Source: Hyphomicrobiales bacterium
Lineage (GTDB): Bacteria; Pseudomonadota; Alphaproteobacteria; Rhizobiales; Devosiaceae
Assembly (NCBI GenBank): GCA_027066315.1
Contig: JAMONZ010000043.1
Span: 1 to 43,209, forward strand
DNA length: 43,209 nt
Direction: 5' to 3'
In this document: positions 1 through 43,209 of the stretch, in pieces
How the letters are laid out: every line of letters starts with the position of its first letter
How positions within the stretch are numbered: the stretch's first letter is position 1
Program-made: the position numbers and the translations under genes
Notes under the pieces: model-generated
Database searches by the model: none
What the model was told of the DNA's origin: nothing
What the model saw: the letters and a program-made list of their open reading frames with translations, nothing else

Positions 1-135
1 CATGTCTATAATCCAGAAGATGGCAAAACCTATAAAGGAAAAATTGAGTTATTAAATAACAATCAAATAAAATTAACTGGCTGTGCTTTTATGGGAGTTA
101 TTTGCAGTAGTGAAATTTGGTATCGTATTCAATAG
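1..135 (+). CDS. DUF2147 family protein, C-terminal fragment
   Basis: An open frame runs from base 1 to a TAG at 133-135 and gives the last 44 residues of a protein whose start lies outside the window. The visible part has the look of the DUF2147 C-terminal half: a Y-N-P-E-D-G-K-T-Y segment, then a G-C-A-F-M-G-V-I-C motif and an aromatic W-Y-R end. DUF2147 proteins are small, usually exported proteins of unknown biochemical role. It converges on the DUF1624 gene with only two bases between the stops. The family call rests on a short fragment. Confidence 0.7.
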   Translation, partial: HVYNPEDGKTYKGKIELLNNNQIKLTGCAFMGVICSSEIWYRIQ

Positions 136-137
136 AT

Positions 138-1103
138 TTATTCGCCCTGCATAGCCAAACATAGATTTGAAATTGAAGAAATCGATTGGTTCTGCTCTTT
201 TGTCAAAATTGGCATGTTTATTATATCCCATAAATCGCCCTGCTCTACTTGCTCAAGCGAGCATAAACAATAGCTTTTACAGGTTGTAGCTTTTTCTCCC
301 ATCTCCAAACAACTAGAAAAACACGCACCATAAAAAGCCTGATCTTTTGGCAATTCATCTGATTTAACTAAAGCCGCTATAGGGTAAAGAATACCCAGCA
401 ATATTGGCTGATGGACTAAATATATAACCAAGCTCCACTTGCTTGCTTGTTTTAAAATATTTACCCATACTCCTTTTGGTAAAACATTACTTAAACGCTC
501 AAGCATGTTCATTTTTATTAAAATCCTAGCCAAGAATACTCCTACAAGAGTCGCACTAAAAGCTGGGAAAATAGGTACTAAATCAGCCGTAAATGGGGGG
601 ACTTGCCAAAAGCCAATCCATGATAATTCTTTTTGATTAAAAATTTCATTGTCAAAAATAAATGGCAAGATCAAAACTAATAACGCACTGATAAAAACAA
701 TTAACAATGGTAGCCTTAAAAAGGGCAATGCTAATAGTGAAAATAGTGCAATTGCGTGCAAAATACCAAAATATACAAACATATCAGGATAAGAATAATA
801 GGTCACTATTGAGATAATTAATGCCGCCCCAGCAATGATAAAAAACCGCCTAAAAAACGCATCCCATTTCATATAATTTACATGTGCTAATACAAGGGAA
901 ATACCAGTGAGTGCCAAAAAACTACCAGCCAAAATGCGTGCAAAAGCTACCCAATATATATTTTGTGTAACATCAATTTGAATAAATTCAAGCAAGCGCA
1001 AGTCAAATGCAAAATGATAAATCACCACACCAATAATTGCTAAACCACGAATTAAATCAAAAATGATAATTCGTTCATGCGCTTGTTTAATATTCAATTT
1101 CAT
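138..1103 (-). CDS. DUF1624 / HGSNAT-like multipass membrane acyltransferase with cysteine-rich tail
   Basis: This 321-residue inner-membrane protein has about seven hydrophobic segments. Its start resembles the heparan-alpha-glucosaminide N-acetyltransferase catalytic family (PF07786, DUF1624): a short basic N-terminus, then D-L-I-R-G in the first helix and Y-H-F-A-F-D with His30 and Asp34. A second conserved-looking histidine is His231 in a Y-L-V-H-Q segment. Such proteins are thought to move acyl groups across the membrane onto sugars, but the substrate of the bacterial members is mostly unknown. After the last helix there is a soluble tail of about 65 residues with five cysteines in a C-x3-C-x9-C-x3-C-x-C pattern (261-281), which could bind metal or form disulfides. 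It is divergent from prmA and convergent with the DUF2147 gene. Confidence 0.75.
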   Translation of the reverse strand: MKLNIKQAHERIIIFDLIRGLAIIGVVIYHFAFDLRLLEFIQIDVTQNIYWVAFARILAGSFLALTGISLVLAHVNYMKWDAFFRRFFIIAGAALIISIVTYYSYPDMFVYFGILHAIALFSLLALPFLRLPLLIVFISALLVLILPFIFDNEIFNQKELSWIGFWQVPPFTADLVPIFPAFSATLVGVFLARILIKMNMLERLSNVLPKGVWVNILKQASKWSLVIYLVHQPILLGILYPIAALVKSDELPKDQAFYGACFSSCLEMGEKATTCKSYCLCSLEQVEQGDLWDIINMPILTKEQNQSISSISNLCLAMQGE

Positions 1104-1221
1104 GCCTTTTAATAAAGATAAAACCCCATTTAACCATATAAATAATCAGTTTGGTATTTTCTTTCAAATTTAAGCTATAATTATCCAAAGATATTTTTGT
1201 GCAAAAAGAGCCAAAAGAAAA

Positions 1222-2088
1222 ATGAATAAAAACACCATCAATAAACCTCTAACACAAGACCAAGCCTTTGCTTTGGTAGATGCCGTTATGGAGGACGAAA
1301 ATCTTGCACTCAATGCCAGCGCATTTGAAGATGAAAATGGTGAATGGGTTTTTGAAGCATCTTGCGATAAACAACCAGATATTGAGGCGTTCAATAAATT
1401 AGCTAGCAAAATTCTTGGCGGCAAGGTAAATTTTTCTTCGCAAGAGATTGATATGGAAATTGATTGGGTATCAAAATCACTACAGGGCTTAAAACCGGTA
1501 ATTGCTGGCGGTTTTTATGTTTATGGTAGCCATAATGATGACCATATCCCAAGCAACCTTACAGAAATAAAAATTGATGCCGCACAAGCATTTGGCACTG
1601 GCCATCACGAAACCACCTCTGGTTGCTTAGAGGCAATAGATGAAACCCTAAAAGCAAAAAGCCCTAAAGCAATCCTAGATATAGGTACAGGAACGGGGGT
1701 GCTGGCCATTGCACTTGCAAAGAGATTAAACAAAACAATCATTGCAAGTGATATTGACCCTATTGCAGTACAAATTACTAATGAAAATGCAAAAATTAAT
1801 GAGGTAAGCCAGTTTATTAATGCAATTGAGGCAACTGGTGCAAACCATAAAAATATTACAGACGCTGCACCCTATGACTTGATTGTAGCTAACATTTTGG
1901 CCAAGCCTTTAGAAGAATTAGCCCTAGATATTGGAAAAATTTGCATTAAAGGTGCAATTCTCATATTATCGGGAATTCTTGTTGCACAGGCAGATAGTGT
2001 AATATCCGCCTATAAGCAACAAGGCATTTCGCTTAAAAAGCGAATTATCAGAGGCGAATGGGCCATTCTGATTTTAGAGAAACTCTAA
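1222..2088 (+). CDS. prmA: Ribosomal protein L11 methyltransferase PrmA
   Basis: A class I SAM-dependent methyltransferase of 288 residues that trimethylates ribosomal protein L11 in the cytoplasm. The N-terminal third is the L11-recognition region. The catalytic domain follows, with the SAM motif L-D-I-G-T-G-T-G-V-L-A, then an acidic D-I-D-P motif and the V-A-N-I-L motif that takes the place of NPPY in PrmA. The F-G-T-G-H-H-E-T-T segment just before motif I is also typical of PrmA. Length is normal. The ATG at 1222 follows a weak purine-rich stretch. It stands alone on the plus strand, divergent from the DUF1624 gene. In related alphaproteobacteria prmA often neighbours an aminopeptidase P gene, as it does here. 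Confidence 0.95.
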   Translation: MNKNTINKPLTQDQAFALVDAVMEDENLALNASAFEDENGEWVFEASCDKQPDIEAFNKLASKILGGKVNFSSQEIDMEIDWVSKSLQGLKPVIAGGFYVYGSHNDDHIPSNLTEIKIDAAQAFGTGHHETTSGCLEAIDETLKAKSPKAILDIGTGTGVLAIALAKRLNKTIIASDIDPIAVQITNENAKINEVSQFINAIEATGANHKNITDAAPYDLIVANILAKPLEELALDIGKICIKGAILILSGILVAQADSVISAYKQQGISLKKRIIRGEWAILILEKL

Positions 2089-2098
2089 ATTATAGAGT
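2082..2098. terminator. Short hairpin between convergent prmA and small gene
   Basis: ACTCTA and TAGAGT form a perfect 6-bp stem around a 5-base loop, overlapping the stop codons of both prmA and the small minus-strand gene. Plus-strand reading continues into GTCTTTATT, so it could act as a weak terminator for prmA. The stem is AT-rich and short, so this is tentative. Confidence 0.3.
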
Positions 2099-2215
2099 GT
2101 CTTTATTCATTCTCATTAGTTTGCGATATTGAGCAATTTCGCCTCTAACTCTACGTTCACGACCCTCAACCATATTGTTAATAGCGTTTATGAAAAAATT
2201 TTTACTATTCATCAT
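2090..2215 (-). CDS. Small basic DUF1127-like protein (41 aa)
   Basis: A 41-residue open frame below usual ORF cut-offs. It starts with tandem ATGs at 2215 and 2212 and ends at TAA 2090-2092. GGAG lies 4 bases before the first ATG and 7 before the second, so 2212 may be the true start. The product (MMNSKNFFINAINNMVEGRE...) is helical and basic, with an E-G-R-E-R-R-V-R-G-E core and a Q-Y-R-K-L motif. This is like the short arginine-rich DUF1127-type proteins common in Rhizobiales, some of which bind RNA and influence phosphate or carbon regulation. It sits convergent with prmA. The reading frame, the ribosome binding site and the composition support a real gene. The exact family is an inference. 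Confidence 0.65.
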   Translation of the reverse strand: MMNSKNFFINAINNMVEGRERRVRGEIAQYRKLMRMNKDTL

Positions 2216-2281
2216 TCTTCTCCACTCTTAGCTAAATATTTATTTAACTATCTTGATGAATAGCAATATAGATGATTGAAT

Positions 2282-2312
2282 TCATTTGAGTTAGCCGTAA
2301 ACGCTCAAATGA
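2282..2312. repeat. 9-bp inverted repeat upstream of the aminopeptidase P gene
   Basis: TCATTTGAG (2282-2290) and CTCAAATGA (2304-2312) are exact inverted copies separated by 13 bases. It lies between the divergent small gene and the aminopeptidase P gene, about 57 bases before the latter's ATG. There is no T-run on either side, so an operator or leader hairpin fits better than a terminator. No known site is recognised. Confidence 0.4.
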
Positions 2313-2368
2313 GCCATGCAAAAAACGCATACCATAATTAATAAATATTAAAACAAAAGAAATACGAG

Positions 2369-4192
2369 ATGATAAAGTCAAGTTTTCAAAATTTTAGCGA
2401 TGCTTCAAGCCCAAATTTAATTGCTCCTAGAATTAAACTTTTGCGACAAAATTTAAAAGAAGCCAAGATTGGTGCATTCCTTATTCCTAGATCAGATATT
2501 CATAAAGGCGAAGCCGTGCAAGAATGCGATGAACGGCTAGCATATATTTCTGGCTTCACTGGCTCAGCAGGAATGGCAATTGTTGGATCAAAAAAAGCTA
2601 CACTATTTGTTGATGGCCGTTATACGCTACAAGCACCAAAACAAACAGATAATGAGATTTTTGAAATTACTCAAACTCCTCCAGCAAATATTGCTAAATG
2701 GATTAAAGAAAATATCAAAAAAAATACTATTATTGGGTTTGATGCTTGGCTGCATAGCCCAAAAGAAATTGGTGAGTTAAAAGAAAAACTCAAATCCCAT
2801 ATTAAGCTAAAAGCTATAAAAAACCCAATTGATAAAATATGGCAAAATGAGCAAGAATACAAACGGCCAGAACCTTTTGCTTCTAAAATTGAGTTTTTGG
2901 ATATTAAACGATCAGGCAAAACTGCCAGCGAAAAACTCGCTGACTTGCAACAAAAACTTGCAACTCAAAAATGTGATAATATTGTGCTAACCCTGCCCGA
3001 ATCTATTTGCTGGTTATTTAACATGCGTGGCCGAGATATTCCCAACACACCAATTATACTTAGTTTTGCAATTATCCCAGTTGTTGGTACACCAACGATA
3101 TTTCTAGCTAAAGAGCAGATAAACCATGACAGCCTAACAGCACTTGATGCCATAGCCCATTTATTGCCAAAAGATGAGTTTTCTAATTCTCTTAAAGAGC
3201 TTGGGAAGAGTGGGGCAAGCATTTGGATTGACTCAATTTCTTGCCCCTATGCCATTGCAAAAATACTTAATAAATCTGCATCAGAATTGTGCAATAAACC
3301 CGATCCAATTTTAGCAATGAAAGCAATAAAAAATACAGCTGAACTTAATGGCATGAAACAAGCGCATAGGCTTGATGGAATTGCATTGGCAAAATTTCTT
3401 TGTTGGTTTGATAAAAATGCACCATCAGGCAAATTAAGCGAAATTGATATTGTCATTCAATTAGAAGAATATAGGCGTGAGGAAAAATCACTTGTAGATA
3501 ATAGCTTTGATACTATTTCAGGCGCAGGAGCAAATGGAGCAATTGTGCATTATCGGGTAAGTGAAAAATCAAACCGCATTCTAAATTATGGCGAATTAAT
3601 GCTTGTTGATAGCGGTGGGCAATATCTATCTGGGACTACCGATATTACCAGAACACTATTTTGCGGCTCTGCAAGTAATGAGCAAAAAGACAAATATACA
3701 AGAGTGCTAAAAGGCATGATCGCCATCTCCAGATTGCGTTTTCCCAAAGGCACAACTGGCGGGGATATTGATATTTTAGCACGACAATTTTTGTGGCAAG
3801 ATGGAGTGACATATTCACACGGGACAGGCCATGGAGTTGGGGCATTCCTATCAGTTCATGAAGGGCCAATCGGCATTTCACGTAGAGTAAATAGTGTATT
3901 TGAAGAGGGGCATATAGTTTCTAACGAGCCTGGTTATTATAAAGAGGGAGAATATGGTATCCGCATTGAAAATCTTATCACAGTGATAAAAAGCAAAGTT
4001 GCAAAAGATTATCTTGAGTTTAAAACTTTAACTCTTGCTCCAATCGATACTCGTCTAATTGATAATAAATTACTCACAAAAGACGAAGTGAAGTGGATAA
4101 ATGATTATCATAACAGGGTGCGCAAAGAAATCAGCCCGTTTTTAAATGGTGACGAAAAAGAATGGCTAAAACAAGCAACAAAGGCGATTTAG
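2369..4192 (+). CDS. Aminopeptidase P family metallopeptidase (M24B, long form)
   Basis: A 607-residue Xaa-Pro aminopeptidase. It should remove the N-terminal residue from peptides with proline in second position, using two divalent metal ions in the cytoplasm. The layout is the long three-domain form: two creatinase-like N-terminal domains (about 20-330), the pita-bread M24 catalytic domain (about 335-550) and a short C-terminal M24 extension. All five expected metal ligands are visible: Asp414 (D-S-G-G-Q-Y), Asp425 (T-D-I-T-R), His488 (G-T-G-H-G-V-G), Glu520 (N-E-P-G-Y-Y) and Glu534 (R-I-E-N-L). There is no signal peptide. It is a single gene, convergent with ligA over a 19-base gap. The function call is firm; the physiological substrate is unknown. 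Confidence 0.93.
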   Translation: MIKSSFQNFSDASSPNLIAPRIKLLRQNLKEAKIGAFLIPRSDIHKGEAVQECDERLAYISGFTGSAGMAIVGSKKATLFVDGRYTLQAPKQTDNEIFEITQTPPANIAKWIKENIKKNTIIGFDAWLHSPKEIGELKEKLKSHIKLKAIKNPIDKIWQNEQEYKRPEPFASKIEFLDIKRSGKTASEKLADLQQKLATQKCDNIVLTLPESICWLFNMRGRDIPNTPIILSFAIIPVVGTPTIFLAKEQINHDSLTALDAIAHLLPKDEFSNSLKELGKSGASIWIDSISCPYAIAKILNKSASELCNKPDPILAMKAIKNTAELNGMKQAHRLDGIALAKFLCWFDKNAPSGKLSEIDIVIQLEEYRREEKSLVDNSFDTISGAGANGAIVHYRVSEKSNRILNYGELMLVDSGGQYLSGTTDITRTLFCGSASNEQKDKYTRVLKGMIAISRLRFPKGTTGGDIDILARQFLWQDGVTYSHGTGHGVGAFLSVHEGPIGISRRVNSVFEEGHIVSNEPGYYKEGEYGIRIENLITVIKSKVAKDYLEFKTLTLAPIDTRLIDNKLLTKDEVKWINDYHNRVRKEISPFLNGDEKEWLKQATKAI

Positions 4193-4211
4193 AGTTTTAG
4201 CCAACAATAAA

Positions 4212-7987
<3,776 letters not shown>

Positions 7988-8008
7988 GGCTAACCTTCAA
8001 AAAAGGGT

Positions 8009-8857
8009 TTAGCCATTTGCGTCACTCTCAAACAGGCTTTTATTAACAAGTTCTGGGCTTAGACCTTGCTTTTGTAATAAAGTAAAAGCAGACTGATACC
8101 AAGTAGAAGAGGCATAATTATGCCCTAAAACAGCTGCCGATGTCCTAGCTTCATTAACCAAACCAAGTGCTAAATAACTCTCAACTAAGCGAAACAGAGC
8201 TTCTTCAATATGGGTTGAAGTTTGGTGTTTCTGCACAACAGTACGAAAACGATTAATTGCTGCACTATATTGCTTATTACCTAAATAATAACGCCCAACA
8301 GACATTTCCTTACCAGCTAGCTGATCGTAAGCAACACGAAGGCTTTCACGAGCATCTTCAGTATATTTTGAATTTGGATAATTATCGACAAGCATTTGCA
8401 AACTATCAATTGCATCTTGAGCTAATTGCTGGTCACGAGTAATATCTTTAATCTGAGCGTAATAAGAAGTTCCCTTAAGATATAGAATATATGGCACTTC
8501 TTTTGAAGATGGATATAGAGCCAAATATCGATCTGCTGCTAAAATAGCATCTGGGTATCTGCCAGTTCTAAAATTAGCATAAACAGTCATCAATTTAGCT
8601 TTTTCAGCATAATCAGAATATGGGTGCTGGCGTTCTAATTTTTCAAGCCCTTTTAACGCCGCTTTAAAATACCGACGATCCATATCATTAAGTGCAGTTT
8701 GATATAATATTTCTGGAGCAATAATTTCTTCTTCAGTTATTTTTTTTGGGCCAAATAAATTAAAACCAGAGCAAGCACTAAGACTAAGCACAGCTAAAAT
8801 AATAATAAAAACACGTAAAAATCTAGAAATGACAGTCATAAATATATCAAAAACCAC
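8009..8857 (-). CDS. bamD: Outer membrane assembly lipoprotein BamD
   Basis: A 282-residue lipoprotein of the BAM complex, which inserts beta-barrel proteins into the outer membrane from the periplasmic face. The N-terminus has a hydrophobic stretch ending in the lipobox L-S-A-C. About five TPR-like repeats follow, including A-L-K-G-L-E-K-L-E-R-Q-H-P-Y-S and the Y-P-N-S-K-Y motif. The listed start is GTG, with AGGG six bases upstream. An in-frame ATG at 8839 would give a more typical signal peptide but lacks a clear binding site. It is placed between lpxC and recN, as in other Rhizobiales. Family and role are firm; the start is uncertain by six codons. Confidence 0.93.
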   Translation of the reverse strand: MVFDIFMTVISRFLRVFIIILAVLSLSACSGFNLFGPKKITEEEIIAPEILYQTALNDMDRRYFKAALKGLEKLERQHPYSDYAEKAKLMTVYANFRTGRYPDAILAADRYLALYPSSKEVPYILYLKGTSYYAQIKDITRDQQLAQDAIDSLQMLVDNYPNSKYTEDARESLRVAYDQLAGKEMSVGRYYLGNKQYSAAINRFRTVVQKHQTSTHIEEALFRLVESYLALGLVNEARTSAAVLGHNYASSTWYQSAFTLLQKQGLSPELVNKSLFESDANG

Positions 8858-8928
8858 AAGAAACCCTACTTTTATTATTTCGCTCTTTATTAAGAAATCA
8901 CAATGACATCAAAATAAGGCGTAATTAT

Positions 8929-9885
8929 TTATCCAACAGAACGCAAATATGATTCTACATTCAACCCATCAGGAAGATCATCCAGAGCATCAAAGTCAAG
9001 CGGCAATTCATCTGCATTCGCAATCTCAAAATTTTCCTCATTCGCAAATAGGCTAGATAAAACAAGGGCATTTAACCCATGCCCGCCTTTAAATGATCTA
9101 AATTTCCCATATATTGGCAAGCCCCCTAACGCAAGGTCGCCAATCGCATCAAGTAATTTATGACGAACAAATTCGTCATCAAAACGCAAGCCTTCAGGGT
9201 TTAAAATTTCATTATCATCAACCGCAATTGAATTTTCTAATGATGAACCAAGCGCATGACCAGACTGACGTAATGCTTTTGCATCAGTCAAAAACCCAAA
9301 TGTTCGAGCTTTAGCAACATCTTCAACATATTGCCTTGGAGTCCAATCAAAAATCATTCTTTGGCGACCAATCACAGGACTATCAAAATCTATTTCAAGA
9401 TCAAGTGCTCGGCCATTATAAGGTTCTAGAACTGCAAAAGCATCATTGTTGCGAACTCTTACAGATCTTAAAATTTTAATATATTTACGTTTTTCAGGTA
9501 GAATTTTTAAACCACAATCAACAATTGCTTGCACAAAAGGCATTGCACTACCGTCTAAGATAGGACATTCAGCACCATTAAGCGCAATTAAAGCATTATC
9601 AACCCCAAGCCCACTAAGAGCAGAAACTACATGCTCAATCGTAGCGGCACTAATTGAATTTCCTAAATCAATTTTGGTACAAAGATTTGTACTCAATATC
9701 TTAGAATAATGAACATCTGAGGGTTTGGATCTGCTTCCATCATCAAGAATGCGGCAAATTTTAATACCACTATTCGATGCAGCTGGTTCAATTGAAAGAT
9801 TAACAGGCAGTCCTGAGTGAACACCAATACCGCTAAAATTTACTATACTTGCTATTGTACACTGTCTTGCTGATAGGCTGTGCAT
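8929..9885 (-). CDS. lpxC: UDP-3-O-acyl-N-acetylglucosamine deacetylase LpxC
   Basis: A zinc amidase of 318 residues that carries out the committed step of lipid A synthesis, removing acetate from UDP-3-O-acyl-GlcNAc in the cytoplasm. Zinc ligands are visible as His85 (T-I-E-H-V-V), His242 and Asp246 (R-H-K-L-L-D-A-I-G-D). The catalytic Glu84 and general-acid His269 (G-G-H-G-L-N) are also in place. It lies 103 bases downstream of ftsZ, but a strong terminator separates them, so lpxC probably needs its own promoter or depends on read-through. A TATATA just after the terminator T-run (9925-9930) could be its -10 element. Confidence 0.97.
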   Translation of the reverse strand: MHSLSARQCTIASIVNFSGIGVHSGLPVNLSIEPAASNSGIKICRILDDGSRSKPSDVHYSKILSTNLCTKIDLGNSISAATIEHVVSALSGLGVDNALIALNGAECPILDGSAMPFVQAIVDCGLKILPEKRKYIKILRSVRVRNNDAFAVLEPYNGRALDLEIDFDSPVIGRQRMIFDWTPRQYVEDVAKARTFGFLTDAKALRQSGHALGSSLENSIAVDDNEILNPEGLRFDDEFVRHKLLDAIGDLALGGLPIYGKFRSFKGGHGLNALVLSSLFANEENFEIANADELPLDFDALDDLPDGLNVESYLRSVG

Positions 9886-9932
9886 TCAGATTTTCACCCC
9901 AAAAATAAAAAACTCTTTTGCTTCTATATACC

Positions 9933-9963
9933 AAAAAAAACCGACGCGAAAGCCACGTCGGTT
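9933..9963 (-). terminator. Rho-independent terminator after ftsZ
   Basis: Read on the minus strand, an 8-bp perfect stem AACCGACG / CGTCGGTT (arms 9956-9963 and 9939-9946) with a 9-base loop is followed at once by eight T residues. This is a textbook intrinsic terminator 25 bases after the ftsZ stop. It marks the 3' end of the dcw transcript and separates it from lpxC-bamD-recN-ligA. Confidence 0.93.
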
Positions 9964-9988
9964 AATCATTACCACTTTTTTTTAGTTT

Positions 9989-11611
9989 TTAGCTACGTTT
10001 ACGCAAAAAAGACGGGATTTCTTGGTGATCTTTTCGCATTTGTGCATTTTCTTTTTGAAACTGTTGCTCATTTGCACGGCCATGCATGTCCATTTTCCCA
10101 ACTGCGCCATTATTTGCTCTACGAGAAGCCATTCCAGCACCTGCTTCAATAGCATTTCTTGCCGCAGCATCATCAGCCTGATTCTTTTGAGCTTCTTGCT
10201 CCACTTGAGGCTTTTGCATTAAAGAGCGACCCACATTTGATGCAAGTCGTTTAAACATCGCACGAGGAGTATTTACAGGCTCTTGAACAGTTTCATTTCT
10301 AGTAACCTGTGCAAGCTCCTCTACCCTTGGCTTACGAATAGAAACCTCAGGCCTAATGGCTTTTGAAGGAATGTGAACTTTTGGCAGCTCTTCTTCTCTC
10401 ATCATTGGTATTTCATCTACTGATTTTGATGGGGTCGAGCTGGGAACATATGGCTCAACAACCACCCCATCACTCTCAAAGCTATTAGCAGAAGTTCTAT
10501 CTTGCTGAGTATTTATAGCGTTTGAAACGGCACTCTTTGCTTGGTTCTCAATATTTCTTTGGTCGTTGCTAGTCTTAATCGTTGCATTGTCAACAGTGAT
10601 AGTGCGTTCAACACTTGGTTGAACTGGATCCATGGCTTGCACCATAGCTGCGTCAGTGCCAGTTGCTACAACAGAAACCCTAATTGAGCCCTCCAACTTA
10701 TCATCATAAGTTGCCCCAAGAATAATATTAGCATCTGCATCAACTTGCTCACGAATTCTCCCAGCAGCCTCTTCAACCTCGTGCAAAGTAAGATCATGAC
10801 CACCAGTAATTGAAACAATCAACCCTCGTGCGCCCTGCATTGAGACATCATCAAGCAACGGATTTGAAATAGCTGCATCTGCCGCATGACTTGCACGATC
10901 ATCACCGCTTGCCTCGCCTGTTCCCATCATGGCCTTACCCATACCACGCATAACAGAGCGAACATCAGCAAAATCAAGGTTGATAATCCCTTCTTTTGTC
11001 ATCAGGTCAGTTACGCAAGCAACCCCTGAAAAAAGAACCTCATCAGCCATAGAAAAGGCATCTGAAAAAGTTGTCTTCTCATTTGCAACTCTAAATAAAT
11101 TCTGGTTTGGAATAACAATTAATGTATCCACATGACGATATAATTCGTCAATTCCCTCTTCGGCAAGTCTCAAACGGCGATTACCCTCAAACTGAAAGGG
11201 CTTGGTAACAACACCAACTGTTAAAATACCTTGCTCACGAGCAGCACGTGCTACAACCGGAGCAGCACCCGTTCCCGTTCCGCCGCCCATTCCAGCGGTT
11301 ATAAACACCATATGCGAACCACTAAGGTGATCGTTTATTTCATCAAAACTTTCTTCAGCCGCCGCACGCCCAACTTCTGGGTGCGAACCAGCACCTAAAC
11401 CTTCAGTAACAGTAACACCAAGCTGAATAATGCGCTCGGCCTTAGATAGTGCGAGTGCTTGCGCATCTGTATTTGCAACAACAAACTCCACCCCTTCAAG
11501 CCCAGATTCAATCATATTATTAACAGCATTACCGCCAGCTCCGCCCACTCCAAATACAGTGATACGAGGTTTAAGTTCTTGCATGTCGGGAATGGTAAGA
11601 TTAATTTTCAT
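9989..11611 (-). CDS. ftsZ: Cell division protein FtsZ
   Basis: The tubulin-like GTPase that forms the division ring, 540 residues. The GTPase domain (about 10-320) has the signature G-G-G-T-G-T-G at 109-115 and the T7 loop N-L-D-F-A-D-V-R with Asp213 and Asp216, needed for GTP hydrolysis on polymerisation. It is followed by a variable, charged linker of about 200 residues, long as usual in Rhizobiales. The conserved C-terminal peptide I-P-S-F-L-R-K-R-S should bind FtsA and other partners. AAGAGG lies 8 bases before the ATG. It is the last gene of the dcw cluster, 160 bases after ftsA, a gap that may hold its own promoter. Confidence 0.98.
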
Positions 11612-11665
11612 TTTTTTGGCCTCTTAAGGAAAGCATTATTAAGCTCTAATTTACGCTTAAATTCG

Positions 11666-11680
11666 TTAACTCAAAGCTAA
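11666..11680 (-). promoter_or_regulatory. Possible CtrA-like site upstream of ftsZ
   Basis: On the minus strand the ftsA-ftsZ gap contains TTAG-N7-TTAAC, matching seven of eight bases of the CtrA consensus TTAA-N7-TTAA, about 55 bases before the ftsZ ATG. CtrA is known to control ftsZ transcription in Caulobacter. The region is very AT-rich and chance matches are likely, so this is only a candidate. Confidence 0.25.
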
Positions 11681-11771
11681 CAATTTTAATGTTTTTATTA
11701 ACTAAGTAGCTTTTTAGGACAATTTTTTTGAAATTTATTAATAACAAAAAACCATAAGAATTATATTTTTA

Positions 11772-13097
11772 TTAATTTGATTTATGAAAACTTTTAGATA
11801 ACCAATTACTAACACGAGATAAATAATTATTTTCAAATCTCAAAGAACGACCAAAATTTGATGCAATATATTCATGATGGCTAATTTGTGGGTAAATTAG
11901 CATTCCTGCAATAGTTGCAAAAGCCGCTCCTTTTGCCTGCACAGGAAGACTTGCAATTCCAAGTGGGCGGCCAATTCGCACATGCCGTGACAAAATACGC
12001 CTTGCCATTTCAGACAACCCAGTCAATTCGCTTGCGCCACCGCTAAGCACAAATCTTCTGCCTGATACATCCATCATTTTTGCAAATATCAAACGATCCC
12101 GAACAGTTTGTAATATTTCTTCAATTTTTGGACGCACAATCTTATTTAACACCGCCCTTGTAATTGCGGCAGGGGCTTCACCCTCTAAAGAGCCAATTGG
12201 ATTTATCGCAATCAACTCACGCTCATCTAACTGCCCTGGTAACACACTTGCATAAACAGTTTTTATTCGTTCCGCATCAGCAATACTAATTGAAAGCGCA
12301 TGAGCAATATCTTGATTTATGTGATCTCCACCTATTGCTATTGAATCGCAAAAAACCATTTTCCCTTCACTAAAAACGCTAACGCTTGTTGTTGCACCGC
12401 CAAAATCAATACAAGCAACGCCAAGTTGCGCCTCATCATCAACCATTGTAGACAAAGCACTAGCATAAGGTGTTGCAACAAATGCTTGCACCTGTATATG
12501 GCATCGATTAAGAGCCAGCTCAATATTTCGCATTGGCAGGGTTTTTGCACTTATCACCGCAACATCAACGCCCAGTTCCTCACCTACCATGCCTATTGGG
12601 TCAAGCACCCCTTTTTGTCCATCAAGTGAAAAACCAATAGGAAGAGCATGGATAATTGAGCGATCTTTTTGAACACTAGCCTTATTCACTGAGTTTAAAA
12701 CTTTAGCAATATCTGCTTTTTCGGCCTCTAACCCTCCTAGCGAAACAGAGGCAGAAAAAGTTTGCGACCCTAATTCTCCAGCACTGATATTCACAATAAT
12801 AGATTCAATTGTTAGCCCAGCTTGCTTTTCAGCCATACTCACAACCGAGCGAATAGATTGCTCAGCTAGATTAAGATCACTGATTACACCACTATTAATT
12901 CCCCTTGATTTACCATAACCAAAACCAATCACTTGCGTTGCATGTGTGCGCCCACGCAAAGAACGCCCCTCAGGACGAGGAGTTAATCGTGCCACAATAC
13001 AGCTTATCTTGCTTGAACCAATATCAATGACAGACACTAATTTTGATTGCCCAGCTTGTACTGGTTTAAGTCTGGCAGTCATTGAACTACTAATCAT
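11772..13097 (-). CDS. ftsA: Cell division protein FtsA
   Basis: An actin-like ATPase of 441 residues that anchors FtsZ filaments to the inner membrane and recruits later division proteins. Actin-fold motifs are visible: phosphate 1 (V-I-D-I-G-S-S-K), the 1C domain after it (Q-A-G-L-T-I-E-S region), phosphate 2 (A-C-I-D-F-G-G-A-T-T) and the adenosine motif (L-S-G-G-A-S-E-L-T-G). The last 15 residues are rich in Arg, Lys, Trp and Leu, fitting the membrane-binding amphipathic helix. It follows ftsQ by 33 bases. A second in-frame ATG five codons on could also serve as start. Confidence 0.97.
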   Translation of the reverse strand: MISSSMTARLKPVQAGQSKLVSVIDIGSSKISCIVARLTPRPEGRSLRGRTHATQVIGFGYGKSRGINSGVISDLNLAEQSIRSVVSMAEKQAGLTIESIIVNISAGELGSQTFSASVSLGGLEAEKADIAKVLNSVNKASVQKDRSIIHALPIGFSLDGQKGVLDPIGMVGEELGVDVAVISAKTLPMRNIELALNRCHIQVQAFVATPYASALSTMVDDEAQLGVACIDFGGATTSVSVFSEGKMVFCDSIAIGGDHINQDIAHALSISIADAERIKTVYASVLPGQLDERELIAINPIGSLEGEAPAAITRAVLNKIVRPKIEEILQTVRDRLIFAKMMDVSGRRFVLSGGASELTGLSEMARRILSRHVRIGRPLGIASLPVQAKGAAFATIAGMLIYPQISHHEYIASNFGRSLRFENNYLSRVSNWLSKSFHKSN

Positions 13098-13130
13098 TTC
13101 TACTCAATTCACTCATCTATTTTTTTTAAG

Positions 13131-14045
13131 TTATTGTGCTATTTCGGCATCTTGCTCATGTTCTATCAAACGAACCACTAATTCATCATTTATACGAAGA
13201 TCAATTAATGACAAATCTCTATTAAGTAATGAATACTCATCTTGATAAGATGTTAATTTAGCCAATGCCTCTACAAAGCCAACCTCAGGTAGCTGTACCC
13301 GCAGCCCACTTTTATATATTAAATCCCATCGCCTATCAGCAATTCTAGAAATAGCTAAAAGCCCCTCATTTAAACTTGGATAATTTTTAAGAGCTAGAAC
13401 AATAGCGTTAGCATCATCACTAGCCCCCTCGCCAACAACCAATAATAAATCCTCATCTGCCCCATCAATAGAGCTAGCTAATTTTTTTCCTGTAGAATCT
13501 ATGACATAGGTTTTTCCTGCAATTCGCCAGCGGGCAACAGGTGTTTTTTCGACAATATTTATTATTATTTTATTGGGATAAGTTTTACGCACACTAACTG
13601 ACAAAACAGATGCCAGCTCCAATATTGAAGAGCGTGCATTTTTAACATTAAATAATAATGTTGACGTATTTTCATTTATTCCAAGCGATTTAACAATATC
13701 AGTTTCATTCGTTAAAGACTGTCCAGTAATTGAAATTTCATCTATTGAAAAACCAACATCTGCAAATGTTTTGTTTAATGCGAAGCCTATATTTTCTACG
13801 CCTTTATTCAAAAAATTTCGACTTTGAAATATAAAAACTGCCAGCAAAATAACTAGTAAAACCAACAAAGAACGTGTTAAAAGTTTTCTATGCAACACCC
13901 AAAATTGATTAATGGCCGTAAAAAAAGGCACGCCTTTTTTGCGGACGGATAGTTTTAAATTTGATTTATTTTTGGCGTTAGAAATGCCACTGGGCTTTGT
14001 TATTACAGCAGAAATATCATTACCATTCTGCCCTACCTGTTGCAA
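13131..14045 (-). CDS. ftsQ: Cell division protein FtsQ
   Basis: A bitopic inner-membrane protein linking the cytoplasmic and periplasmic parts of the divisome. A basic cytoplasmic tail is followed by one membrane helix (L-L-V-L-L-V-I-L-L-A-V-F), a POTRA domain starting near D-E-I-S-I-T-G, and a FtsQ beta domain with the K-T-P-V-A-R-W-R segment. I chose the TTG at 14045 because GGAGG lies exactly 7 bases upstream, giving 304 residues. A TTG at 14066 in the same frame would add seven residues but has no comparable site. Either way the start lies inside the 3' end of ddl, so the two are likely coupled. Confidence 0.9.
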   Translation of the reverse strand: MQQVGQNGNDISAVITKPSGISNAKNKSNLKLSVRKKGVPFFTAINQFWVLHRKLLTRSLLVLLVILLAVFIFQSRNFLNKGVENIGFALNKTFADVGFSIDEISITGQSLTNETDIVKSLGINENTSTLLFNVKNARSSILELASVLSVSVRKTYPNKIIINIVEKTPVARWRIAGKTYVIDSTGKKLASSIDGADEDLLLVVGEGASDDANAIVLALKNYPSLNEGLLAISRIADRRWDLIYKSGLRVQLPEVGFVEALAKLTSYQDEYSLLNRDLSLIDLRINDELVVRLIEHEQDAEIAQ

Positions 14046-14953
14046 CTCGCATCCTCCACAATCCAACTAACTAATTCAACAAAATCATGCCCACAATGAG
14101 CTGCTATTTCTGGCACTAATGATGTTTTTGTCATTCCGGGTTGAGTGTTTATCTCCAAGCAAACAAGCTCGCCATAATCATTACCAACATCATGAAAGCG
14201 AAAATCTGCCCGTGTTACACCCTTACAACCCAGTGCTTCATGCGCTTTTAGACTTAATTGCTGAATTTTTTCATAAATTTTTTGTGAAACAGGAGCAGGA
14301 AGTAGGTGTTTTGAGCCATTTTCTTCATATTTTGCTTCATAATTATAAAAATGCAAATCGGTTGTTATCTCTATCACACCAAGTGCAACATTCCCCATTA
14401 CAGCGCAAGTTAGCTCACGACCGGCAATAAACCGCTCAACCATTAATTCTTCACCCCCTCGCCACTCAGCACTCAAAATTTCTTGAATTGGCAAATCAGC
14501 TTCGCTCTTCACCAAAAAAATACCAACGCTAGAGCCCTCCGCTACGGGCTTAATCACATAAGGCGGCTTCATAATATGTTTTGAAGCAATCTCGCCTCGA
14601 GTAGCAATTATATGATCTGCCACAGGAATACCATTTGCCTTAAACAAAATTTTTGATTGATGTTTATCCATAGCCAGTGCCGAAGACAAAACTCCGCTAT
14701 GGGTATAGGGTATTTCAAGAATTTCTAGCAATCCTTGAATTATCCCATCTTCACCATAACGACCATGCAAAGCATTAAAAACCACATCTGGCTTAATGTC
14801 AGTCAGCTTTTGGGAAATATCACGCCCAACATCAATTTCAACCACATCATAACCAGCTTGGCGCAAAGCATCTGCACAAGCAGCACCACTATCAAGCGAA
14901 ACTTCACGCTCAACTGATAAACCACCTTTTAAAACTGCAACTTTTTTTGCCAT
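14033..14953 (-). CDS. ddl: D-alanine--D-alanine ligase
   Basis: An ATP-grasp enzyme of 306 residues that joins two D-alanines for the peptidoglycan stem. Motifs include the N-terminal V-L-K-G-G-L-S-V-E-R-E-V-S-L segment, A-L-H-G-R-Y-G-E-D-G, the P-Y-V-I-K-P nucleotide-binding lysine, E-G-S-S-V-G-I and the metal-binding end E-I-N-T-Q-P-G-M-T. Length fits the DdlB type found in dcw clusters. It lies between the DUF418-like gene (9-base gap) and ftsQ, which it overlaps. In most relatives murB directly precedes ddl, so the intervening membrane gene is unusual. Confidence 0.97.
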   Translation of the reverse strand: MAKKVAVLKGGLSVEREVSLDSGAACADALRQAGYDVVEIDVGRDISQKLTDIKPDVVFNALHGRYGEDGIIQGLLEILEIPYTHSGVLSSALAMDKHQSKILFKANGIPVADHIIATRGEIASKHIMKPPYVIKPVAEGSSVGIFLVKSEADLPIQEILSAEWRGGEELMVERFIAGRELTCAVMGNVALGVIEITTDLHFYNYEAKYEENGSKHLLPAPVSQKIYEKIQQLSLKAHEALGCKGVTRADFRFHDVGNDYGELVCLEINTQPGMTKTSLVPEIAAHCGHDFVELVSWIVEDASCNR

Positions 14954-14962
14954 TTATCTTAC

Positions 14963-15997
14963 CTAGCCTGTAACTTTTCTCAATAACCATTCAAGCGGAC
15001 CAGCATTGAAAAACTTCTTCCATATATTGGCATAAATGATTGAAGCAATTATAAACAGCAGGCTTGAAAAAACTGCCATTTGCGAAGTTTGATTGCTAAT
15101 CATTCCCAATGTTTCAAAAATACCCATTCCGATGATAATATGGGCAATATAAAGAGTTAGTGTTTGCTTGCCAGTAATAGAAATTGGTTTGAAAAAACGT
15201 ATAAAATTAAACGAATAAGCCCTAAGGCACAATCCGATGAGCAGTGATGCCGCCCCTGTTCCAGCAATCATATATAACGGCATAGGGGGAACTGGCTCTG
15301 TACTAGCTAAAAACACATCTTCACCAGCTAACAACGGCTGCAATAATGAAGACAGTCCATAAGCTACAATCAACAAGAAAGCACCAATAAAAATCATTAG
15401 CTTTTGCACTCGCTTTGAACTTAAATCTAACCTTGAAAGAAGCAAGCCAAACAATAAAAAGCTAAGCCATGGAATTACAGGATGCCAACCATTAAAGAAT
15501 AAATTTCTAATAAACCCCGTTAAAGTCCAAAACTTTGCATATTCATAAGTTTCCCAATTCCAACCCGCATCAAAATCAAACACCATAAGCAATGCAACAT
15601 AGATTATGGGCAAAATCAACGCTACCAATGCAATAGCTCGGCTAGATTGCCCAACCAACAGTAAAGCAAAGACAAAATATATTGCATAATAGTGCAAAAT
15701 ATCGGCTGGGAAAATAAGTGAATTTATCAAGCCAATGACAAATAAAAATAACGCTCGTTTTAAAATCGTAAGATTAAAATTATTGGAGGCTAGGCTATAG
15801 CCCATTCCAAGCCCAACTCCTGCTAATACCACAAAACTAGCCGCTGCTTTTCCTTCAAGCGTTAGAAGAAATATTTCAGCCCATTTTGCACCAGACCCAT
15901 CACCGATAACTACATGAAAATTTACTAACACCATGCCTGCAAAAGCAAAAAATCTTGCTAAATCTAACCCGTACAATCTTTCAGGCTGTGCCTTCAT
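14963..15997 (-). CDS. DUF418/YeiB-like multipass membrane protein inside the dcw cluster
   Basis: A 344-residue inner-membrane protein with about nine hydrophobic helices. The start (R-L-Y-G-L-D-L-A-R-F-F-A-F-A-G-M) matches the D-x-x-R first-helix motif of the DUF1624/DUF418 acyltransferase-like superfamily. The C-terminal part (T-G-K-Q-T-L-T-L-Y-I-A-H and the end G-P-L-E-W-L-L-R) resembles DUF418. Enzymatic activity is inferred at most. It is packed between murB (3-base gap) and ddl (9-base gap) on the same strand, so it is almost certainly co-transcribed with the wall genes. That suggests, but does not show, a role in modifying or moving an envelope glycan. Confidence 0.72.
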   Translation of the reverse strand: MKAQPERLYGLDLARFFAFAGMVLVNFHVVIGDGSGAKWAEIFLLTLEGKAAASFVVLAGVGLGMGYSLASNNFNLTILKRALFLFVIGLINSLIFPADILHYYAIYFVFALLLVGQSSRAIALVALILPIIYVALLMVFDFDAGWNWETYEYAKFWTLTGFIRNLFFNGWHPVIPWLSFLLFGLLLSRLDLSSKRVQKLMIFIGAFLLIVAYGLSSLLQPLLAGEDVFLASTEPVPPMPLYMIAGTGAASLLIGLCLRAYSFNFIRFFKPISITGKQTLTLYIAHIIIGMGIFETLGMISNQTSQMAVFSSLLFIIASIIYANIWKKFFNAGPLEWLLRKVTG

Positions 15998-16000
15998 TGC

Positions 16001-16978
16001 TTAAACCTTGCCAACGAAAACCTCACCATCAAGAAACTCATTCACCTGATTTTCAGGCTCAAATTTCCCCATTCGTCTTATTTCCCATTGCAATTCAACG
16101 CCAGAATTCTCTCGCACACGATGTCGCACTGTTTCACCTAATAACTCAATATCATAAGCACTTGCCCCACCAAGGTTTAGCAAAAAATTACAGTGTAATT
16201 CTGATACTTGCGCTTCGCCAATTTGCAAACCTCTACAGCCTGCCTCGTCAATTAATTTCCAGCTCGAATACCCATCAGGGTTTTTAAATGTTGAACCACC
16301 AGTACGAGATTTAATAGGCTGTGACTTCTCTCGCCTATCGGTTATCTGCTCCATACGGCTTATCATTTCGTCTGGATCACCAGTAAAACCTTGATATATA
16401 GCTGAAGTAAAAATCACTCCTTGAGGAGCGTTTGACTTGCGGTATTTATAGCCCATATCCTCATTACTAATCTTAACAATTTCACCTAAGCGAGTAACCC
16501 CACGCAATTCCACCATACGATCTCGTGTTTCAAGCCCATAACAACCCGCATTCATGTAAAGTGCGCCGCCAATCCCCCCCGGAATTCCCCGATAAAAAGT
16601 TAGGCCATCAATACCTGCGAGAGCCGCAGCTTTTGCCACTCTTACATCAGGGTTTGCTGCACCAACCAAAATGCGGTGATCTTCTAGCACCTTTATTGCA
16701 CCAAAACCTTTAGCTGAAAGTTTAATAACCACACCATCAAGCCCGCCATCACGAATTAGTAGGTTTGATCCCATTCCAATCACTGTGACTTTTATTTCTT
16801 TTGGCAAGTTTTTTAAAAAGAAAGCTAGATCTTCCTCATCAGCGGGTTGGAATAATAACGGCACAACTCCACCAACTCTAAACCATGATATTTCAGACAT
16901 TTTTTGATCTGGAGTAAGGCGACCACGAATTTTGCCAATCCAATCGCCCAATTTAGCTATAAAATCTGATGAACTCAT
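16001..16978 (-). CDS. murB: UDP-N-acetylenolpyruvoylglucosamine reductase MurB
   Basis: A flavoenzyme of 325 residues that reduces UDP-GlcNAc-enolpyruvate to UDP-MurNAc in the cytoplasm. FAD-binding motifs are visible: [14 protein letters not shown] and the [11 protein letters not shown] segment with its following N-A-G-C-Y-G. The catalytic serine lies in [11 protein letters not shown], and a C-terminal glutamate in V-E-L-Q-W-E-I-R-R. It lacks the extra loop of the E. coli type and so is the type II short form. Its ATG overlaps the murC stop by 4 bases. Confidence 0.97.
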
Positions 16979-18393
16979 GCCACTTCTCCACCAAGAAATA
17001 TTTCAAGCTCTTTGGGTAAATCCATTGCCCATTGAGTGATATTACCCGCCCCTAAAAACACTACATAATCTCCCTTAGAGCATCGCTTAGCTATGATTGA
17101 AGCTAGCTCTTTTGGCTCTTCAATGGTTTTAACATCACGATGGCCTAACGCTCGAATATTTCGTGCTAAATCTCTATGACCTCTACCTTGCATTGGCTTT
17201 TCCCCAGCTGCAAAAACAGGTGCAACAATAACGCTGTCTGCATCATTAAAGCAGCTTGAAAAATCCTCAAATAAATCATTTAGACGAGAATATCTGTGCG
17301 GCTGAACAATAGCAATAACATCTCGCTTGGTAGATTGGCGAGCAGCTTTTAAAACCGATGCTATTTCAACTGGGTGATGGCCATAATCATCAATGATTGT
17401 AATACCATTCACCTCACCTGTTTTAGTAAAACGGCGATTAACTCCAGAAAAGTTTTTCAAACCATTGCGAATTTCCTCTTCGCCAACCCCTAATTGAAAA
17501 GCAACCGCAATCGCCGCCGTTGCATTCATCACATTGTGTAGCCCTGGCATTGGGAGTTCCAAATTTTCAATTCTTTTTTCTTGCTTAGTAATTCTATCTC
17601 GCACCTCAATTGAGAAACGACTTATCCCATTGTCATTTTTCAAGTCACAAATTCGAACATCTGCTTGCGGGTTCTGACCATAAGTCACAACTCGCCTATC
17701 TTCAATCTGACCAACCAAAGCCTGCACCTCAGGGTGATCTAAACACATAACCGCAAAACCATAAAAAGGAACATTTTCTACAAAATTGATAAAGGCTTTT
17801 TTTAGCTCAGCAAAACTTCCATAATAATCAAGATGCTCAGGATCAATATTTGTTACCACAACCACATCTGCAGGCAATTTTATGAATGTGCCATCACTCT
17901 CATCTGCTTCAACCACCATCCACTTGCCTGCACCCTCACGAGCATTAGTGCCATAAGCGTTGATAATACCGCCATTTATAACTGTTGGGTCAATATTCCC
18001 AGCATCAAGCAAAGCCGCAACTAGTGAGGTTGTTGTTGTTTTACCATGTGTGCCGCCAATAGCTATTGCATTTTTAAAACGCATAAGCTCTGCTAGCATT
18101 TCAGCCCGCCGCACAACAGGCAAACCAAGCGCACGAGCCGCTCTTAATTCAGGATTATCTTTTTTAATAGCCGATGAGATAACAATAACAGCACTATCTT
18201 TTAGATTTTCTGCTCTTTGTCCAATTTCAACCTCTATCCCCATATCAAGCAAGCGTCTTACATTAGCACTCAAATTCATATCAGAGCCACGAACAGTATA
18301 ACCCTGTCCATGCAAAATTTCTGCAATTCCACTCATGCCAATTCCACCAATTCCAATAAAGTGGACAGGGCCAATATCTTGAGGCATTTTCAT
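16975..18393 (-). CDS. murC: UDP-N-acetylmuramate--L-alanine ligase MurC
   Basis: The first Mur ligase, adding L-alanine to UDP-MurNAc with ATP; 472 residues. The N-terminal Rossmann domain has [11 protein letters not shown]. The central ATPase domain has the P-loop [10 protein letters not shown] and the conserved E-A-D-E-S-D-G-T-F. The C-terminal domain has D-D-Y-G-H-H-P-V-E and R-Y-S-R. AAGGAA lies 8 bases before the ATG. It is placed between murG (16-base gap) and murB (4-base overlap), the usual order. Confidence 0.98.
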
Positions 18394-18409
18394 GAATTAT
18401 ATTCCTTAT

Positions 18410-19507
18410 TTATTTTGCAGGCTTTATATATTTTATGGCAACATCTGCAAGTTTTTCAACTGCTTTTGGCTGCCCAAGTGATTTTGCCTTTTGCGCTGCC
18501 TCATATAACATTTCTGGCTCACTCAACATTTCTTTAAGCTGTGTGCCAAGCGAAAGAGGCGAAATAGAGGCCTGCTCAACTAACCAACCACCACCACTAG
18601 CCTCTAAAAATGCTGCATTATTAGCCTGATCTCCATCTAGCGATCCGGGGAGAGGAATTAAAATTGCTGGAACTCCCAAAACCGTTAGCTCAGCAACACT
18701 AGATGCGCCTGACCGACTAATTACTAAATGAGATTGCGCCATTCGCTCGGGCAAATCATTAAAAAAAGCTGCCAGCTCTACATTGACCTTTGCCTCTCGA
18801 TAAGCATTCGCAACTCGCTCTAAATCCTCTGGGCGACATTGCTGCGTAATCTGCAAACGTTTACGAAGATCATCTGGCAATGTTGCAACAGCTGTTGGAA
18901 CAATATCAGAAAAAACCCTTGCCCCTTGCGACCCACCAAATATTAAAAGACGAATTTTATCATTATCATTTATTTTTGAATAAGAAATTGTTTTTGCAAC
19001 CTGCACAACACGGTCACGAACTGGGTTTCCTGTTACATATTGATCAATGCTAATTTTATCAGCAAAAGATGTCACCTCAAAACTCAAAGCTAATGCTTTA
19101 GCAAAACGAGCTAAAGCCCTATTAGCTCGCCCAAGCACGGCATTTTGCTCATGTAAAACACCCGGAATTCTAAGCAAAGAAGCGGCTAGGAATGAAGGGA
19201 AAATCGGATACCCACCAAATCCCACTACAACATCAGGTTTAATTTTTTTAAGTTTTTTATAAGCTATAAACACTCCACCAAGTATAGTAAAACCAGCTTT
19301 TATAAATTTAATTGGATTTGCAATTGATGGGGTTGCCGATGGAATAGCGATAATTTCTTTTGCAGGAAACCTCTTACCAAATTCATCAACACGCCCATCA
19401 CTCATTAAATAAATTTCATGCCCATTTCGGCGTAATTCTTGTGCCAAAGCCATTGCGGGGAATAAATGCCCCCCTGTTCCTCCAGCCAATAAAACAAATT
19501 TGCTCAT
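18410..19507 (-). CDS. murG: Lipid II synthase MurG
   Basis: A GT-B glycosyltransferase of 365 residues that adds GlcNAc from UDP-GlcNAc to lipid I on the inner face of the membrane, giving lipid II. Recognised by the N-terminal L-A-G-G-T-G-G-H-L-F-P-A loop, the central L-H-E-Q-N segment, G-G-S-Q-G-A-R-V-F in the linker and the UDP-GlcNAc contact region S-R-S-G-A-S-S-V-A-E-L ... P-L-P-G-S-L-D-G-D-Q. It lies 40 bases after ftsW and 16 before murC. Confidence 0.97.
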   Translation of the reverse strand: MSKFVLLAGGTGGHLFPAMALAQELRRNGHEIYLMSDGRVDEFGKRFPAKEIIAIPSATPSIANPIKFIKAGFTILGGVFIAYKKLKKIKPDVVVGFGGYPIFPSFLAASLLRIPGVLHEQNAVLGRANRALARFAKALALSFEVTSFADKISIDQYVTGNPVRDRVVQVAKTISYSKINDNDKIRLLIFGGSQGARVFSDIVPTAVATLPDDLRKRLQITQQCRPEDLERVANAYREAKVNVELAAFFNDLPERMAQSHLVISRSGASSVAELTVLGVPAILIPLPGSLDGDQANNAAFLEASGGGWLVEQASISPLSLGTQLKEMLSEPEMLYEAAQKAKSLGQPKAVEKLADVAIKYIKPAK

Positions 19508-19547
19508 TTTTTTCTCATTAGTTAAAATTCATATTACTTGCTTGTGA

Positions 19548-20696
19548 TTACTTTATTGCCATTGCACCAGCTGGTAATGCACTTTTTAACCTGTGTGCAG
19601 GGTTTTTACGAGTCAATGCAAGCATTATTCCCATTCCAAAGGCAATCGCAACCATTGATGTACCGCCATAAGAAACAAATGGTAAAGTCATTCCCTTGGG
19701 AGGCATAAGATTTAAGTTAACTGCTAAATTTATTATTGATTGCAAACCAAATTGAATAGCAATTGCACTTGCGGCTAAGCGTGAAAAAATATCTCTTTGT
19801 CCATAGGCATTATTTAAAGATTTAAGTACAATAAAACCAATCAAGGCTACTAAAACAATGCAAAATATTATACCAAATTCACCCGCTGCTGCCGAAAAAA
19901 CATAATCAGCATGTGCATCTGGCAAATAACGTTTTGCAATAGCTTCCCCCGGCCCACGGCCAAACCAGCCACCCTCTAAAATTGACTGCATTGCTTTTTC
20001 AACCTGATAATTTAGAGTTGTCCCATCACCAAAAAAATTATTAAATCTTTTTGTAACATGAGGGAAGAAAAAATATGCAATAGAGCCAAAAACTAAAGCT
20101 GCTCCAAATAAAGCAAAAACTACCCAAAGAGTAATGCCAGACAAAAAAACCAAAGCAGCCCATGTAGCCAGAACCAAAAATGATTGCCCAATATCTGGTT
20201 GCATCATAATTGGTATAATAATTATTATCATAAGAATACTTGCAATAATTCCACCAGGGACATTACCATATTTTATTTTTTGTGCAAATAGCCAAGCTGC
20301 AACAATTGCAAATGCTGGTTTTATAAATTCTGATGGTTGAACTGATTGCCCAAATACCAAAATCCAACGTTTTGCTCCATTTGCCTCAAACCCAACAAAC
20401 GGAGTTAAGACCAACAGCCCAAAAGAGCCAAACAATAATAAAAGTGCAGCAAAACCCGCTAAACGTGGAGTTAAAAAAGACGCTCCTATTAAAATAATAG
20501 ATGTTGGAACAATAAAGAACAAATGCCTAAAAACAAAATGCCAAGATGAATATCCTAACCGCTCGGCAACTGCTGGAGAAGCCGCAATAGACAAAGCAAT
20601 GCCAATGGCTAACAATAAAAACAATGCGCCAAGCAATTGCCTATCAATCGTCCACCACCATTCGGCAATAAGGGTTTTTTTCTCACGTGAAAACAT
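19548..20696 (-). CDS. ftsW: SEDS-family septal peptidoglycan polymerase FtsW
   Basis: A multipass membrane glycosyltransferase of 382 residues that polymerises lipid II at the septum with FtsI. About ten hydrophobic helices are evident, with SEDS landmarks: N-G-A-K-R-W-I near 110, the P-S-E-F-I-K-P segment, the loop with a conserved aspartate (P-D-A-H-A-D-Y-V-F-S) and the C-terminal P-F-V-S-Y-G-G-T-S-M. It directly follows mraY across a 54-base gap. In most relatives murD stands there, and no trace of it is seen in that gap. Confidence 0.96.
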   Translation of the reverse strand: MFSREKKTLIAEWWWTIDRQLLGALFLLLAIGIALSIAASPAVAERLGYSSWHFVFRHLFFIVPTSIILIGASFLTPRLAGFAALLLLFGSFGLLVLTPFVGFEANGAKRWILVFGQSVQPSEFIKPAFAIVAAWLFAQKIKYGNVPGGIIASILMIIIIIPIMMQPDIGQSFLVLATWAALVFLSGITLWVVFALFGAALVFGSIAYFFFPHVTKRFNNFFGDGTTLNYQVEKAMQSILEGGWFGRGPGEAIAKRYLPDAHADYVFSAAAGEFGIIFCIVLVALIGFIVLKSLNNAYGQRDIFSRLAASAIAIQFGLQSIINLAVNLNLMPPKGMTLPFVSYGGTSMVAIAFGMGIMLALTRKNPAHRLKSALPAGAMAIK

Positions 20697-20750
20697 GAAA
20701 CCATACTTAAGCTATAAATAATTAAAGGCGAGTGAAATTATTTACGCTCA

Positions 20751-21836
20751 TTATCTTAATTTTAAAGATGAAAGCCCAATAAGTGCCAATACAACTGCAA
20801 TAATCCAAAAGCGAATAACAATTTGGCTTTCACTCCACCCTATTTGTTCAAAATGATGGTGAATTGGTGCCATTTTAAACACTCGCTTGCCCGTAAGTTT
20901 AAATGAAACTACCTGAACGATAACCGAAACAGTTTCTAAAACAAACAGACCGCCAATTATTGCTAAAACAATTTCATGTTTTGTTGCAACTGCGATTGCG
21001 CCCAATGCTCCACCCAATGAGAGTGATCCTGTATCTCCCATAAAAATATGAGCTGGTGGTGCATTAAACCATAAAAACCCCATACCAGCACCAATCAACG
21101 CCCCACACACAACCGCTAATTCGCCAGTTCCGGGGACAAAATTTATTAACAAATAATCAGAAAAAACCTGATTTCCTACAAGATATGCAATAAGGCCAAA
21201 ACAAGCCGCAGCAATCATAACTGGCACAATAGCCAAACCATCAAGACCATCGGTTAAATTAACCCCATTTCCAGCAGCAATAATCACAAATGCGCCAAAC
21301 GCAATAAAAAACCAACCCAAATTTATTGCCCAGTCTTTTATAAATGGAATGAAAATTGAATTGGAAACTGCAGGCTCGCTTAATTGTGCAATGAAAAACA
21401 CCGCAATCCCTGCAATAACTGCCTCTAATGCTAAGCGATACCTGCCACTAAAACCCTTATTAGCGGAGCGTGAGACCTTTAAATAATCATCATAAAAACC
21501 AATAGCACCAAAACCAATGGTCACCAAAAGCACAATCCAAACATATGGATTTGAAAGGTTAGCCCATAAAAGCGTTGCAGAAACAAAGCCTCCAAGGATC
21601 ATCAATCCGCCCATGGTTGGTGTACCTTGCTTGGTAAGCAAATGCCCAATTGGCCCATCTTCACGAATTGGCTGACCACGCCCTTGTTTAATTTTCAAAG
21701 ATTTTATCATGCTAGGACCAAATAAAAACACAAAGAAAAGCGCAGTAATCACCGCCCCAGCCGTGCGAAAGGTCAAAAACCTAAAAACGTTTAATGGTCC
21801 AAAAACATCGCTAAACTGCGAGAGATAATATAACAT
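20751..21836 (-). CDS. mraY: Phospho-MurNAc-pentapeptide transferase MraY
   Basis: A ten-helix membrane transferase of 361 residues that attaches phospho-MurNAc-pentapeptide to undecaprenyl phosphate, making lipid I. Conserved cytoplasmic loop residues are visible: G-T-P-T-M-G-G near 75, the D-D-Y-L-K pair, [22 protein letters not shown], and the M-A-P-I-H-H-H-F-E histidine loop. AAAGGA lies about 10 bases before the ATG. It follows murF by 18 bases and is followed by ftsW rather than murD. Confidence 0.98.
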
Positions 21837-21854
21837 ATTCTTTTCGTTCCTTTA

Positions 21855-23285
21855 TTACCTAGGACTAGTTTTTACCGTAAATTTTTGGCTAATTTCTTTT
21901 ACTAACCCAGCCAAACCAGTTCCCTTTGAACCTTTGACCATAATCACGTCGCCAAAATCAAGTGAGTTGATGATAGTCTTTTGTATATCTTTTAAATTAT
22001 CCGCCTTGGCACTAACCCCAAAACCTTCAAATTCATCAGATAAAGAGCTCATAAAACGTCCAATAAAAAAGACCTTATCAGCTCCAACTGCCCGCACATC
22101 ATTTTTTAATTGTTTGTGTAAAATTTCGCTTTTTTCACCCAGCTCAAGCATATCTCCCAAGACCAGAATTTTTTTACCATTCAAAGCTGACATCTCTTTA
22201 AATACTTCAAGCGTTAAACTCATTGACAGCGGATTAGCATTAAAACTCTCATCTATTATAGTAAGAGGATTTTCTGCATCACCCAGTTTAATAACCTGCC
22301 CTCGCCCTTGCGGATCACTTATATTCTTTAGAGTTTTTAGTGATTTTTTAAAATCTAACCCCAACTCACCAACAACAATCAAAGCAACACTTGCATTAGC
22401 TAAACGATGACGACCAGAATTTGAAATTTCTAAATTCAACTTCATATTTGGCCAACAAACAAGCGCACTCATGCCCTTTGCATTTGCTTTACTGTTAATA
22501 ATTTTAACACCGGCTTCATCTGCGAACCCATAGGTAATTATTTTTTTAATTCCTGCCTTCTTAGCACTATTGAGCAAAATATCACTTTGCTCATGATCCA
22601 TATTAATCACTGCAATTCCTGATTTTTTTAAGCCATCAAAAATCTCAGCCTTAGCTTTAGCAATATTCTCAAGCGAGTCTAATTGCTCAAGGTGAGCAGG
22701 TGCAACATTAGTAATAATTGCAATATCTGGTTCAACCAACTTGCTAAGTGGAGCAATTTCGCCCGCATGATTCATGCCAATTTCAAAAATACCAAACTCA
22801 ATTTCTTGTGCCATTCGTGCCAACATTAACGGCACACCCCAATGGTTGTTAAAACTCTTAATCGAGGCATGAGTTTTGCCAAAATTTTGCAAAACTTCTT
22901 TTAAAACTTCCTTAGTCGAAGTTTTGCCTGCACTTCCAGTCACCGCAATAATTTTTGCATTTGAGCGAGAGCGTGCATATCTTGCAATATTTATCAGCCC
23001 CTCTAAAGCATCAGGCACAATTATGAGTGGCAAGCCATTTAAACTGGCAGCTTTTTCTCGCGAAACAAGTGCCGCTATTGCGCCATTTTCAATTGCGCTT
23101 TTTACAAAGTCATGCCCATCAAAAACATCACCCTTTATTGCAACATAAAGTGCTTTTTTTTCAATCTCACGAGAATCAATTGAGATTGAGGAAATATTTA
23201 TTGCTTCAATATTTATTGCTTCAATATTTTGCGCCACACCACCAGTTGCAGCAATTATTTCATTCAATGAATAAAGCGGTTTCAA
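21855..23285 (-). CDS. murF: UDP-MurNAc-tripeptide--D-alanyl-D-alanine ligase MurF
   Basis: The last cytoplasmic Mur ligase, adding D-Ala-D-Ala to the tripeptide precursor; 476 residues. The N-terminal domain has D-S-R-E-I, the central domain has the P-loop T-G-S-A-G-K-T-S-T-K and the N-N-H-W-G-V-P motif typical of MurF, and the C-terminal domain has D-E-S-F-N-A-N-P-L-S-M. The start codon is TTG at 23285, three bases after the murE stop, with AGAGG eight bases upstream. Residues 20-32 contain a short in-frame repeat (N-I-E-A-I twice, then N-I-S-S-I) encoded by a 15-bp tandem DNA repeat. Confidence 0.97.
   Translation of the reverse strand: MKPLYSLNEIIAATGGVAQNIEAINIEAINISSISIDSREIEKKALYVAIKGDVFDGHDFVKSAIENGAIAALVSREKAASLNGLPLIIVPDALEGLINIARYARSRSNAKIIAVTGSAGKTSTKEVLKEVLQNFGKTHASIKSFNNHWGVPLMLARMAQEIEFGIFEIGMNHAGEIAPLSKLVEPDIAIITNVAPAHLEQLDSLENIAKAKAEIFDGLKKSGIAVINMDHEQSDILLNSAKKAGIKKIITYGFADEAGVKIINSKANAKGMSALVCWPNMKLNLEISNSGRHRLANASVALIVVGELGLDFKKSLKTLKNISDPQGRGQVIKLGDAENPLTIIDESFNANPLSMSLTLEVFKEMSALNGKKILVLGDMLELGEKSEILHKQLKNDVRAVGADKVFFIGRFMSSLSDEFEGFGVSAKADNLKDIQKTIINSLDFGDVIMVKGSKGTGLAGLVKEISQKFTVKTSPR
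23193..23229. repeat. 15-bp tandem repeat within murF
   Basis: Two perfect copies of AATATTTATTGCTTC (23193-23207 and 23208-23222), followed by a partial third copy, lie in the 5' end of murF. The unit is a multiple of three, so copy-number change would add or remove five residues without a frameshift. Confidence 0.9.
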
Positions 23286-23288
23286 TTC

Positions 23289-24731
23289 TTAGGCCTCTAT
23301 GGCGGATTTCACCACATTATGGTCAGAAAATTTCAATTTCTTAGTACCAATAATCTGATATTCTTCATGCCCTTTGCCTGCAATTAGCAACACATCACCC
23401 TCTTTAAGATCAGCAATTGCAGCTTTAATTGCATCTTCCCTACCTGCAATTTCTTTTGCACCTTTTGCGCTTTGCATAATTTCTTTGCGGATATTGCTAG
23501 CATTTTCAGTGCGAGGATTATCATCTGTAATAATCACTTTATCTGCTAAACGAGCAGCAATTTCACCCATCATTGGGCGTTTACCCTTATCTCTATCACC
23601 ACCAGCACCAAATACCACAATCAGCTCATTTTTTACATAAGGCCTCAAAGCCTCTAATGCCAATTCAAGTGCGGCTGGCTTGTGGGCATAATCAACAAAA
23701 ATTGCCGCACCATTTTTTTCACCAACATGCTCAAGTCGCCCCTTTGCACCCTTAAGGTGATTAAGTGCTTGAACAGATTTTTCAGGATCAGCCCCAACTT
23801 GCGTAGACAAGGCAAGTGCCATAACAGCATTATCAACCTGAAAATGACCAACTAATGGCAATAAGAAACTTACAGGCTCACCAACCATTTTTCCCGTCAC
23901 CCTTTGTCCAAAGCCTTCAATTTTCACTTCACTAATTTCAAAAAAAGCACCCTCTTCACCAATTGTGAGCAAGGTTGCACCGCTATCAAGAGCCGCAAAC
24001 ATAAACGGCATATGTTCAGGGTCATCGCTATTGACTACCGCATAACCATCACCCGCTAACAAATCCCGAAACAAGCGTAATTTTGCTTCTCTATATTCGT
24101 CTTCATCAGCATGATAATCAAGATGATCCCGACTAAGATTTGTAAAACCAACGGCATTAAATTTTAAACCATCTAAACGGCGTTGATCTAAGCCATGACT
24201 TGATGCTTCAAGCGCAACATGATTGCAGCCACCGCTTTTTAATAATGCTAGGCTTTTATGAAGCGAAAGACTATCTGGCGTGGTTAGCGCACCGCCAACT
24301 TTTTTGTCGCCAACGCTAACTCCAAGCGTGCCGATACTAGCACCCAAAATATCATTTGCAGCCCAAATCTGCTCAATGAAAGAAACAACCGAAGTTTTGC
24401 CACTTGTGCCAGTAACTCCAATTAAATTCTGGGGCTGTTTGCCACATGTTTTTGCAGCCGCTTGAGCATAGGCTTTGCGCACATCCTGCACAACAACAAC
24501 CCCAACTCCGGGGCAAGGCACAACTTCTCTATCGCTTATAATAACTACTGCACCATTTTTTACTGCCTGAGCGCAATAAGCATCGCCATGCGCACTAAGC
24601 CCAGGAAGGGCAAAAAATGCCTCACCTTGTTTTATTTCTCTAGAATTGCAGTTAACAGCGTTAACATTTACCGCTTCAATTGCATCGGCATCAACCAACC
24701 CAATAAGCAAATCTGGTAATGAAAAAGTCAA
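23289..24731 (-). CDS. murE: UDP-MurNAc-tripeptide synthetase MurE (meso-diaminopimelate adding)
   Basis: A Mur ligase of 480 residues that adds the third amino acid to UDP-MurNAc-L-Ala-D-Glu. The D-D-N-P-R-T-E-N motif is the known specificity sequence for meso-diaminopimelate, as expected in Gram-negative bacteria. Other motifs are the P-loop T-G-T-S-G-K-T-S, the T-T-P-D-S-L segment, the E-A-S-S-H-G-L-D-Q-R-R loop and G-K-G-H-E-E-Y-Q near the end. The start is TTG at 24731, with AGGAG six bases upstream and no better ATG. It follows ftsI by 32 bases and precedes murF by 3. Confidence 0.98.
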   Translation of the reverse strand: MTFSLPDLLIGLVDADAIEAVNVNAVNCNSREIKQGEAFFALPGLSAHGDAYCAQAVKNGAVVIISDREVVPCPGVGVVVVQDVRKAYAQAAAKTCGKQPQNLIGVTGTSGKTSVVSFIEQIWAANDILGASIGTLGVSVGDKKVGGALTTPDSLSLHKSLALLKSGGCNHVALEASSHGLDQRRLDGLKFNAVGFTNLSRDHLDYHADEDEYREAKLRLFRDLLAGDGYAVVNSDDPEHMPFMFAALDSGATLLTIGEEGAFFEISEVKIEGFGQRVTGKMVGEPVSFLLPLVGHFQVDNAVMALALSTQVGADPEKSVQALNHLKGAKGRLEHVGEKNGAAIFVDYAHKPAALELALEALRPYVKNELIVVFGAGGDRDKGKRPMMGEIAARLADKVIITDDNPRTENASNIRKEIMQSAKGAKEIAGREDAIKAAIADLKEGDVLLIAGKGHEEYQIIGTKKLKFSDHNVVKSAIEA

Positions 24732-24763
24732 GTGTTTCTCCTAGTTTTTAGAGCTTGTTAGGC

Positions 24764-26491
24764 TCATCGTAATTCTATTGGAACAAGATTTATATCTATA
24801 CTATCATCAAAATCTGGCTTAATTCCTAACAACCAAGCAATTCTTTTTACAATTCTGCCAGAAGTCATACCAGCGTTCCAGCCAGCAGTAGTTCCGCTTT
24901 GCTCATTTTCTTTTTTTGGCTCATCAATTATTATTACCATTGCATATTTTGGATTTTCAAGTGGAAAAGCTGAAACAAATGCCGCAAAAGTAAAATCTGA
25001 TGAATATTTTTTATCTATAACTTTTTCTGCTGTACCAGTCTTACCGCCAAAACGATAACCATCTGCAATTTTATTTGCCTTTCTTGCTGATCCCTCAAGT
25101 GCATTTAGACGCATTAAATATCTAACTTTAGCACTTGTTTGTGATGAAATAACTCGCTGGTAAAGCTGTTTTGCCTGCTCTTCACTTCTTACAAAAAGAG
25201 TAGATGGAACATAATTACCGCCATTAATAATTGCCCCAACGGCTGAAGCTAAATGCAGTGGGGTAACTGTTATCCCATGCCCAAAAGAAGCAGTTGCCGC
25301 CCCAACGTCAGAGAAATTCTCAGCAATAGTATTCATTTTAGTTTCAGGTAATTCGATAGGTAAGGCATTATCAAATCCCAATTTTGTTAAAAACGCCCGA
25401 TAGTTTTCTTTCCCTAAAGCCTGCATCATTCTGATTGTGCCAATATTTGATGAATATTTAAATATTTCTGGCACGCTTAAAATGCGTTTTTTCCCATGAT
25501 AATCAGTAATAGTAAAACGCCCAAACTTCACTCCTTTTGTGGCATCAAACTCATCTGTTATATTAACTTTTCCACTATCCAACGCCGCCGCAAAAGTAAT
25601 TGTTTTAAAGGTAGATCCCATTTCAAACGTACCTGCAGTAATTCGATTTATTCTTGCTCCCTTCACTCCATTATATGGCTCAAGTGCAGAAGATGGATCA
25701 TTGGGATCAAAGTCTGGCAAGGAAACTAAGGACAATATTTCTCCAGTTTTTATATTAAGCAAAACTCCTGCAGCCGCAATTGCATCATAACGCTCAATTG
25801 CATCAACAAGCTCTGCATGCATGGCATGTTGAATACGCATATCTATCGACAAATTTATTGGCTCAAGTTTACGACCACGTGCCAAGCCAATTTCTTGCAG
25901 AACAGCCAAGTCATCACCATCAATATATTTCTCAATTCCAGCAATCCCCTGATTATCGCGATTAACAGCACCAAGAATATGTGCAGCCGTTTCTGTAGCT
26001 GGAAAAAACCTCTTACTCTCCTCCCTAAAATCAATCCCCGGAATTCCAAGTCGTAAAATTCTTGTCTGTTGTTTTGGAGTTAACTCTCGAGCAATCCAAA
26101 CAAAGCCCTTATCTCCAGTAAGGCGATCTCGCAGCCACTCTTCATTAAGTTGAGGTAATTCTTGCCTAAGTTTATAAACCGCCTCTTCAACATCAATAAT
26201 TCTGCGAGGTTCTGCAAATAAGGAGGGAACACTAATATCAATTGCCATTTCTTGGCCATTTCTATCAAGAATATCTGGCCTTGATGCAGTGGCCAAATCT
26301 CTCTCAACACCTGTATAGTTATAACTCAACTCGCTTGATCCAAGCTGAACTAGACGAGCAGAAATAACTATAAATGCCAAAATAAAAACTGCCATAGCCC
26401 AGTAAATACGAGCTTTTGTGCGATTCCCTCGAGCTTTTTTAGCTCCTTCAATCTCAATAGTTTGATGTCTGTTTCTAACAATATCAATCAT
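24764..26491 (-). CDS. ftsI: Septal penicillin-binding protein FtsI (PBP3)
   Basis: A class B transpeptidase of 575 residues that crosslinks septal peptidoglycan in the periplasm, working with FtsW. A basic cytoplasmic tail, one membrane helix (about 30-48), the PBP dimer/pedestal domain (about 68-210) and the transpeptidase domain follow in order. The catalytic motifs are intact: S-T-F-K at 293-296, S-S-N at 347-349 and K-T-G at 484-486. Its ATG overlaps the ftsL stop (ATGA), so the two are coupled. Length is normal. Confidence 0.97.
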   Translation of the reverse strand: MIDIVRNRHQTIEIEGAKKARGNRTKARIYWAMAVFILAFIVISARLVQLGSSELSYNYTGVERDLATASRPDILDRNGQEMAIDISVPSLFAEPRRIIDVEEAVYKLRQELPQLNEEWLRDRLTGDKGFVWIARELTPKQQTRILRLGIPGIDFREESKRFFPATETAAHILGAVNRDNQGIAGIEKYIDGDDLAVLQEIGLARGRKLEPINLSIDMRIQHAMHAELVDAIERYDAIAAAGVLLNIKTGEILSLVSLPDFDPNDPSSALEPYNGVKGARINRITAGTFEMGSTFKTITFAAALDSGKVNITDEFDATKGVKFGRFTITDYHGKKRILSVPEIFKYSSNIGTIRMMQALGKENYRAFLTKLGFDNALPIELPETKMNTIAENFSDVGAATASFGHGITVTPLHLASAVGAIINGGNYVPSTLFVRSEEQAKQLYQRVISSQTSAKVRYLMRLNALEGSARKANKIADGYRFGGKTGTAEKVIDKKYSSDFTFAAFVSAFPLENPKYAMVIIIDEPKKENEQSGTTAGWNAGMTSGRIVKRIAWLLGIKPDFDDSIDINLVPIELR

Positions 26492-26871
26492 TGGCTATTT
26501 GCCTCAATTAAAACAGCGATAGGGTCAATTCCTCTATCCAATGCCTCAAATAATGCTGTTAAGGCTTTATCATCTAAATCTTCCTCAACTCGCATAGGAA
26601 TATCATTAATGTTGATAAATTGGTCTTGATTAAGAATATTCAATTCCAATTTTTCTTGATGTCGTCGAACAACTGGCTCAATATATGATGGCTGATTAAA
26701 ATATGCCCAATCTGCCTCTAACAACGAAATATCATTATTCAAACTATTACCTTCTTTTTTAAGGGCTGCTATTTGGTTAGCAAGTTCTAGCGTTTCATAT
26801 TTAATTGCATAAACTCCTGCCAGAGATGAAATACATGCAATTAACAAAATAATATTTAATCCCCTAATCAT
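26488..26871 (-). CDS. ftsL: Cell division protein FtsL
   Basis: A small bitopic protein of 127 residues: a short N-terminus, one membrane helix (I-I-L-L-I-A-C-I-S-S-L-A-G-V) and a periplasmic coiled coil with the E-A-D-W-A-Y-F-N-Q-P-S-Y segment typical of alphaproteobacterial FtsL. FtsL binds FtsB and FtsQ and helps activate FtsWI. Identification rests on size, topology and position between rsmH and ftsI, with 4-base overlaps at both ends. Confidence 0.9.
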   Translation of the reverse strand: MIRGLNIILLIACISSLAGVYAIKYETLELANQIAALKKEGNSLNNDISLLEADWAYFNQPSYIEPVVRRHQEKLELNILNQDQFININDIPMRVEEDLDDKALTALFEALDRGIDPIAVLIEANSQ

Positions 26872-27839
26872 AAAGCACCCCTCTTTGATAGCGGCACACC
26901 GAGATTTTGAAAATTTAACTCTCTAGCTGGCGCATCTGTACGTGTTGCAAAGCGTAAAGTTGCAGAACGAGAGCGAGGGTTTTTTTCAACTTCCTCAATT
27001 AACGCTTTTTTTGGCTTAGCAATATTGCTCCAACTAGCTATCTGCTCAACCGCCACAGGCATGTGACGAGAGCCTTGTGAGCCTGCTTTGCTTGAAGCAA
27101 AAAACCTTTTTACAATTCGATCTTCTAATGAGTGAAAACTAACAATTGCTAGAACTCCTCCCAAGCGCAATTTCTTCTCTGCAAAAAAAAGAGCTTTCAC
27201 TAATTCGTTAAATTCTTCATTCACCGCAATTCTAAGTGCCTGAAAACTCTTTGTTGCTGGGTGGTTTCCCTTGGGGTTTTTGCCAATTGTTTCTTCAATA
27301 ATATTTGCCAGCTCTAGTGTTGTTGTAATTGACTGAGTTTTTCTTGCGTCAATAACTGCCTTAGCAATTCGCCTTGCCCTTTTTTCTTCACCAAAGGCAA
27401 ATAAAATATCTGATAATTCTCGCTCATTAAGTGAATTAATAAGATCAGCAGCAGACCTGCCAGAAGCACTCATACGCATATCAAGCGGTCCATCTCGCAT
27501 AAAAGAAAAACCTCTACTCGCCTCATCAAGTTGCATTGAGCTAACTCCAATATCAAGCACAATTGCATCAACATTTTCATCAACTAAACTATCAATATCC
27601 GAGAAATTTCCACTTAAAAAGGTAAATCTATCACCAAATTCATCTTTAAGTTTATTAGCATATTGCTCAACATTAGGATCACGATCAATTGCAATAACAC
27701 TCGCACCATTTTCAAGCATAGCTCTTGAATATCCGCCCGCTCCAAAAGTTCCATCAACAATGATTTTATTTTCAAGGGGAAAAAGTGCAGCAAGCACTTC
27801 GTTTAATAAAACTGGAATATGAGGCGGGTTAGGGGACAT
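26868..27839 (-). CDS. rsmH: 16S rRNA (cytosine-1402-N4)-methyltransferase RsmH
   Basis: A SAM-dependent methyltransferase of 323 residues that modifies C1402 in the ribosomal P site. Motifs are H-I-P-V-L-L-N-E-V at the start, V-D-G-T-F-G-A-G-G-Y-S-R (SAM motif), L-D-I-G-V-S-S-M-Q-L-D, and the C-terminal S-F-H-S-L-E-D-R-I-V-K segment. It is the first gene of the dcw cluster here. mraZ, which usually stands immediately upstream, is not found between rsmH and rnpB. The site before the ATG is weak. Confidence 0.98.
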   Translation of the reverse strand: MSPNPPHIPVLLNEVLAALFPLENKIIVDGTFGAGGYSRAMLENGASVIAIDRDPNVEQYANKLKDEFGDRFTFLSGNFSDIDSLVDENVDAIVLDIGVSSMQLDEASRGFSFMRDGPLDMRMSASGRSAADLINSLNERELSDILFAFGEEKRARRIAKAVIDARKTQSITTTLELANIIEETIGKNPKGNHPATKSFQALRIAVNEEFNELVKALFFAEKKLRLGGVLAIVSFHSLEDRIVKRFFASSKAGSQGSRHMPVAVEQIASWSNIAKPKKALIEEVEKNPRSRSATLRFATRTDAPARELNFQNLGVPLSKRGAL

Positions 27840-28000
27840 AAAATATGGCTTTTTCTTAGAATATTTAACTATCCAATAGTTTGCACAGAGGATATTTAAG
27901 ATTTTGTTGAGAATAACTTCTTTTTAAAAATTAAACTCCCCAAATAACTCCACCCTCCTACCTTTACCAACTAAGCAAAAACTTAAAAACAGCTTCATTT

Positions 28001-28025
28001 GCCGTACCGTAACGTACGGTACGGC
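28001..28025. repeat. GC-rich perfect palindrome in the dcw leader
   Basis: GCCGTACCGT and ACGGTACGGC are exact inverted arms of 10 bp around the 5-base centre AACGT. The element is about 70 percent G+C within a strongly AT-rich gap. As RNA it would form a very stable hairpin. On the minus strand a T-rich stretch comes only 11 bases later, so it is a poor intrinsic terminator. An operator, an attenuator-like leader or a mobile palindrome are all possible. Confidence 0.85.
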
Positions 28026-28038
28026 ACTCTTCGTTCAA

Positions 28039-28070
28039 TATATGTTTACTCGCTTAGTATATGTTTGCTC
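28039..28070. repeat. Two direct repeats with 19-bp period
   Basis: TATATGTTTACTC (28039-28051) and TATATGTTTGCTC (28058-28070) match at 12 of 13 positions and start 19 bp apart, nearly two helical turns. They lie between rnpB and the palindrome. This arrangement suits cooperative binding of a regulator to the dcw leader, but no known site is recognised. Confidence 0.7.
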
Positions 28071-28093
28071 ACTGGCAAAATAGCTAAAAAAAT

Positions 28094-28475
<382 letters not shown>

Positions 28476-28476
<1 letters not shown>

Positions 28477-28511
28477 GATTATTATTTAATGGCAAAACCC
28501 AAAACTATCAA
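28476..28511 (-). promoter_or_regulatory. Sigma-70-type promoter of rnpB
   Basis: On the minus strand, TTGATA (28506-28511) and TTAAAT (28484-28489) are separated by 16 bases. Seven bases further on is the A at 28476, exactly the first base of the predicted P1 helix. The agreement between promoter spacing and RNA end supports the call. Confidence 0.65.
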
Positions 28512-28539
28512 GCAGTTCGGGGTTAAAAATTAAAAAAAA

Positions 28540-29241
28540 CTAAATCCCACGTGTTTTAGAAATCACCTTATATGCCACATTAATTGCAGACATTTTGGCG
28601 TTGGCCATTTCAAGCATTTCTTTTGGCACGCCTTTGGCAATTAACCTATCAGGATGATGCTCACCAACTAAAGAACGATAAACCCTTTTAATTTCTTTTA
28701 TGCTAGCCGTTGGAGATATGCCAAGCACAAGATATGGATCTGCTCCATCATCATCAACCAAAAAGGCGGCAGAGATTTGCTCAAATTTTTTATCATCAAA
28801 ACCAAAAATATCGCTCACAGATTTTAAATAATAAAGCTCATCTTCATGAATTACACCATCAGCCGCCGCAATATAGAATAAACTATCGATAACATGCTCT
28901 AAGGTTTGCGGTTGGTCAAAAAATAGTTTTTTGATTTTTTTTGCATAGGTTTTATATCCTGCCACATCGCTTTGTGCCATTTCAAACAAACGTTCAACTT
29001 GTTTTTCAGACCCGCTTGGCACATCAACACTTGCCCTAAATGCAGCAATTTCAGAATTTGTTACAACCCCATCAGCACCAGCCATTTTTGCCGATAAAGC
29101 AACAAGAGCCAAAGTAAAAGCCGCATCTTTGCCACCATTCAAAAAATTACCAATATCAAATAGTTGCAAAAATGATTTTTTTAAATCAGATTTATCACTC
29201 AACGAGCTAAAGAAATTTGAAATTTTTTGCCAAACAGACAC
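28540..29241 (-). CDS. DjlA-like TerB-J domain co-chaperone, soluble form
   Basis: A 233-residue protein with a TerB-like helical domain (about 37-160), containing repeated acidic A-D-G-V segments, and a C-terminal J domain (168-231) with the H-P-D motif at 196-198, which should stimulate DnaK. E. coli DjlA has an N-terminal membrane helix. This one starts with a short soluble amphipathic segment instead. The start is GTG, with AGGTG six bases upstream. It lies upstream of rnpB on the same strand. Its target is unknown. Confidence 0.88.
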   Translation of the reverse strand: MSVWQKISNFFSSLSDKSDLKKSFLQLFDIGNFLNGGKDAAFTLALVALSAKMAGADGVVTNSEIAAFRASVDVPSGSEKQVERLFEMAQSDVAGYKTYAKKIKKLFFDQPQTLEHVIDSLFYIAAADGVIHEDELYYLKSVSDIFGFDDKKFEQISAAFLVDDDGADPYLVLGISPTASIKEIKRVYRSLVGEHHPDRLIAKGVPKEMLEMANAKMSAINVAYKVISKTRGI

Positions 29242-29338
29242 TTAAATCACCTATAAATTTAAAACTAAGAGTAAAACGAACTCATACTTTATTTATAGGG
29301 CAAAAATTCAAATCATGAAAGCTGGATATATTACTAAA

Positions 29339-30292
29339 TTAGTTCACCATATCAAGGCGTTTAGCCGAGCCACGATTTTTTGGTAATTGTGATATAAATG
29401 AGCCATGGCTTATAAATGCTTGCGGGCGTTGCCCAGTTTGCACAACCTCAAAAAACTGAGATCTACTTGCATTGCCTGATGCGCCAGCTTGGATATTCGC
29501 TCTATCTAGCCTCTGTCTGCTATTCTGATTTACTAGAACAACCTTAGAGGCATTATTTGAAGCAAGTAAATCATAAAACCCAACACTTTGATATTCTTGC
29601 TTTTGTGGAACTCTAATCACGTTAACAGAGCTTACTCTCTCACCTTGGCGAATTTGGGGCTGCAAATCAACAAGACTAACCAAAGTAACAGGCTTATTAG
29701 TAGTTTCAATCACTAAAGGCTCTGCTATTTCTACTACAGTTTGATTTTCTTTTTGAGCAAGTAAAAAAGCCTCATCAATACCATTTTCAACTTTAATAGT
29801 TCCAATATCCTCATTTACAATATTCTTTTCTTCAACTGTTTTTACTTCATGCTCAACAACAATTATGTTTGAACCTATTGTCATACCAGAATCACCAACA
29901 ATACGAGTATGTGTATCTTGATTTTTTTGTGCTTTTATTTCACTAGCAAGAATTTCTTGATCGCCCACTAACCTAAACTCTATCGGGATTGGCGACCCAA
30001 GTGGTGTTTTTGAAACAGCTGATTCTGAAACTAGCGGAGCATTTGGAATAACTATTTCTAGAGGTTTTGGTATTTCTTGTTCTTCAATATTTGTAGCACT
30101 AACGTCTTTCTTAGGCTCTTCCTCATTATCATTTAATAACAAAACAGGTAAATTTGAATTTTTATTCACCCCATCAGCAATATTTTTTACATCATTTTTA
30201 TCGTTTTTTGAGAAAAATATCTCTGAAGACGGCACGCCAATTATAAGCGCAAGACTAATCCAAGCAAACCAACCTGATGTTCTATGTTTCAT
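29339..30292 (-). CDS. Unrecognised membrane-anchored or exported protein
   Basis: A 317-residue protein of no family I recognise. I chose the ATG at 30292 (M-K-H-R-T-S-G-W), which has AGGAG eight bases upstream, instead of an upstream in-frame start at 30364. Residues about 9-25 form a hydrophobic segment followed by S-S-E-I-F-F-S, suggesting a signal anchor. The rest is low in aromatic residues and rich in Val, Glu, Lys, Asn and Gln, with no obvious catalytic motif. A central I-V-G-D-S-G segment and a C-terminal part (about 215-317) with more structure (V-I-R-V-P-Q, F-Y-D-L-L-A-S-N, Q-A-F-I-S-H-G-S) may be a domain. It stands between metF and the DjlA-like gene with gaps on both sides. Confidence 0.7.
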   Translation of the reverse strand: MKHRTSGWFAWISLALIIGVPSSEIFFSKNDKNDVKNIADGVNKNSNLPVLLLNDNEEEPKKDVSATNIEEQEIPKPLEIVIPNAPLVSESAVSKTPLGSPIPIEFRLVGDQEILASEIKAQKNQDTHTRIVGDSGMTIGSNIIVVEHEVKTVEEKNIVNEDIGTIKVENGIDEAFLLAQKENQTVVEIAEPLVIETTNKPVTLVSLVDLQPQIRQGERVSSVNVIRVPQKQEYQSVGFYDLLASNNASKVVLVNQNSRQRLDRANIQAGASGNASRSQFFEVVQTGQRPQAFISHGSFISQLPKNRGSAKRLDMVN

Positions 30293-30473
30293 AAATACCG
30301 CTCCTTTGGGGCCAATGCATCTAATTCTTAACAAAGAGTTATAATGCAGGCTATATGAACCCAATATGTATGGAAAATCGGAGGTTTTTTCAACAAGTAT
30401 AGCTTTTCACAGTGAATGAACAAAGTGAAGAAAAAGGGTAAATATAAATGGTTTACGCTTCTAACTAAAAGTT

Positions 30474-31364
30474 TTATCGCTGTCCGAGCAAACGAGCCAG
30501 TGCCAAAACAAGGTTGGATCGGTTCATTGTATAAAAATGTAGCTCCCTAACTCCATTTTCAACCAATTCAGTTACTTGCTCTGCTGCAACTGCTGCAGCA
30601 ACCAAAGAATGGGTTTCAGGGTCATCTTCTAAGCCCGCAAAGCGAGCCTCTAGCCAAGTCGGTATCGAAGTTCCGCAACGTTTTGCAAAATTAGAAATCT
30701 GGGTAAAGTTATGAATTGGCTGAATTCCAGGAATAATTGGGGTAGTTATGCCTGCCTTTTCTACTTTCTCCATAAATCGCCAATAATCATCATTATCAAA
30801 AAACATTTGCGTAATTGCCCGATTAGCACCTGCATCAATTTTTCTTTTCAAATTATCAATATCATCATTCCAAGTTGGGCTTTGTGGGTGCTTTTCGGGA
30901 TAAGCGGCAACGGAGATGTCAAAATCTCCTAGCTTTTGTATTCCCGTAACTAGCTCAATCGCATTTTTATATCCATCAGGGTGAGGAATGAATTTTTCTC
31001 CAATTCCATCAGGTGAATCACCTCTTAAGGCAACAATTCTATTCACCCCAGCTAGCGCATATCCTTTTACAACCTCATCAACCTCTACCTTTGAAGCACC
31101 AACACATGTTAGATGAGCGGCTGCAAAAATTCCTGTATCTTTTGTAATTTTTGATACCATACGTAACGTGCGCTCACGGGTTGAGCCCCCCGCCCCATAA
31201 GTTACAGAAACAAAACTTGGATTAAGTGGCGCAAGACGGTGCAAACTATTCCAAAAACGCTCTTCTGCAGCATCAGATTTTGGCGGGAAAAACTCAAAAC
31301 TTATCTTTAAATCAAGATTGTTTTTTCTAGTAATATGGCTAATGTTTTTATTCATTTTTCTCAT
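30474..31364 (-). CDS. metF: Methylenetetrahydrofolate reductase MetF
   Basis: A flavin-dependent TIM-barrel enzyme of 296 residues reducing 5,10-methylene-THF to 5-methyl-THF, the methyl donor for methionine synthesis. Motifs are F-E-F-F-P-P-K with the catalytic glutamate, V-T-Y-G-A-G-G-S-T-R, A-A-H-L-T-C-V-G, L-R-G-D-S-P and the Q-M-F-F-D-N region near 190. The first ATG lies one base after the stop of the ArsR-methyltransferase gene, so the pair is an operon. An ATG three codons later is an alternative. Confidence 0.96.
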   Translation of the reverse strand: MRKMNKNISHITRKNNLDLKISFEFFPPKSDAAEERFWNSLHRLAPLNPSFVSVTYGAGGSTRERTLRMVSKITKDTGIFAAAHLTCVGASKVEVDEVVKGYALAGVNRIVALRGDSPDGIGEKFIPHPDGYKNAIELVTGIQKLGDFDISVAAYPEKHPQSPTWNDDIDNLKRKIDAGANRAITQMFFDNDDYWRFMEKVEKAGITTPIIPGIQPIHNFTQISNFAKRCGTSIPTWLEARFAGLEDDPETHSLVAAAVAAEQVTELVENGVRELHFYTMNRSNLVLALARLLGQR

Positions 31365-31365
31365 T

Positions 31366-32316
31366 CTAACTAATATTTTTTAACAACCAAAGACAAACAC
31401 TAAGTCCGTTTTTATCTTTCTTATTATGAATTTCTTTAAATTGAATTATTTCAAAGCCAGATTTTTTAGCCCAATGTTGCATTTGCTCAAGAGAAAACCC
31501 CAACCGACGATGTTCATGCTCGAGTGCTAAAAACTCATGCTTATGAGGCGCAAAATCCACAATCAACATTTCACCGTTTTGTTTTAATGCCTGTTTTGCT
31601 GAATATAAAACCTGATAAGGGTCATCAAAATAATGCAATACTTGGTGCATAATTGTAAAATCTGCCACTCCTTCATATTCATCAAGTCTTAAAATATCAC
31701 CCAATCTTATTTGCGCATTTGTGATTTGAGCATCGGATATTTTTGTCCGTGCAACATTTATCATCTCTCTTGAGGAATCAACTCCAATTGCCAAAGCATA
31801 ACTATCTCGCAGCAGTTCCAACATGCGTGCTGTTCCTGTGCCGAGGTCTATCATCATCTCATATTTTTTATTTCCAATGAATGAAATAATTTCATCTTCA
31901 ACCAGTTTTTCAGAAACATGCATCGCACGGATTAAATCCCACTCATGAGCAATGAGCGAGAAATATTTATTTGCTTGTTCACGTTGTTGCTGACGCAATA
32001 GTTTTAATTGCCCCTTATCTTTTTGCAACTGCTCATCAAACAAATCCAAACTATCCAATAGGGAGTAAACTAGGCGTGATTTATCACTATTTTGACATAT
32101 CGCAAAATACGCCCAAGCTCCTTGAGCATGGCGAACTATAAAGCCACTTTTAACTAATAATTTGAGATGTCGAGAAATGCGAGGCTGGCTTTGAGATAGA
32201 ATTTGCGTAAGGTCTTTTACAGACAATTCACCCAACGAGAGCAAATTTAATATCCTTAGGCGAGTTACCTCCCCTAAGGCCTTTAAGTCCGTCACCAAAA
32301 TATTTAGTTGCGCCAC
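31366..32316 (-). CDS. ArsR-family regulator fused to a SAM-dependent methyltransferase
   Basis: A two-domain protein. The N-terminal winged helix (about 10-75) has the ArsR-type T-R-L-R-I-L-N-L-L-S-L-G-E-L-S-V and recognition helix Q-P-R-I-S-R-H-L-K-L-L. The C-terminal class I methyltransferase (about 135-270) has I-D-L-G-T-G-T-A-R-M-L and G-V-D-S-S. No metal-binding cysteine motif is seen in the ArsR part. I chose GTG at 32316 because GGAGAA precedes it at normal spacing; a TTG at 32328 would add four residues. Coupled to metF, it is probably a SAM- or SAH-sensing regulator of the methionine cycle, comparable to SahR. That role is inferred from context. Confidence 0.85.
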   Translation of the reverse strand: MAQLNILVTDLKALGEVTRLRILNLLSLGELSVKDLTQILSQSQPRISRHLKLLVKSGFIVRHAQGAWAYFAICQNSDKSRLVYSLLDSLDLFDEQLQKDKGQLKLLRQQQREQANKYFSLIAHEWDLIRAMHVSEKLVEDEIISFIGNKKYEMMIDLGTGTARMLELLRDSYALAIGVDSSREMINVARTKISDAQITNAQIRLGDILRLDEYEGVADFTIMHQVLHYFDDPYQVLYSAKQALKQNGEMLIVDFAPHKHEFLALEHEHRRLGFSLEQMQHWAKKSGFEIIQFKEIHNKKDKNGLSVCLWLLKNIS

Positions 32317-32330
32317 CAAATTCTCCAATC

Positions 32331-32350
32331 ATATAAAGGCATGTTTATAT
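32331..32350. promoter_or_regulatory. Dyad operator candidate for the ArsR-methyltransferase/metF operon
   Basis: ATATAAA and TTTATAT are perfect inverted 7-bp arms around GGCATG, 14 bases upstream of the GTG start and just upstream of the ribosome binding site. A -10-like TATAAA lies inside it on the minus strand, so a bound regulator would block transcription. The size and shape fit an ArsR-family site and autoregulation is likely. Confidence 0.6.
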
Positions 32351-32425
32351 CTTGGAGAACGACTAGTCTAGTAAGCGCAATAAATATTTTTCATTTATGT
32401 TGTTATAATTAGCATCAAATATTAT

Positions 32426-33538
32426 TTAGGTTTTTACTCGGGTTTTTGATACATGACTACGCCACATTTTAAACACGCTCAATGCTTCTTGCATCGACAA
32501 CCTATCAAAATGAACTCTAAGTTTTTCAATCTCACCTTCTGAGGGTAGGTCACGCCAAGGCAATATTTTAATAATCCCAACAAACAACTTTTCGCTCAAA
32601 CCAAATGATTTACAAGCTGCTGTTATTCGAGCATAATCCTGACTTGCAAGCAATTTAACAAATAGCTCAGGAGTAAGACGCAAGGTAATTGTTAAAGCAG
32701 CTGCAACATGATGACCATAACCAAACCTAACAAACCTAGACAATGCACTGGTGTTTAGCTGACGGCGATCATTTAAAGCCTTAACTTGGTTATAGGCAAT
32801 TTTCCACTCTTTTGCATTAAACCCAGCTTTATTGCGGATACGATTAAACACAACATCACTCACTAGGCCAGTGCTTGAATTTTGATCTGGGATTTCGCTT
32901 AATGATAGCTGGTCAAGAACCTTCACACCTGCATTTGAAATTTCACTTCGTATTTGTACCCAATTTACATTTTTTCGACCTCTTATCACCTCAGCTAATC
33001 GCTCATCTTTACTTGAGCGAATTAGGATATTTTCTAATGATTCATTACCAATAGTAGAAGATGTATTTTGAACTAACTTAATAAGAGATGCATGTTCACC
33101 ATTCTCAACAATTGCATCACCAACCCGCTCAGCAATATCATCTCGTCCAGCAATAACTATTCTATGATTTTCTGATTTTTCTTTAACAATCTCAATTAAA
33201 TCATCATCGCTAAGTACATTTGAAAACTCTAATAGAGGCCGTGCAACACTTATTGTATCATGTGCAAGTTTTACAACAACACTACCTGGAGCTCGCTCAA
33301 GCGGAGCTAACAATCCTGCAACATGAATCCTTGCCTCAACTTCAACAATTTCTGCTAGTTTGCACAAGACTTCATCATATTGTGCCACTTGTGAATCGTC
33401 ACATTTATCAGAAACATGAGTGAATAAATGCGCCATATTGCGAAATAACTGCTCTTTTTCTTGGTCGCTAGATTTTCCGTTCAAAACCTGAAAATTTGCA
33501 AAAGCATTTGAATTAGACTGTGACTGTGAGCTAGACAT
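32426..33538 (-). CDS. DUF2336 domain protein
   Basis: A 370-residue cytoplasmic, mostly helical protein of the DUF2336 family, common in alphaproteobacteria and of unknown function. The recognisable core includes L-F-T-H-V-S-D-K-C, the L-A-P-L-E-R-A-P segment, a run of HEAT-like helices with repeated V-V-K-L-A-H-D and D-D-L-I-E-I-V, and R-I-V-I-A-G-R. The start is ATG at 33538, with GGAG six bases upstream; an in-frame TTG four codons earlier is less likely. It is a single gene with about 90-180 bases free on each side. Confidence 0.8.
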   Translation of the reverse strand: MSSSQSQSNSNAFANFQVLNGKSSDQEKEQLFRNMAHLFTHVSDKCDDSQVAQYDEVLCKLAEIVEVEARIHVAGLLAPLERAPGSVVVKLAHDTISVARPLLEFSNVLSDDDLIEIVKEKSENHRIVIAGRDDIAERVGDAIVENGEHASLIKLVQNTSSTIGNESLENILIRSSKDERLAEVIRGRKNVNWVQIRSEISNAGVKVLDQLSLSEIPDQNSSTGLVSDVVFNRIRNKAGFNAKEWKIAYNQVKALNDRRQLNTSALSRFVRFGYGHHVAAALTITLRLTPELFVKLLASQDYARITAACKSFGLSEKLFVGIIKILPWRDLPSEGEIEKLRVHFDRLSMQEALSVFKMWRSHVSKTRVKT

Positions 33539-33636
33539 TTCATTCTCCAATAATAACTATTTTTGAAATCATTATTGGAAATAAATGGTTATCAGTTAAA
33601 AAAAACAGGCAAAATTTTATTAAAATGCAACCTAGA

Positions 33637-33654
33637 TATTGAGTTATCTCAATA
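33637..33654. repeat. Hairpin upstream of the DUF2336 gene
   Basis: TATTGAG and CTCAATA are exact 7-bp inverted arms around TTAT, about 100 bases upstream of the DUF2336 start and downstream of rarD (same strand). No T-run follows on the minus strand, so it may be an operator or a weak read-through barrier. Confidence 0.45.
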
Positions 33655-33717
33655 CCAGATTTTATAGTAAATATTATTTACTTTTCTCAATTATCAACCC
33701 AATAATAAACAAATGAA

Positions 33718-34641
33718 TTAGACCACTTCTACAGGTCGATTTTTTAAATTATCGAATGTATAAATCGCCAGTGAAATCCAAATTAAAGAAAAACTAATAA
33801 CTCGCATGCTGTTTATCGGCTCAGAAAACAACCAAACGGCCGTAATAAAATGCATGCTCGGAGCAATATATTGAAACATACCAATAGTTGTTAAGCGTAA
33901 CCGCTTAGCCGCAAATGCAAACATAATTAGCGCACCTGCCGTTAATGGCCCAGTTAACACCAAATAAGTCATTTTTATAGGGTCAGCATGCACCCCAGCC
34001 CCCACAGAAATAAAAACATAAACCAGATAAGCCAATGCCAAAGGCAACATTAAAAGCGTTTCAATAAATAAACCAGGGGCAGACCCTATATTTACAGTTT
34101 TACGCAAAAACCCATAAAGACCAAATGTTATTGCTAATGAGAGCGGCACAATTGGCAGGCTTCCAAGTCCTATTGTTTGGATAACCATAGCAATTATAGC
34201 AACAAAGATTGCCACCCATTGCAAGAAATTTTGCCGCTCACCCAAAAATATCATTCCCAGCGCAACATTCACTAAAGGGTTGATAAAATAACCAAGGCTA
34301 ACATCAAGCACTCTGCCATTTTCAACAGCCCAAATAAAAATTAACCAGTTAGCTGCCAATAATAATGCTGATAGAAAAATAACTACAAGTGTCCGCCTAT
34401 CTCTTAAAGCAGAGCTGACCTCACCCATTCGCCCCTGTATTTTCAAAATACTACCGACAAATAACAATGACCAAACAACCCGATGTGCAACAATCAGCAC
34501 AGGATTAACGCCATCAAGCAAGCGAAACAAAAGCGGAAAAACACCCCAAAGCCCATAAGCTCCTACTGCTGCAATCGCTCCTTGTTTAGTATCATCTTTT
34601 TGAGTTTTTTTCACAATAGCTATTCCTAATTTTCGCATCAT
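33718..34641 (-). CDS. rarD: EamA-family transporter RarD
   Basis: An inner-membrane protein of up to 307 residues with about ten hydrophobic helices and two EamA-like halves. The start of the first helix (A-A-V-G-A-Y-G-L-W-G-V-F-P-L) and S-L-G-Y-F-I-N-P-L in the middle are hallmarks of RarD, a member of the drug/metabolite transporter superfamily whose substrate is not settled. Two tandem ATGs at 34641 and 34638 lack a binding site. A GTG at 34614, with AGGA nine bases upstream, may be the true start and would give 298 residues. It is divergent from the host-attachment gene. Confidence 0.9.
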   Translation of the reverse strand: MMRKLGIAIVKKTQKDDTKQGAIAAVGAYGLWGVFPLLFRLLDGVNPVLIVAHRVVWSLLFVGSILKIQGRMGEVSSALRDRRTLVVIFLSALLLAANWLIFIWAVENGRVLDVSLGYFINPLVNVALGMIFLGERQNFLQWVAIFVAIIAMVIQTIGLGSLPIVPLSLAITFGLYGFLRKTVNIGSAPGLFIETLLMLPLALAYLVYVFISVGAGVHADPIKMTYLVLTGPLTAGALIMFAFAAKRLRLTTIGMFQYIAPSMHFITAVWLFSEPINSMRVISFSLIWISLAIYTFDNLKNRPVEVV

Positions 34642-34724
34642 TCATTGCACAAAAAAACAACAAGAACCAATCAAACAAATTGATTATCTCATAACTGCTT
34701 GTGATTGATGCAAAAGATCCCATA

Positions 34725-34738
34725 TTGATATTAATCAA
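34725..34738. promoter_or_regulatory. Perfect FNR/FixK-type box
   Basis: TTGAT-ATTA-ATCAA matches the FNR/FixK/Anr consensus TTGAT-N4-ATCAA at all ten defined positions. Its centre is about 64 bases before the host-attachment ATG. A -10-like TAGCAT at 34761-34766 would put the transcription start near 34773, about 41 bases from the box centre, the standard class II activator position. This predicts induction at low oxygen. Confidence 0.75.
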
Positions 34739-34795
34739 AGAAGACATAATAATTATCAACTAGCATGCCTTAATTATTATCATTGGAGATATATT

Positions 34796-35245
34796 ATGAA
34801 ACCTTTTACCACGTGGATATTAATAGCAAATGGAGCGAGGGCTCGTGTACTAGAGCATAAGGGGCTAGGCTCTGGTGTGAGTGCTATTAAGGGCATGGAT
34901 TACTCGCAAATAGCCCTATCTTCATCAGAAATAATGTCGGACAAACCAGGGCGAGCTTTCTCAACCGCAGGCACTTCTCGCTCTGCTATGCAATCTCCTA
35001 CCGATCCAGTAGCAAAGCGTGAAGCAGATTTTGCACAGATGCTGGCTGATGTTCTAGATGATAAATTCAGCAAAAAAGCATTTGACAGACTAGTAATTTT
35101 TGCTGCTCCAAAGGCAATGGGCGATATTCGTGATGCGTTAAGCGAAGCCACAAAAACTGCAGTGTTGGCAGAAATACCAAAGGATTTAACCAAAGTACCA
35201 AATGATGAAATAGATAAACACTTAAAAGATGTAATGGTGGTTTAG
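34796..35245 (+). CDS. Host attachment family protein (baeRF12-like)
   Basis: A 149-residue cytoplasmic protein of the family first named for attachment to host cells (Host_attach), now grouped with bacterial release-factor-like baeRF family 12. Landmarks are the N-terminal W-I-L-I-A-N-G-A-R-A-R-V-L-E, the central D-P-V-A-K-R-E-A-D-F-A segment and the C-terminal F-D-R-L-V-I-F-A-A-P-K-A-M-G-D-I-R and I-P-K-D-L-T-K. Molecular function is not established; RNA or ribosome binding is a reasonable guess. GGAG lies seven bases before the ATG. The upstream FNR/FixK-type box suggests oxygen-controlled expression. It converges on the next gene with one base between stops. Confidence 0.9.
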   Translation: MKPFTTWILIANGARARVLEHKGLGSGVSAIKGMDYSQIALSSSEIMSDKPGRAFSTAGTSRSAMQSPTDPVAKREADFAQMLADVLDDKFSKKAFDRLVIFAAPKAMGDIRDALSEATKTAVLAEIPKDLTKVPNDEIDKHLKDVMVV

Positions 35246-35246
35246 C

Positions 35247-35621
35247 TTAGCGATTTTTTTGCCAAATCACAGCATAAGCCGCACCAAATGAAATTTCTGC
35301 TACAACAGCAAGCAAAATTCCAAAGCCAGCATAACCACGAACAAATTCATATATCCCAGTTAAAGCTAAACCAAACATTGCTACCATCATGCCAAGGCAA
35401 ACAACCTGCCTAAGCGAGGAATGAGCAGAGTTTCGACCAAAAAAGCTAATAACAGCCAACCCTAAAAACAACATTGCCGCACGACGTGACAACAACAAAG
35501 CCGCCTCTGCACCCTCAATATTAAAGATGAAAAAAATCAAATCAGGAAAAAACAAAAGAATGATGAATAATACAAAGGTTAAAGCCGTTGCCGCAATGCT
35601 CACATTTTTATAAGTAATCAT
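35247..35621 (-). CDS. Small four-helix membrane protein
   Basis: A 124-residue protein with four predicted membrane helices (about 7-30, 45-62, 73-93 and 98-118) and short charged loops. The layout recalls DUF4345-like small membrane proteins, but I cannot assign it firmly. AAGGA lies about 7 bases before the ATG, supporting the start. Function is unknown. Confidence 0.75.
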   Translation of the reverse strand: MITYKNVSIAATALTFVLFIILLFFPDLIFFIFNIEGAEAALLLSRRAAMLFLGLAVISFFGRNSAHSSLRQVVCLGMMVAMFGLALTGIYEFVRGYAGFGILLAVVAEISFGAAYAVIWQKNR

Positions 35622-35742
35622 ATTTTTTCCTTCATCAAAACATATAGTTCAACAATAAATATCACCACACGTTCCTATAGCAAATTAGAGTAATAATCAA
35701 AATATATAAATTCCTCTCCACCACCAGAAATAAACCTCCGCC

Positions 35743-35838
35743 GTCATTGCGAGGAGCAAAGCGAGGCGGCAATCTAAAAACTACCAGTTCTGCCGAAAAG
35801 CTCTAGATTGCCACACCCCTAAAGGGGTTCGCAATGAC
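35743..35838. repeat. Dispersed palindromic repeat, GTCATTGCGA type
   Basis: A 96-bp element bounded by exact 10-bp inverted ends (GTCATTGCGA / TCGCAATGAC), with an inner 9-bp inverted pair (GGCAATCTA / TAGATTGCC). This is the form of the widespread small palindromic repeats with GTCATTGCGAGGAGC ends known from Rickettsia and many other Proteobacteria. It is non-coding. A 60-codon open frame crossing it is not a gene. Confidence 0.85.
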
Positions 35839-35913
35839 AAACGAGAGCAAAGAGTTAACCACACTCTCACCGCATAAACCACACCATCCACCACATCAAC
35901 CACACCCTCCGCC

Positions 35914-36062
35914 GTCATACCGCACTTGATGCGATATCCAGCAGCGTCAAGTCTTTGGCGCATAAGACTCTTTCTTTATGCAGAGCTTGTTTATCAAAAC
36001 AAGGATTCTTACGCCTGCCAGACAGCAGACTACTGGATTATCGGATCAAGTCCGATTATGAC
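35914..36062. repeat. Second dispersed palindromic repeat, GTCATA...CTTGAT type
   Basis: A 149-bp imperfect palindrome. GTCATACCGCACTTGATGCG at the left end is matched by the inverse of ACTGGATTATCGGATCAAGT...TATGAC at the right. Inside are smaller hairpins, including CTTGTTT-ATC-AAAACAAG. It resembles the alphaproteobacterial repeat family whose ends read CTTGATCCGG...ATCCAG. It lies 75 bp from the first repeat and ends 37 bases before the stop of the unknown 260-residue gene. Confidence 0.8.
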
Positions 36063-36099
36063 GAGGGAGTGTATAACCAGTGATGCCCTCAACCTATTA

Positions 36100-36882
36100 T
36101 CAGGACAAGCCAAGCAACTTAAGACCTAATTCTGCAAGTTTTGTTCCTAATGCACCAAGTGCTGAGCCAGCAAATTTATCACCAACCCATTTTCCAGCAC
36201 TAACCAAATTCTTAATAATCTGATCTTTTGTTACTTTACCCTCTTTAGCAGATTCTAACGTCGCTTTAGCATGATTTATAATATTATTTCTTTCATCAGG
36301 ATATGTAGAACTAAATCCATTGTCTGCTCCAATTTCACGGATTTTCTCTTCTATTCCTGTAATCGTTTCTTCAAATTCAGGAGAAGAGCGATCAAGGGGA
36401 AGCGGCTCCCAAGTGTCATCGGCATCAAGACTTGGCTGTTCCTTCCCAGTCTCAATCAAATCTTTTGCATTATTTTCTATGACTGTTTCCTTCGCACCTT
36501 TATTTAAAATTTGCTTCAACCAATCCACCGCTTGATCAACTCCACGAAGGTCTTGTACTTTTGAAAATTCACTTTGAATTGACAATCGGGGTTCAATCTT
36601 CTGTAATTTCTGTGTATCAACAAATTCAATTACTTCAGCATGTCGGTAATTAATAGTATCAAATAATTCCCAACTACGAAATATTTTTAAACACCCATCA
36701 AAATACGGATACTTTGTAGAGAAAATTTTTCCCCACTTATCTTCAGCCAAGCTACGAAGAGCAGCAAAATCTGGCTCTCCTCCCCCATCTCCCCATAAAT
36801 CACGAGCTAAAGGGAGTAATACAAAAACGCAAGCACCCAATATTTCATTATCAATTTTTTCTGCTACTTTCATAACCTCCAT
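36100..36882 (-). CDS. Unrecognised 260-residue helical protein coupled to ettA
   Basis: No family is recognised with confidence. The ATG at 36882 overlaps the ettA stop as TGATG; an in-frame GTG one codon upstream and an ATG three codons downstream are alternatives. The N-terminal half has a short hydrophobic stretch (L-G-A-C-V-F-V-L-L-P-L-A-R-D-L-W) and may be a helical or winged-helix domain. The middle (about 150-175) is acidic and disordered-looking. The C-terminal 90 residues are helical and end in a small-residue, Leu-rich segment (K-F-A-G-S-A-L-G-A-L-G-T-K-L-A-E-L-G) of a kind seen at the ends of many uncharacterised bacterial proteins. It lies next to two palindromic repeats. Confidence 0.7.
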   Translation of the reverse strand: MEVMKVAEKIDNEILGACVFVLLPLARDLWGDGGGEPDFAALRSLAEDKWGKIFSTKYPYFDGCLKIFRSWELFDTINYRHAEVIEFVDTQKLQKIEPRLSIQSEFSKVQDLRGVDQAVDWLKQILNKGAKETVIENNAKDLIETGKEQPSLDADDTWEPLPLDRSSPEFEETITGIEEKIREIGADNGFSSTYPDERNNIINHAKATLESAKEGKVTKDQIIKNLVSAGKWVGDKFAGSALGALGTKLAELGLKLLGLS

Positions 36883-38537
36883 CACCGAGTAAGCGGCTTA
36901 TATGTCATTCGTTTTGGGTTAACAGCATTCGCCCCAAGTCGACGTATCTTATCCTTTTCATAATCCTCAAAGTTGCCCTCAAACCATTCAACATGGCTAT
37001 CGCCTTCAAATGCCAACATGTGCGTTGCCAACCTGTCTAAGAACATTCTATCGTGCGAAATGATAACCGCACAGCCTGCGAATTCTTCTAGTGCTTCTTC
37101 AAGTGCCGCTAAAGTTTCGGTATCGAGATCATTCGTTGGCTCATCGAGTAGCAACACGTTTGATCCTGATTTTAGCATTTTTGCTAAATGCACTCGGTTA
37201 CGTTGTCCACCAGAAAGGTTACCAACTTTTTGCTGTTGGTCGCCGCCTTTGAAGTTGAATGTTGAGCAATAAGCACGAGAATTCATCTCTCGCTTACCAA
37301 GCATTAAAATCTCATTACCTTCAGAAATTTCTTCCCACACAGTTTTATTAGCATCAAGACTATCACGGCTTTGATCTACATAACCAAGATGCACATTTTC
37401 ACCAAATTCAATTGTGCCACTATCTGGTTTTTCTTGCCCTGTGAGCATTTTAAATAGAGTGGTTTTACCCGCCCCGTTAGGCCCAATAATGCCCACAATG
37501 CCACCAGCAGGCAGCTTGAATGTAAGCTCATCAATCAGCAACCTGTCGCCAAAACCTTTTGACACTTCATTCACATCAATAACCTTGTCGCCTAGTCTTT
37601 CACCCGGTGGAATGATAATTTGTGCTGACGTGCTTTGTGTGCGTGCCTCATTAACTTTCACCAATTCATCATAGGCTTTAATACGAGCTTTAGATTTACC
37701 CTGCCTAGCTTGAGGGCTCATGCCCATCCACTCTTGCTCACGCTGCAAAACTTTAAGGCGAGCAGTATCTTCGCTTTTCTCTTGCGCATAGCGTTTGGCT
37801 TTTTGAGTAAGATAAGCTGAATAATTACCCTCATAAGGAATGCCTCGACCACGATCTAACTCGAGAATCCAGCCTGTTACATTATCCAAGAAATAACGAT
37901 CGTGAGTAATAATTAACACTGAGCCAGTATATTCACGCAAATATCGCTCAAGCCATGCAGTAGTTTCAGCATCTAAATGGTTGGTAGGTTCATCAAGCAA
38001 TAATAAATCAGGCTTGCTTAGCAATAATTGACAAAGCGCAATGCGGCGTTTTTCACCACCTGATAGATTTTCAACCGAAGAATTTGGCTCAACACAACCC
38101 AAAGCATCCATTGCCATTTCAACTTGACTATCAAGATCCCACAAATTTTGCGCATCAATTTCATCTTGTAATTTTGCCGCTTCATCTGCGGTTTCATCGC
38201 TATAATCCATCATCAATTCATTATAACGATCAAGAATTGCCTTCTTTTCTTTCACCCCAATCATCACGTTACCAATAGCATCAAGACTTTTGTCCAATTG
38301 CGGCTCTTGCGGTAAATATCCAACACTTGCACCCTCAGCAAGCCATGCCTCACCAACAAACTCACTATCCAAACCAGCCATAATTTTCAACAAAGTAGAC
38401 TTACCCGCACCGTTTGGCCCAAGCACACCAATTTTAGCATCGGGATAAAAACTTAAATTCACCCCGTCCAAAACCTTTTTGCCCCCCGCATAAGATTTTG
38501 ATAAATTTTGCATATGATAAATAAATTGACGAGCCAT
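36882..38537 (-). CDS. ettA: Energy-dependent translational throttle ABC-F protein EttA
   Basis: A soluble ABC-F ATPase of 551 residues with two nucleotide-binding domains and no membrane part. It binds the ribosomal E site and gates the first peptide bond according to ATP/ADP level. Both Walker A motifs (G-P-N-G-A-G-K-S/T, the first at about 40-47), both L-S-G-G signatures and both D-E-P-T-N-H/D-L-D Walker B segments are intact. The R-Q-G-K-S-K-A-R linker and an EttA-type arm are visible, and the C-terminal R-M-T-Y-K-P end is typical of EttA. It is followed directly by the unknown gene (TGATG overlap). Confidence 0.95.
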   Translation of the reverse strand: MARQFIYHMQNLSKSYAGGKKVLDGVNLSFYPDAKIGVLGPNGAGKSTLLKIMAGLDSEFVGEAWLAEGASVGYLPQEPQLDKSLDAIGNVMIGVKEKKAILDRYNELMMDYSDETADEAAKLQDEIDAQNLWDLDSQVEMAMDALGCVEPNSSVENLSGGEKRRIALCQLLLSKPDLLLLDEPTNHLDAETTAWLERYLREYTGSVLIITHDRYFLDNVTGWILELDRGRGIPYEGNYSAYLTQKAKRYAQEKSEDTARLKVLQREQEWMGMSPQARQGKSKARIKAYDELVKVNEARTQSTSAQIIIPPGERLGDKVIDVNEVSKGFGDRLLIDELTFKLPAGGIVGIIGPNGAGKTTLFKMLTGQEKPDSGTIEFGENVHLGYVDQSRDSLDANKTVWEEISEGNEILMLGKREMNSRAYCSTFNFKGGDQQQKVGNLSGGQRNRVHLAKMLKSGSNVLLLDEPTNDLDTETLAALEEALEEFAGCAVIISHDRMFLDRLATHMLAFEGDSHVEWFEGNFEDYEKDKIRRLGANAVNPKRMTYKPLTR

Positions 38538-38700
38538 AATCTGCTAACCTCATAGTTGGTTTAATATTAGAAAGAATCTATTTGAATTGATAATGGATAC
38601 AAGCCAAAAAGAAAAGCTACATAAAAAAGCATTCATAGTTATTTCACCCCTAGCTTAGCCAAAAGTGAGCAGTTGCTTGATAATAAATTGTAAGGATAGG

Positions 38701-39867
38701 TTAGTTATTTTTTTCCTCAAGCGCACCATTTAGGTCAATACCAACACCAAAGGCATCAGCACGACCAACAGGTGCGCTCATTAGACTTTGCAGCTCAACA
38801 CCCTTTAATGACAAAATGCCCGAACCCGTGTTTATCAATTGGTCTGCCCTTGGCATAAGAGAATTTAATGGCGTAACAGCACCAGCAACTTCTAACATTC
38901 TTATTTGATCTAACCCCTGAAATGGAGGACGATTTAGTCGCAATGCATCTGTTCCAAAAAGTGGATCACTTATTGTAATACTTATTGCTCCACCTCGATA
39001 AAAGTGCTTCATGGAGAGGTTAATATAAAATGCTAACTTGTCTGACCCTGCCTTTGAGAAATGAATACCATCAGATTTTCGCATAACAAGATTTTGCCCA
39101 TTAATATCAGGCCCACGAGATGAATATTTACCATTCTCATCTGTGAAACGTTCATAAATATCAATAAACTCTGCCCCACTAGAGAAAACAGCAGACCTTT
39201 GAAGCGAGGAAATTTGCATCATTGATGCTGAATATTTTGGTGATGCCATTGGCGGCAAACCAAGCCAAATAACTGGTTTATTGGCCGCTCTAAACTGAGC
39301 TAGAAACCCATTTAATCTAGCACTATAGGCATTTTTCCACTTCTCGCTTAATGCCGTCTCACTTTTCCCATCTACCAAGAGATTTTGTTTGTCATTTATT
39401 CCCATCATTACAACAGCAATATCAAAACTATCATTTGCAACTGCATCGCTTAAGGCTTTATCCCAATCAAAAAAATCATCTCTAACAAAGCCAGAAGAGC
39501 CAACCCCCTGTCCAATTATTACTAAATTTGGATCATCCACATAAAACCGCTCCAACGCTTTACTCAAATCAACAGCTAATGAATCTCCTATCACCATCAA
39601 ACGAGTTGCAGTTGGTGATTTTTCGATTGAAGGAATTGTTGGCAAACTTGCCTTTGGGGTTGCTTTGCGTGGAACAGTTTGCACACGGCGTGTGGGAGTT
39701 CTTTTTTTTGTTTCTTGCTGATTACCAAATAAAAGATCAAAAAGATTTGTTGGTTTATCTTGCGCTATCAAAATCGTATTTTTAGTATTTTGCGCATAGC
39801 TATTTAGGGGCGAGATCAACCCTATAAAAACTAAAAATAATAAAGTTAAAAAATTCATTTTACTCAT
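38701..39867 (-). CDS. DUF459 family SGNH hydrolase, exported
   Basis: A 388-residue SGNH/GDSL-type hydrolase with a signal peptide (F-L-T-L-L-F-L-V-F-I-G-L-I-S, likely cut after S-Y-A). Catalytic blocks are visible: G-D-S-L with the nucleophile serine, G-V-G-S-S-G, M-G-I-N-D-K-Q and a C-terminal D-G-I-H-F-S with the Asp-His pair. DUF459 members are periplasmic and may deacylate sugars or wall material. The start is ATG at 39867; a TTG 14 codons earlier in frame is less likely. It follows the lytic transglycosylase by 54 bases, the same pairing as in other Rhizobiales. Confidence 0.87.
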   Translation of the reverse strand: MSKMNFLTLLFLVFIGLISPLNSYAQNTKNTILIAQDKPTNLFDLLFGNQQETKKRTPTRRVQTVPRKATPKASLPTIPSIEKSPTATRLMVIGDSLAVDLSKALERFYVDDPNLVIIGQGVGSSGFVRDDFFDWDKALSDAVANDSFDIAVVMMGINDKQNLLVDGKSETALSEKWKNAYSARLNGFLAQFRAANKPVIWLGLPPMASPKYSASMMQISSLQRSAVFSSGAEFIDIYERFTDENGKYSSRGPDINGQNLVMRKSDGIHFSKAGSDKLAFYINLSMKHFYRGGAISITISDPLFGTDALRLNRPPFQGLDQIRMLEVAGAVTPLNSLMPRADQLINTGSGILSLKGVELQSLMSAPVGRADAFGVGIDLNGALEEKNN

Positions 39868-39921
39868 CGAATTTATTATTATCGATAACCTAAGACAAAA
39901 CCAAGGCAAATTTCGATTTTA

Positions 39922-41124
39922 TTATTTTAATTCTTGATAGGCCTTAAAACTAATAAAACCATCGCCAATTTTACCACTAGAAATTTGAAACAAACTATAT
40001 GCCTCTTGAGTTATTGGCCCCAAACGACCATCAATATCTCCATGATAAAAGCCAAGCTGCTTTAAACGTTTTTGGATAAAAATTCTTTGTTCAAGATTTG
40101 GAAATTTTGTATTTCTTGGCCACTCATTAATAAATGCACCCGAGCCTTTTAATCTATCAGCAAGATGGGCAACACTAAGAGCATAGTTATCAGAAAAATT
40201 ATACCCCTTTAAAACCAAGTAATTTTTACTCATTAAAAATTTTGGACCATTTTTTCCTGCAGGAAGATATAAAAATACTGGCTCGCTCAGGTCAGAAAAT
40301 TTACGCCCCTTCACTCGAGTAACTCCATTATTTGTAAAAAATTCTATGGGGCGTAATTTGGTTCTAGTTACAAGTCGATAGTCAAAATTTTGCGGCAAAT
40401 CCACTTCAAAACCCCAATCAACTCCAGATTTATAGCCAAGCGAATTTAAAAACTTTGCACTGGTAGCCAAAGCATCCGCAAGCGAAAGATGTGGGTTAAT
40501 TCGTCCATCTCCATCGCCATCTTGACCATTTTTAATTAGAGCTGAAACAATCACCTGCGTATGACCAACTGCCCCAGCCCATGAGCCAACTAAAGTCTGG
40601 TCTGTGAAGCCATAATTTTGAATAAGTAGTAATGCAGCAATAAATTCTTTTTCATCTTCTATTAAACGATCACGTCGTTGATGCACCAAGGTTGCAAGCG
40701 ATCTGATAATTGGTTTTATCAAGTTTTTATTGTTTAGCACCCCGCCATAATCCGTTTCCATACCCCAAATTGCTGCAAGAATTTCACTATCAACTCCATA
40801 GGCTTTTTCAATTTTATTAAATAATGCAATGTTGGCATTAAGAGCTTTTTTACCTCGAGCAATTCGAGAAGCAGAAACACGCTTATCGATATAGACCCAC
40901 ATTGGGGTTGTAAACTCAGGCTGGTTACGCACCAAACCAGGGATATTGGCCAAAGGAGAAAGGTTTTTTGTGGCACTACGATAGGTCTGTTTTGAAATTC
41001 CAGCCGCAGTTGCTTGTTTCTCAAAATTCTTAATAAAACTCTCAAAACTCTCAATTGGGGCAGCATTAATTGGTGCAGTTACCAATAAAAATAATAAAAA
41101 AATAAAACCTAAACGATTGAGCAT
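39922..41124 (-). CDS. MltB-family lytic murein transglycosylase
   Basis: A 400-residue exported enzyme that cleaves peptidoglycan glycan strands to 1,6-anhydro ends. A signal peptide (about 1-21, ending I-N-A-A) is followed by an SLT_2 catalytic domain with Glu123 in W-G-M-E-T-D-Y-G-G, and a C-terminal peptidoglycan-binding domain (Q-K-R-L-K-Q-L-G-F-Y ... D-G-R-L-G-P-I-T). The usual G-x-x-Q-F-M-P-S-S motif reads G-H-T-Q-V-I-V-S-A here, a departure in the substrate cleft. AGGTG lies four to five bases before the ATG. It follows galE by three bases. Confidence 0.9.
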   Translation of the reverse strand: MLNRLGFIFLLFLLVTAPINAAPIESFESFIKNFEKQATAAGISKQTYRSATKNLSPLANIPGLVRNQPEFTTPMWVYIDKRVSASRIARGKKALNANIALFNKIEKAYGVDSEILAAIWGMETDYGGVLNNKNLIKPIIRSLATLVHQRRDRLIEDEKEFIAALLLIQNYGFTDQTLVGSWAGAVGHTQVIVSALIKNGQDGDGDGRINPHLSLADALATSAKFLNSLGYKSGVDWGFEVDLPQNFDYRLVTRTKLRPIEFFTNNGVTRVKGRKFSDLSEPVFLYLPAGKNGPKFLMSKNYLVLKGYNFSDNYALSVAHLADRLKGSGAFINEWPRNTKFPNLEQRIFIQKRLKQLGFYHGDIDGRLGPITQEAYSLFQISSGKIGDGFISFKAYQELK

Positions 41125-41127
41125 AAA

Positions 41128-42114
41128 TCACCTATTTCGCATCATTAAATGCTTTTCCCAAGCATAGGCAGACCTTACCATTTTCTCAAGGTCATCATTT
41201 TGTGGTTGCCAATTAAGCAACTCTTTTAGCTTTTTTGACTGGGCAACAACAGAAGCAGGATCACCATCTCGACGCTCAACATGGCGCACATCAAAATCTA
41301 TAGCACAAACTTGTTTAACCATATTTATAACCTGATTAACCGAATACCCCTGCCCATAACCACAATTCAAGATTTTATTTTGTCCACCTTTACGCAAGTA
41401 ATTTAACAAAAGAACATGTGCATTTATTAAATCGCTAATATGAATATAATCTCGCACGCAAGTACCATCAGGTGTGTCATAGTCAGACCCAAAAACATCA
41501 ATATGATCTCTTTGACCAAGTGCTGTTTGCGTTGCAACTTTAATTAAATGTGTCGCTTGCGGGGTTGATTGGCCAATGCGCCCTTTTGAATCTGCCCCCG
41601 CCACGTTAAAATATCTTAAAGCACCATAAGTAATTGGGTGAGCGGCACTTGTGTCTGCTAACATCATTTCACTCATTAATTTTGAGCGACCATAAGGGGA
41701 GGCAGGATTAAGTGGTTTATCTTCGCTCACGGGTTCTAGCCCAACCATGCCATAAACCGCAGCAGTTGAAGAAAATATAAAATGCTTTACCTTGCCTTTA
41801 ACCGCCGCCTCAATAAGATTTCGGGTAACACATGTGTTATTTTCATAATATTTAAGTGGATTTACAACGGATTCAGGCACAACAATAGATCCAGCAAAGT
41901 GAATTACTTCTTTTATATCATGTTCTTTAATTACATTTAAAACCAGATCAACATCACCAGCATTGCCCTTCACTAAATTGGCTCGTGCATCAATTGCCCA
42001 ATCAAATCCTGTGCTTAAATTATCAAGCACTATCACTTTTTCGCCAGCATCACATAATTCCAAAACCATGTGTGAGCCAATATATCCAGCCCCCCCTGTT
42101 ACCAACACTGCCAT
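41128..42114 (-). CDS. galE: UDP-glucose 4-epimerase GalE
   Basis: A short-chain dehydrogenase-type epimerase of 328 residues that interconverts UDP-glucose and UDP-galactose with bound NAD, in the cytoplasm. The Rossmann motif G-G-A-G-Y-I-G-S-H is at 7-15, the catalytic S-S-T segment near 115 and the Y-x-x-x-K pair is Tyr141 and Lys145. The G-T-C-V-R-D-Y-I-H motif is typical of GalE. It is divergent from galU, and the two together make UDP-hexoses for surface polysaccharide. Confidence 0.95.
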   Translation of the reverse strand: MAVLVTGGAGYIGSHMVLELCDAGEKVIVLDNLSTGFDWAIDARANLVKGNAGDVDLVLNVIKEHDIKEVIHFAGSIVVPESVVNPLKYYENNTCVTRNLIEAAVKGKVKHFIFSSTAAVYGMVGLEPVSEDKPLNPASPYGRSKLMSEMMLADTSAAHPITYGALRYFNVAGADSKGRIGQSTPQATHLIKVATQTALGQRDHIDVFGSDYDTPDGTCVRDYIHISDLINAHVLLLNYLRKGGQNKILNCGYGQGYSVNQVINMVKQVCAIDFDVRHVERRDGDPASVVAQSKKLKELLNWQPQNDDLEKMVRSAYAWEKHLMMRNR

Positions 42115-42171
42115 TGCTCTTCTTTCTATAAATAAATTTTTTACCCATTATATTCATTAGATATTTAGATA

Positions 42172-42189
42172 GGCTTACTAATATAAGCC
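42172..42189. promoter_or_regulatory. Dyad in the galE-galU divergent promoter region
   Basis: GGCTTA and TAAGCC are exact inverted arms around CTAATA, 31 bases upstream of the galU ATG. It is the only clear symmetric element in the 105-base gap that must hold both promoters. The binding protein is unknown. Confidence 0.4.
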
Positions 42190-42219
42190 AATATTTATAG
42201 ATTTCTTGGAGTTAAATTG

Positions 42220-43101
42220 ATGAGCAAAAAAGTTCGCACCGCTGTTTTTCCTGTAGCTGGCCTTGGCACAAGGTTTTTACCTGCAACAAAAGCAATGCCA
42301 AAAGAAATGCTTACTGTAGTCGATAGACCACTAATTCAATATGCAGTTGATGAAGCAAGAGAAGCAGGGATTGAACATTTCATATTCATAACTGGCAGAA
42401 ATAAAGGCGTGATTGAAGATCACTTTGATCGCCAATTTGAACTTGAGGCAACCCTTGAGCAACGTGGAAAAACTCAAGCTCTAGCAGAATTACAAGCTGA
42501 TTTACCAGTAGCAGGTCAAGCCAGCTTCACCCGCCAACAAGAGCCACTTGGTCTTGGCCATGCAGTTTGGTGCGCTCGTGATATTGTTGGTAATGAGCCA
42601 TTTGCACTTTTACTACCAGATATGCTGATTAAAGCAAAACCAGGTGCGCTTAAACAAATGATGCAAGCCTATGAGGCAAAAGGGGGCAATATTATTGCAG
42701 TAGAAGAAGTTGATCCAAATGACGTGTCATCTTATGGTATTGTTGGGAGAGGTGATGGAGAAGATAAGGCTTTTTCTATTAATGGAATGGTTGAAAAACC
42801 AAAAATACAAGATGCCCCATCTAACCTAATCATATCAGGACGCTATATTTTACAACCAGAGATTTTTAAACTGCTTAGCTCTCATACAAAAGGAGCAGGC
42901 GGTGAAATTCAAATCACCGATGCAATGCAAAAACTCCTTAAAGAGCAAGATTTTACAGGGGTAAAATTTGCAGGCACTACTTATGATTGTGGATCAAAAA
43001 TTGGCTTTTTGGCAGCCAATGTTGCTTATGCGCTTGATCGAGATGACATTAAAGATGATTTTGAAAAAGAACTTTTAAAAATTATTAACGAGAAAAAGTA
43101 A
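42220..43101 (+). CDS. galU: UTP--glucose-1-phosphate uridylyltransferase GalU
   Basis: A nucleotidyltransferase of 293 residues that makes UDP-glucose from UTP and glucose-1-phosphate, feeding lipopolysaccharide, exopolysaccharide and glycan synthesis. Signature sequences are V-F-P-V-A-G-L-G-T-R-F-L-P-A-T-K-A-M-P-K-E at the N-terminus, Q-E-P-L-G-L-G-H-A-V, L-L-P-D-M and V-E-K-P near 200. I chose ATG at 42220, with GGAG eight bases upstream; the TTG one codon earlier is a less likely start. Its 3' end overlaps the end of a convergent beta-barrel gene by 17 bases. Confidence 0.97.
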   Translation: MSKKVRTAVFPVAGLGTRFLPATKAMPKEMLTVVDRPLIQYAVDEAREAGIEHFIFITGRNKGVIEDHFDRQFELEATLEQRGKTQALAELQADLPVAGQASFTRQQEPLGLGHAVWCARDIVGNEPFALLLPDMLIKAKPGALKQMMQAYEAKGGNIIAVEEVDPNDVSSYGIVGRGDGEDKAFSINGMVEKPKIQDAPSNLIISGRYILQPEIFKLLSSHTKGAGGEIQITDAMQKLLKEQDFTGVKFAGTTYDCGSKIGFLAANVAYALDRDDIKDDFEKELLKIINEKK

Positions 43102-43209
43102 CGCCAAATTCAAATCTTTGGTTTTCTCGTTTGCCCAAACTAGTTGTTTCTAGTGTCCCAGCCAAATAGTCAGCTGAGAAAACTGTGTAACGGTTATAAT
43201 TATAATCTG
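43085..43209 (-). CDS. Outer-membrane beta-barrel protein, C-terminal fragment
   Basis: The last 41 codons of a minus-strand gene enter from the right edge and stop at TAA 43085-43087, inside the end of galU. The translation has alternating polar and hydrophobic residues in two strand-like stretches (Y-N-R-Y-T-V-F-S-A-D-Y and the final R-F-E-F-G-V-T-F-S-R). The end has aromatic residues at alternating positions, as in the C-terminal strand read by the BAM complex. An uncharacterised outer-membrane beta-barrel protein is the best call; the exact family cannot be set from this fragment. Confidence 0.65.
   Translation of the reverse strand, partial: DYNYNRYTVFSADYLAGTLETTSLGKRENQRFEFGVTFSR

Follow-up and report, generated by a model that had tools for sequence, protein, structure and literature searches.

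A DUF418 (YeiB/HGSNAT-type) acyltransferase-family gene between murB and ddl in the wall operon of a Devosiaceae lineage

Human HGSNAT (heparan-alpha-glucosaminide N-acetyltransferase) belongs to the YeiB/HGSNAT family of the TmAT superfamily; for another member, E. coli YeiB, we know of no tested function. The AT3 proteins OafB and OatA (PF01757), with their DxxRx10H motif, belong to the same superfamily. PMC12423673 lists as TmAT residues a DxxR in TMH1, an FxxxxG in TMH2, an Arg in TMH3, a Gly in TMH6 and a Tyr in TMH9, and describes fungal GWT1, an inositol acyltransferase, as having neither the D of DxxR nor a catalytic His. In HGSNAT, the catalytic His is H269 in the first luminal loop, according to PMC11357348. 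Literature searches in one PMC library on DUF418, YeiB, HGSNAT in bacteria, Devosia peptidoglycan and murB/ddl together with acyltransferases yielded neither a DUF418 gene in a mur operon nor a tested substrate for DUF418/YeiB proteins.

A gene of this kind is embedded among wall-precursor genes in the 43,209-nucleotide stretch of a Devosiaceae genome analysed here (contig JAMONZ010000043.1 of GCA_027066315.1), which we call the window. The gene and its immediate neighbours are as follows.

13131..14066, minus strand: ftsQ ORF, TTG start as listed, overlapping ddl by 34 bases (Pfam FtsQ)
14033..14953, minus strand: ddl, the downstream neighbour, gap of 9 bases (Pfam D-Ala-D-Ala ligase; Dala_Dala_lig_C 156 bits)
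14963..15997, minus strand: DUF418 / YeiB-HGSNAT-type TmAT acyltransferase gene, 344 aa, ATG start (ORF list, Pfam, model)
16001..16978, minus strand: murB, the upstream neighbour, gap of 3 bases (Pfam MurB; MurB_C 110 bits)
16975..18393, minus strand: murC, overlapping murB by 4 bases (Pfam Mur ligase domains; named from gene order and sequence)

Pfam also confirms an FtsW/RodA domain among the neighbours. The initial annotation had placed the gene 3 bases from murB and 9 bases from ddl, and the ORF coordinates agree, with all three genes running in the same direction; this packing makes co-transcription of murB, the DUF418 gene and ddl likely. No terminator-like site was found on the minus strand from the murB stop to the ddl start. 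Two promoter-like sites lie on that strand inside the DUF418 gene (15174-15146 and 14983-14956), in a region where such sites as a whole occur at chance level (27 found against 28.8 expected from shuffles). The codon use of the gene is the least typical among the 12 cluster genes compared, with a correlation of 0.79 against 0.80 for murB and 0.82 for ftsZ, and its GC content, 0.374, lies below the window mean of 0.386.

The encoded protein is a DUF418 (YeiB/HGSNAT-type) member of the TmAT superfamily. It scores over the Pfam cut-offs for HGSNAT_cat across residues 7-194 (32.3 bits against 22) and for DUF418 (PF04235) across residues 194-343 (52.5 bits against 23.6). The match to AT3 (Acyl_transf_3, PF01757) is weak and stays below its cut-off (23.8 bits against 31); unlike the AT3 proteins, the window protein has Asn in place of the His of DxxRx10H, and it carries no extra domain. 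It shares the DUF418 domain with E. coli YeiB but falls far below the YeiB equivalog cut-off (NF008093, 30 bits against 325), and is therefore not classed as YeiB. Neither the protein sequence nor a 77-row profile of its relatives matched any solved structure up to E 10. The predicted model, built from 77 sequences (pLDDT 94, pTM 0.93), has the 10-helix core fold of the TmAT superfamily, if ten of its helices, one of them bent, are taken as membrane-spanning. Foldseek returned nine matches to the model at E<=0.001, of which seven are titled HGSNAT; the others are 8jkv, which PMC12423673 identifies as HGSNAT, and 8jl4, titled only 'membrane proteins'. A second structural comparison gave Z 25.1 over 296 residues for human HGSNAT and 17.6 over 305 residues for GWT1, whose fold is that of the model, with the next entry at 7.9. 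The proposal of an acyltransferase-like DUF418 family is thus borne out by both the profiles and the model.

Conserved positions were read from an alignment (A2) of 77 rows, comprising the window protein and 76 of the 80 loci fetched from named genomes with 6 kb flanks. Omitted were L119, L125 and L142, which are 97, 89 and 96 % identical to L116, L116 and L140, and L093, which has one stop in the stretch. All of the TmAT residues are invariant in the 77 rows (D12xxR15, F55xxxxG60, R81, G184 and Y283), as is the HGSNAT-type Asn, N26, the counterpart of HGSNAT N258 at the end of the first core helix that faces the lumen. The window protein therefore shares with human HGSNAT the core membrane fold, the DxxR, the Asn of the first core helix, the FxxxxG, the Arg of helix 3, the Gly of helix 6 and the Tyr of helix 9, but lacks the luminal domain. 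It also differs in having no conserved counterpart of H269: across the 77 rows, we found no conserved His between residues 27 and 50, the place that H269 would occupy, with at most 4 of 77 rows carrying His in any column within the loop and 8 of 77 just before it. The chemistry of HGSNAT is therefore not directly transferable. Other positions are fixed in all 77 rows, namely H102, H172, H286, N169, W177 and the P237-P238 pair, and E48 is kept in 69. Lys and Arg number 15 in the stretches taken as cytoplasmic and 3 in those taken as periplasmic; judged from helix order and these charges, H102, H172 and H286 would lie towards the periplasm.

Full-length orthologues (E below 1e-80) are present in 17 of the 136 genomes of the window's family. 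Seven of these, from three genera, have the order murB-DUF418-ddl, the synteny whose conservation the initial annotation had proposed to check; these seven copies have no stops and retain the conserved residues intact. The other ten holders carry the gene elsewhere. The initial annotation would have abandoned its idea for a gene confined to this genome and atypical in codon use; we find the gene at this place in seven genomes, and the codon use of the window copy is close to that of murB. A ddl homologue is present in 60 of the 61 genomes searched. Across the class, the 77-row profile matches 8 genomes in a sample of 385 at E<=1e-40, counting that of the window. The window's genome, 98.7 % complete, yielded no further DUF418 match.

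Within the window's genus, two of the five genomes carry the gene, and murB and ddl are adjacent in the three others (G001, G002 and G003), with aligned gaps of 147, 94 and 30 bases, respectively. The G001 gap retains a remnant, identical at 26 of 27 bases to a stretch near the end of the window gene, with a score that none of 1000 shuffles reaches. No remnant was detectable in the G002 and G003 gaps, for which 176 and 766 of 1000 shuffles did as well against the window gene and 69 and 855 against the gene of G004. A decayed C-terminal piece of the gene (47 bits) is also present in a genome of another genus, G028. The murB-ddl gaps of three further genomes (G019, G017 and G014; loci L042, L046 and L049) are 170-197 bases long and contain GC-rich, palindromic-looking stretches, perhaps a dispersed intergenic repeat. 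At L039, L054, L057 and L058 (genera g15 and g16), the nearest matched gene before ddl is murC and not murB.

The gene is constrained much as ftsA and ftsW are. In a comparison of the window with G004, differences at second codon positions divided by those at third positions give 0.32 for the DUF418 gene, 0.32 for ftsA and 0.30 for ftsW; murB (0.27), ddl (0.22) and murC (0.19) give lower values, and ftsQ a higher one (0.46). Because an orthologue without stops occupies the same place in six other genomes and diverges as ftsA and ftsW do, the ORF is no chance ORF. In the ddl tree, carriers and non-carriers of the window's genus (two and three genomes) are intermixed, so that, if there was one insertion, about three losses are the simplest account of this genus. 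Nor do the three genera with carriers cluster together in this tree, and the carrier label needs four changes (shuffled mean 7.9; G008 was scored 'absent' from 1061 bases ahead of ddl that lack the gene), so a single insertion requires further losses or later transfer. The DUF418 tree unites the seven murB-ddl copies with one further row, L079, in a single group (SH-aLRT 98); L079 shows no dcw gene in its 8.6 kb. We take the wall operon to have probably captured the gene once. Overall, the DUF418 tree is poorly resolved, with 41 of its 82 inner branches open, and families are intermixed in it, as would be expected of a mobile gene, though this is no proof of one.

Outside the wall operon, relatives of the gene occupy varied places and usually stand alone. 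Neighbour counts from the 80 loci are rough, since a simple gene caller, error-prone in GC-rich DNA, gave no DUF418 ORF at eight of them. Several loci are also the same as genomes of the family set and are not extra evidence (L075=G004, L077=G023, L078=G015, L108=G007 and probably L076=G061), and three of the seven class-wide matches other than the window's genome are loci of the sample (G411, G356 and G352, as L085, L106 and L148). The broadest recurrent neighbour is a TetR-type gene, found near 17 of the 80 loci in two groups of 12 and 5; ten are divergent and seven co-directional. One L116-type regulator scores just under the TetR_N cut-off (22.8 against 24), and two others of its group score over it. 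At L090, L097 and L133, the DUF418 gene is immediately preceded by a fatty-acid-hydroxylase gene (gaps of 6, 11 and -4), which separates it from a divergent TetR gene. A profile of the main TetR group (A3), which itself contains two Maritalea rows from the window's family, matches 8 of the 136 family genomes at E<1e-60; all eight hold an orthologue of the DUF418 gene, and in seven the two genes are adjacent and divergent. Among orthologue holders, this TetR is present in 8 of the 10 genomes with the gene outside the wall operon versus none of the 7 with it inside (Fisher 0.002; this test and a second TetR test, at 1e-8, treat related genomes as independent), and the seven murB-ddl genomes have no A3 match even at 1e-15. 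The seven other class-wide matches, in stretches of 6.6-14 kb, have neither a TetR of either group nor dcw genes nearby.

Genes of the dcw cluster occur in the flanks of 7 of the 80 loci, which represent two lineages: five belong to the window's family and were already counted, and two are Lentibacter loci in which a divergent DUF418 relative lies beside ftsW. Linkage to wall genes was seen in one lineage between murB and ddl and one Lentibacter lineage beside ftsW, with the rest elsewhere. An Octadecabacter MAG (L092:5998-7035) has a relative co-directional between a Pfam-less ORF and a thioesterase-TolQ-TolR set, at gaps of 9 and 11, and three Maritalea genomes have the DUF418 gene just upstream of TolQ-TolR with the TetR gene divergent. 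Pfam families of the neighbours checked are thioesterase, MotA/TolQ/ExbB, ExbD/TolR, RecA and FtsW; the names ybgC (for the place of the thioesterase at L092), tolA and tolB and the murC/murG order are our assignments from sequence. Of 59 placement groups, 4 lie beside dcw and tol-pal genes where 0.4 would be expected (Poisson 0.0008), and 2 beside dcw genes alone where 0.30 would be (0.04); these statistics are post hoc, the loci having been picked afterwards, and use approximate genome fractions. On these statistics, the tol-pal and ftsW placements hint at the envelope. The point is weakened by a place within a few kb of recA, which also recurs in two lineages (L109 and L129). A murC match in L104 was considered as a wall neighbour and not counted, as it is weak (32-33 %).

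We favor as probable a reading in which the window gene encodes an accessory TmAT acyl-CoA-dependent acyltransferase with a periplasmic acceptor, captured by the wall operon. In this reading, the enzyme activity, the direction of transfer and the topology are inferred. The protein would bind acyl-CoA from the cytoplasmic side, thread the acyl group through the helix bundle and deliver it to a periplasmic acceptor at a putative transfer site formed by E48, H102, H172 and H286 with several aromatic residues. The gene would be an accessory one of patchy occurrence, with a TetR-type regulator beside it in some of its relatives; one Devosiaceae lineage would have gained it between murB and ddl, in genomes with no such TetR. 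Insertion there would put its expression under that of wall synthesis, and the product would probably be made together with the wall-precursor enzymes. The most likely acceptor is a glycan or lipid of the envelope, and peptidoglycan precursors are among the candidates. Absence from close relatives and varied contexts point to an accessory role in the envelope or in lipids; the gene looks optional, and wall synthesis is not its proven task.

A dedicated wall enzyme, whose periplasmic substrates would be peptidoglycan, lipid II or undecaprenyl carriers and whose capture by the mur operon would reflect that role, would account for a tightly spaced murB-ddl placement kept in three genera, for constraint like that on ftsA and ftsW, and for the relatives beside ftsW at two Lentibacter loci and in tol-pal at one Octadecabacter locus and in three Maritalea genomes. 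The window's genome also has no match to MBOAT (PatA type), and one other AT3 protein over the cut-off. We nonetheless think such an enzyme unlikely, because three of the five genomes of the genus do without the gene, none of the seven class-wide matches is near dcw genes, and the recurrent place near recA indicates that repeated places are not peculiar to envelope genes. With the gene absent from most genomes of the genus, dcw placements few and a TetR-type gene rather than a wall gene as the broadest neighbour, the suggestion in the initial annotation that a wall or lipid-carrier role explains the placement finds no confirmation here, although such an acceptor is possible. Quite unlikely in our view is its most specific form, in which an enzyme of HGSNAT type would acylate peptidoglycan precursors or the undecaprenyl carrier in the periplasm, using H102, H172 and H286 as a new catalytic set instead of the loop His; operon capture would have tied it to wall synthesis in this family, with parallels in the tol-pal and ftsW placements of other Alphaproteobacteria.

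The recurrent TetR genes, and the hydroxylase genes directly upstream at three loci, could instead point to acylation of a hydroxylated membrane lipid or of some harmful compound sensed by TetR. This is possible but doubtful, as the hydroxylase is confined to those three loci in one part of the tree, no TetR accompanies the seven class-wide matches and neither gene is found in the operon of the window's lineage. That the gene is a neutral hitch-hiker, inserted by chance, tolerated and now decaying, agrees with its patchy presence, its absence from close relatives and the remnants in two genomes, but is very unlikely for a gene whose seven syntenic copies are all intact and whose divergence matches that of ftsA. 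For the accessory acyltransferase that we favor, relatives with and without the gene at a single wall-operon site, together with a TetR partner elsewhere in the family, offer a clean route to the acceptor. Should the acceptor prove to be wall material, the modification would be of a new kind; otherwise, the locus shows an accessory, probably regulated envelope gene coming under growth-linked expression.

The wall cluster of the window is also missing murD, at 20697-20750 between mraY and ftsW. A murD over the family cut-off is present on another contig of the same genome (G000:C93), and murD lies away from murC, on another contig or at a distance of ∼200 kb, in all seven genomes of the window's family that were searched. 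In four genomes of other families, murD scores higher and lies within ∼4 kb of a murC-like match.
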